From Sphingopyxis sp. (lineage in GTDB: Bacteria; Pseudomonadota; Alphaproteobacteria; Sphingomonadales; Sphingomonadaceae), in assembly GCA_030148985.1 (NCBI GenBank), contig JASBSJ010000059.1, forward strand, positions 1 to 64,000: DNA of 64,000 bases, written 5' to 3'. The translations under genes were made by a program, and so were the position numbers. Positions 1 to 64,000 of the stretch are shown in pieces. The notes under the pieces are model-generated. The model did no database searches and was not told where the DNA came from. It saw only the letters and a program-made list of their open reading frames with translations. Every line of letters starts with the position of its first letter. Position 1 is the stretch's first letter.

Positions 1-312
1 ATCGACCAGGGCGGCTGTTTCGAAACCAGCCATGCGACGACCCACGCCGACCCGACCTATGTGGTTGACGGCATCGTCCATTATGCGGTCGCGAATATGC
101 CTGGCGCTGTCGCGCGCACCAGCACCTATGCGCTCAACAACGTCACTTTGCCGCACGCGCTGCGCATCGCCGACCTCGGCTGGAAAGAGGCATTGCGCCG
201 CGATCCGCATCTTTTGCAGGGTTTGAACGTATGGAATGGTAAGGTGACGTTCGAAGCCGTAGCGGAAGCGATCGGAACCGATTATGTGCCTGTCGAACAG
301 GCACTCGCCTGA
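1..312 (+). CDS. ald: Alanine dehydrogenase, C-terminal part (5' truncated by window)
   Basis: Open frame from base 1: IDQGGCFETSHATTHADPTYVVDGIVHYAVANMPGAVARTSTYALNNVTLP..., typical of the alanine dehydrogenase C-terminus. Confidence 0.93.
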   Translation: MDQGGCFETSHATTHADPTYVVDGIVHYAVANMPGAVARTSTYALNNVTLPHALRIADLGWKEALRRDPHLLQGLNVWNGKVTFEAVAEAIGTDYVPVEQALA

Positions 313-333
313 CGACAAGGACCATAGAGCAAG

Positions 334-567
334 ATGACCGACCAAACCCCGCCGCCCGCCGACGACGAAGCCCAGGAGAATGAAGTGCTGCGCGCCGCGC
401 GCGAGTTGCGGCAACAGCGCGAGGCCGCAGACGCCGCCGAGGCCGCGGATCAGGACGCGACCAAGGCGAAACGCGGCTGGAAAACCGCCGCCGCCGCGGG
501 GCTGGGCATCGGTTCGGCGGCGGTGATCGCCGCGCTGCTCTACGTTAATCGCGACAAGCTCAAATAA
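334..567 (+). CDS. Small hypothetical protein with charged N-terminus and one C-terminal transmembrane segment
   Basis: 77 aa ORF downstream of ald; AAAAGLGIGSAAVIAALLYV hydrophobic stretch; followed by a terminator hairpin. Confidence 0.65.
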   Translation: MTDQTPPPADDEAQENEVLRAARELRQQREAADAAEAADQDATKAKRGWKTAAAAGLGIGSAAVIAALLYVNRDKLK

Positions 568-587
568 ACCCGCCGGATTCCGGCTAA

Positions 588-620
588 CAAAAAGGGCGGC
601 CATCGCGGCCGCCCTTTTTC
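588..620 (+). terminator. Rho-independent terminator-like hairpin, possibly bidirectional
   Basis: aaaaagggcggc-catc-gcggccgcccttttt, GC stem with A/T flanks between convergent genes. Confidence 0.75.
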
Positions 621-634
621 GTTGATGTCGCCAA

Positions 635-1231
635 TCAGGCCGCCTGTTTCAGCGCCTCGATCGCCGAGGTCGCGCGCGCGATCGCTTCGCCGTCCATCAT
701 CTGCTGATCGGCGGCGATGATCGTGACATCGGTGATGCCGACAAAGCCGAGGACGTGGCGCAGATAGCCGGTGGCGAAATCATAGTCGCTGCCGACGGGT
801 ACGCCGCCCGAGGCGACGACCAGATAAGCCTTCTTTCCTTTCAGCAGCCCTTCGGGGCCGGTCTCGGTGTAGCGGAAGGTGCGGCGGGCGCGGGCGATCA
901 GGTCGACCCAGGCCTTGAGCGCCGCGGGGATCGCGAAATTATAGACGGGCACACCGATGACGATCGTGTCGGCAGCTTCCAGCTCGGCGATCAGCTCGTC
1001 GGAGCTCGCGAGCGCGGCCTTCTGATCGTCGCTGCGTTCGGTCTCATCGGTGAAATTGGCGCCGACCCAGCTTTCGGTCAGCAGTGCGGGCGGGGTGAGC
1101 GCCAGGTCGCGGCGCACGACATGCGCGCCATAGCCCTGTTCGACCAGCCGCGTGACGAGCTGGTCGGTCAGCTGGCGGGTGGTCGATCCGCTGGTGCGGG
1201 CGCTGGCATCGATACGAAGGATATTGGACAT
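635..1231 (-). CDS. azoR: FMN-dependent NADH-azoreductase / flavodoxin-like NAD(P)H oxidoreductase
   Basis: MSNILRIDASARTSGSTTRQLTDQLV..., GVPVYNFAIPAALKAWVDLIARARRTFRYTETGPEGLLKGKKA; start at 1231 or 1234, inside the longer ORF. Confidence 0.85.
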   Translation of the reverse strand: MSNILRIDASARTSGSTTRQLTDQLVTRLVEQGYGAHVVRRDLALTPPALLTESWVGANFTDETERSDDQKAALASSDELIAELEAADTIVIGVPVYNFAIPAALKAWVDLIARARRTFRYTETGPEGLLKGKKAYLVVASGGVPVGSDYDFATGYLRHVLGFVGITDVTIIAADQQMMDGEAIARATSAIEALKQAA

Positions 1232-1345
1232 CATATTGCTCCTTGGGTTCAAGCGGGGAGAGGGGGGTGCCGCGAGCCGGGGGGCAGCTCGCGGCACCGG
1301 GTGAGCCGCCGGAGGGAGGGACGTCGGCGGCCCAGGGGGGCTTCG

Positions 1346-2044
1346 TTACAGGCTGTCGACCAGCACCAGTTCGGCGTCGTCGATCGCCTCGACTTCGATC
1401 CGGCCGACGTCGCGCAGCGCGATGCCGTCGCGCGGATCGGCGTCGTGGCCGTTGACACGGATGCGGCCCTTGGCGGCGACCAGATAGGCGTGGCGTCCGG
1501 CTTCGAGGTCATAGGAGACGCTCTCACCGGCGTTCACCGTCGCCGCGGCGACGCGGGCGTTGGCGCGGATCGGCAGCGCGTCGGTGTCGCCTTCGATCCC
1601 GCTCGCCAGTGTCACGAACTGGCCCGAACGGTCGTTCTTGGGAAACTGGCGCGCGCCCCAGCCGGGGTTGCCGCCCGCCTGGTCGGGGATGATCCAGATC
1701 TGGAACAGCGTCGTTTCCTCATCTTTCAGGTTGAACTCGCTGTGCGTCACGCCCGTCCCGGCGCTCATCACCTGCACGTCGCCCGCGGCGGTGCGGCCGG
1801 CGTTGCCCATGGAGTCGCGATGGCTGATCGCGCCGGTGCGGACATAGGTGATGATTTCCATGTCGCGGTGCGGATGCGGGGGGAAACCCGACTGCGCCGC
1901 GATCCGGTCGTCGTTCCACACGCGCAGCGCGCCCCAGCCCATGCGGTCGGGATCGTGATAGTTCGCGAAGGAAAAATGATGGCGGGCGTCGAGCCAGCCA
2001 TGGTCGGCGTGGCCCAGCGTGTCGAATTTGCGAATGTCGATCAT
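1346..2044 (-). CDS. Pirin family protein (YhhW-like)
   Basis: MIDIRKFDTLGHADHGWLDARHHFSFANYHDPDRMGWGALRVWNDD...FPPHPHRDMEIITYV. Confidence 0.92.
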   Translation of the reverse strand: MIDIRKFDTLGHADHGWLDARHHFSFANYHDPDRMGWGALRVWNDDRIAAQSGFPPHPHRDMEIITYVRTGAISHRDSMGNAGRTAAGDVQVMSAGTGVTHSEFNLKDEETTLFQIWIIPDQAGGNPGWGARQFPKNDRSGQFVTLASGIEGDTDALPIRANARVAAATVNAGESVSYDLEAGRHAYLVAAKGRIRVNGHDADPRDGIALRDVGRIEVEAIDDAELVLVDSL

Positions 2045-2169
2045 GGCCTTGTCCTTTCTCTGCCGCCGCTGGGCCGGGTGCCCGGCGGCGTTCATCTGTT
2101 GAGGACAAAATAAGGATTGGGATCGTTTCGAAAATAGCATAGATGGAAAATCATCGTTTCCATATTAGT

Positions 2170-2279
2170 CGTCATTGCGAGCGAAGCGAAGCAATCTCCT
2201 GCCACCGGCCTGGCGCGTGGGCGAAGGCTGGAGATTGCCGCGTCGCCCCGGATCAAGTCCGGGGCTCCTCGCAATGACG
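2170..2279. repeat. Intergenic inverted-repeat element (CGTCATTGCGAGCGAAGCGAAGCAATC...CTCGCAATGACG)
   Basis: Ends are inverted repeats (cgtcattgcgag/ctcgcaatgacg); lies between pirin and the divergent LysR gene. Confidence 0.75.
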
Positions 2280-2299
2280 AACAAGTGGGTAGGAGATAG

Positions 2300-3238
2300 T
2301 TGGTGGCGCTTCCCGATTATGAAGGCTGGGCCTGTTTCGTCGCCGTCGCCGACGGCGGCAGCTTTACCGCCGCCGCCGCCGCGCTCGGCCTGTCGAAAGC
2401 GAGCGTGTCGAAAGCGGTGACGCGGCTCGAGGCGTCGCTCGGCATCACGCTGCTCCACCGCAGCTCGCGCGTCGTCGCGGTGTCGACCGCGGGGGCGGGG
2501 CTGCTTGAGGAGGCGCGCGCGATGGTTGCCGCGGCGACCGCGGCGACCGAAGCGGCGCGCGGCGACCGGCTCGACCTTGCCGGCCCGATCCGCCTTGCCG
2601 CGCCGATGAGTTTCGGGATCAAGGTGCTGGGCCCCGTGGTCGCGGCCTTTCTCGAGCGGCATCCCGCGGTCGAGATCGACCTGCTGCTCAGCGATGCGCG
2701 CAACGATCCGATCGCCGAGGGGATCGACCTGACGCTGCGCATCGCGCCGCTTGCCGATTCCAGCCTGCTCGCCCGCACGATCGCCCCGGTCGCGGGATCG
2801 GTGATCGCGAGCCCCTCCTATCTGGAAAAGCATGGCACGCCCCGCCATCCGCTCGACCTCGCGCGCCATCGCCTTATCGGTTACGGCCATCGTCAGCGCG
2901 CGATGCCGCTCCATTTCTCGCGAAAGGGGGAGGAGGCGACGGTGATGCCGACCGGCCCGCTATTCACGAACAACGGCGATGTGATGGTGCCGATAATCGT
3001 CGCGGGCGGTGGTATCGCCGTGCTGCCCGACTTTATCGCGGCGGACGAACTCGCCGCCGGAACGGTGGTGCCGATCCTGACCGATTGGTCGCTGCCCCAA
3101 TCGCACCTGCACCTTCTGTCGCCGCCCTCGCGGCTGCGCCCCGCGCGCGTCCGCGCCTTTTCGGACCATCTCGTCGACACGCTCAAACTTTCGTGCAGCG
3201 GCGCCAATGAGCGCTATGCGATGCTCCACAAGGGGTGA
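2300..3238 (+). CDS. LysR family transcriptional regulator
   Basis: N-terminal HTH ...GSFTAAAAALGLSKASVSKAVTRLEASLGITLLHRSSR; LysR substrate-binding domain; divergent from pirin/azoreductase. Confidence 0.9.
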   Translation: MVALPDYEGWACFVAVADGGSFTAAAAALGLSKASVSKAVTRLEASLGITLLHRSSRVVAVSTAGAGLLEEARAMVAAATAATEAARGDRLDLAGPIRLAAPMSFGIKVLGPVVAAFLERHPAVEIDLLLSDARNDPIAEGIDLTLRIAPLADSSLLARTIAPVAGSVIASPSYLEKHGTPRHPLDLARHRLIGYGHRQRAMPLHFSRKGEEATVMPTGPLFTNNGDVMVPIIVAGGGIAVLPDFIAADELAAGTVVPILTDWSLPQSHLHLLSPPSRLRPARVRAFSDHLVDTLKLSCSGANERYAMLHKG

Positions 3239-3271
3239 AAGCGCGGCGTGCGACTGTTGCAAATAAGGCGC

Positions 3272-3335
3272 GACTCGTGGATTCCCGCGGGTTAAATCAA
3301 AATTAACCTTTTCCCTTCATTGCTTTCATGGTTAA
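3272..3335 (+). promoter_or_regulatory. Putative ctrA promoter: GANTC sites plus CtrA-box (TTAA-N7-TTAAC) and an inverted TTAACCAT half-site
   Basis: GACTC 3272-3276, GATTC 3280-3284, TTAA-ATCAAAA-TTAAC 3292-3307, ATGGTTAA 3328-3335. Confidence 0.75.
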
Positions 3336-3434
3336 TGTTCCGGCAGTCCTGCAACGGGGGTTGGTCGGGTGACATCCTTGGTGGTCGCGCGATCGGTTCG
3401 CGGGATCATCGTGGAAACAGTCAAGGGGTGCCCA

Positions 3435-4142
3435 ATGCGCGTACTGCTGATCGAGGACGAGCCGACGACCGCGAAAGCGATCGACACGATGCTCACGACC
3501 GAGGGCTTCAACGTCTATACGACCGATCTGGGCGAAGAGGGCCTCGATCTGGGCAAGCTGTATGATTATGACATCATCCTGCTTGACCTGAATCTGCCCG
3601 ATATGCACGGCTATGACGTGCTGAAAAAGCTTCGGACGGCCAAGGTGCAAACGCCTGTGCTGATCCTGTCGGGCATTTCGGAAATGGACAGCAAGGTGCG
3701 CTCGTTTGGCTTTGGCGCCGACGATTATGTCACCAAGCCGTTCCACCGCGACGAACTGGTCGCCCGCATCCACGCGGTCGTCCGCCGGTCGAAGGGGCAC
3801 AGCCAGAGCGTCATCAAGACAGGCAAGCTTGCGGTCAATCTCGACACCAAGACGGTCGAGGTCGACAGCATCCGTGTGCATCTGACCGGCAAGGAATATC
3901 AGATGCTCGAGCTGTTGAGCCTGCGCAAGGGCACGACGCTCACCAAGGAAATGTTCCTGAACCACCTTTATGGCGGGATGGACGAGCCCGAATTGAAGAT
4001 CATCGACGTCTTCATCTGCAAGCTCCGCAAGAAGCTTGCGCTCGCCTGCGGCGGCGAAAATTACATCGAAACGGTCTGGGGCCGCGGTTATGTCCTTCGT
4101 GACATCGACGACGAAGGCAATGAGGTGCGCCGCGTCGCCTGA
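3435..4142 (+). CDS. ctrA: Cell cycle response regulator CtrA
   Basis: [67 protein letters not shown]...; near-canonical alphaproteobacterial CtrA. Confidence 0.97.
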
Positions 4143-4175
4143 CGCCGCGCATCGCACGTACAAGTTAACCGAGGG

Positions 4176-4215
4176 AAACCGGCGCGGAGCAATCCGCGCC
4201 GGTTTTCCTTTTTTT
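4176..4215 (+). terminator. Rho-independent terminator of ctrA
   Basis: aaaccggcgcggagcaatccgcgccggttttccttttttt-type hairpin plus T-run. Confidence 0.85.
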
Positions 4216-4332
4216 AGGATGCGTGGGGGGTGAAGTGAGCAGGCGACCGGTGGCGGCCTGAAGCGATCCTCCCCCGTGCCGGGGAGGATCGGCAACGCCG
4301 GCTTTCCACCCCAAAACCATCGCCCGCCAAAG

Positions 4333-4366
4333 AAAAAGGGCGGCCGTCCTGCCGGACGCCGCCCTT
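4333..4366 (-). terminator. Rho-independent terminator of rplQ operon
   Basis: On minus strand: agggcggcgtccggcaggacggccgccctttttc. Confidence 0.75.
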
Positions 4367-4392
4367 GATCCTGTATCATCCGAAAACGCGGG

Positions 4393-4812
4393 TTACGCGT
4401 CTTCCAGTTCCTCGTCGGTCATGACCGGACCCGAATCCTGGCCCTTGGCGTCCATGTCGCGGTCGACGAATTCGATGATCGCGATCGGGGCAGCGTCCGA
4501 CGCGCGGATGCCGGCCTTGATGACGCGGGTATAGCCGCCGTTGCGGTCCTTGTAGCGGTCGGCGAGCACGTCGAACAGCTTGGTCAGCTGGGCTTCGTCC
4601 ATCAGGCGGCTCATCGCCAGGCGGCGGTTGGCGAGGCCACCGCGCTTTGCCAGCGTGACGAGCTTTTCGACATAGGGACGCAGTTCCTTCGCCTTGGCGA
4701 CGGTCGTCGTGATCTGCTCATGCTTGATGAGCGAGGCCGACATGTTGCGGAACATCGCCGTGCGATGCGCGCTCGTGCGCTGCAGCTTCCGGCCACCCGA
4801 TTTATGACGCAT
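4393..4812 (-). CDS. rplQ: 50S ribosomal protein L17
   Basis: [58 protein letters not shown]. Confidence 0.98.
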
Positions 4813-4892
4813 GATTTCTTCCTTCGTTTGTCAAAGGGGCCGTGTGAGGTACCCCAAGCCAGGTCGATTTCGGGCCGACCCATTCCCGGCCC

Positions 4893-4970
4893 CGTCGCCC
4901 CCGCGAAGGCGGGGGCCGCTGGAGGCATAGCGCGTGGTTGCAGGCGGCCCCCGCCTTCGCGGGGGCGACG
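4893..4970. repeat. Intergenic inverted repeat, family A (CGTCGCCCCCGCGAAGGCGGGGGCCGC...)
   Basis: cgtcgcccccgcgaaggcgggggccgc...ggcccccgccttcgcgggggcgacg; other copies at 7534, 25403 and 62756. Confidence 0.9.
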
Positions 4971-4975
4971 TGCTG

Positions 4976-6034
4976 TTATCCGAGAAGTTCCTGCTCGAGC
5001 TTCTTGGCCATTTCCTCGATATTCTCGGGCGGCCAGCCGGGGATGTCCATGCCCAGGCGCAGGCCCATCGACGACAGCACTTCCTTGATTTCGTTCAAGG
5101 ACTTGCGGCCAAAGTTCGGCGTGCGGAGCATTTCGGCTTCGGTCTTTTGAACGAGGTCACCGATATAGATGATGTTGTCGTTCTTCAGGCAGTTGGCCGA
5201 ACGGACCGACAGTTCGAGCTCGTCGACCTTCTTGAGGAGGAAGCGGTTGAGCTGGTTGACATCGGACTCGTCGCTGGCGGCCGAGGGGGCTGCCATGCCG
5301 ATGAGGCCGCTGTCGTTCATCGCTTCTTCGAAGTGGACGAAGACCTGGAGCTGGTCCTGGAGGATGCGCGCGGCGTAAGCGACGGCATCTTCTGGCGTCA
5401 CCGTGCCGTCGGTTTCGACCGTCAGGTTCAGCTTGTCATAGTCCAGTTCCTGCCCGATGCGGGCATTGTCGACCTTGTAGGCGACCTGGCGAACGGGCGA
5501 ATAGAGCGAGTCGACCGGGATGAGGCCGATCGGCGCGTCGGCCGGGCGGTTGGCGGTCGCGGGGACATAGCCTTTGCCGGTGTCGGCAACGAGTTCCATG
5601 TTCAGCGTCGCACCTTCGTCGAGGTGGCAGATGACATGGTTCGGGTTCATCACCTTGATGTCGCCCGACACCATGATGTCGCCGGCCTTGACGGTCGCGG
5701 GACCGGTCGCCGAAAGCTGGAGCCGCTTCGGGCCTTCGCCTTCCATCTTGAGCGCGATCTGCTTGACGTTGAGCACGATGTCGGTGACGTCTTCACGCAC
5801 GCCGGCAAGGCTGCTGAACTCGTGCAGCACATTTTCGATCTTGATCGACGTAATTGCCGCACCCTGGAGCGACGAGAGCAGCACGCGGCGCAGCGCGTTG
5901 CCCAGCGTCAGGCCAAAACCGCGCTCGAGCGGTTCGGCGACGAAGGTCGCCTTGCGCTTGCCGTCGCCGCCGGCCTTGATTTCCAGGTTGCTGGGCTTCT
6001 TCAATTCCTGCCAGTTCCGGATATTGACAGTCAT
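4976..6034 (-). CDS. rpoA: DNA-directed RNA polymerase subunit alpha
   Basis: [62 protein letters not shown]. Confidence 0.98.
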
Positions 6035-6137
6035 GGATTTCCCTTTGCTTTGGGCGGGACGAATGGGGGTCGGCCATCGGTCCAGCGAGGATATGGTGCG
6101 GGCGGCGCCCCGGTGTTGGGGCGCGCCCGGAAAGACG

Positions 6138-6527
6138 TCAGACGCGGCGGCGCTTGGCCGGGCGGACGCCGTTGTGCGGGATCGGCGTCACGTCGCGGAT
6201 CGACGTGATGTGGAAACCGACGGCCTGCAACGCGCGCAGCGCCGATTCGCGGCCGGCGCCGGGGCCCTTGACTTCGACTTCCAGCGTGCGGACGCCATGT
6301 TCGGCGGCTTTCTTGCCGGCGTCTTCGGCGCAGACCTGCGCGGCGTAAGGCGTCGACTTGCGGCTGCCCTTGAAGCCCATCATGCCGGCGCTCGACCAGG
6401 CAATCGCATTGCCCTGCGCGTCGGTGATGGTGATCATCGTGTTGTTGAAGGTCGCGTTGACGTGGGCCACACCCGACGAGATATTCTTGCGTTCGCGCCG
6501 ACGGAGGCGCTGCGGTTCACGAGCCAT
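6138..6527 (-). CDS. rpsK: 30S ribosomal protein S11
   Basis: ...[54 protein letters not shown]. Confidence 0.98.
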
Positions 6528-6602
6528 GATGAAATCCTAACCTAAATCCGTATTGCGGCCGGGGCGCAGCCGAAGGGCGGCCACCGGCGCGGGAAAACCG
6601 AC

Positions 6603-6971
6603 TTACTTCTTCTTGCCGGCGATCGGCTTGGCCTTGCCCTTGCGGGTGCGCGCATTGGTGTGCGTGCGCTGACCGCGAACCGGCAGGCCCTTGCGATGGC
6701 GCAGGCCGCGATAGCAGGCGAGGTCCATCAGCCGCTTGATGTTCATCGCCGTGTTGCGGCGAAGGTCGCCCTCGACGGTCAGGTCGGCGTCGATCGTTTC
6801 GCGAATCTGCAGGACTTCGGCGTCCGAAAGATCCTGAACGCGGCGCTGGTGGTCGATGCCCAGCTTGTCGGCGATGTCGACGGCGGTCTTGCGGCCGATC
6901 CCGTGGATATAGGTGAGCGCGATGATCACGCGCTTGTTGGTGGGCAGGTTGACGCCCGCGATACGTGCCAT
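6603..6971 (-). CDS. rpsM: 30S ribosomal protein S13
   Basis: [58 protein letters not shown]. Confidence 0.98.
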
Positions 6972-7433
6972 GTGATTCTTTCTCCTGCTCCACAGGGCGC
7001 GCTGGCAAACGGCCCCATCTCAAAGCGTCTGTTTTCCAACGCAAAAACGGACCACGAACGCGCCGTTGCGCTTCGCCGTCCGGTCTGGCTGTCGGAATGG
7101 TTGCGCAACTATGCTGAGTCGCCCGGAAAGTCAAGCGAAGCGCGGTCATTTGCGGCGAGGCCCCTTTGCGCCAAGGGTGCTATCGCGTCGAACTGACCTC
7201 AAGGAGGACCGGCCCGCCTGCCTTAAGGAGACAAAAGATACGCACGTTCGCGTCCAAACTGTCTCCTTTGTCGCTTTTAGCCGGTTCGAGCATGATCGGG
7301 AGGAGCCGGGATGCCATCCCTCGACCGAATAGGAAAGCGCTTATCCCTCTCTTCGGCCAATACGCGTGCCGGATGCCGGATGGCTGGAAACGAACGATTG
7401 CGGTCTTTTGTTCGAAGGCCCGTGTTGGACGAA

Positions 7434-7506
7434 ATTCGCGCAGAGGCGCAGAGATCGCAGAGAGGAGTGCGCTTCAACTCTTCGATCTGTGCGCCTCTGC
7501 GCGAAT
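7434..7506. repeat. Inverted repeat element (ATTCGCGCAGAGGCGCAGAG...CTGTGCGCCTCTGCGCGAAT)
   Basis: Complementary ends attcgcgcagaggcgcagag / tgcgcctctgcgcgaat. Confidence 0.75.
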
Positions 7507-7533
7507 CTTATAGAATGCGGCGTTTCGACCGAT

Positions 7534-7635
7534 ATAAGCCGTCGCCCCCGCGAAGGCGGGGGCCGCTGTCGGTTTACACGGCGACGCGGGAAAAGACCGA
7601 TGGCGGCCCCCGCCTTCGCGGGGGCGACGGCTTAT
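7534..7635. repeat. Intergenic inverted repeat, family A (with extended ATAAGC arms)
   Basis: ataagccgtcgcccccgcgaaggcgggggccgc...gcggcccccgccttcgcgggggcgacggcttat. Confidence 0.9.
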
Positions 7636-7667
7636 CGGAACGTCCGCTCGCCACCCCAAAACCGCCC

Positions 7668-8459
7668 TCAACGCGGCGCCGTCAACTCGGCCGCGCGCTC
7701 TGCCAGGCGGCCAACGACCGCGCGGTGGATGCCCGGCGCACAGGCGATGACGCCAAAGGCCTGCGCGCGCGGGGTGTTGAAGACGAGCGGTGCGCCAAAG
7801 GCGTCGGTCACGGCCGCCCCCGCCTCGGTCGCGATCAGCGCCGCGGCGGCGACGTCCCATTCGAAACCCCAGCGCAAGGTCGCGACCAGGTCGGCGCGGT
7901 CGTCGGCGACGAGCGCCATGCGCAGCGCGATGCTGTTCGGCTTGGTCACCATGATGAGGTCGCGGTCGATCCTCGGCAGGCTGTCGGCGGGGACGCGCGA
8001 TCCGTCGAAGATCATGCGGCGGCTGGCGCGCAGCGTGTCACCGTTCAATGTTGCGCCCTGACCCTTTTGCGCGACCCACAATTCGTCGAGCGCGGGAGCA
8101 TAGAGCACGCCAAGCTCCGGTTGGCCGTCGACGATCAGCGCGACCGACACGCACCAGCCGGGGCGACCGCGGATGAAATCGCGCGTTCCGTCGATCGGGT
8201 CGACGCACCACATGGCGCGGCACGCCAGCCGGTCTTCATTGTCGGCGGTTTCCTCCGATAGCCAGCCGGCTTCGGGGACCATCGCGCCTAGCACCGCCTT
8301 CAGCCGTGCATCGACCGCCAGATCGACGTCGCACACCGGGTTGTCGTGCGACTTGTGCCAGACATCGACCGGCCGCCCTTCGCCGCGCCAGCGCGCCATC
8401 GCCATGTCGCCGACCTCGCGGGTCGCAGCGATCACGGCTTCGAGGTTGCGGCCGGGCAT
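7668..8459 (-). CDS. cysQ: Inositol monophosphatase family / 3'(2'),5'-bisphosphate nucleotidase (CysQ-like)
   Basis: ...WLSEETADNEDRLACRAMWCVDPIDGTRDFIRGRPGWCVSVALI...FEWDVAAAALIATEAGA. Confidence 0.85.
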   Translation of the reverse strand: MPGRNLEAVIAATREVGDMAMARWRGEGRPVDVWHKSHDNPVCDVDLAVDARLKAVLGAMVPEAGWLSEETADNEDRLACRAMWCVDPIDGTRDFIRGRPGWCVSVALIVDGQPELGVLYAPALDELWVAQKGQGATLNGDTLRASRRMIFDGSRVPADSLPRIDRDLIMVTKPNSIALRMALVADDRADLVATLRWGFEWDVAAAALIATEAGAAVTDAFGAPLVFNTPRAQAFGVIACAPGIHRAVVGRLAERAAELTAPR

Positions 8460-8467
8460 TGGGGGGC

Positions 8468-9811
8468 TCAGCTCGACGCGACGGTCATGCCGTCGATGCG
8501 CAGCGTCGGGGCGTTGGTGGCGTGGCGGAATTCAAGGTCGTTTGCGGGGATCAGCGCGGCAAACATGTCGATCAGATTGCCCGCGACGGTAAATTCCGCA
8601 ATCGGTTCGGCAATGGCGCCGTCGCGGATCAGGAAGCCCGACGCGCCGCGGCTGTAATCGCCCGTCACCGGATTGACGCCGTGCCCGATCAGCTCGGTGA
8701 CATAAATGCCCTCGGCGACACCCGCCATCAGCGCGGCCGGGCTTTCTGTGCCAGCTGCCAGGTGCAGATTGCTCGCTGCGACGCCCGATGCGCCGCCGCC
8801 GCGGCTCGCGTGGCCGGTGGGCGTCAGACCAAGCTGGCGTGCCGACGCGCTGTCGAGCAGCCAGCCGGTGATCCGCCCGTCCGCAACGATGTCGCGCGCC
8901 GCGGTCGGCAGTCCTTCGCCATCGAAAGCGCGGCTGCGCAGGCCGCGCGGGCGGTGGGGTTCGTCGCGGATGACGATGCTGCTGTCGAACAGCGCTCGAT
9001 CCTCCTTGCCGAGCAGGAAGCTTGTCCCGCGCGCGATCGCGGGGCCGGCGATCGCGGCGAGCAGATGGCCGACGATCCCGCCGCTGACGCGCGGGTCGAG
9101 AAAAATAGGCAGCTTTCCGTTCGGCGCCTTGCCGGGGTTCAGGCGCGCGACCGCGCGGGCGCCGGCGCGTGCGCCGATGGCGGCGGTGCTTTCGAGGTCG
9201 GTCAGGTGATGGGCGCTGTGCCAGGCATAGTCGCGCTGCATCGCCGCGCCTTCGCCCGCGATGACGCTCGCCGACAGGCTGTGCCCGCTCGATCCATAGC
9301 CGCCGGCAAAGCCGTGGCTGGTTGCGAGCGCAAAGCGCGTGCGGCTGTGGCTCGCGCTGCCGCCTTCGCTGTTGGTCACACCGGCGACCGCGCGCGCGGC
9401 GTCCTCGACGGCGCGCGCGGCTTCGCGCAGTGCCGCGGGGTCGGCTTCGCTCTGATCGTCGAGGTCGAGGTCGGGCACCGCGTCCTTGAACAGCAATTCT
9501 TCGGGCGCGAGGCCCGCATAGGGATCTTCGGGGGCTTCGCGGGCCATCGCGACGCAGCGGATGACCAGCTTGGCGAGTTCGCCCGCGTCCATGTCGGCGG
9601 TCGAAACGCTCGCGCTGCGCTGCCCGACGAACACGCGCAGCGAAATATCCTGCCCCTCCGACCGCTCGACATCCTCGAGCGCGCCGAGGCGCATCGTCAC
9701 CGACGTCGCGGCGTTACAATAATAGAGCGCGTCGGCGGCATCGGCGCCGGCCTTGGTCGCGGCGTCGCACAGCATTTGTGCGCGGTCGAGGGCTTCGGAA
9801 ACGGTGAGCAT
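8468..9811 (-). CDS. pmbA: TldD/PmbA family metalloprotease
   Basis: ...FALATSHGFAGGYGSSGHSLSASVIAGEGAAMQRDYAWHSA..., GIYVTELIGHGVNPVTGDYSRGASGFLIRDG. Confidence 0.9.
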   Translation of the reverse strand: MLTVSEALDRAQMLCDAATKAGADAADALYYCNAATSVTMRLGALEDVERSEGQDISLRVFVGQRSASVSTADMDAGELAKLVIRCVAMAREAPEDPYAGLAPEELLFKDAVPDLDLDDQSEADPAALREAARAVEDAARAVAGVTNSEGGSASHSRTRFALATSHGFAGGYGSSGHSLSASVIAGEGAAMQRDYAWHSAHHLTDLESTAAIGARAGARAVARLNPGKAPNGKLPIFLDPRVSGGIVGHLLAAIAGPAIARGTSFLLGKEDRALFDSSIVIRDEPHRPRGLRSRAFDGEGLPTAARDIVADGRITGWLLDSASARQLGLTPTGHASRGGGASGVAASNLHLAAGTESPAALMAGVAEGIYVTELIGHGVNPVTGDYSRGASGFLIRDGAIAEPIAEFTVAGNLIDMFAALIPANDLEFRHATNAPTLRIDGMTVASS

Positions 9812-9905
9812 CGCCGCGCTCTATACGGCGCGCGCGCGGGGGTCAAAAAAAGTCTTTAGCCGGCGTCATGCGGATTATGTCCGCGGCGACTAGGAACGCG
9901 AGAAA

Positions 9906-10295
9906 TCAGCCCGCGACCGCGGCGACCGCGGCCATTGCACCGCTGATCCACAGGAAGGGCAGGGTCAGCGCGGCGATCCACAGGCGGCGGACGTCGCGGC
10001 GGAAACGGGCATGGAGCCCCCAGCTTGCGAGCGCCTGACGGCTGAGATGATACCAGCGGCGTTCGGTCGAGCGCGCAACCGGAACCGCAAGGGCAAGCAG
10101 CATGACCAGTGCGACGACGATAAAGGCCGAGGGTGCCCCCGCGGCGACCGCACTCGTCACGAGCCAGATCTGAATTGCAGCGAAAGCGAGCAGAGCGGCG
10201 GCAGCGTGCCAAGTCATTCGGCGACCCAGGCTTCGTGCCGGTGGAACGCTTGCAGTCGCGCGGCGCCAGAGGCGCGGTCCGTAAGTCGATGCCAT
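9906..10295 (-). CDS. Hypothetical membrane protein (several predicted TM segments)
   Basis: 129 aa; hydrophobic segments AAAALLAFAAIQIWLVTSAVAAG, AFIVVALVMLLALAVPVA, LWIAALTLPFLWISGAMAAVAAV. Confidence 0.6.
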   Translation of the reverse strand: MASTYGPRLWRRATASVPPARSLGRRMTWHAAAALLAFAAIQIWLVTSAVAAGAPSAFIVVALVMLLALAVPVARSTERRWYHLSRQALASWGLHARFRRDVRRLWIAALTLPFLWISGAMAAVAAVAG

Positions 10296-10511
10296 GTTGT
10301 CAGCCTCCCCGGCCGGCGATTCCCAGAAACGCCACGATTTGCCTCAAAAATCCCCAAGTCAAGACAGATTGGCATCGATTCGTTAAATTTTTCCCTCAAT
10401 CCGACGCGAAAACGGAACCAAACCGCGCCAAAGCGCAGATAATGCTGCCGGATTAGCAGCATAAGGGGTTTCCGAGCAGGTCAGGAAGGCCCGAGCGGCC
10501 TGGTCCGCGCG

Positions 10512-11117
10512 TCAGTCTTGCGGCGGCGTCGGCAGCGGTTCGGCGTCGGCTTCATCGGGGGCCGACTGCATCGGCGCTTCGCCATTCGCCTGGCGCTCCA
10601 GTTCCGCGGCCGCCTGCTGGCGCTCGGCGAGCGCGCGTTCCTCGGCGACGACCGCGGCCTCGACCTGATCGGCGGCGGCATCGATGCCGGCGAGGCGCTT
10701 GGCGCGCTCGTCGGCGATCATCGCCTGCCAGTCGGTCTTGTCGGCGGCGCGGCGTTCGGCGCGCGCCCCCGCGAGCAGCGCCTGCGTGCAGCCGGTGAAG
10801 CCGCCAAGCCCGGTCGGCGAGCAGCTGTCGGTGCCGAAGCGGCCGACGCGCTCGAGCGCGACAACCTTGTTCGCCCACGCTTCGTTGCGGACATCGAGCG
10901 GGTTGCCGCGCAGCATCGGCGGCACGCGATAGCGCTCGGTTTCAGGCAGGCGATTACATACGACGATTTCGTCGGGGCTCGACTGTTCGCACTTGTCGTC
11001 GCCGTAAACGATGACCTGGTTGATCTTTTCGGCGTCGGGTGCCGCTTCCTGCGCCGCAGCGGGCATGGCGGCGGCGCTCCCGGCGAGGATCAGCGCGAAA
11101 AGGGGAAGGCGGGTCAT
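10512..11117 (-). CDS. Hypothetical secreted protein
   Basis: MTRLPLFALILAGSAAAMPAAAQEAAPDAEKINQVIVYGDDKCEQSSPDEIVVCNRLPETERYRVPP; clear signal peptide if the internal Met is the start. Confidence 0.7.
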   Translation of the reverse strand: MTRLPLFALILAGSAAAMPAAAQEAAPDAEKINQVIVYGDDKCEQSSPDEIVVCNRLPETERYRVPPMLRGNPLDVRNEAWANKVVALERVGRFGTDSCSPTGLGGFTGCTQALLAGARAERRAADKTDWQAMIADERAKRLAGIDAAADQVEAAVVAEERALAERQQAAAELERQANGEAPMQSAPDEADAEPLPTPPQD

Positions 11118-11194
11118 CGGATCATCCTTTGTCAACTAGGCGCGGCTTGGCATTGCAACCCTGCATCGGTCATGAACGACGCCGGATTTCTGTA

Positions 11195-11722
11195 TCAGAT
11201 ACGTTTCGACAGCGCGATGGCTGCACGGCAACCTGCGCGGATCGCGAGGCTGAGTAGCGGATAGCCGGGGGCGCTTTCGGCGCCGGCCTTGAGCGCTGCA
11301 TCCTTATGTCCCAGCTCTTCGGCGCGGAAATCGGCGACCGCGGCGCTGAGTTCGGGGTCGCTGTCGCCCAGCTCGTCCAGCTGATCCCGGTAATGGCGAT
11401 CGATCTCGGTCTCGACCGCGGCGGTGCAGGCCATCGCGGCGCGCGGCCCCATCGCGGCGGTCACAGCGCCCAGCGCAAAGCCCGCGACGTTCCAGAACGG
11501 CTGGAGCGCGGTCGGGCGCACGCCGCGCTGTGCGATCATCGTGTCGAAGAATTTCCGGTGCCGCTCTTCCTGTTCGGCCATATGCGCGATTTCGCGCGCC
11601 ATCGGATGCCGGTCGCCCATCACCGCGAGCTGGCCGGCATAGATGCGCGTCGCACCATATTCGCCCGCCTGATCGACGCGGATCATCGATGCGGTGCGCT
11701 TGCCGGGCCTGTCCTCAGTCAT
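11195..11722 (-). CDS. coq7: Demethoxyubiquinone hydroxylase family protein
   Basis: MIRVDQAGEYGATRIYAGQLAVMGDRHPMAREIAHMAEQEERHRKFFDTMIAQRGVRPTALQPFWNVAGFALGAVTA. Confidence 0.95.
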   Translation of the reverse strand: MTEDRPGKRTASMIRVDQAGEYGATRIYAGQLAVMGDRHPMAREIAHMAEQEERHRKFFDTMIAQRGVRPTALQPFWNVAGFALGAVTAAMGPRAAMACTAAVETEIDRHYRDQLDELGDSDPELSAAVADFRAEELGHKDAALKAGAESAPGYPLLSLAIRAGCRAAIALSKRI

Positions 11723-12201
11723 GCCGTCGGTGTGCGCCCGCGGCGCATCAAGGTCAAGACGAGGATGGCGGCCGCGAACGAGAAGATCGCGTTGAAACCC
11801 GCGAGCGAGATGCCGAACAGCGACCAGGGCACCGCGTCGCAGCGGACGAGCGGTGCGTTCATGATCGAATCGAGCGTGATGGGCCCGCTGGCGCTGGTCG
11901 CGCAGCTGGTGATGCCTTCCCAGAAGCCATATTCGACCCCGGCATGAAACACGCCGATCGCGCCGCTCACGGCGATCGCGGCGGCGGCGAGCAGCGTCAG
12001 CGCGCGCATCGCCGTGTCATTGCGGCGCAGCAACAAGGCAAGCAGCGCCAGCACGATCGCCGCCTGATGCGGCCAGCGCTGCCAATAACACATTTCGCAC
12101 GGATGCAGGCCAAAGCCATATTGCGACACGAGCGCGCCGCCATAGAGCAGCAGCGGCGCCGCAAGCGCGACGAGGGGGGCGGCAAGGCGCGATCCGAACA
12201 T
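11719..12201 (-). CDS. dsbB: Disulfide bond formation protein B family
   Basis: GFGLHPCEMCYWQRWPHQAAIVLALLALLLRR (CxxC), 4 TM; ATGA overlap with coq7. Confidence 0.9.
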   Translation of the reverse strand: MFGSRLAAPLVALAAPLLLYGGALVSQYGFGLHPCEMCYWQRWPHQAAIVLALLALLLRRNDTAMRALTLLAAAAIAVSGAIGVFHAGVEYGFWEGITSCATSASGPITLDSIMNAPLVRCDAVPWSLFGISLAGFNAIFSFAAAILVLTLMRRGRTPTA

Positions 12202-12220
12202 TAAACTGATCCTGAAATGT

Positions 12221-12299
12221 CGTCATCCCGGCGCAGGCCGGGATCTCACCCTATCGGTTTACTGCACCGGTGAGATCCCGGCCTGCGCCGGGATGACGG
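12221..12299. repeat. Intergenic inverted repeat, family B (CGTCATCCCGGCGAAGGCCGGGATCTC...)
   Basis: cgtcatcccggcgcaggccgggatctcaccctatcggtttactgcaccggtgagatcccggcctgcgccgggatgacg. Confidence 0.9.
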
Positions 12300-12313
12300 G
12301 AAGAAGCATAGTG

Positions 12314-13717
12314 TCAGTTGCGCCGCGCCGGCTTCGCGGCGGGCTTGCTCGCCGCGGCCATGCGCGGGGTTCCCGGACCGATCCGCCCGATCGTCTGCAG
12401 CGCATAGTGAAGCTGGAAATCCTCGATCCCCTTGGCTTTCAGCTCCTCCGCAGTCGCGGTGAAGCGCGGGTCGGCCTTTTCATCCTTTTCGATCAGGCCG
12501 TCATCGACCTTTTTCTCGTTGATGAGGTGACGGCGCAAATCGCTTTCGCGGAACTTGGGACGCGACGCATAATCGGGGTCGCTGAGCTGCGGCACCTGAA
12601 TGTCGGGATCGATCCCGCCTTCCTGCACGCTGCGGCCCGACGGCGTGTAATAGCGCGCGGTGGTGAGCCGCAGCGCGGTCACGTCGCTGAGCGGCAATAT
12701 CGTCTGCACCGATCCCTTGCCGAAGCTGCGCTCGCCCATCACGATCGCGCGATGCTGATCCTGCAGCGCGCCCGCGACGATTTCGGACGCCGAGGCCGAT
12801 CCCGAATCGATCAGCACGACGACCGGAGCGCCGCCCGCCAGATCGCCGGGTTCGGCGAAATAGCGTTCGATGTCGCCCTTGCGGCGACCGCGCTGCGACA
12901 CGATCTCGCCGCGTTCGAGGAACAGGTCGCTGATCCCGACCGCCTCGTCGAGCAGCCCGCCGGGGTTAGACCGCAGGTCGAGCACCCAGCCGCGCGGTTT
13001 CTTGCCCAGCGATTTTTCGACCGCCATCATTGCGGCCTTCAGGTCGGTCGTCGCATCGGCCGAGAAGCTGGTAACGGTGAGCACGCCGACGTCGCCGCTG
13101 ACCTCCCATTTGACGGGCTTCAGGTCGATGATCTCGCGCGTCAGCGTCATCTCGATCGGCTTGTCCTGGCCTTCGCGGACGACGGTGATGCCGATCGACG
13201 TGCCCGGCCGTCCGCGCATCTGTTCGACCGCTTCGTCGAGCGTCAGCCCGAAGATCAGCTCGTCGTTGATATGGGTGATATAATCGCCCGCCTTGATCCC
13301 CGCCTTGGCGGCCGGGGTGTCGGCGGTCGGCGCGATGACCTTGACGACGCCGTCCTCCATCGTCACCGAGAGGCCGAGGCCGCCATATTCGCCGTCGGTC
13401 TGGGTGCGCAGGTTGGTAAAGCCGCGCGCGTCGAGATAGCCCGAATGCGGGTCGAGGCTGGCGAGCATCCCGTTGATCGCGCCTTCGATCAGCTTCGAAT
13501 CCTCGACCGGTTCGACATAGTTTGACTTCACTTCCAGATAGACGTCCATGAAGCGCGCGATTTCTTCCTGCGTCTTCGAATCGACGCTCGCCATGGCGCC
13601 GGTCGCGAGCGGCACGAGCGCCAGCGTCGAAAGCGCGGCGGCGCCCTGCCACAGCGCAAAGCGGCGGCGCGGCGAAGCGGACGGGCGGGCGGCGGTCGTG
13701 GTCGAGTCGGTCATCAC
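12314..13717 (-). CDS. ctpA: C-terminal processing peptidase, S41 family with PDZ domain
   Basis: ...DGEYGGLGLSVTMEDGVVKVIAPTADTPAAKAGIKAGDYITHINDELIFG..., VVVLIDSGSASASEIVAGALQDQHRAIVMGERSFGKGSVQTILPLSD. Confidence 0.95.
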   Translation of the reverse strand: MMTDSTTTAARPSASPRRRFALWQGAAALSTLALVPLATGAMASVDSKTQEEIARFMDVYLEVKSNYVEPVEDSKLIEGAINGMLASLDPHSGYLDARGFTNLRTQTDGEYGGLGLSVTMEDGVVKVIAPTADTPAAKAGIKAGDYITHINDELIFGLTLDEAVEQMRGRPGTSIGITVVREGQDKPIEMTLTREIIDLKPVKWEVSGDVGVLTVTSFSADATTDLKAAMMAVEKSLGKKPRGWVLDLRSNPGGLLDEAVGISDLFLERGEIVSQRGRRKGDIERYFAEPGDLAGGAPVVVLIDSGSASASEIVAGALQDQHRAIVMGERSFGKGSVQTILPLSDVTALRLTTARYYTPSGRSVQEGGIDPDIQVPQLSDPDYASRPKFRESDLRRHLINEKKVDDGLIEKDEKADPRFTATAEELKAKGIEDFQLHYALQTIGRIGPGTPRMAAASKPAAKPARRN

Positions 13718-13847
13718 AATCTTTCGCTCAGGCGCGGGAAACCCGCCTTATAATCCCCGGAGCGCCATCCTCCTACGCATTTATGCGGTCGTCAAGCATG
13801 GCATCCCGATCGGGGAAAGCGGGCGCGCGGACAATGAACTGGGGCGA

Positions 13848-15065
13848 TCAGCCGATCATCGCGACAATATCGACCGGGCGGCCGCCGCGGCGCAGCTCGA
13901 CTGTGATGCGGCTGTCGTCCGATGCTGCGCGGCCGACCGGCGCGCCGGACCCCACCGTGTCGCCGACGCCGACCGACAGCGCGATCATGCCGGCAAGCAG
14001 CGAGACCCAGCCGCCGCCATGATCGATGATGACGATCTTGCCATAGCCGCGATAATCGCCCGCAAAGCTGACGCGGCCGGGGGCGGGCGCAACGACCTGG
14101 CCGCCCGGCTGGGCCGCGATGGTGATGCCGCGCGACCGCACGCCGCTTTCGTTCACCTCGCCCAGCCCCGCGACGATGCGCCCGACGACGGGCAAGCGAT
14201 AGGCGCTGCCGGTGAGGCCGGCCTCGCGCGCGGCGGGCGGGGCGATGGCGCTGGCCGGACCAGCGGCGGGGTTGCGCGGGCGCGGGAGCGGTCCCGCAAG
14301 CTGTCCCAGTTCGGCGCGCACCAACCCGTCGGCTTCGAGCGCATCCATCAAATCGACAATGTCGCGCGCTTTTTCGCCCAGCCCCAGCGCGCGGTCGGCT
14401 TCGAGCCGCGCGCTGCTCATCAGTTCGCGTGAACGCAGCCGCCCTTCGTTTTCGAGCCGCGTGAATGCATCGCGCCGCGCGGCAAGCTGCGCCCGGCTGG
14501 CCGCCAGCGCGTCGAGCGCGATCGCCTGTTGCCGCCGCGCGGTGTCGAGCAGGGTCAGCTCGCGGCGGACCCCGACGGTGCGCCGTGCGATTACCGGCAT
14601 CGCGGCGTCGAGCACCGCGCGGGCGTGGACCATGTCGCGGAGCGACCCCGGCTGTGCGAGCACGCTGACCGGCGGCTGGCGGCTCAATTGCTGGAGCGAG
14701 GCGGCGAGTTCGAGCAAGGGCTGCTGCTGTTCCGCGAGCCGCGCGCGCTGCGCCGAGAGGCGGCGCGTGACCAGCGCGACGCGCGCCTCGCCCGCGCTGA
14801 TGTCGGCTTCGGCCGACTGGATGCGCGCGGCGAGCGCGGCGCTGCGCTTTTGCAACCGGTCGGCTTCGCTGACTGCGGCGTCGGCCTGTTTTTCGAGCAG
14901 CGCGCTCCGCGCCATTGCCGCCGCCGATTGCTCCCTGGCGTCGACCAGCTGGGCGCGCTCGCGTGTGGCGATCACTTGCGGATCGAAAATATCGCTCTGC
15001 GCCAGCGCGAATGCGCCGCCCGCCATCAGCGCGGCGACCGCCAATCCGGCTCGCGCGCGCCTCAC
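13848..15065 (-). CDS. envC: Murein hydrolase activator EnvC-like / M23 family peptidase
   Basis: Long coiled coil then LytM-like domain ...RGITIAAQPGGQVVAPAPGRVSFAGDYRGYGKIVIIDHGGGWVSLLAGM; probable GTG start at 15065 overlapping rlmH stop. Confidence 0.85.
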   Translation of the reverse strand: MRRARAGLAVAALMAGGAFALAQSDIFDPQVIATRERAQLVDAREQSAAAMARSALLEKQADAAVSEADRLQKRSAALAARIQSAEADISAGEARVALVTRRLSAQRARLAEQQQPLLELAASLQQLSRQPPVSVLAQPGSLRDMVHARAVLDAAMPVIARRTVGVRRELTLLDTARRQQAIALDALAASRAQLAARRDAFTRLENEGRLRSRELMSSARLEADRALGLGEKARDIVDLMDALEADGLVRAELGQLAGPLPRPRNPAAGPASAIAPPAAREAGLTGSAYRLPVVGRIVAGLGEVNESGVRSRGITIAAQPGGQVVAPAPGRVSFAGDYRGYGKIVIIDHGGGWVSLLAGMIALSVGVGDTVGSGAPVGRAASDDSRITVELRRGGRPVDIVAMIG

Positions 15066-15490
15066 TGCCGCCCTTCGCGGTGATAGGGATGACCCGCGAC
15101 GATGCTGGTGGCGCGCCACAATTGTTCGGCGAGCATCGCGCGCGCCATCAGATGCGGCCAGGTCGCGCGGCCGAAGGCGATGACCTTGTCGGCGCCCTCG
15201 CGCTCCTCCGGGGTGAAACCGTCGGCGGCGCCGAGGCAGAAGCGCGCCTCGCGCACCCCGCCATCGCGCCAGTTTTCGAGCAATTTTGCAAATTCGAGCG
15301 AGGATATTTGCTCGCCGCCCTCGTCGAGCAATATGGTGCGGCTGCCCGCTGCCGCGGCGGGAACGCGCCCGCCGGTGTCGGGGAGTTCCGAAATCTTCTG
15401 CGCCCAGGTCACGCGCTTCATATAGCGCTCGACCAGTTCGGCCTCGGGCCCACGCCCTATGCGCCCGCGCGCGATGATGTGCAGCAACAT
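15062..15490 (-). CDS. rlmH: 23S rRNA (pseudouridine1915-N3)-methyltransferase RlmH
   Basis: MLLHIIARGRIGRGPEAELVERYMKRVTW...FCLGAADGFTPEEREGADKVIAFGRATWPHLMARAMLAEQLWRATSIVAGHPYHREG. Confidence 0.95.
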   Translation of the reverse strand: MLLHIIARGRIGRGPEAELVERYMKRVTWAQKISELPDTGGRVPAAAAGSRTILLDEGGEQISSLEFAKLLENWRDGGVREARFCLGAADGFTPEEREGADKVIAFGRATWPHLMARAMLAEQLWRATSIVAGHPYHREGRQ

Positions 15491-15523
15491 AAACGTCCGC
15501 CTAGCCGGTAGGCGGGACGGACG

Positions 15524-15955
15524 TCAATTTGCTGCTGCGACCGGCGGCGCGTCGCCGAACGACCACATGCGCTCGAGGTTATAGAAGCTGCGCACCTCGG
15601 GGCGGAACAGGTGGACGATGACATCGCCCGCATCGAGCAGCACCCAATCGGCATTGGGCAGCCCTTCGACGCGGACCGGACGGCCCGCTTCCTGCTTGAT
15701 CCGCTGCGCCAGCTTCTCGGCGATCGCCGAGACGTGGCGCGTCGAACGGCCGCTCGCGATCACCATATGGTCGGCGATGCTGCTTTTGCCGGCAAGCGGA
15801 ATCGAGATGGTTTCCTGGGCCTGGTCCTCGTCCAGCTGGTGGAGGATCAGCGCGTGGAGCGCGTCCACGCTGTCATTGGCAGGAGCGGCGCCCGGCGCGG
15901 CCCCCTGGGTGGCGGAGATCAAATGCGTCCTTTCTTGGTCGGTTCCACCAGCCAT
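15524..15955 (-). CDS. rsfS: Ribosome silencing factor
   Basis: DEDQAQETISIPLAGKSSIADHMVIASGRSTRHVSAIAEKLAQRIKQEAGRPVRVEGLPNADWVLLDAGDVIVHLFRPEVRSFYNLERMW; start codon uncertain. Confidence 0.95.
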   Translation of the reverse strand: MAGGTDQERTHLISATQGAAPGAAPANDSVDALHALILHQLDEDQAQETISIPLAGKSSIADHMVIASGRSTRHVSAIAEKLAQRIKQEAGRPVRVEGLPNADWVLLDAGDVIVHLFRPEVRSFYNLERMWSFGDAPPVAAAN

Positions 15956-16572
15956 GAACGCGTGATCGGGTCGCGCAGCGCGCGGCCTTCATAGCGTTCG
16001 AACCAGCGGGGGTTGGCCTGCCGTATCGCAGTCGCGGATCGCACATCGGGCGAAAATCGCAAGAACACGAGGGCGGGCGGTCTCCAGTCTGTCCAATGCT
16101 TATTCTGGTCTGCGGGCCGGACAAATCGCCGCAGCCATCCCATCGCACGTCTTGCATGGGCGTGATCATTATAGCCCGGACGCGCGATAACCGCAATCGG
16201 CATCAATCGCGCAATCCCCCGCCAGTCGCGCCATTGGGGCAGTTGGACCAGATTGTCGGCGCCGATGATCCAGATAAACTGGCGGTCGGGATAGCGGCGG
16301 ACGAGCTTTTTAAGCGTGTCGATCGTGTAGCGCGTGCCAAGCTCGGCCTCGATTCCCGTCGCGCGAATGGGTGCGCGCCGCGCCATGCGCCGCGCCGAGG
16401 CGAGCCGTGCGGGGAGGGGCGCCATGCCTGCCCTGGGCTTGAGCGGATTGCCGGGCGAGACGAGCCACCAGAGCTCATCCAGCCCGAGCGCGTCGATCGC
16501 ATTGAGGCTGATCGCGCGATGCCCGCCGTGCGCAGGGTTGAAGCTGCCGCCGAGGAGGCCGGTGGGGATCAT
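15919..16572 (-). CDS. nadD: Nicotinate-nucleotide adenylyltransferase
   Basis: MIPTGLLGGSFNPAHGGHRAISLNAIDALGLDELWWLVSPGNPLK...; start at 16572 overlaps toxin stop (ATGA). Confidence 0.95.
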   Translation of the reverse strand: MIPTGLLGGSFNPAHGGHRAISLNAIDALGLDELWWLVSPGNPLKPRAGMAPLPARLASARRMARRAPIRATGIEAELGTRYTIDTLKKLVRRYPDRQFIWIIGADNLVQLPQWRDWRGIARLMPIAVIARPGYNDHAHARRAMGWLRRFVRPADQNKHWTDWRPPALVFLRFSPDVRSATAIRQANPRWFERYEGRALRDPITRSWLVEPTKKGRI

Positions 16573-16859
16573 GGCAGGCTCTGCCAGTCGCTGCGGTTGT
16601 GCTGAACCCGCGCGATGAGAATCCCGTCCGGCTCGATTTGATAGATGAGAAGCAGCGGTGTCGCGGGCACCCGCCACTTGCGCAATGCACCGTCCGTGAA
16701 CGTCGGACCGGCGCGCGGGCGATCGAGCAGAAATTCGGCAGCCTCCAGCGCGGCATCGACGGCACGAACGGCAAATTCAGGATCGAGCGTCGCGTAAAAA
16801 TCTTCGATATGCGCGAGATCCGAGCGTGCGGGCCCGGACCATCGGAGCCGAGCCATCAA
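16569..16859 (-). CDS. parE: RelE/ParE superfamily toxin
   Basis: MARLRWSGPARSDLAHIEDFYATLDPEFAVRAVDAALEAAEFLLDRPRAGPTFTDGALRKWRVPATPLLLIYQIEPDGILIARVQHNRSDWQSLP. Confidence 0.9.
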   Translation of the reverse strand: MMARLRWSGPARSDLAHIEDFYATLDPEFAVRAVDAALEAAEFLLDRPRAGPTFTDGALRKWRVPATPLLLIYQIEPDGILIARVQHNRSDWQSLP

Positions 16860-17125
16860 ACGGCGACGTCCCTTTTCGCGTCCCGTTGCGCCCGTCGATC
16901 AGCGATCCACTGTTTCATGTCGTCGTGCGAAATCCAGTCGCCCGCTTCCGCGGCATCAAGGCCTTCTTGAACAAATGCCAGAAACTCCGCCTCGCGCCGA
17001 GCATGTTCACGCACCGCCTGAGAGACGAACCATGCGCGGCTGCGACCTTGTGCTGCGACGATCTCATCGACAAGGGCGACGGTGTCGTCATCGACACGGG
17101 CGGAAATGACGGTCTGCTTGGTCAT
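16856..17125 (-). CDS. parD: Ribbon-helix-helix (CopG/ParD-like) antitoxin
   Basis: MTKQTVISARVDDDTVALVDEIVAAQGRSRAWFVSQAVREHARREAEFLAFVQEGLDAAEAGDWISHDDMKQW; ATGA overlap with toxin. Confidence 0.88.
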   Translation of the reverse strand: MTKQTVISARVDDDTVALVDEIVAAQGRSRAWFVSQAVREHARREAEFLAFVQEGLDAAEAGDWISHDDMKQWIADRRAQRDAKRDVAV

Positions 17126-17137
17126 GTTTTCATTTAT

Positions 17138-17157
17138 ATCATTTGTATACAAATGAT
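17138..17157. promoter_or_regulatory. Perfect 20-bp palindrome, putative toxin-antitoxin autoregulatory operator
   Basis: ATCATTTGTATACAAATGAT, 12 bp upstream of antitoxin start and abutting the proA stop. Confidence 0.8.
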
Positions 17158-18447
17158 TCAAGAACGTGTCTGACCGCTCCCGCGCACAAGCCATTTGTAC
17201 GTCGTCAGCCCTTCGAGCGCCACCGGGCCGCGCGCGTGGAGGCGCCCCGTCGCGATGCCGATTTCGGCGCCGAGGCCGAATTCTCCTCCATCCGCAAATT
17301 GCGTCGAGGCATTGTGTATGACGATGGCGCTGTCGACGCCCGTCAGGAAACGCTCGGCGGTCGCGGCATCCTCGGTGACGATGGCATCGGTGTGGCGGCT
17401 CGAATGCGCATCGATGTGCGCGAGCGCCCCGTCGAGGCCATCGACTATGGCGATCGACACGATTGCGTCGAGATATTCGGTGTCCCAATCGCCGGTGCTC
17501 GCGGGTTCGACATGCGGGCTGAGTGCTGCGACGCCCTTGTCACCGCGCACCTCGCAGCCCGCGGCAATCAGCGCATCGATAATGGCGAGCGGCGCGCCGT
17601 AGACACGGTCGATCAGGATCGTCTCGGTCGCGCCGCAGATGCCGGTACGACGCATCTTGGCGTTGACGGCTAGCTCGACCGCCTTCGCCGGGTCAGCGGC
17701 GCCGTCGATATAGAGATGATTGATCCCGTCGAGATGCGCGAGCACCGGCACGCGCGCCTCGTCCTGCACGCGCGCGACCAGCCCCTTGCCGCCGCGCGGG
17801 ATTATGATGTCGATCAGGCCCTGCGCGCGCAGCATCGCGCCGACCGCGGCGCGGTCCTGCGTCGGGACCAGCTGCACGGCATCGGCGGGGAGGCCCGCAT
17901 CGACGAGGCCCGCCGCGAACGCCGCGTGGATCGCACGGTTCGACTGCGCCGCCTCGCTGCCGCCGCGCAGGATGACGGCATTGCCCGACATCAGCCCGAG
18001 CGCCGCGGCGTCGGCGGTGACATTGGGACGGCTTTCATAGATGATACCGACGACGCCGAGCGGAACGCGCACGCGGCTGAGTTCCAACCCGTTGGGCCGC
18101 GTCGCGCGATCGATCTCGCTGCCGACGGGATCGGCCAGCGCCGCGACCGCTTCGATCGCATCGGCGATTCCCGCAAGGCGAAGCTCGTCGAGCCGCAGCC
18201 GGTCGAGCATCGCGCCCGACAGGCCGTTCGTCCGCCCCGCGGCCATATCCTCGGCATTGGCCGCCAATATCGCCGCCGACTGCGTGCGGATCGCGGCTGC
18301 CGCGGCCCTCAGCGCCGCAGCCTTTTCGGCGGTCGGCGTCTGCGCGAGCCGTTTCGCGGCGGCGCGCGCGCGCGCGCCCATATCGGCGATCAGCGCGGCG
18401 GCATCGCCGGGCAGCGGGGAAGGAGCGGTGAGCGTTTCTGTGGTCAT
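17158..18447 (-). CDS. proA: Gamma-glutamyl phosphate reductase
   Basis: [47 protein letters not shown]...[18 protein letters not shown]. Confidence 0.97.
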
Positions 18448-18527
18448 GGCGCTTGCCTCTATCATGTTTCGCCGACTTGCCGAAAGTCCCGTTGCGCGGT
18501 GCGGTTTGGGTCACTAGTCAGGGGCGC

Positions 18528-19664
18528 ATGAGCGGGGACATCGAAGGGATCGGGGCGGCGGTGACCGCGGGGCTCGCGGCGCGGGCGGTCGAGTCGGCGC
18601 ATGGGGGCGCAGCGCATGGCGACGCGCCGCTGCGCTGCCTCAATTGCGGAACCAGCCTGGCCGGGTCGCATTGCCACCATTGCGGGCAGCGCGCCGACGT
18701 TCACCGCAGCTTCGGCGCGATCGGGCACGATCTGGTCCATGCGATCTTCCATTTTGAAGGCAAGATCTGGAACACGCTGCCGCTGCTCGCCTGGCGGCCC
18801 GGCGACCTGACGCGCCGCTATATCCACGGCGAACGCGCGCGCTTCATCTCGCCGCTCGCGCTGTTCCTCTTCGCGGTTTTCCTGACCTATGCCGTGCTCG
18901 CGATGATCGGCAGCGGCGGCGAACTCGGCTCCGCGCTGGCCAAGGCGGCGGACGAGCAGACGCGCACGACCGCGATCAAGGACAGCATCCAGCTGGAGGT
19001 CGACCGCATCGACGGCGAACTGGCGAAGGCCGACCTGGCGGACGAGCGGCGCCGCGCGCTCGAAGCGGAACGTGAGGCCCTTCAGCAAAGCGCCACCTCT
19101 CTCGGCGTGGCGCGCGCGCGGAGCCAGAGCGAGCGGGCGGCGGATCGCGCCGAGGGGCCGCCTGTGCTCGACGATCCGCGCGATCAGTTGGCAACGAGCG
19201 CCGATTTTATCTCGCAAAACAAGATCGATACGGGGGTTCCCTTCATCGACAATGGCATGAACAAGGCGTTCGCGAACCCCGCGCTGGTGCTCTACAAGCT
19301 TCAGGCGAACGCCTATAAATTCGCATGGTCGCTGATCCCCTTATCGCTGCCCTTCATGTGGCTGCTCTATCCCTTCAGCCGCCGCTTCCACACCTATGAC
19401 CATTTCGTCTTCGTCACCTATTCGATCTCGTTCATGCTGCTGCTGTTCGTGGTCGTGCGGCTTTTGAACCTGACGATTTTCGGCGAGCTCGCGACCTTTT
19501 TCGCGATACTTTACGCGCCCTTCCACATGTATCGCCAGCTACGCGGCGCCTATCGCTCGTCGCGATTCGGCGCGTTTGTGCGCGCCAATCTGCTCGTCTG
19601 TTTCAGCCTTTTCGCGGTGATTTCGTTTCTGTTCCTGCTGCTTGCGGTCGGGGTCAGCGGCTGA
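18528..19664 (+). CDS. DUF3667-type membrane protein with N-terminal zinc-ribbon
   Basis: LRCLNCGTSLAGSHCHHCGQRADVHRSFGAIGHDLVHAIFHFEGKIWNTLPLLAWRPGDLTRRYIHGERARFISPLALFLFAVFLTYAV. Confidence 0.8.
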   Translation: MSGDIEGIGAAVTAGLAARAVESAHGGAAHGDAPLRCLNCGTSLAGSHCHHCGQRADVHRSFGAIGHDLVHAIFHFEGKIWNTLPLLAWRPGDLTRRYIHGERARFISPLALFLFAVFLTYAVLAMIGSGGELGSALAKAADEQTRTTAIKDSIQLEVDRIDGELAKADLADERRRALEAEREALQQSATSLGVARARSQSERAADRAEGPPVLDDPRDQLATSADFISQNKIDTGVPFIDNGMNKAFANPALVLYKLQANAYKFAWSLIPLSLPFMWLLYPFSRRFHTYDHFVFVTYSISFMLLLFVVVRLLNLTIFGELATFFAILYAPFHMYRQLRGAYRSSRFGAFVRANLLVCFSLFAVISFLFLLLAVGVSG

Positions 19665-19746
19665 ATTTGCGTCTCGGCGCAAAGCTGTAACAATGCGCGG
19701 GCACAGACGCGCCGACGCGGCGCGCAGCAAGCAGGAGAACGAGGCC

Positions 19747-21378
19747 ATGCATCCCCATTGGAGCGAAATCGACCGGCGCCTGCTGATCCAGCTCGGCACC
19801 GCGGGGCTTGCGGCGCTGGCGCTGCCCGGCGCCGCGCGCGCGGCGATGGCGCAGGGTTTTACCCATGGCGTCGCGAGCGGCGAGCCCAGCGCGCATTCGG
19901 TGCTGCTGTGGACGCGCTATGCCGCGGCGAACGATACCGCCCTCACCGCCGAACTGTCCGAGAGCGCCGACTTCGCGCGCATCGCCGGTGGCGGCAGCGT
20001 GACGGCGGCGGGCGAGCGCGATCACACCGCGAAAATCACCGTCGATGGGCTCGAACCCGGCCGCTGGTATTATTACCGCTTCGTCGCACCCGACGGCAGC
20101 AAGTCGCCCACCGGCCGCACGCGCACGCTTCCCGCCGGGCCGACGAGCGCTTTCACGCTCGCGCTCTTTTCCTGTTCGAACCTGCCGTTCGGCTGGTTCA
20201 ACGCCTATGCCCATGCCGCGGCGCGGCAGGACATCGATCTGGTCGTCCACGCGGGCGACTATCTCTACGAATATCCCGTCGGTAACTATCCGTCGCTCAA
20301 GCAGGCGCTGCCGGGCCGCGAGATCCAGCCGACGCACGAGATGGTGAGCCTCGCCGACTATCGGCTCCGCTACGCCTCGTACCGCGCCGATCCCGACCTT
20401 CAGCGGCTCCACGCGCTCTTTCCGATGATCGCCCAATGGGACGACCATGAATTCACCAACGATGCGTGGAAGGGCGGGGCGCAGAACCATAATGAGGGCG
20501 AAGGCGAATGGGCGGCGCGGGCGGCGGTCGCCGAGCGTGTCTATCGCGAATGGATGCCCGTCGCCGACACGCGCTGGCGCGATTATCAGGTGGGCGACCT
20601 CGCGACGATCTTCCTCCCCGAGACGCGCGTCAACGGCCGCGACCGGCAGTTCGAAATCGGGGAAATCATTGCTGGCGGTGGCGACCCGGCGGCGCGGCTC
20701 AAGGCGTTCGCCGAAACCGATTATCGCGATCCGGCGCGCCAGATGCTTGGCGCCGAGCAGGAAAATTGGCTGTTCGACGGATTTGCGCGGTCGACGAAGG
20801 CTGGAACGCGCTGGCAGGTCTGCGCGCAGCAGGTCGTGATGGGCAGCGTCTTCACCCCGCCCGAAACGCGCGACTGGTTCGCGGGCGATCAGCCCGACTA
20901 TGTCCGCCGCCGCGTCGAGGCCGGGCAACTCGCGGCGAAGGCCGGGCTGCCGCTCAACCTCGACGCATGGGACGGCTATCCCGCCGCCCGCGCGCGCCTG
21001 CTCGCCGCAGCGCAGCGCGCCGACGCCGATCTCGTCACCCTGACCGGCGACACGCACAACGCCTGGGCGTTTGATCTGGAAGCCGACGGCCGCGCCGCGG
21101 GGATCGAGATCGCCGGGCAAAGCGTCACGTCGCCGGGTTTCGAGGCCTATATACCGGGTATCAGCGACGATAGCCGCGTCGCCGCGCTCCGCCGCTCGTC
21201 ACCCCAGCTCAAATGGGCGAATACCCAGGATCGCGGCTATGTGACGGTGCAGATGACGCGCGAGCGCGTGACCGCGAACTGGCACAATGTCGAAACGATC
21301 CGTACCCGTTCGCCTGCGCTGAAGGGCTCGCACAGCATGACGGCGACGCGCGGGCGGCGCGCTTATGATGCCGCCTGA
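19747..21378 (+). CDS. phoD: PhoD-like alkaline phosphatase D family protein
   Basis: GVASGEPSAHSVLLWTRY..., FSCSNLPFGWFNAYAHAAARQDIDLVVHAGDYLYEY, AQWDDHEFTNDAW, TLTGDTHNAWAF. Confidence 0.95.
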   Translation: MHPHWSEIDRRLLIQLGTAGLAALALPGAARAAMAQGFTHGVASGEPSAHSVLLWTRYAAANDTALTAELSESADFARIAGGGSVTAAGERDHTAKITVDGLEPGRWYYYRFVAPDGSKSPTGRTRTLPAGPTSAFTLALFSCSNLPFGWFNAYAHAAARQDIDLVVHAGDYLYEYPVGNYPSLKQALPGREIQPTHEMVSLADYRLRYASYRADPDLQRLHALFPMIAQWDDHEFTNDAWKGGAQNHNEGEGEWAARAAVAERVYREWMPVADTRWRDYQVGDLATIFLPETRVNGRDRQFEIGEIIAGGGDPAARLKAFAETDYRDPARQMLGAEQENWLFDGFARSTKAGTRWQVCAQQVVMGSVFTPPETRDWFAGDQPDYVRRRVEAGQLAAKAGLPLNLDAWDGYPAARARLLAAAQRADADLVTLTGDTHNAWAFDLEADGRAAGIEIAGQSVTSPGFEAYIPGISDDSRVAALRRSSPQLKWANTQDRGYVTVQMTRERVTANWHNVETIRTRSPALKGSHSMTATRGRRAYDAA

Positions 21379-22265
21379 TCGCGGCAGTCGGGCGGCCACG
21401 ACCGATCGGGATCGGTGATAAGGTCGATCAGGAACATCTCGCCCGACCGCGCGCCGTGCCGCTGGGCAAAAAGCAGCCGGTCGCCCTTGGGCGATAGCAG
21501 CGGGCCGACCTGAAACTGATCGGGATAGGCGGGGATGCGGCCGACCTCGATCCAGCTGCCCCCTTCGCGGCGATAGCGATAGAGGTGCGACCGGTCGCCG
21601 CGGTCGGACACGGTGACCATCGTCCGGCCGTCGCGGGAAATCTCGGCCTCATAATCATGGCCCGCGGTGCTGACCGGCGGGCCGACGTTGGCGACGGTCC
21701 ATTCGCCCGGCTCGACCTCGGTCGCGACATAGATGTCGCCCCCGCCCGCGCTGCCCTTGCGGCTCGATCCGAAATAGAGGCGCCCGGCGGCGTCGGTTCG
21801 CGGCAGGAGCTCGGCCGCGGGCGAGTTGACCGGTTCGGGCAGGCGCTGCGGCTCGCCCCACCCGCCATCGGGCGTGCGCTCGACATACCAGATGTCGAAA
21901 TCGTCGGTTTCGGGCGCGTGGCGCGTCGAAATATAATAGAGCCGCTTTCCGTCGGGGGTGATGAAGGCGTCGGCCTCGATCACCGGCAGCGGCATCGCGA
22001 ACGAGGGCGCCGCCGGCGGACCCCAAGTGCCCTTTTCACAGCGCGACTGCATCAGGCGATAGGTGCCGAAATCCTTGTCCGCCGCAAGATAGATCATCGT
22101 CCGCCCGTCGGGGGTGAAGGTGGGTGAGGATTCATAGCCGTCGCTGGCGATCGCGGCGGGGGTCCAGAGCGTTGCGGTGCCCTTTGCCGACGTGTCGGCG
22201 GCGGCGCTGCACGCGGACAGCGCGGTGGCGCTGAGCAGGATCGCGGCGCGGTCGATAAACATCAT
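21363..22265 (-). CDS. TolB-like/PD40 beta-propeller lipoprotein-like protein
   Basis: MMFIDRAAILLSATALSACSAAADTS lipobox-like signal; YESSPTFTPDGRTMIYLAADKD..., DYEAEISRDGRTMVTVSDRGDR. Confidence 0.8.
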   Translation of the reverse strand: MMFIDRAAILLSATALSACSAAADTSAKGTATLWTPAAIASDGYESSPTFTPDGRTMIYLAADKDFGTYRLMQSRCEKGTWGPPAAPSFAMPLPVIEADAFITPDGKRLYYISTRHAPETDDFDIWYVERTPDGGWGEPQRLPEPVNSPAAELLPRTDAAGRLYFGSSRKGSAGGGDIYVATEVEPGEWTVANVGPPVSTAGHDYEAEISRDGRTMVTVSDRGDRSHLYRYRREGGSWIEVGRIPAYPDQFQVGPLLSPKGDRLLFAQRHGARSGEMFLIDLITDPDRSWPPDCRDQAAS

Positions 22266-22328
22266 GGACTTTTTCTCCGGCGAGACGCTAGCAGACGCGC
22301 GGCGCTTTTTGCCGAGCCGCGGATGCAA

Positions 22329-22367
22329 CGCCAGCGTCCGATCGGCGGCGTGGGCGCCATAATGGCG
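22329..22367. promoter_or_regulatory. 39-bp shared element copy 1 (CGCCA...TGGCG dyad), upstream of AsnC/Lrp gene
   Basis: CGCCAGCGTCCGATCGGCGGCG-TGGGCGCCATAATGGCG; related to 23300-23338, with the first 22 bp identical. Confidence 0.65.
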
Positions 22368-22382
22368 GCACAGGGGAGGGTT

Positions 22383-22799
22383 ATGGACGCGATCGACCGG
22401 CAGATTGTGGCGATGCTGCGCGCCAATGCCCGTCTGCCGCTCAAGACGATCGCGGCGACCGTGGGGCTGGCGCGCAGTTCGGTGCGCGAGCGCTTGTCGA
22501 AGCTCGAGGCGGCGGGGACGATCGGCGGCTATCACGCGCGCATCGTCGATGAAGGCGGGATTGCGGCGATCCTGCAACTGCGGCTGGCGCGCACGCCTTC
22601 GCCCGACATCGTCGCGGCGATCATCGGCATGGCAGAGGTCGTGCGTTGCTATTCGCTGAGCGGCGACATCGACCTGCTCGTCGAGATCGAAGCCGCCGAC
22701 GCGGCGCAGCTTAACGCCACGCGCGACCGGATCGCGACGATCGCGGGGGTCGAGGACACGACGACCGCGCTGATCCTGAAGCGCGACAAGGATCGCTAG
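22383..22799 (+). CDS. AsnC/Lrp family transcriptional regulator
   Basis: MDAIDRQIVAMLRANARLPLKTIAATVGLARSSVRERLSKLEAAGTIGGYHARI... Confidence 0.92.
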   Translation: MDAIDRQIVAMLRANARLPLKTIAATVGLARSSVRERLSKLEAAGTIGGYHARIVDEGGIAAILQLRLARTPSPDIVAAIIGMAEVVRCYSLSGDIDLLVEIEAADAAQLNATRDRIATIAGVEDTTTALILKRDKDR

Positions 22800-23269
22800 G
22801 CGGCGGCAATCGCCTCGATTTCGAGCAGCCAGGTTTCGTCGTAGATGTCGGCGATGATGATCGTCAGCGCGGGTGAATGATCGCCGAGAACCTCGTGTCG
22901 CACCCGGTAATTCGCTTCGCGATACTGGCGGTCGGACAGAAAGACGGTGACCTTGACGAGGTCGTGCAGCGCCATGCCGCCTGCCCGAAGCTGCGTTTCG
23001 ATGTTGCGCCACACCAGCCGGCATTGCGATTCGAAGTCCGCGGGCACGTTGTTTGCCTCGTCGACCGGAATCTGGCCGCTGACGAACAGCCAGCGCGTTG
23101 GCGCTTCGACCAGATGCGCCTGCGCATAGGAAACGCCGGTGGGGTTGATCGCGCGGTTGGGCATGATGGATCTCGCTTTGCCGAAGGAGGGGAGGATCAA
23201 CCCGGCCAGCGTCGCCGCACAGATGGTGCGGCGCCCGAATTGCGGTGGGTGCGGGCCGGATCGATTCAT
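22796..23269 (-). CDS. RidA/YjgF family protein with possible N-terminal export signal
   Basis: MNRSGPHPPQFGRRTICAATLAGLILPSFGKARSIMPNRAINPTGVSYAQAHLVEAPTRWLFVSGQIPVDE...; alternative start at 23164 lacks the signal. Confidence 0.85.
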   Translation of the reverse strand: MNRSGPHPPQFGRRTICAATLAGLILPSFGKARSIMPNRAINPTGVSYAQAHLVEAPTRWLFVSGQIPVDEANNVPADFESQCRLVWRNIETQLRAGGMALHDLVKVTVFLSDRQYREANYRVRHEVLGDHSPALTIIIADIYDETWLLEIEAIAAA

Positions 23270-23299
23270 CGCCGCATCTAGCCAGCGGGCTCGTCACCG

Positions 23300-23338
23300 C
23301 GCCAGCGTCCGATCGGCGGCGATGTCGCCGCAATGGCG
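23300..23338. promoter_or_regulatory. 39-bp shared element copy 2, upstream of the RidA-like gene
   Basis: CGCCAGCGTCCGATCGGCGGCGATGTCGCCGCAATGGCG. Confidence 0.65.
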
Positions 23339-23354
23339 GTCAGTTCATCATCGC

Positions 23355-23384
23355 TTGACATACCCATAACTTGATAGTTATGGG
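23355..23384 (+). promoter_or_regulatory. ArsR-type promoter/operator: TTGACA followed by CCCATAACT-TGAT-AGTTATGGG
   Basis: 9-bp perfect inverted repeat with 4-bp spacer (23363-23384) immediately 3' of TTGACA, 31 bp before the ArsR start. Confidence 0.8.
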
Positions 23385-23414
23385 TTAATTCATAGCCAAA
23401 GAGTTATAAATGAT

Positions 23415-23738
23415 ATGAAACCGAACCCCGACCTTCTGTTCAAGGCGCTCGCCGATCCGACACGGCGCGCGCTGTTCGAGCGGCTGTGCCTCGATGGCGA
23501 GGCGACGGTGGGCGCGCTCACTGCGGGCGCGGGTGTTTCGCAGCCTGCGGTTTCCAAACATCTCGCCATCCTCAAACAGGCGGGGCTGGTGCAGGGCCGC
23601 GGCGAAGGCCGCCAGACGCATTACAGCGCGCAGCAAGGCGCGCTCGCGCCGCTCATCGATTGGACCGGGCGCATGAACCGCTTCTGGGAAGCGCGGTTCG
23701 ACGATCTCGAAGATTTGCTGAAAAGGATGGATCAATGA
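23415..23738 (+). CDS. ArsR family winged-helix regulator
   Basis: MKPNPDLLFKALADPTRRALFERLCLDGEATVGALTAGAGVSQPAVSKHLAILKQAGLVQGRGEGRQTHYSA. Confidence 0.95.
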   Translation: MKPNPDLLFKALADPTRRALFERLCLDGEATVGALTAGAGVSQPAVSKHLAILKQAGLVQGRGEGRQTHYSAQQGALAPLIDWTGRMNRFWEARFDDLEDLLKRMDQ

Positions 23739-24157
23739 CCGATACCGACGTGCGTAGCGTGACCGTGGAGCGCGAAATCCCGCACCCGCCCGAGAAGATC
23801 TGGCGTGCGCTGACGACGCAGCATCTGATCGAGGAATGGCTGATGAAGAACGACTTCGGTCTCGACCTCGGCCACCGCTTTCAGTTGCGCGGCGATTGGG
23901 GCCATGTCGATTGCGAGATCCTGGATGTCGAGCCGGGACGCAGCCTCTCGTACAGCTGGAATCACGCGCACGACGATCCGGCCTACCGCCTCGAAAGCAC
24001 CGTCACCTTCACGCTCGAACCGACCCCCGCCGGCACCTTGCTGCGCATGGAGCAGGTCGGTTTCCGCCCCGACCAGAAACAGGCGTTCGGCGGCGCCAGG
24101 AGCGGCTGGCGCGTCCATCTCGAAAATCTGGAGAAAGTCGTCGCTACGCTCGACTGA
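23735..24157 (+). CDS. SRPBCC / AHSA1-like domain protein
   Basis: SVTVEREIPHPPEKIWRALTTQHLIEEWLMKNDFGLDLGHRFQLRGDW...; ATGA overlap with ArsR gene. Confidence 0.92.
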   Translation: MTDTDVRSVTVEREIPHPPEKIWRALTTQHLIEEWLMKNDFGLDLGHRFQLRGDWGHVDCEILDVEPGRSLSYSWNHAHDDPAYRLESTVTFTLEPTPAGTLLRMEQVGFRPDQKQAFGGARSGWRVHLENLEKVVATLD

Positions 24158-24178
24158 ACTTCAAACAGGGAGAATATC

Positions 24179-24394
24179 ATGAACTGGAGCCTGTGGATCC
24201 GGCAATTCCATCGCTGGGTATCGATTATCTTCTCGGCGATTGTGCTCGCCATTTTCGTGATGCTGGGGGCGGGGCAGGAGCCCGCCCAATGGGTTTATTA
24301 TTTGCCGCTGCCGCCGCTGTTCCTGCTGATATTCTCGGGCCTCTATATGTTTTTCCGGCCCTATTTCCGGAAGCGCGGTGGCGCGGGCGGCTGA
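24179..24394 (+). CDS. Small two-TM membrane protein, co-oriented with ArsR/SRPBCC pair
   Basis: MNWSLWIRQFHRWVSIIFSAIVLAIFVMLGAGQEPAQWVYYLPLPPLFLLIFSGLYMFFRPYFRKRGGAGG. Confidence 0.75.
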   Translation: MNWSLWIRQFHRWVSIIFSAIVLAIFVMLGAGQEPAQWVYYLPLPPLFLLIFSGLYMFFRPYFRKRGGAGG

Positions 24395-24398
24395 CCCT

Positions 24399-25322
24399 TC
24401 AGCTATAGGGCGGTGTATCCTCGAACTCGGCAAACCAGGGGTAGTCGTTCGCGACGCTGGCCGTGAAATGGGCGGGACGCTTTTCGAGGAAGCTCGACAC
24501 GCCTTCGGCGGCGTCGGGGCTGCGGCCGCGGGCAAAGATCGCGCGGCTGTCCCAGCGGTGCGCGCTCATCGGATGCGGCGCGCCGAGCATCCGCCACAGC
24601 ATGTGGCGCGTCAGCGCGACCGACACCGGCGCGCTGTGATCGGTCAGCTCGCGCGCCTTGGCGATCACGGCGTCGACCAGTTCGCCGGGGGCGTGGACCG
24701 ACTGGACGAGGCCCTTTTCATGCGCCTCTTCTGCCGGGATCAGCCGCCCCGAAAAACACCAGTCGACCGCGGTCTGGATGCCGACGAGGCGCGGCAGGAA
24801 CCAGCTCGACGCCGCTTCGGGCACGATGCCGCGCCGCGCAAAGACGAAGCCGTAGCGCGCGGTATCGCTCGCGAGCCGCGCGTCCATCGACAGGGTCATC
24901 GTCGCGCCGATGCCGACCGCGGCACCGTTGATCGCGCCGAGGACGGGCTTCTTGCAGTCGAAAATGCGCATCGACACGCGCCCGCCCGAATCGCGGATCA
25001 GCGGGTGCGACCAGTCGATCGTCCCGTCGGCGGCGACCGGGCTCGCCGACATGCCGTCGGGCAGGATCGCCTGCTTGTCGGTGCGCTTGTCATAATCAAA
25101 GGTGGCCGCGCCCTGCCCCAGATCGGCGCCCGCGCAATAGGCCTTCTCGCCCGACCCGGTGAAGATCACCGCGCGCACGCCGTCGTCGGCGTCGCATTCG
25201 TCGAGCGCCGCGACGATTTCCAGCATCATTTCGGTGGTGAAGGCGTTCATCCGGTCGGGGCGGTGCAAGGTCAGCAGCGCGATGCCTTCGTGGCGGTCGA
25301 GGCGAATCTGGTCGAAGCTCAT
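24399..25322 (-). CDS. Enoyl-CoA hydratase/isomerase (crotonase) family protein
   Basis: MSFDQIRLDRHEGIALLTLHRPDRMNAFTTEMMLEIVAAL..., GSGEKAYCAGADLGQ, INGAAVGIGATMTLSMDARLAS. Confidence 0.92.
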   Translation of the reverse strand: MSFDQIRLDRHEGIALLTLHRPDRMNAFTTEMMLEIVAALDECDADDGVRAVIFTGSGEKAYCAGADLGQGAATFDYDKRTDKQAILPDGMSASPVAADGTIDWSHPLIRDSGGRVSMRIFDCKKPVLGAINGAAVGIGATMTLSMDARLASDTARYGFVFARRGIVPEAASSWFLPRLVGIQTAVDWCFSGRLIPAEEAHEKGLVQSVHAPGELVDAVIAKARELTDHSAPVSVALTRHMLWRMLGAPHPMSAHRWDSRAIFARGRSPDAAEGVSSFLEKRPAHFTASVANDYPWFAEFEDTPPYS

Positions 25323-25402
25323 CCATCTCTCTCCTTGATTTTGGTGTAGCGTCGCAAGCGACGGCGCCGAGTGCAAGCACTTTACGTAAACGTAAATCAA
25401 TC

Positions 25403-25479
25403 GTCGCCCCCGCGAAGGCGGGGGCCGCTATCGGCGTAGCACAAGGTTGCCAGCGGCCCCCGCCTTCGCGGGGGCGACG
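25403..25479. repeat. Intergenic inverted repeat, family A
   Basis: cgtcgcccccgcgaaggcgggggccgct...agcggcccccgccttcgcgggggcgacg. Confidence 0.9.
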
Positions 25480-25622
25480 GTGAGAGATACAGGACCATGA
25501 TGCCGGGGATGACGCGCCCGGCCTTTGCCGCTATAGGCCCCCCAACCGCCCCGGCGCCGCGCCTCCCCGTGAGTCGCCACCGCCGGGGTCATTCATTTGG
25601 TTCCGACAGAAAGTTGACCGCC

Positions 25623-26399
25623 ATGGCCCGTCGCCGCCAGATCTACGAAGGCAAAGCCAAGATCCTTTACGAAGGCCCCGAACCGGGCACGCTGATTCAG
25701 TATTTCAAGGATGATGCGACCGCGTTCAACGCGCAGAAGCGCGGGACGATCAACGGCAAGGGCGTGCTCAACAACCGGATTTCGGAGCATGTGTTCACGC
25801 TGCTCGGAAACATCGGCGTGCCGACGCACTTCATCCGCCGCCTCAACATGCGCGAACAGCTGATCCGCCAGGTCGAGATCGTGCCGATCGAGGTGATCGT
25901 GCGCAACGTCGCGGCAGGCACGCTGTCGAAGCGGCTGGGGATCGAGGAGGGGACGCAGCTGCCCCGCACCCTCATCGAATATTGCTACAAGGACGATGCT
26001 CTCGGCGATCCGCTGGTGGCCGAGGAGCATATCGCCTGCTTCAACTGGTGCAGCCAGGACGAGCTTCACGACATTCAGGACATGGCGATCCGCATCAACG
26101 ATTTCATGAGTGGCATGTTCGCCGCGGTCGGCATCCGCCTCGTCGACTTCAAGCTCGAGTTCGGGCGGCTGTACGAGGGCGATTTCAGCCGCATCATCCT
26201 GGCCGACGAGATCAGCCCCGACGGTTGCCGCCTGTGGGACATGACGACGAACGAAAAGCTCGACAAGGACCGCTTCCGCCGCGACCTTGGCGGCGAAGTC
26301 GAAGCCTATCAGGAAGTCGCGCGCCGGTTGGGCCTGCTGCCCGAGGGCGGCGACAACGCCGTGCTCGACCTGGAAAGCCACCGCAAGAAAAAGGGCTGA
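25623..26399 (+). CDS. purC: Phosphoribosylaminoimidazole-succinocarboxamide synthase
   Basis: [61 protein letters not shown]. Confidence 0.97.
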
Positions 26400-26411
26400 G
26401 TCCGCCTTATC

Positions 26412-26489
26412 CGTCATCCCGGCGAAGGCCGGGATCTCGCCGGTGCTGAAACCCCATCGGGCGAGATCCCGGCCTTCGCCGGGATGACG
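26412..26489. repeat. Intergenic inverted repeat, family B
   Basis: cgtcatcccggcgaaggccgggatctcgccggtgctgaaaccccatcgggcgagatcccggccttcgccgggatgacg. Confidence 0.9.
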
Positions 26490-26562
26490 ATAGGGATATG
26501 TCTGCCGTCGTGACCAACGCGCCCGCCTTGACGCGGACGAAATCACCGCCAGAACGGGCCGA

Positions 26563-29463
26563 ATGACCAGCCCGATCTTCCGGCGCGCTGCCATCGCGCT
26601 GTCGCCCCTCGCCCTGCTTGCCATCTGCGCGCCGCCGCTGCTTGCCAAAGAGGCCGAAACACCCGCAGCGGCCGCCGCGGTCAATCCGCAAGACGATGCC
26701 GCAAGGGCATGGAACTACGCCGCAAGCGATGTGCCGGTCGATCGCGAAACGATTTTCGGCGTGCTCCCCAATGGCATGAAATATGCGCTGCTGAAGAACA
26801 GTACGCCCAGGGACAGCGTCGTTATCCGGATGCGCTTCGACGTCGGCAGCTTTGCCGAGGCCGACGACCAGCGCGGCCTCGCCCATTTCCTCGAACATAT
26901 GGCGTTCAACGGCTCGACCAATGTGCCCGAGGGTGAGATGATCAAGCTGCTCGAGCGCAAGGGGCTGGCGTTCGGCGCCGACACAAATGCCTCGACCGGG
27001 TTCGACGAGACGATCTACAAGCTCGACCTGCCCAATGCGTCGGACGATCTGATCGACACCGGGCTGATGCTGATGCGCGAGACGGCAAGCGAATTGACGA
27101 TCGATCCCGCCGCGGTCGACCGCGAACGCGGCATCATCCTGTCCGAACGGCGCGCGCGCGACACCTATCAGCTGCGCAATCTCGTCGATCAGCTCGATTT
27201 CCAGATGCAGGGCATGGCGGTCGCGAACCGCCTGCCCATCGGCACCGAGGCGGTGATCCGCACCGCGCCCGCGTCGCGGCTGCGCGACCTGTACGCGCGT
27301 TATTACCGCCCCGAGCGCGCGACATTGGTGATGGTCGGCGATTTCGACCCCGCGACGGTCGAGGCGAAGATCAAGGCGCGTTTTGCCGACTGGACGGGGA
27401 AGGGGGCGGCAGGCGCCGATCCCGACATCGGCGCCATCGACTATGTCCGCCCCGCGGCCGCCGACGATTTCGTCGATCCCGCAATCCAGGATTCGGTGAT
27501 GCTCGCCGCGTTCCGTCCGTGGGTCGATGAGCCCGATACCAAGGCGAAGCGCGCGCGCCTGCTTGCCGAAAATATCGGCGAAGCGATCGTCAGCCGCCGA
27601 CTTGCCAAGATCGCGCTCGATGAGGATTCGCCGATCCTCGGTGGCTCGCTGTCGGATGCGAACGGCTGGAAGGTCTTCGATCAGGTGACGATCGGGGCGG
27701 TCGCAAAGGAAGGCGCGTGGCAGGAGGCGCTGGCGCTCGTCGAGCAGGAGCGGCGCCGCGCGATCGAGCATGGGTTTACCGCGGCCGAGGTCGCCGAACA
27801 GCTCGCCAACCAGCGCACCGCGCTGCGCAACGCGGTCGCCGGGGCGGCGACGCGGCGCAGCGACGCGCTGGCCGACGCGCTCGTTGTCGCGGCAAAGGGC
27901 GAGGCGGTCTTTACCCGCCCCGAAACGCGCCTCGCGCTGTTCGAGGCGGTGGCGCCCTCGCTCGATGCCGCCGCGGTCACCGCGGCCTTTCGCAAACGGA
28001 TGGAGGGGCTGAGCGCGCCGCTCGTGCGCGTGACGGCGAAGGCGCCGATCGCGGGCGGCGCCGACGCGATCCTCGCCAGCCTGCGCGCGTCGATGCAGGT
28101 CGCGGTCGCGCCGCCCGCCGAAGCGGCGAGCGCTGCCTTTGCCTATGATGATTTCGGCACGCCGGGCACGATCATAGCCGACGACCGGATCGAGGATCTG
28201 GGCATCCGCCGCATCCGCTTTGCCAATAATGTGATGCTCAACATCAAGACGACCGATTTCCAGAAGGACCGCGTGATGCTGTCGCTGCGCATCGACGGCG
28301 GGACTTTGCTCGCGACGCGCGACGATCCGACGCGCGTGTCGCTCGCCAGCTCCTTCATGCTGGGCGGGCTGGAGGCGCATAGCGTCGACGATCTGCGGAG
28401 TGTGCTTGCGGGCAGGACGGTCAGTCCCTCCTTCGGCGCCGCGATTGATGCGTTCGGCGGCTCGGCGACGACTTCACCCGAGGATTTCACGCTCCAGGCG
28501 CAGCTGCTCGCGGCCTATCTGACGTACCCCGGCTACCGCGCCGACGGGCTTGCGCTCATCCGCCGCGTACTGCCGCAGCAATATGCCGCTAACGACGCGA
28601 CCCCCGCGGCGGTGATCGCGCGCGATGCGGGCGGTATCCTCGCGAACGACGATCCGCGCGCGCAGACGCCGCCGCTGGACAAGGTGATGGCGCTCGATTG
28701 GGCGCAGCTCAAACCCGTCATCGCCGACAGCCTGGCGCACGGCGGGATCGAGATCGGCGTCGTCGGCGACATCAGCGAGCAGGCGGCGATCGATGCCATC
28801 GCGGCGACCTTTGGCGCGCTGCCGCCGCGCCGCGCCGTCTTCGACCCGCGCAGCGACGCGCGCATCCGCGACTATGCCGCCGACCGCAGCGAGCGCACGC
28901 TGATCCACAAGGGGCCCGCCGAACAGGCGGAACTCCGCGTTTATTGGCCCGCGCGCGATGACAGCGACCTGGCCGAGGCGATGCGGCTTCACCTGCTCGC
29001 GCGCGTGATGCAATTGAAGCTCACCGAGGAACTGCGCGAGCGGCTCGGCGAAAGCTACAGCCCCGGCGCCGCCGCCAGCCTGTCGGACGAGTTTCCGGGC
29101 TATGGCCATCTCTTTGCCGCGAGCAATGTCGATTACAAAGATCTGGCGACGACGCGCGCGGCGATCTTTGCCATCGCCGGGGAACTGCGCGATGCGCCCG
29201 CCGACCCCGACCTGCTCGACCGCGCGCGGCGTCCGCTCGTCGAGGCGATGACCAAGGCGCGGCGCGAGAATGTCTATTGGCTGAATTATGTCGCCGAAGC
29301 GACGACTCACGCCGACCGCCTCGACCGCAGCCGCAACGGCATCGCCGAGGTCGAGGCCGCAACCCCCGTGGAGTTGCAGGCGCTCGCGCAGCGCTATCTG
29401 ACCGACGACAAGGCGCTGGTGATCAAGGCGGTGAGTGACAAGGCGGGGGGTAGGGGCGGTTAG
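26563..29463 (+). CDS. M16 family zinc metallopeptidase (pitrilysin-like)
   Basis: RFDVGSFAEADDQRGLAHFLEHMAFNGSTNVPEGEMIKLLERKGLAFGADTNAST (HxxEH motif); duplicated M16 domains. Confidence 0.95.
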   Translation: MTSPIFRRAAIALSPLALLAICAPPLLAKEAETPAAAAAVNPQDDAARAWNYAASDVPVDRETIFGVLPNGMKYALLKNSTPRDSVVIRMRFDVGSFAEADDQRGLAHFLEHMAFNGSTNVPEGEMIKLLERKGLAFGADTNASTGFDETIYKLDLPNASDDLIDTGLMLMRETASELTIDPAAVDRERGIILSERRARDTYQLRNLVDQLDFQMQGMAVANRLPIGTEAVIRTAPASRLRDLYARYYRPERATLVMVGDFDPATVEAKIKARFADWTGKGAAGADPDIGAIDYVRPAAADDFVDPAIQDSVMLAAFRPWVDEPDTKAKRARLLAENIGEAIVSRRLAKIALDEDSPILGGSLSDANGWKVFDQVTIGAVAKEGAWQEALALVEQERRRAIEHGFTAAEVAEQLANQRTALRNAVAGAATRRSDALADALVVAAKGEAVFTRPETRLALFEAVAPSLDAAAVTAAFRKRMEGLSAPLVRVTAKAPIAGGADAILASLRASMQVAVAPPAEAASAAFAYDDFGTPGTIIADDRIEDLGIRRIRFANNVMLNIKTTDFQKDRVMLSLRIDGGTLLATRDDPTRVSLASSFMLGGLEAHSVDDLRSVLAGRTVSPSFGAAIDAFGGSATTSPEDFTLQAQLLAAYLTYPGYRADGLALIRRVLPQQYAANDATPAAVIARDAGGILANDDPRAQTPPLDKVMALDWAQLKPVIADSLAHGGIEIGVVGDISEQAAIDAIAATFGALPPRRAVFDPRSDARIRDYAADRSERTLIHKGPAEQAELRVYWPARDDSDLAEAMRLHLLARVMQLKLTEELRERLGESYSPGAAASLSDEFPGYGHLFAASNVDYKDLATTRAAIFAIAGELRDAPADPDLLDRARRPLVEAMTKARRENVYWLNYVAEATTHADRLDRSRNGIAEVEAATPVELQALAQRYLTDDKALVIKAVSDKAGGRGG

Positions 29464-29487
29464 CGACCGGAAGCTGCCATATCTATC

Positions 29488-38573: not shown

Positions 38574-38594
38574 ATGCCCTTTCATCGCCCACCC

Positions 38595-39629
38595 TCAAAC
38601 CGCCGTGCTCTGCCGTTTCACCAGCCGCGTCGGCAAGACCCGCCGCTCGGCTTCCTCACCGTCAATGCGCCGCAGCAGCGCGTCGACAAGCAGCTCACCC
38701 GCGCCCTTCATGTCCTGCATCACCGTCGTCAGCGTCGGCGAGGTCAGGTTGGCGGCGGGAATGTCGTCGAAGCCGATGATCGCAACCTCCTGCGGCATTT
38801 TTATCCCCGCTTCGGCGAGCGCGCGCATCGCGCCGATCGCGATCAGGTCGCTCGCGGCAAAGATCGCGTCGAAACGCGCGCCGCCCGCCAGCAGCGAGGT
38901 CGCCGCGGCATAGCCCGACGCCTCCGACGACACGGCATCGCGCTGCAGCGCCGGGTCGGGCTCGAACCCCGCGGCGCGCATCGCGCGGCAGAGGCCGGTA
39001 TAGCGATCCTGAAACTCGGGCGCATGGTCCGACGCATCGCCCAGAAAGGCGATATGCCGTCGCCCGATCGCGATCAGGTGCGCGCCCGCCTGTTCGCCCG
39101 CCCCGATATTGTCGGAGCCAACGGTCAGCCCGATGTCACCCTCCGACACCGATCCCCAGCGCACGAATTTGGTGTCCATCTCGACCAGATGCTCCAGCTT
39201 CTCGCGGTAAAGCTGATAGTCGCCATAGCCGAGCAGGATGATGCCGTCCGACCGGTGGCTGTCCTGATAGGCGACGTGCCAGTCATTGTGCATCTGCTGG
39301 AAACTGATGAGCAGGTCATAACCGCGAAGCGCGCATTGGCGCGTGATCGACCCCAGCATCGACAGGAAAAAGGGATTGATCATCGATTCGTCGGGGGTGG
39401 GATCCTCGAAAAACAGCAAGGCGAGCGTGTGGGTGCGCTGCGACCGCAGGCTCGAGGCGTTTTTGTCGACCGTGTAATTGAGCTCGCGCGCGATGCGTTC
39501 GATGTTCGCGCGCGTCGCGGCGCTCACCGATTTGCTGCCGCGCAGCGCGCGCGACACGGTGGGCTGCGACACGCCGGCCAGATAGGCGATGTCGAAACTG
39601 GTCGGTTTGGCGGAGGGCGGACGCCCCAT
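38595..39629 (-). CDS. LacI family transcriptional regulator
   Basis: MGRPPSAKPTSFDIAYLAGVSQPTVSRALRGSKSVSAATRANIERIARELNYTVDKNASSLRSQRTHTLALLF. Confidence 0.95.
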   Translation of the reverse strand: MGRPPSAKPTSFDIAYLAGVSQPTVSRALRGSKSVSAATRANIERIARELNYTVDKNASSLRSQRTHTLALLFFEDPTPDESMINPFFLSMLGSITRQCALRGYDLLISFQQMHNDWHVAYQDSHRSDGIILLGYGDYQLYREKLEHLVEMDTKFVRWGSVSEGDIGLTVGSDNIGAGEQAGAHLIAIGRRHIAFLGDASDHAPEFQDRYTGLCRAMRAAGFEPDPALQRDAVSSEASGYAAATSLLAGGARFDAIFAASDLIAIGAMRALAEAGIKMPQEVAIIGFDDIPAANLTSPTLTTVMQDMKGAGELLVDALLRRIDGEEAERRVLPTRLVKRQSTAV

Positions 39630-39781
39630 GTTCCTCTCCTGCCGCGGGCGCCCGGTGGCGGCCGTCTGTTGCGCATGATTTAGCGGCTGGCCGGGGCGGC
39701 GCAATGGCCTGGCGGACCGGCGCGGCAACGGCATCGGCGCTGTGACATTTTGGCGACAAGCGCATCGCCCGCATATTATGC

Positions 39782-39793
39782 GTATACGTATAC
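39782..39793. promoter_or_regulatory. Perfect palindrome GTATACGTATAC, putative LacI operator between lacI-type gene and TonB receptor
   Basis: Located in the divergent intergenic region. Confidence 0.75.
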
Positions 39794-39935
39794 CCTATGG
39801 CGGCGCAGCGCGATTGGTTTCAATTGCGAGGCTCAAGATGGGTAAAGCCCACGTGTCGGAGAGGAGCCTCAAGGACGGTCACGTCCCCGGTCCGATGCGC
39901 GGTCATCGATGCCCGTCTGTACCAGGGGAATCACT

Positions 39936-42758
39936 ATGACCATGCCAGCCAGCCTTCGCCGCAGCGCCAGCGCCCTCGCGATGGGCCTTGCCTTCACCGC
40001 CATCCTGCCCGCCGCCGCCATGGCGCAGGACACCGATCCGGTCGCCGCCGACGGGGGCGCCGAAGACGAAATCGTCGTCTCGGGCTTCCGCGCCAGCCTC
40101 GAAAGCGCCGTCGGCGCCAAGAAGGAGCGCGATCAGGTCGTCGAATCGATTTCGGCCGAAGATATCGGCAAGCTGCCCGATGCCTCGATCGCCGAATCGA
40201 TCGCGCGCCTGCCGGGCCTCACCTCGCAGCGCGTTTCGGGCCGCTCGAACTCGATCTCGATCCGCGGCTTTGCGCCCGACTTTTCGACGACTTTGCTCAA
40301 CGGCCGCGAACAGACCTCGACCGGCGACAACCGCGCGGTCGAATATGACCAATATCCCAGCGAAGTGATCAACCAGGTGCTCGTCTACAAGACGCCGATG
40401 GCGTCGATCGTCGGGCAGGGGCTGTCGGGCACCGTTGACTTGCGCACCATCCGCCCGCTCGAATATGGCAAGCGCGTCATCTCGGTCGGCGCGCGCGCCA
40501 GCCTCGCCGACATCGGCAAGCTCAACGCGGGGTCCAAGGAATATGGCTACCGCGTCAACGGCGTCTTCGTCGACCAGTTCGCGAACGACACGATCGGTAT
40601 TGCGCTGTCGGCGAGCTATGTCGATGAACCCTATCAGATTCAGGAATTCAACGCCTGGGGCTATGCCGGCGACGGCACGGCGGCGAGCCCTGTGGTGATC
40701 GGCGGGTCGAAAAGCTATGCGACCTCGACCCAGCTCACGCGCCTCGGCCTCCAGGGCACGCTGCAATGGCAGCCGAGCCCCAATTTCACCTCGACCTTCG
40801 ACGCCTTTTATTCGGACTTCAAGGACGATCAGATCAAGCGCGGGATCGAACTGCCGCTCGCCTTCGGCGGCGCCGGGGTCACTGTCACCGACATCGACGA
40901 GAGCGGCGAATTCGTTTTTGCCCGTGCGGGGACCTTCACCAATGTCGAGGGCGTCGTGCGCAACGACGTGTTCGAACGCAAGGCCAAGCTCTACAGCTTC
41001 GGCTGGAACAACCGCTGGGAAGGCGACGACGGCTGGAGCGTCACCGCCGACATCAGCCTGTCGAAGACCGACCGCAACGAGCTGATCTTTGAAAGCAATG
41101 CCGGCACCGGCCGCGGCGGCGGCGTCGGCGCGGTCGACACGATCGGCTTCACCTCCGACATCAACGGCACGGTTTTTTCGCCGACGCTCAACTATGGCGA
41201 TTACGACCTGATCCAGCTCACCAGTCCGCTCGGCTGGGGCGGCGACCAGACGAGCGTGGACGGCCGGCGCATCCTTGGCGGGCAGGACGGCTATTACAAT
41301 AATCGCATCATCGAGGACGAGCTCTGGCAATATCGCGTCGAGGTCGAGAAGGAGCTCGAAGGCTTCTTCCGCTCGGTGCAGTTCGGCGTCAATTACACCG
41401 ACCGTTCCAAAAGCCTCGTCCCCGACGAAGCCTTCGTCGGCCTCGTCGCGAACACCGACGGGCTGACCAGCGTGCCGGTTCCCGAAGAGTTCCGTCTCGG
41501 CACGACCAACCTCGAATATCTGGGGCTCGGTCCGGTCATCAGCTACGATCCTCGCGATCTGCTGGCCGCCGGCCTCTATCAGCTCGTCCCGAACCCCTAT
41601 GGCGACGTGGTGGTTAAGAGCTATGACGTGTCCGAAAAGCTGATGACGACCTATGTTCAGGCGAACATCGATCACGAAATGGGATCTTCGGTCCTCACGG
41701 GCAACATCGGCGTGCAGGCGATCTTCACCGACCAGAATTCGAACGGCGCCAGCGCGTCGTTCATCGGCACCAATCCCAATGGATCGCCGAACATTCAGGG
41801 CATCGCGCAGCGCCGCAGCACCGATTATCTCGACGTGCTGCCCAGCCTCAACCTGTCGCTGCGCACGGCGAGCGATTTCGTGATCCGCTTCAGCGCGGCG
41901 CGCGAGATCATCCGCCCGCGCCTCGACGATATGCGCGCGTCGCTGAGCTATGGAACGACGGTCGGCGATCCGGGCGGCATGACCTGCCCCCCCGGACGCT
42001 TGTGTGCGGTCGTGCGCGGCGATGCGGGCAATCCTGACCTGCGCCCATGGCGCGCCAACGCCGCCGATCTGACCTTCGAGAAATATTTCGGGTCGAAGGG
42101 CTATCTCGCGCTCCAGCTCTTCTACAAGGATCTGAAGAGCTATATCTATAATCAGGCGATCCCGTTCGACTTCACCGGCTATCCGATTGCGCCGGTGGGC
42201 AATGACGCGAACGGCGACCCGATCATCGTCAATTATATGGGCACGGTGAACGCGCCGATCAACGGCGAGGGCGGCGAACTCTACGGCGCCGAGGTTGCGG
42301 GGACGCTGCCCTTCGGCGAGATCGTCGGCGCGCTCGACGGCTTCGGTGTGACCGGCGGCGCCTCCTATACCAAGACCAAGATCGCGCCGACCCCCGGTGC
42401 GCCCGCCGAGGACATTCCCGGCTATTCGAAATGGGTCGCGAACGGCACCATCTTCTTTGAAAAATGGGGCTTCAACGCGCGCGCCAGCGCCCGCTACCGG
42501 TCGAGCTTCATTGGCGAGCTTTCGGGCTTCGGCGGCGTTCGCGTGCGGCGCCGGGCGCGTCCCGAAACGATCATCGACGCGCAGATCGGCTATGATTTTC
42601 AGCCGGGCAGCGCGCTCGAAGGGCTGTCGGTGTTCGTGCAGGGCCAAAATCTGACCGACGAACCCTTCGTCACCGACGACCCGCGCGATGCGCGTGCGGT
42701 GATCGATTATCAGTCCTATGGCCGCCGCTTCCTTGCAGGCGCTTCGTTCAAATTCTAA
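39936..42758 (+). CDS. TonB-dependent receptor (maltose/oligosaccharide type)
   Basis: Signal peptide; EIVVSGFRASLESAVGAKKERDQVVESISAEDIGKLPDASIAESIARLPGLTSQRVSGRSNSISIRGFAPDFSTTLLNGREQ; C-term ...GRRFLAGASFKF. Confidence 0.95.
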   Translation: MTMPASLRRSASALAMGLAFTAILPAAAMAQDTDPVAADGGAEDEIVVSGFRASLESAVGAKKERDQVVESISAEDIGKLPDASIAESIARLPGLTSQRVSGRSNSISIRGFAPDFSTTLLNGREQTSTGDNRAVEYDQYPSEVINQVLVYKTPMASIVGQGLSGTVDLRTIRPLEYGKRVISVGARASLADIGKLNAGSKEYGYRVNGVFVDQFANDTIGIALSASYVDEPYQIQEFNAWGYAGDGTAASPVVIGGSKSYATSTQLTRLGLQGTLQWQPSPNFTSTFDAFYSDFKDDQIKRGIELPLAFGGAGVTVTDIDESGEFVFARAGTFTNVEGVVRNDVFERKAKLYSFGWNNRWEGDDGWSVTADISLSKTDRNELIFESNAGTGRGGGVGAVDTIGFTSDINGTVFSPTLNYGDYDLIQLTSPLGWGGDQTSVDGRRILGGQDGYYNNRIIEDELWQYRVEVEKELEGFFRSVQFGVNYTDRSKSLVPDEAFVGLVANTDGLTSVPVPEEFRLGTTNLEYLGLGPVISYDPRDLLAAGLYQLVPNPYGDVVVKSYDVSEKLMTTYVQANIDHEMGSSVLTGNIGVQAIFTDQNSNGASASFIGTNPNGSPNIQGIAQRRSTDYLDVLPSLNLSLRTASDFVIRFSAAREIIRPRLDDMRASLSYGTTVGDPGGMTCPPGRLCAVVRGDAGNPDLRPWRANAADLTFEKYFGSKGYLALQLFYKDLKSYIYNQAIPFDFTGYPIAPVGNDANGDPIIVNYMGTVNAPINGEGGELYGAEVAGTLPFGEIVGALDGFGVTGGASYTKTKIAPTPGAPAEDIPGYSKWVANGTIFFEKWGFNARASARYRSSFIGELSGFGGVRVRRRARPETIIDAQIGYDFQPGSALEGLSVFVQGQNLTDEPFVTDDPRDARAVIDYQSYGRRFLAGASFKF

Positions 42759-42765
42759 CCCTCCC

Positions 42766-42799
42766 TGACGGGGGCGGCAGGGTCGCGCCGTCCCCGTCA
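42766..42799 (+). terminator. Stable hairpin between TonB receptor and downstream operon (weak terminator/attenuator candidate)
   Basis: TGACGGGGGCGGC-AGGGTCGC-GCCGTCCCCGTCA followed by TTTGTTG; 13-bp stem including one G-U. Confidence 0.55.
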
Positions 42800-42830
42800 T
42801 TTGTTGCGTAAAGCGGCATAGGCGGATCGG

Positions 42831-44339
42831 ATGAAGCCCATGCGGATCATCATTATCGGCGGCGGCACCGCGGGCTGGATGGCCGCGGCCTGTTTTACCC
42901 GCTTCCTGCCTCCCGGCTGGTCGGTGACGCTGGTCGAATCGGATGCGATCGGCACCGTCGGCGTGGGGGAGGCGACGATCCCGCAGATCCGCCTGTTCAA
43001 TCAGGCACTCGGCATCGACGAGGACGAGTTCCTTACCGCCACGCAAGGGACGATCAAGCTTGGCATCGAATTTGCGGACTGGACGCGCGACGGCCACCGC
43101 TACATGCACGCCTTTGGCGCGATCGGGCGCGGGCTCGGCATCCTCGAGTTCCAGCATTATTGGCTGCGCGCGCGCGCTGCGGGCGTCGCGGGCGAGCTGG
43201 GCACCTATTCGCTCAACGAAAGCGCGGCGCGCGCGCGGCGGATGCAGCGCGGCGCGCCGCGCACCTCGCCGCACCTCGCCGAAATGCCCTATGCCTTTCA
43301 CTTCGACGCGGCGCTTTACGCCGCTTGTCTGCGCCGCCGCGCCGAGGCTGCGGGTGCGCAGCGGATCGAGGGCAAGGTCGCCGACGTTCGCCTGGACGGG
43401 GAAGGCGGCAATGTCGCGGGCGTCACGCTGGACGACGGGCGGCAGGTCGATGGCGACCTGTTCATCGACTGTTCGGGCTTCCGCGGCCTGCTGATCGAGG
43501 GTGCGCTCGCGACGGGCTATGACGACTGGTCGCACTGGCTGATCAACGACCGCGCGATCGCGGTGCCGTGCGCGCACGGCGACACGCCGCAGCTGCCGTG
43601 GACCGGCGCCACCGCGCGCGATGCCGGCTGGCAATGGCGCATCCCGCTCCAACACCGCATCGGCAACGGCTATGTCTATTCGTCGCACCATATCGCCGAC
43701 GAAGACGCCGAGCGGACCTTGCTTGCGAACCTCGACGGCGCGCCGCAGGCGCAGCCCAACCGGCTGCGCTTTGTGAGCGGCAAGCGTCGAAAGATGTGGA
43801 ACCGCAACGTAGTCGCATTCGGCCTCGCGAGCGGCTTCATGGAGCCGCTCGAGTCGACGAGCATCCATCTCGTGCAGGCGGGGATCTCGCGGCTTTTGAA
43901 GATGCTGCCCGTCGGTGCCACCGATCCCGCGGTCGCCGCCGAATATAATCGCCAGAGCGATTTCGAATGGGAACGCATCCGCGACTTCATCGTCCTGCAC
44001 TTCAAGGCGACCGAGCGGCGCGACACGCCCTATTGGCAGGACCGCGCCGCCATGCCGATCCCCGACACGCTCGCCGCGAAGATCGAACAGTTCCGCGCGC
44101 AGGGGCTGATCTTTCGCGAGCACGAGGAATTGTTCACCGAATCGGGCTGGCTCCAGGTGCTCGTCGGGCAGGGGATCGAACCCCGCGCCTGGCACCCGCT
44201 CGCCGACGGGATCGGTCGGGACGATCTCGCCAAATATATGGCGGGGATTTCGCTGATGATCGAACGCGAGGTGGCGGTGATGCAAAGCTATGACGATTTC
44301 CTTGCCGCGACGCGGCCGGCCGCGGGGGTCGCGGCATGA
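42831..44339 (+). CDS. Tryptophan halogenase family flavoprotein in a carbohydrate utilisation locus
   Basis: MKPMRIIIIGGGTAGWMAAACFTRFLPPGWSVTLVES...; TIKLGIEFADW; GWQWRIPLQHRIGNGYVYSS (WxWxIP motif). Confidence 0.92.
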   Translation: MKPMRIIIIGGGTAGWMAAACFTRFLPPGWSVTLVESDAIGTVGVGEATIPQIRLFNQALGIDEDEFLTATQGTIKLGIEFADWTRDGHRYMHAFGAIGRGLGILEFQHYWLRARAAGVAGELGTYSLNESAARARRMQRGAPRTSPHLAEMPYAFHFDAALYAACLRRRAEAAGAQRIEGKVADVRLDGEGGNVAGVTLDDGRQVDGDLFIDCSGFRGLLIEGALATGYDDWSHWLINDRAIAVPCAHGDTPQLPWTGATARDAGWQWRIPLQHRIGNGYVYSSHHIADEDAERTLLANLDGAPQAQPNRLRFVSGKRRKMWNRNVVAFGLASGFMEPLESTSIHLVQAGISRLLKMLPVGATDPAVAAEYNRQSDFEWERIRDFIVLHFKATERRDTPYWQDRAAMPIPDTLAAKIEQFRAQGLIFREHEELFTESGWLQVLVGQGIEPRAWHPLADGIGRDDLAKYMAGISLMIEREVAVMQSYDDFLAATRPAAGVAA

Positions 44340-46138
44340 TGCGCCGCCTCGCCGCGCTCGCGCTGCTCGTCGCGCCGCTTCCCGTCGCTGCCGACGAGGC
44401 GGCGCTGCGCGCGCGTCCGGCGAGCGACGAGATCATCTATTTCGTCCTCCCCGACCGTTTTGAAAATGGCGATCCGGCGAACGATCGCGGCGGCCTTAAA
44501 GGCGACCGCCTTGCCACCGGTTACGACCCCGCGGCGAAGGGTTTTTTCCACGGTGGCGACCTGGCGGGCCTGACGAAGCGGCTGGGCTATATTCAGGGGC
44601 TCGGCGCCACGGCGATCTGGTTCGCGCCGATTTTCAAGAACAAGCCGGTGCAGGGCGCGCCGGGGCAGGAAAGCGCGGGTTATCACGGCTATTGGGTGAC
44701 CGATTTCACGCAGGTCGACCCGCATTTCGGCACCAATGAAGAGTTCAAGGCCTTCGTCGACGCGGCGCACGCCCGCGGCATGAAGGTCTATATGGACATC
44801 ATCGCCAACCACACCGCCGACGTCATCACCTATAAGGAAGGCGCGGCCGAGGATTTCCGCTACCGCAGCCTCGCCGACTATCCTTATTCGCGCCGCGGCG
44901 GCGTCGATGGTCCGGCAATCAACCCCGGTTTTGCGGGTGACAGCCTCGCCACCGCCGATAATTGGGCCAAACTCACCGACCCGTCCTTCGCCTACACCCC
45001 CGTGATCCCGAAGGGCGAAGAAAAGGTCAAAGTTCCCGCATGGCTCAACGACCCGATCTATTACCACAACCGCGGCAACAGCGACTGGGTCGGCGAATCC
45101 GCCCTCTATGGCGACTTTGCCGGGCTCGACGATCTTGCGACCGAAAATCCGCGCGTGGTGCAGGGTTTCATCGACATCTTCGGCCGCTGGATCGACGAAT
45201 TCGGCATCGACGGGTTCCGCATCGACACTGCCAAGCATGTGAACCCCGAATTCTGGCAAGCCTTCGTCCCCGCGATGCAGGCGCGCGCCACGGCGCGCGG
45301 CATCCCCAATTTCCACATCTTCGGCGAAGTCTATATCGACGGCGTCGATCCGGGGTCGCTCGCCGCCTATACGCACAGCGCGGATCTGCCCGCGGTGCTC
45401 GATTTCAGCTTCGCGCGCGCGGTGATCGACAGCGTCAGCGGGACGAAGGGCACCGACCTGTTCGCGCGCCTGTTCGACGGTGATATTCTCTACAAGGGCG
45501 GCGCCGACGCCGCGCTCCAGCTGCCGACCTTCCTCGGCAATCACGACATGGGCCGTTTCGCGATGTTCGTGAAACAGGCGAACCCCGATGCGGACGACGC
45601 CGAACTGCTCCAGCGCGTGATGCTGGGCCATTCGATGCTGCTGACGCTGCGCGGGGTGCCGACCATCTATTATGGCGACGAACAGGGGTTCGTGTCCGAC
45701 GGCCACGACCAGCTCGCGCGCGAGGACATGTTCGCGTCAAAGGTCGCGGTCTACAACGACAACGACCTGATCGGCACCGACGCCACCACCGCCGACGCCA
45801 ATTTCGACCCCGCGCACCCGCTCTATCGCCATATCGCAGCGCTCGCGGCGATCCGCCGTGACACGCCGGCGCTGATGCGTGGGCCGACGAAGCTGCGCGC
45901 TTTCTCCGACAAGCCGGGCCTGCTCGCCATATCGCGCTTCGACCCCGACACGGGGCGCGAGGTCGTGCTGGCGTATAATACGTCTGCGGTGCCGTTGTCG
46001 GCGACCATCGCCGTGGATATGAAAAGCGCGGGCTTCACCGCGTTCCACGGCGATTGTCCGGCCCAGCCTGCGGCGCCGGGCAGCCTCCGCCTCTCTCTCC
46101 CCGCCTTCGGCACGATCATCTGCCGGGCCAGCGAATAA
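44336..46138 (+). CDS. Secreted GH13 alpha-amylase family glycosidase
   Basis: Signal peptide; DEIIYFVLPDRFENGDPANDRGG, DGFRIDTAKHVN, FHIFGEVYID, FLGNHDMGRF; ATGA overlap with upstream gene. Confidence 0.94.
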   Translation: MMRRLAALALLVAPLPVAADEAALRARPASDEIIYFVLPDRFENGDPANDRGGLKGDRLATGYDPAAKGFFHGGDLAGLTKRLGYIQGLGATAIWFAPIFKNKPVQGAPGQESAGYHGYWVTDFTQVDPHFGTNEEFKAFVDAAHARGMKVYMDIIANHTADVITYKEGAAEDFRYRSLADYPYSRRGGVDGPAINPGFAGDSLATADNWAKLTDPSFAYTPVIPKGEEKVKVPAWLNDPIYYHNRGNSDWVGESALYGDFAGLDDLATENPRVVQGFIDIFGRWIDEFGIDGFRIDTAKHVNPEFWQAFVPAMQARATARGIPNFHIFGEVYIDGVDPGSLAAYTHSADLPAVLDFSFARAVIDSVSGTKGTDLFARLFDGDILYKGGADAALQLPTFLGNHDMGRFAMFVKQANPDADDAELLQRVMLGHSMLLTLRGVPTIYYGDEQGFVSDGHDQLAREDMFASKVAVYNDNDLIGTDATTADANFDPAHPLYRHIAALAAIRRDTPALMRGPTKLRAFSDKPGLLAISRFDPDTGREVVLAYNTSAVPLSATIAVDMKSAGFTAFHGDCPAQPAAPGSLRLSLPAFGTIICRASE

Positions 46139-46149
46139 GCGACCATAGC

Positions 46150-47793
46150 GTGACATCCAACAAGCCTCTCGTTCAGGACCAGTCCGCGCCCGCCGCGGAT
46201 GCCGACACCCCATGGTGGAAGGGCGCGGCGATCTATCAGGTCTATCCGCGCAGCTTCGCCGATTCGAACGGCGACGGCGTCGGCGATCTTGCGGGCATCA
46301 CCGCGCGGCTCGATCATATCGCCAGCCTTGGCGTCGATGCGATCTGGCTGTCGCCTTTCTATCCCTCGCCGATGGACGATTTCGGTTACGACATCGCCGA
46401 TTATTGCGGTGTCGATCCGATCTTCGGCACGCTCGCCGATTTCGACGCGCTGGTGGCGCGCGCCCATGCGCTGGGGCTGAAGGTCACGACCGACCTCGTT
46501 TTCGCGCACACGTCCGACCAGCACGCCTGGTTTGCGGAGAGTCGCGCGAGCAAGGATAATGACCGCGCCGACTGGTACGTCTGGGCCGATGCGCGGCCCG
46601 ATGGCTCGCCGCCGACCAACTGGCAGTCGGTGTTCGGCGGCCCCGCATGGACGTGGGATGCGCGGCGCGGCCAATATTATATGCATAATTTTTTAAGCTC
46701 GCAGCCGCAGCTCAACGTCCACAACCGCGCCGTGCAGGACGCGCTGCTGGATGTCGTGCGCTTCTGGCTCGACCGCGGCGTCGACGGCTTTCGCATCGAC
46801 GCGATCAATTTTTCGATGCATGACCCGGAGCTGCGCGACAATCCGCCCGCGCCGCCATCGAACAAGGTCCGCACGCGCCCCTTCGATTTTCAGCAGAAAA
46901 TCTATAATCAGTCGCACCCCGACATCGCACTCTTCCTCGAACGCATCCGCGCGCTGACCGACGAGCGCGACGGCCGCTTCACCGTCGCCGAGGTCGGCGG
47001 CGACGATGCCGATCGCGAAATGAAGCTGTTCACCGCGGGCAACCGGCGGCTCAACAGCGCCTATGGCTTCAACTTTCTCTACGCCGACCGGCTGACGCCG
47101 CAGCTGGTGCGCGAGGCGGCCGACGCCTGGCCCGATGCGCCGGGCGTCGGCTGGCCGAGCTGGGCGTTCGAAAATCACGACGCGCCGCGCGCGGTGTCGC
47201 GCTGGACGCCCGAAGGCGCCGACCGCGCGGCCTTTGCGCGCATGAAGATGGCGCTGCTCTGCGCGCTGCGCGGCAATATCATCCTCTATAATGGCGAGGA
47301 GCTGGGGCTCGACCAGGTCGATATTCCCTTCGATCAGGTCAAGGATCCCGAAGCGCGCAAGAACTGGCCGCTCACCCTGTCGCGCGATGGGGCGCGCACG
47401 CCGCTGCCGTGGGCCGCGGCGGCGGCCAACGCGGGCTTTTCGGACGCCGACCCCTGGCTGCCGCTCGGCCCTGCGCACCGCGACCTGGCCGTCGATCGGC
47501 AACAGGATGATCCGGACTCGCTGCTCAACCTCACCCGCCGCCTCGTCGCGCTGCGCGCCGACCACCCGGCGCTGCGCCTGGGCGGCAACGCAAACTGGGT
47601 CGCCGCGGGCGACCTGCTCGCCTTCGATCGCATCGCCGGGGATCAGCGCATTCGCTGCCTCTTCAACCTCGGCGGCGGCACGATCGACATATCGGCGCGC
47701 ACGGACGGCGGCACGCCGCTTATCGCGCTGAACGGCGCCGACGACGCGGCGCTGCCGCCGTGCGGCGCGCTCTGGCTCAAAATGGAAGGATGA
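46150..47793 (+). CDS. GH13 alpha-glucosidase, apparently cytoplasmic (GTG start)
   Basis: WWKGAAIYQVYPRSFADSNGDGVGDLAGITARLDHIASLGVDAIWLSPFYPSPMDDFGYDIADY; DGFRIDAINF; VAEVGGDD; FENHDAPR; no signal peptide. Confidence 0.93.
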   Translation: MTSNKPLVQDQSAPAADADTPWWKGAAIYQVYPRSFADSNGDGVGDLAGITARLDHIASLGVDAIWLSPFYPSPMDDFGYDIADYCGVDPIFGTLADFDALVARAHALGLKVTTDLVFAHTSDQHAWFAESRASKDNDRADWYVWADARPDGSPPTNWQSVFGGPAWTWDARRGQYYMHNFLSSQPQLNVHNRAVQDALLDVVRFWLDRGVDGFRIDAINFSMHDPELRDNPPAPPSNKVRTRPFDFQQKIYNQSHPDIALFLERIRALTDERDGRFTVAEVGGDDADREMKLFTAGNRRLNSAYGFNFLYADRLTPQLVREAADAWPDAPGVGWPSWAFENHDAPRAVSRWTPEGADRAAFARMKMALLCALRGNIILYNGEELGLDQVDIPFDQVKDPEARKNWPLTLSRDGARTPLPWAAAAANAGFSDADPWLPLGPAHRDLAVDRQQDDPDSLLNLTRRLVALRADHPALRLGGNANWVAAGDLLAFDRIAGDQRIRCLFNLGGGTIDISARTDGGTPLIALNGADDAALPPCGALWLKMEG

Positions 47794-49835
47794 TCATGCG
47801 CCGCCTTGCTCCCCTCGCGCTCCTCGCCGCTACGGTTCCCGCCGCCGCGCAACAGGCGCCCGCGCCGGTCACTGCGGCCTCGCCCGACGGCAGCCTCGTC
47901 CTGACCGTCGCGACCGACAATGACGCGCGGCCCACCTGGTCGCTGTCGCGCAAGGGCAAGCTGCTCATCGCGCCGTCGAAGCTCGGCTTCATCATGACCG
48001 ATCGCATGGGCCTCCAGCGCGGTTTCAAAATCGAGAGCGTCGAACGCGCGAGCGCCGACAGCCGCTGGGAGCAGCCCTGGGGCGAACGCCGCTTTGTGCG
48101 CGACCAGCATAACGAACTGCTCGTCCGCTTCCGCCAGGATGAAAGCTGGGGCGGCCATGCGATGAACCTGCGCTTCCGCCTGTTCGACGACGGCATCGGC
48201 TTCCGCTACGAACTGCCCGAACAGGACGGCCTCAAGACCGCGAAGATCGCCGACGAGATCACCGAATTCGACATCGCGCCCGAGGGCACGGCGTGGTGGA
48301 TCGCGGGCGGCGAATGGAACCGCTACGAACAAGTCTATCAGCAGACGCCGATCGACGCGGTATCGACCGCGCACACCCCGATCACCATGCGCCTCGCCGA
48401 CGGCACACACCTCGCGTTCCACGAGGCCGCGCTCGTCGATTATGCCGGCATGTGGCTGAAGCGGGTCGAAGGGCGCAAGTTCCGCGCGACGCTGGCGCCC
48501 GCGTCGCAGGGGTCACGCGTCGTGCGCGACCTGCCGTTTGCGACGCCGTGGCGGACGATCCGTATTACCGATGACGCTGCGGGGCTGGTCGAAAGCGACC
48601 TCGAACTCAACCTCAACGAACCCAACAAGCTGGGCGATGTCAGCTGGGTCAAGCCGATGAAATATATCGGCATCTGGTGGGGCATGATCCGCGGCGACTG
48701 GAGCTGGGCCGAGGGGCCGAACCATGGCGCGACGACCGAGCGCACCAAGCAATATATCGATTTCGCCGCCAAGCATGGCTTCGGCGGCGTGCTCGTCGAG
48801 GGCTGGAACAAGGGTTGGAACGGCAACTGGTTCGGCCATGGCGACGAATATAGCTTCACCCAGGCCTATCCCGATTTCGACCTGAAGGCCGTGACCGACC
48901 ATGCGCGCAAAAAGGGCGTCACGCTGATCGGCCATCACGAAACCGGCGGCAATATCGCGGTCTATGAAGCGCAGCTCGACGATGCGATGAAGCTTTACGG
49001 CCAGCTCGGCGTCAAGGCGGTCAAGACCGGCTATGTCGCCGACGCGGGCGGCATCATCGCGCCGGGCGCTGCCCCCGACGACAAGGTGATGGAATGGCAC
49101 GACGGCCAGCGCCAGGTGCAGCATCATCTGAAGGTCGTTCAGGCGGCGGCGAAATATAAGGTCGCGGTCAACCCGCACGAACCGGTGAAGGACACGGGCC
49201 TTCGCCGCACCTATCCCAACTGGGTCGCCCGCGAAGGCGCCCGCGGCATGGAATATAATGCCTGGGGCGCCTTCGCCAACGGGCCCGACCATGAACCGAC
49301 GCTCGTCTATACGCGAATGCTGTCGGGGCCGATGGACTATACGCCGGGGGTGTTCAGCCTGCAGGGCGCCCAGGGCGTGCCGATGACCTCGACCCTCGCG
49401 AAGCAGCTCGGCCTCTATCTCGCCATCTATTCGCCGATCCAGATGGCCGCCGACTTCATCGAAAACCTCGAAGCGCATCCGCGCGAGCTCGACTTCGTGA
49501 AGCAGGTGCCGACCGACTGGGCCGAAAGCCGCCTGATCGCGGGCGCGGTCGGCGATTATGCGATTTTCGCGCGCAAGGACCGGGCGAGCGCCGACTGGTA
49601 TGTCGGCGGCGTCAACGACGGCACCGAGCGCACGCTGACGCTGTCGTTCGATTTCCTCGAACCCGGCAAGACCTATACCGCGACGATCTGGAAGGATGGC
49701 GAAGGCGCAACCTATCTGACCGACGCGCGCCGCAACATCGCTTATGACACGATCAAGGTGAAAAAGGGCGACACGTACAAGCTCTGGCTCGCCCCCGGCG
49801 GCGGCGCAGCGATGCGGCTCGCGCCCGGCCGCTAA
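47790..49835 (+). CDS. GH97 family alpha-glucosidase (SusB-like), secreted
   Basis: MIMRRLAPLALLAATVPAAAQ...SPDGSLVLTVATDNDARPTWSLSRKGKLLIAPSKLGF..., YIGIWWGMIRGDWSWAEGPNHGATTERTKQYIDFAAKHGFGGVLVEGWN. Confidence 0.93.
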   Translation: MIMRRLAPLALLAATVPAAAQQAPAPVTAASPDGSLVLTVATDNDARPTWSLSRKGKLLIAPSKLGFIMTDRMGLQRGFKIESVERASADSRWEQPWGERRFVRDQHNELLVRFRQDESWGGHAMNLRFRLFDDGIGFRYELPEQDGLKTAKIADEITEFDIAPEGTAWWIAGGEWNRYEQVYQQTPIDAVSTAHTPITMRLADGTHLAFHEAALVDYAGMWLKRVEGRKFRATLAPASQGSRVVRDLPFATPWRTIRITDDAAGLVESDLELNLNEPNKLGDVSWVKPMKYIGIWWGMIRGDWSWAEGPNHGATTERTKQYIDFAAKHGFGGVLVEGWNKGWNGNWFGHGDEYSFTQAYPDFDLKAVTDHARKKGVTLIGHHETGGNIAVYEAQLDDAMKLYGQLGVKAVKTGYVADAGGIIAPGAAPDDKVMEWHDGQRQVQHHLKVVQAAAKYKVAVNPHEPVKDTGLRRTYPNWVAREGARGMEYNAWGAFANGPDHEPTLVYTRMLSGPMDYTPGVFSLQGAQGVPMTSTLAKQLGLYLAIYSPIQMAADFIENLEAHPRELDFVKQVPTDWAESRLIAGAVGDYAIFARKDRASADWYVGGVNDGTERTLTLSFDFLEPGKTYTATIWKDGEGATYLTDARRNIAYDTIKVKKGDTYKLWLAPGGGAAMRLAPGR

Positions 49836-49900
49836 GGCGGGCGCGCACCCCACACCAAAGAGCGGTGGCCAGCCGCCGGGCGCTATGCTTAAAGGCGCCC

Positions 49901-52171
49901 ATGGCTGGCGATCGCCCCCGCTACAAACGCTACGACCGCCCCGCCGGCGGCTGGGCCGCCGCGGCTGCGACGGCAAAGGTGCTGCTCGAACAGAGCGTCG
50001 TGACCAAGGGGTCGCGCGCGCTCCTCTCGATGAACCAGCCCGGCGGGTTCAAATGCCCCAGCTGCGCCTTCCCCGACGCCGCCTGCACCAAAAAGCTCGA
50101 ATTTTGCGAAAATGGCGCCAAGGCGCTCGCGTACGAAGCCACGAAATTTCGCGTCACGCGCGACTTTTTTGCGCAGCACAGCGTCACCGAACTGATGGCG
50201 CAGTCGGACTATTGGCTCGAAATGCAGGGCCGGCTGACCGAGCCGATGCGATACGACGCCGCCACCGATCATTATGTGCCGGTCGGCTGGGACGAAGCCT
50301 TCGCGCTGATCGGCCGCCATCTTCGCGCGCTGGACAGCCCGCACCGCGCCGAATTCTACACCTCGGGTCGCACCCCGAATGAGGCCGCCTTCCTCTATTC
50401 GATCTTCGTGCGCGAGTTTGGCACCAACAATTTTCCCGATTGTTCGAACATGTGCCACGAACCGACCAGCCGCGGCCTGCCGCCGTCGATCGGCATCGGC
50501 AAGGGCACGGTGATCCTCGAGGATTTCGAGCACGCCGAGGCGATTTTCCTGATCGGCCACAATGCGGGGACCAATGCGCCGCGGATGATGACCCCGCTCG
50601 TCGAGGCGCGCAAACGCGGGGTGCCGATCGTCGCGGTCAATCCGATGCCCGAACGCGCGCTGATCAAATTTACCGAGCCGCAAGACATCGTCCAGATGGC
50701 GACCTTCGGCTCGACCGAGATAACGAGCGAGTTTGTCCATATCCGTATTGGCGGCGACCTCGCGCTCTTGAAGGGCATGATGAAGGTGCTGTTCGAGCGC
50801 GACGCCGCGGGTGAGGCGGTGCTCGACCATGGCTTCATCGCAGACCATACCGACGGCCTCGCGGCGCTGCGCGCCGATGTCGAGGCGCAATCGTGGGACG
50901 CGATCACCGCCGCGGCAGGGATCGACGAGGCGCAGATCCGCCGCTGCGCCGACATCTATATCCGCTCGAACGCGACGATCATCTGCTACGGCATGGGCGT
51001 CACCCAGCATCAGCGCGGGTCCGAGCTGGTCCAGCAGGTCGCGAACCTGCTCCTCCTCCGCGGCAATTTCGGCAAGCCCGGCGCGGGCATTTCGCCGATC
51101 CGCGGCCATTCGAACGTGCAGGGCGACCGCACCGTCGGCATCGACGAGCGGCCCTCGGCCGCCTATCTCGACCGCGTCCGCGACGTCTTCGGTTTCGATC
51201 CGCCGCGCGAACAAGGGCATCACAGCGTCGAGGCGGTCGAGGCGATGCTGGCGGGCGAAGCCAAAGTCTTTATCGGCCTCGGCGGCAATTTCGTCCGCGC
51301 GGTCCCCGATACCGACCGCGCCTATGCCGCGATGCGGCAGCTCGACCTGACGGTCGGCATCGCGACCAAGCTCAACCGCGGGCACCTCGTCCACGGCAAG
51401 GACGCGCTGATCTTGCCGGTGATCGCGCGGTCCGAACGGATCGAAACCGTAAGGGGCGAACAGTTTGTGACGATCGAGGATTCGATGTCGAACGTCACCG
51501 CCTCGCGCGGCGTGCTCGACCCCGCGAGCGAGCATCTCTTGTCCGAGGTCGAGATCGTCTGCCGCATGGCGATGGCGACGCTGCCGGACAGCAAGGTCGA
51601 TTGGGCCAGCTATATCGACGATTACGGTCTGATCCGCGATAAAATCGCCGACGTCTATCCCGCAATCTACGAAGGCTTTTCGCAGCGTATCCAGGCGCCG
51701 ATGGGCTTTCACCTCGACATCCCGCCGCGCCGCCGCATCTGGGCGACGGCGACGGGCAAGGCCAATTTCCTCGTCCTGCCGGGGCTCGCGGTGAATGCGC
51801 CGGTCGACGATCCCGCGATGCTGCGCCTCGCGACGGTGCGCTCGCACGACCAGTTCAACACGACGATCTACAGCTATAACGACCGCTATCGCGGCGTTTA
51901 CGGCGACCGGATGGTGCTGTTCATGAACGCCGACGACAGGATCGATCGCGGCCTCGCCGCGGGCGCACGCGTCGCGCTCGAAACGATCGCGGGCGATGGC
52001 GTGACGCGGCGCGTCGAGGGGCTGACGCTGATCGACTATCCGATGTCGCGCGGTTCGGTCGCGGGCTATTATCCCGAACTCAACCCGCTCCTCCCGCTCG
52101 CCTTCCACGACCGGGTAAGCGGCTGCCCCGCCGCCAAGGCGATTCCGGTGCGGGTTGTGGCGGCGGGTTAG
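49901..52171 (+). CDS. ydeP: FdhF/YdeP family molybdopterin oxidoreductase
   Basis: NQPGGFKCPSCAFPDAACTKKLEFCENGAKALAYEATKFRVTRDFFAQHSVTEL..., NFPDCSNMCHEPTSRGLPPSIGIGKGTV. Confidence 0.92.
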   Translation: MAGDRPRYKRYDRPAGGWAAAAATAKVLLEQSVVTKGSRALLSMNQPGGFKCPSCAFPDAACTKKLEFCENGAKALAYEATKFRVTRDFFAQHSVTELMAQSDYWLEMQGRLTEPMRYDAATDHYVPVGWDEAFALIGRHLRALDSPHRAEFYTSGRTPNEAAFLYSIFVREFGTNNFPDCSNMCHEPTSRGLPPSIGIGKGTVILEDFEHAEAIFLIGHNAGTNAPRMMTPLVEARKRGVPIVAVNPMPERALIKFTEPQDIVQMATFGSTEITSEFVHIRIGGDLALLKGMMKVLFERDAAGEAVLDHGFIADHTDGLAALRADVEAQSWDAITAAAGIDEAQIRRCADIYIRSNATIICYGMGVTQHQRGSELVQQVANLLLLRGNFGKPGAGISPIRGHSNVQGDRTVGIDERPSAAYLDRVRDVFGFDPPREQGHHSVEAVEAMLAGEAKVFIGLGGNFVRAVPDTDRAYAAMRQLDLTVGIATKLNRGHLVHGKDALILPVIARSERIETVRGEQFVTIEDSMSNVTASRGVLDPASEHLLSEVEIVCRMAMATLPDSKVDWASYIDDYGLIRDKIADVYPAIYEGFSQRIQAPMGFHLDIPPRRRIWATATGKANFLVLPGLAVNAPVDDPAMLRLATVRSHDQFNTTIYSYNDRYRGVYGDRMVLFMNADDRIDRGLAAGARVALETIAGDGVTRRVEGLTLIDYPMSRGSVAGYYPELNPLLPLAFHDRVSGCPAAKAIPVRVVAAG

Positions 52172-52210
52172 CGCGTGCCCGCTCGGACACAAACATAGCC
52201 CTATTTTCCT

Positions 52211-52288
52211 CGTCATCCCGGCGAAGGCCGGGATCTCGCCGTTGCGTCAGAATGCGAGGGAGAGATTCCGGCGTGCGCCGGAATGACG
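52211..52288. repeat. Intergenic inverted repeat, family B (degenerate right half)
   Basis: cgtcatcccggcgaaggccgggatctc...gagattccggcgtgcgccggaatgacg. Confidence 0.85.
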
Positions 52289-52324
52289 ATTACTAAAAGG
52301 CCGTTACCTTCCGGCGCTAACGGT

Positions 52325-52837
52325 TCAGCCTTTCGCCAGCCGCTCAAGGTCGGCAACGCTGTTGATATTGGGCAGCGCAAAATCGCACTGCACCGCGCGC
52401 GCGCCGATGCGGCGGGCAAAGGCGCGCATCGCCAGGTCGCCGTCTGCCTCCAGCATCGCTTTCAACTCGCCCAACGCCGCGACGGGCCACAGCCCGATCA
52501 CCGGCTGGCTGTCGAGGAAAGCCGGGGCGGGGGACAGCAGTGCGGCAAGGTCGGCGGGCAGGCGCACGCAATCGACCGGCGCGCTCAGCAGCCGGTCGAA
52601 CCCCTGTGCCGCCGCATGATCCAATGCCCCCGCGATCGCGCCGAGCGGTCCCATGCCGGGGCGCGGCCAGTCGGCGATGCCGTCCGCACGCCCGACGACG
52701 ACCACCGCGTCGCAATGCGGGGCAAGCGCGGCGCGCGCATGGTCGAGCAGCGTGCGACCGTCCAGCATCGCCAGCGCCTTGTCCGACCCGAAACGGCGCG
52801 ACGCCCCACCGGCAAGGATCGCGCCGAGTGTCCTCAT
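52325..52837 (-). CDS. mobA: Molybdenum cofactor guanylyltransferase
   Basis: MRTLGAILAGGASRRFGSDKALAMLDGRTLLDHARAALAPHCDAVVVVGR. Confidence 0.93.
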   Translation of the reverse strand: MRTLGAILAGGASRRFGSDKALAMLDGRTLLDHARAALAPHCDAVVVVGRADGIADWPRPGMGPLGAIAGALDHAAAQGFDRLLSAPVDCVRLPADLAALLSPAPAFLDSQPVIGLWPVAALGELKAMLEADGDLAMRAFARRIGARAVQCDFALPNINSVADLERLAKG

Positions 52838-53637
52838 GCGATCATGCCCTGCGGATCGGCGATCACCAGCGCCGCGTCGGGCCGCGCGAGCGCGACGAGC
52901 GTCAGCCCCGCCGCCGCCGCGCGCGCCGCGGCCAGACTCGTCGGCGCCGAGATGGTGACGAGCATCGGGCATCCCGCGCGCACCGTCTTTTCGACCAGCT
53001 CATAGCTGCACCGCGCCGACAACAGGATGAAACCCTCGCCCGCGTCGATCCCCGCCCGCGCGAGCGCGCCGATCAGCTTGTCGAGCGCATTGTGCCGCCC
53101 GACATCCTCGCGCACCAGCCGGACCGCGCCCGCGGGCGAGCAAAAGGCGGCGGCGTGCGCGGCGCCCGTCGCGCGGCCGAGCGGCTGATGCGCCTCGATC
53201 GCCGCCAGCGCAGCGGCGATGGCCGTGCGGTCGGTGCTGATGCGCGCGGTCACCGGCGGCAACGGACGCAGCACCTCCTCGATATTCGCGATCCCGCACA
53301 GGCCGCAGCTGCTCTCGCTCACCCGCGTCCGCGCGCGTTCGAGCGCCGCGGCGTTGCGCTCCGCGCTCAGCCACAGCCGCAGTGCCAAGCCGCCTTCGAT
53401 CGGCTGCGCGTCGATCCGCCGGATGTCGGCGGGCGCCGCGATCAGCCCTTCGCTCAGGGCAAAGCCGACGGCATAATCCTCCAGGTCCGCGGGCGTCGCC
53501 ATCATCACCGCATAGGCAATGCCGCCAACCTCCACCGACACCGGCGCCTCGACGGCGATGCAGCGATCCAGCGCGGCATCGCCGGGCTCGCCAAGGCCGA
53601 GGCGGCGGACGGGAAGGTCGATCATTTCGCCAGTCAT
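52834..53637 (-). CDS. fdhD: Formate dehydrogenase accessory sulfurtransferase FdhD
   Basis: ...ESSCGLCGIANIEEVLRPLPPV..., VREDVGRHNALDKLIGALARAGIDAGEGFILLSARCSYELVEKTVRAGCPMLVTISAPTSLAA. Confidence 0.96.
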   Translation of the reverse strand: MTGEMIDLPVRRLGLGEPGDAALDRCIAVEAPVSVEVGGIAYAVMMATPADLEDYAVGFALSEGLIAAPADIRRIDAQPIEGGLALRLWLSAERNAAALERARTRVSESSCGLCGIANIEEVLRPLPPVTARISTDRTAIAAALAAIEAHQPLGRATGAAHAAAFCSPAGAVRLVREDVGRHNALDKLIGALARAGIDAGEGFILLSARCSYELVEKTVRAGCPMLVTISAPTSLAAARAAAAGLTLVALARPDAALVIADPQGMIA

Positions 53638-53728
53638 GCATGCACGATAGCCTATTGGCATGGGCTTGTCTCAACCCGGCCGCAGGGGGTGCGGCGGTTT
53701 TGGGGTGGATTCCTGACCTTCCCTTGTC

Positions 53729-53806
53729 CGTCATCCCGGCGAAGGCCGGGATCTCGCCGGAGTGGTAAACCGAGAGGGTGAGATCCCGGCCTTCGCCGGG
53801 ATGACG
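53729..53806. repeat. Intergenic inverted repeat, family B
   Basis: cgtcatcccggcgaaggccgggatctcgccggagtggtaaaccgagagggtgagatcccggccttcgccgggatgacg. Confidence 0.9.
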
Positions 53807-53855
53807 ATAGTGGTATGTCCGCAACCGCCCACAAGCTTCCGTTTCTCTCCCACCC

Positions 53856-54770
53856 TCAACCCGCGCGCCCCAGCCGTTCGACCAGAAAATCGACGAACAC
53901 GCGCACCCGTGCGGGGGTGTTCGCGCCGCCTGCGAAGACCGCGTGGATCACCTCGACATCGCCGGGGTTATACTCCTCGAGGATCGGGATCAGCGCGCCG
54001 CTGGCGATCTGGTCGGCGATGCTGAACGCGCCGACGCGCGCGATGCCGACGCCGGCGGCGGCGAGCTGTCCCAGCGTCTCGCCATTGTTCGCCTCGATAT
54101 TACCCCGCACCGCCAGCGCATAGTCGCGCGCGCCATCACGAAAGGGCCAGGTCGGCTCGGCGCGGCGGAAGTTGAAATTCAGGCAGTTGTGATCGTGCAA
54201 CTCCTCGGGGCGGCGCGGCATGCCGTGCGCCGCCAGATAGGCGGGCGACGCGACGATCACGCGGCGGCTTTCGCCCAGCTTGCGCGCGGTCAGCGGACTG
54301 TCGGCCAGCGGGCCAAAGCGGATCGCGACGTCGGCCTGTCCGGCGGCGATGTCGACCAGCCGGTCGGCCAGGCTGATGTCGACCAGGATATGCGGATAAA
54401 GCCGCACGAACTCGCCGAGCAGCGGCACGATGCACATCCGACCGTGCGCCTGTGCCGCGCTGACGCGCAGCCGCCCGCGCGGCGCCCCCTGATCGGCGAT
54501 CGCCTGCTCGGCGTCGCCCAGATCGGCCAGGATGCGCCGCGCGGCGCGCAGATAGGCCTCGCCTTCGGGCGTCAGCGCGAGCGAGCGCGTCGAGCGCAGC
54601 AACAGGCGCACGCCCAGCCGCGCCTCGATACGGTCGATCGTGCGGCTGACCGCCGACGGGGTGAGGCCCAGGCAGCGGCCCGCGGCCGAAAAACTGCCCT
54701 CCGCGACCGTCGCGACAAACACCTCCATCGACCGCGCGCGATCGCCACCGCCATCCATCTTTGCGTTCAT
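53856..54770 (-). CDS. LysR family transcriptional regulator
   Basis: SMEVFVATVAEGSFSAAGRCLGLTPSAVSRTIDRIEARLGVRLLLRSTRSLALTPEG. Confidence 0.95.
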   Translation of the reverse strand: MNAKMDGGGDRARSMEVFVATVAEGSFSAAGRCLGLTPSAVSRTIDRIEARLGVRLLLRSTRSLALTPEGEAYLRAARRILADLGDAEQAIADQGAPRGRLRVSAAQAHGRMCIVPLLGEFVRLYPHILVDISLADRLVDIAAGQADVAIRFGPLADSPLTARKLGESRRVIVASPAYLAAHGMPRRPEELHDHNCLNFNFRRAEPTWPFRDGARDYALAVRGNIEANNGETLGQLAAAGVGIARVGAFSIADQIASGALIPILEEYNPGDVEVIHAVFAGGANTPARVRVFVDFLVERLGRAG

Positions 54771-54807
54771 GTCAAAAATCCTTCGCTTCGTGCGGCGCTA
54801 CACCAAG

Positions 54808-54840
54808 TGCATTGGCCCGTCCATCTATGCGTCCAATGCA
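54808..54840. promoter_or_regulatory. Inverted repeat TGCATTGG-N17-CCAATGCA, putative LysR operator
   Basis: Perfect 8-bp arms in the divergent LysR/aldo-keto reductase intergenic region. Confidence 0.7.
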
Positions 54841-54856
54841 ATCGAAAGGATGGGTC

Positions 54857-55891
54857 ATGGAATATCGTCAATTGGGATCGTCGGGGCTTCGCGTCCCGGC
54901 CTTGAGCTTCGGAACCGGCACCTTCGGCGGGCAGGGACCGCTGTTCAGCGCGTGGGGCACCAGCGATGCGGCCGAGGCGCGGCGCCTGATCGACATCAGC
55001 CTCGACGCCGGGGTGACGCTGTTCGACACCGCCGACGTCTATTCGAACGGCGCGTCGGAGGCGATTTTGGGCGAGGCGATCAAGGGCCGCCGCGATGCGG
55101 TGCTGATTTCGACCAAGACCGGCCTGCCGATGGGCGACGGGCCGCAGGATTGGGGCGTCTCGCGCAGCCGGTTGATCCGCGCGGTCGAGGCATCGCTCCG
55201 CCGGCTCGGCACCGACCATATCGACCTGCTCCAGCTCCACGCCTTCGACGCCTCGACCCCGGTCGACGAGCTGATGGACACGCTTGCGACGCTGATCGCC
55301 GCGGGCAAGCTGCGCTATGCGGGCGTTTCCAACTATCCCGGCTGGCAATTGATGAAGGCGCAGGCCGCAGCCGACCGGCGCGGCACCCCGCGCTTCGTCG
55401 CGCACCAGGTCTATTATTCGCTCATCGGCCGCGCCTATGAAGCCGACCTGATGCCGCTCGCCGCCGACCAGGGCATCGGCGCGCTGGTGTGGAGCCCGCT
55501 CGGTTGGGGACGGCTGACCGGCAAGATCGGGCGCGGGCGTCCGGTGCCCGCGGGCAGCCGCCTCCACGAAACCGAGCAATTTGCGCCGCCGGTGGCCGAG
55601 GAGCTGCTCTATCGCGTGATCGATGCGCTCGAAGCCGTCGCGGCCGAAACCGGCAAGACGGTGCCGCAGGTCGCGATCAACTGGCTGCTGCGGCGCCCGA
55701 CGGTGGCGTCGGTCATTATCGGCGCGCGCAACGAGGAGCAGCTGCGGCAGAATCTCGGCGCGGTCGGCTGGGCGCTGACCGCCGAACATATCGCCGCGCT
55801 CGACGCCGCGAGCGACGTCCTGCCGCCCTATCCGCACACGCCCTATCGGCAGCAGGAGGGCTTTGCCCGCCTGAACCCGCCGCTCGTCTGA
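54857..55891 (+). CDS. Aldo/keto reductase
   Basis: MEYRQLGSSGLRVPALSFGTGTFGGQGPLFSAWGTSDAAEARRLIDISLDAGVTLFDTADVYSNGASEAILGEAIKGRRD. Confidence 0.95.
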   Translation: MEYRQLGSSGLRVPALSFGTGTFGGQGPLFSAWGTSDAAEARRLIDISLDAGVTLFDTADVYSNGASEAILGEAIKGRRDAVLISTKTGLPMGDGPQDWGVSRSRLIRAVEASLRRLGTDHIDLLQLHAFDASTPVDELMDTLATLIAAGKLRYAGVSNYPGWQLMKAQAAADRRGTPRFVAHQVYYSLIGRAYEADLMPLAADQGIGALVWSPLGWGRLTGKIGRGRPVPAGSRLHETEQFAPPVAEELLYRVIDALEAVAAETGKTVPQVAINWLLRRPTVASVIIGARNEEQLRQNLGAVGWALTAEHIAALDAASDVLPPYPHTPYRQQEGFARLNPPLV

Positions 55892-55905
55892 TCGGAAGAA
55901 CCGAC

Positions 55906-57054
55906 ATGAAAATCAACTTTCCCCTCGTGGCGCTCTCTATCGGCGCCTTCGGCATCGGCATCACCGAATTTGCACCCATGGGGTTGCTCCCCGACATGGC
56001 CGAAGGGCTGGGGGTGTCGATCCCCGCCGCCGGGCTGCTGGTGTCGGCCTATGCGCTCGGGGTGATGCTCGGCGCGCCGCTGATGACGCTGACCACCGCG
56101 CGGCTGAACCGCCGCACCTTGCTGATCGGCCTGATGGCGATCTTCACGCTCGGCAATTTCCTCTCGGCGATTGCAGGCGATTATACGACGCTGATGATCG
56201 CGCGCGTCATCACCTCGCTCAACCACGGCGCCTTTTTCGGCGTCGGCTCGGTCGTGGCGGCGAGCCTCGTCGCGCCCGAAAAACGCGCGAGCGCGGTCGC
56301 CGCGATGTTCATGGGGCTGACGCTCGCCAATGTGATCGGGGTGCCGCTCGCGCCCTGGGTGGGCGAGACCTTCGGCTGGCGCACCGCCTTTGGCATCATC
56401 GCGGTCTGGGGCCTCTTTACCATGGCCGCGCTGCGCTTCGCGCTGCCCGACCTCCCGCGTGCCGAGGGCGGCAACATGCTCGCCGAACTGGGCGTGCTGA
56501 AGCGCCGCGAAGTGCTCGTCGCGCTCGCGCTGACCGCGATCGGTTCTGCAGCGATGTTCACCGTCTTCACCTATATCGCGCCGATCCTGACCGAAGCGAC
56601 AGGGGCAGGGACCTTGTTCATAACCGCGATGCTGGTGATCTATGGCCTCGGCCTCACTGCCGGCAACTGGCTCGGCGGGGTGTTCGCCGATCGCTCGATC
56701 GACCGCACGCTGATCGTCTCGCTCGGCGCGCTTGCTGCGACGCTCGTTCTCTTTGCGGGCGCGATGTTCCAGCCGCTCGCCGCCGCCATCACCATCTTCG
56801 CATGGGGCGTGGCGACCTTCGCGATCGTCCCGCCGCTTCAGATGCGGGTGATGGAGGCGGCCAGCGACGCGCCCAATCTCGCCTCGGCGGTCAACATCGG
56901 TGCCTTCAACCTTGGCAACGCGGTCGGTGCGGCGGTCGGCGGCGGGGTGATCGCGCTGGGGCTCGGCTATCCGGCGGTGTCGATCGCGGGGGCGTTGATG
57001 GCGCTGGCCGGACTCGCGATCGTGCTTGCAACGCGCACGCGCGCCGCGGCGTAG
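55906..57054 (+). CDS. MFS transporter, AraJ-like (DHA1 family)
   Basis: MKINFPLVALSIGAFGIGITEFAPMGLLPDMAEGLGVSIPAAGLLVSAYALGVMLGAPLMTL. Confidence 0.94.
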   Translation: MKINFPLVALSIGAFGIGITEFAPMGLLPDMAEGLGVSIPAAGLLVSAYALGVMLGAPLMTLTTARLNRRTLLIGLMAIFTLGNFLSAIAGDYTTLMIARVITSLNHGAFFGVGSVVAASLVAPEKRASAVAAMFMGLTLANVIGVPLAPWVGETFGWRTAFGIIAVWGLFTMAALRFALPDLPRAEGGNMLAELGVLKRREVLVALALTAIGSAAMFTVFTYIAPILTEATGAGTLFITAMLVIYGLGLTAGNWLGGVFADRSIDRTLIVSLGALAATLVLFAGAMFQPLAAAITIFAWGVATFAIVPPLQMRVMEAASDAPNLASAVNIGAFNLGNAVGAAVGGGVIALGLGYPAVSIAGALMALAGLAIVLATRTRAAA

Positions 57055-57115
57055 CCGCTCGGCGCCGAAACCTGACGATTGCCATTTCCGCCGCGCGGCC
57101 TAAGCAATCGCGGCC

Positions 57116-57775
57116 ATGGAAACCGAAATCCTCGCCGTCCTGACGGGCAAGGCACGCCCCTTTCGCGGCGACGAGCCGAGCGCCATTGCCAAGCGGCCCG
57201 TGGCAGAGGCGGTCGTGGTGGGCGCGATGGGCCTCGCCGGCGACGAACAGGCCGATCGCACGGTGCACGGCGGGGTCGACAAGGCGATCCACCATTATCC
57301 CGCCGATCATTACGACTGGTGGCGCGGGCAACTGGGCGATGCGCCGCTGCTCGATGCACCGGGCGCGTTCGGGGAGAATATCTCGACCCTCGGCCTCGAC
57401 GAGCAGAGCGTCTGCCTCGGCGACCGTTTCCGCCTCGGCAGCGCGCTGATCGAGGTCAGCCAGGCGCGCCAGCCCTGCTGGAAGCTCGACCACCGTTTCG
57501 GGGTCAAGGGTGTGATGGCCAAGGTCGTCGCGAGCCGCCGGACGGGCTGGTATTACCGCGTCCTCGAAGCGGGCATGGTGCAGGCGGGCGACGCGCTCGC
57601 ATTGGTCGATCGGCCGTATCCCGACTGGCCGCTCGCCTCGCTGTTCGGCCTGCTGGTCGGCGGCGAAGCCAAGGCGCGCCCCGCCGACCTCACCGCGCTG
57701 CGCGACATCCCCGCGCTCGCCGAAACGTGGCAAGTCCGCCGCGCCAAGCTCGCGGCGCAGTTCGGCGTCGATTAG
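57116..57775 (+). CDS. MOSC domain protein (YiiM-like)
   Basis: GLAGDEQADRTVHGGVDKAIHHYPADHYDWW...GAFGENISTLGLDEQSVCLGDRFRLGSALIEVSQARQPCWKLDHRF. Confidence 0.93.
   Translation: METEILAVLTGKARPFRGDEPSAIAKRPVAEAVVVGAMGLAGDEQADRTVHGGVDKAIHHYPADHYDWWRGQLGDAPLLDAPGAFGENISTLGLDEQSVCLGDRFRLGSALIEVSQARQPCWKLDHRFGVKGVMAKVVASRRTGWYYRVLEAGMVQAGDALALVDRPYPDWPLASLFGLLVGGEAKARPADLTALRDIPALAETWQVRRAKLAAQFGVD

Positions 57776-64000: not shown

Follow-up and report, generated by a model that had tools for sequence, protein, structure and literature searches.

The window analyzed here is a stretch of 64,000 nucleotides from Sphingopyxis sp. (assembly GCA_030148985.1, contig JASBSJ010000059.1). On its minus strand, the genes proA, an antitoxin gene, a toxin gene and nadD follow one another consecutively. 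The features of this junction are given below; we call the joint between proA and nadD the slot, and any genes within it cargo.

17158..18447, minus strand: proA, encoding glutamate-5-semialdehyde dehydrogenase (NCBIfam NF001221/TIGR00407, above cut-off)
17160-17158, minus strand: proA stop codon
17156..17161, minus strand: TTGAAT, a candidate -35 element that shares positions with the proA stop codon (read from sequence)
17138..17157, directly after the proA stop: perfect 20-bp palindrome ATCATTTGTATACAAATGAT, which lies in the spacer of the candidate promoter and may be the ParD operator
17133..17138, minus strand: TATAAA, a candidate -10 element; 17 nt separate it from the -35 element upstream and 7 nt from the antitoxin ATG downstream
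16856..17125, minus strand: ParD-like antitoxin of 89 aa, with an RHH_1 domain at residues 7-43
16569..16856, minus strand: ParE toxin of 95 aa, whose 5' end lies in a TGATG with the antitoxin stop and whose 3' end lies in an ATGA with the nadD start
16569..16572, minus strand: ATGA stop-start overlap of toxin and nadD (read from sequence), a geometry common to 54 of 59 slot toxins
15919..16572, minus strand: nadD, encoding nicotinate-nucleotide adenylyltransferase, the gene downstream of the slot (NF000843, 301 bits, cut-off 240)

The original prediction, made from the sequence alone, placed an RHH antitoxin and a RelE/ParE toxin between proA and nadD on the minus strand, and Pfam and NCBIfam matches bear this out. 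The antitoxin matches Pfam RHH_1 (PF01402) with 35.5 bits (cut-off 20.5, E 8.8e-9), and the toxin matches ParE_toxin (PF05016) over its full length with 48.6 bits (cut-off 23, E 1.2e-12). The predicted insertion of this toxin-antitoxin (TA) cassette into the operon without a spacer holds as a description of the structure, as does the ATGA overlap of toxin and nadD at 16569-16572. The joint between antitoxin and toxin had been misread as another ATGA, at 16856-16859. It reads GTT-TGA-TGG, with the antitoxin's TGA at 16858-16856 and the toxin's ATG at 16856-16854, i.e., a TGATG in which one nucleotide is shared. We regard this ATG as the conserved start because the nearest homologue (L119) has CTGATGG at its antitoxin/toxin joint. 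The module is therefore bicistronic in the order typical of ParDE systems, with the antitoxin first and the toxin overlapping it via TGATG.

The AlphaFold model of the window's toxin has a pLDDT of 90.5. In a Foldseek search with this model, ParE of P. aeruginosa (6xrw) ranked first (E 2.3e-7, TM 0.79-0.80), ranks 1-23 were occupied by ParE or related TA toxins (PfiT, PrpT), and RelE/YoeB structures appeared from rank 24; solved ParE toxins outrank RelE, YoeB and YafQ as structural matches. A profile of the slot toxins, compared with the Protein Data Bank, matched mostly ParE-named chains. Judged from these profile matches and the predicted fold, the module is a ParDE-type pair of an RHH antitoxin and a ParE-fold toxin. 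RelE/StbE toxins belong to the same superfamily, but fold and profile matches favour ParE for the slot toxins. We rejected a RelE/StbE mRNA interferase, as the window's toxin has no NCBIfam match and RelE-type structures rank below ParE; one slot toxin matches the RelE/StbE model TIGR02385 weakly, below its cut-off. Two more ParE_toxin matches occur in the same genome (G000:C84:2868-3101 and G000:C40:62333-62584; L001 and L002), and the slot profile does not match them.

With type II ParDE systems (P. aeruginosa 6xrw, M. opportunistum 5ceg/6x0a and the ParD-ParE complex 3kxe) the module shares an RHH antitoxin followed by a ParE-fold toxin, overlapping genes and a palindrome near the promoter. 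By analogy with characterised ParE toxins, its toxin would act on gyrase. Unlike the known ParDE systems, it is placed inside a core operon, with a biosynthetic gene on either side, and overlaps the one that is expected to be essential; its lineage is specific to the slot and has many alleles.

We surveyed 233 distinct nadD loci from Sphingopyxis and about 95 other Sphingomonadaceae genera, a comparison that the original prediction had suggested, and found the module present or absent depending on the locus. Of the 79 Sphingopyxis loci, 44 carry TA modules or remnants, 16 carry other small genes and 19 are empty. The TA loci comprise 41 intact modules (four of them behind a second cargo gene), two remnants (L120 and L046) and one mosaic; an additional exception is L031, whose antitoxin is shortened. 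When toxin families are drawn at 55% identity, the slot's TA toxins form 8 families, and toxins that are only ~36% identical to each other can stand next to nadD proteins that are 91-94% identical. Direct proA-nadD joints are found in the 19 empty Sphingopyxis loci and in 65 loci of other genera. As in other intercistronic insertions of TA modules, the operon is intact without the TA in relatives, and the locus takes other elements (N126, N220, a SnoaL-like gene, and double cargo). Among control joints, nadD-rsfS and rlmH-peptidase have no insertions in 47-48 loci, and rsfS-rlmH has an insertion in 3 loci. The proA-nadD joint is therefore a variable slot, whose contents differ between species and range from various TA pairs to other small genes to none at all. 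Since it is so often empty or filled with unrelated cargo, the operon does not need the module, which by its distribution appears to be dispensable.

The 16 non-TA loci consist of nine with N220, six with N126 and the one with a SnoaL-like gene. N126 (L091, L109, L123, L172, L173, L181) is a conserved protein of ~110 aa after its overlap with proA (LWRPVGP...FPPRLPEQPIFYPVT...HEEYWIPAEDLP), with a pN/pS of 0.14. It has no match in Pfam, NCBIfam or PADLOC, and its structure model is poor (pLDDT 43). N220 (L068, L080, L097, L098, L106, L111, L122, L169, L177) evolves fast, is ~200-225 aa long and seems to have a hydrophobic segment at its N-terminus (ATPF.WL.ARD); the one member scanned matched no family. 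PADLOC's models of anti-phage defence match neither the antitoxin, the toxin, N126 nor N220.

One explanation for this diversity is ancient vertical inheritance, in which a single ancestral TA of the family gave rise to fast-diverging descendants that are today's alleles, empty sites are losses, and there was little exchange. The distribution of the slot toxins is in keeping with this idea. On the toxin tree, slot and non-slot toxins are separated by 3 changes, versus 22.6 when shuffled; the non-slot set consists of the best matches to a profile built from slot toxins, so that the comparison is with the nearest non-slot relatives in the sample, and the alignment is short, with many forks of the tree unresolved. 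The slot toxins may thus be a lineage of their own that arose about three times at most, although a single origin is not proven. The slot is confined to Sphingomonadaceae within our sample. In an even draw from the family, a slot toxin was present in 23 of 199 genomes with nadD and in 16 of 96 genera, and the 21 best profile matches are all at the slot. Outside the family, no adjacency of toxin and nadD was found in 84 genomes from other families of the order or in ~120 genomes with nadD from the class. Vertical inheritance is also compatible with synonymous divergence (pS), which is ~0.6 for cargo in the larger families, versus ~0.39 for proA and ~0.33 for nadD in the same genomes, so that, judged against the flanking genes, the alleles look old. 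Old alleles of this kind look like the product of long-term maintenance of diversity; alternatively, the cargo has a higher synonymous rate.

However, the allele families are scattered on the tree of the flanking genes. On a 79-tip tree of proA and nadD, the cargo label changes at least 45 times, where shuffled labels average 54. This slight clustering implies that part of the pattern is vertical, but the toxin families T02 and T03 as well as N220 and N126 are fully scattered. Near-sister loci with 93-94% flank identity can have unlike cargo, e.g., T03 in L117 and N126 in L123. Moreover, over the final 30 nt of proA, identity within a cargo class is in excess by 0.063, where permutations reach 0.023 at most. 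The association does not extend beyond the final 30-60 nt of proA: none is seen farther upstream or in nadD from codon 6 onwards. The end of proA thus appears to behave as a left recombination flank.

Several loci have features that resemble scars of exchange. L118, which has double cargo, contains a duplicated 28-nt proA tail ahead of the TA operator, and shorter duplicated proA tails are present in L121 and L058. The mosaic L114 has a left end from one cargo class and a right end from a toxin. The toxins of L093 and L096 are 97.2% identical next to flanks that are 88.9% identical. Toxin pairs of the same family are mostly less alike than their flanks (median 0.734 vs 0.857, leaving out pairs with L055, which are misaligned in this ungapped flank comparison), so that either the majority of transfers happened long ago or cargo evolution is faster. 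In L103, L104, L129 and L132, the antitoxin is itself a mosaic, with a T02-like RHH N-terminus and the toxin-binding C-terminus of T01, next to a T01 toxin; a common operator may make antitoxin DNA-binding domains exchangeable. The scattered families, the association with the proA tail, the scars, the L114 mosaic, the L093/L096 pair and the mosaic antitoxins together point to cassettes being exchanged through homologous recombination at the conserved proA and nadD ends. Given the scatter, the proA-tail association with its scars, and a toxin pair (L093/L096) that is more alike than its flanks, we consider ancient vertical inheritance with little exchange unlikely; an old origin with later exchange fits better than pure descent.

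The relationship between cargo and nadD is remarkably constant. A toxin ends directly upstream of nadD in 59 loci, and the fact that all of these are on the operon strand rules out chance adjacency. The overlap is exactly 4 nt for 54 of the 59 toxins and for 14 of the 16 non-TA cargo genes (68 of 75 cargo genes overall), compared to 12 of 84 direct proA-nadD joints. The overlap with nadD is therefore not specific to TA modules, as unrelated cargo has it likewise. An SD-like 4-mer is present upstream of nadD in 1 of 54 TA loci, versus 13% of random 15-mers. Because of the 4-nt stop-start overlap and the lack of an SD, translation of nadD probably depends on termination-reinitiation at the end of the gene before it, whatever that gene is, which makes the originally proposed translational coupling of nadD to the toxin plausible. 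The gene nadD is expected to be essential. At empty Sphingopyxis sites (L100, L095, L099, L107 and others), there is no ATG, GTG or TTG near the usual nadD start, and the frame is open into proA. Translation at these sites may therefore begin within proA, at an ATG lying ~40 nt inside that gene, or at a CTG that overlaps the proA stop.

The original prediction did not mention the 20-bp palindrome at 17138-17157, of which the 2.94-Mb assembly contains no second copy with up to 2 mismatches. Within Sphingopyxis, TGTATACA is present in 38 of 44 TA loci and in none of the 35 non-TA loci. The operator-region consensus of 39 loci is CCTTGAATCATTTGTA^TACAA-TGATACA; it includes CCTTGAATCA, the candidate -35 region, and TACA or TATA is kept at the candidate -10 position across loci. 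The centre of the consensus is almost always 10 nt past the proA stop and 20-22 nt ahead of the antitoxin ATG, and an SD-like 4-mer is found at the antitoxin start in 1 of 55 loci. TTGAAT-17-TATAAA would be a candidate promoter whose spacer contains the palindrome and whose mRNA is predicted to have no leader or almost none. We picked out this promoter by eye; a consensus scanner does not report it, because the scanner demands a T at the last -10 position. The operator-like palindrome is kept together with the TA and absent where the TA is absent, and it may serve autoregulation of the module. By analogy with characterised type II systems, ParD(E) would bind the palindrome and repress the TA promoter, in which case carriers would transcribe nadD both by read-through from proA and from the TA promoter.

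These observations might suggest that the TA module was domesticated as a regulator of nadD, with the overlap selected in order to tie NAD synthesis to TA status, as had been raised in the original prediction. There is no gap between toxin and nadD, nadD has no SD, the operator lies directly upstream, and selection conserves both TA genes: median dN/dS is 0.09-0.15 for the toxin and 0.055-0.10 for the antitoxin, i.e., both are under purifying selection. On the other hand, 19 of 79 Sphingopyxis slots are empty and 16 contain unrelated genes, non-TA cargo shows the same overlap, the alleles are often replaced rather than fixed, and the toxins keep their ParE fold under purifying selection. Domestication is thus improbable. 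In view of the dN/dS values, the retained fold and the conserved columns, we also rejected a degenerate toxin, one of the outcomes that would have spoken against the original prediction, although L120, L046 and L031 are exceptions of the kind described above. In carriers, the TA and NAD synthesis might be linked in their regulation, because a candidate autoregulated TA promoter lies upstream of nadD and no gap follows the toxin.

An integration hotspot of a site-specific mobile element would account for the precise borders and the several unrelated cargo types, but it is very unlikely, because the cargo ORFs read include no integrase or transposase, the right border is simply the nadD start, the left border is diffuse over 30-60 nt, and the window's toxin has no match in plasmid or phage records (tblastn). 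A mobile carrier was rejected because this tblastn search of plasmids and phages found nothing; the operator 21-mer has one match in IMG/VR (L332:5847-5867), on a viral contig, which falls within an unrelated coding gene, has no TA nearby and is probably a coincidence.

We therefore consider it probable that the proA-nadD joint is a long-lived cargo slot, and that the window contains one allele of a slot-specific ParDE lineage that is exchanged by homologous recombination. Alleles would pass between strains at the conserved ends of proA and nadD, with no integrase, as we infer from the cargo that was read. If nadD, lacking an SD there, is reinitiated from the preceding gene, only sense-strand cargo that ends on the nadD start would be tolerated. 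The module itself would persist as an addiction element, or because it aids defence against stress or phages, and not on account of NAD metabolism. A further idea, which we offer tentatively and regard as doubtful, is that the slot polices itself: nadD would be translated only via the preceding stop, so that sense-strand cassettes ending on its start survive, and the resident ParDE would penalise its own replacement. If this is true, many old TA alleles would be kept circulating across species, as a trans-species polymorphism, with no dedicated recombinase.

Intercistronic TA insertions are known from enterobacteria, e.g., relA-mazEF-mazG (with parDE at this position in Salmonella), dinB-yafNO-yafP and folA-ccd-apaH (PMC7167474). 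In both cases, the operon or junction that holds the TA is complete even where the TA is missing, and one junction can take other elements. Unlike the enterobacterial insertions, the slot combines, in a single genus, 8 or more toxin families with three further types of cargo and with empty sites, and it has a constant 4-nt downstream overlap, proA-tail scars and a measured recombination footprint. A 2020 review called the movement and integration of chromosomal TA systems unelucidated (PMC7167474), and we found no report of a TA at proA-nadD in the literature searched. The slot is a rare sequence record of the exchange of TA modules inside a core operon. Because many filled, empty, mosaic and scarred states can be aligned at the same two genes, the route of transfer can be read and tested directly. 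In addition, it is a natural setting in which to test whether an expected-essential gene is coupled to exchangeable cargo through a stop-start overlap, and whether selection against replacement keeps TA alleles diverse.

Two smaller observations concern other genes in this operon. In other Sphingomonadaceae, Altericroceibacterium and Erythrobacter among them (L152, L160, L162, L171, L206 etc.), the proA-nadD joint contains a gene of ~350 aa that we named by eye as aldo/keto reductase-like. The insertion at rsfS-rlmH in L104, L111 and L113 is a gene of ~247 aa (WWLTGE...VGQVANGGFEQFISNY), which is absent from the other loci; rsfS-rlmH is thus a further site of insertion in this operon, occupied less often than proA-nadD.
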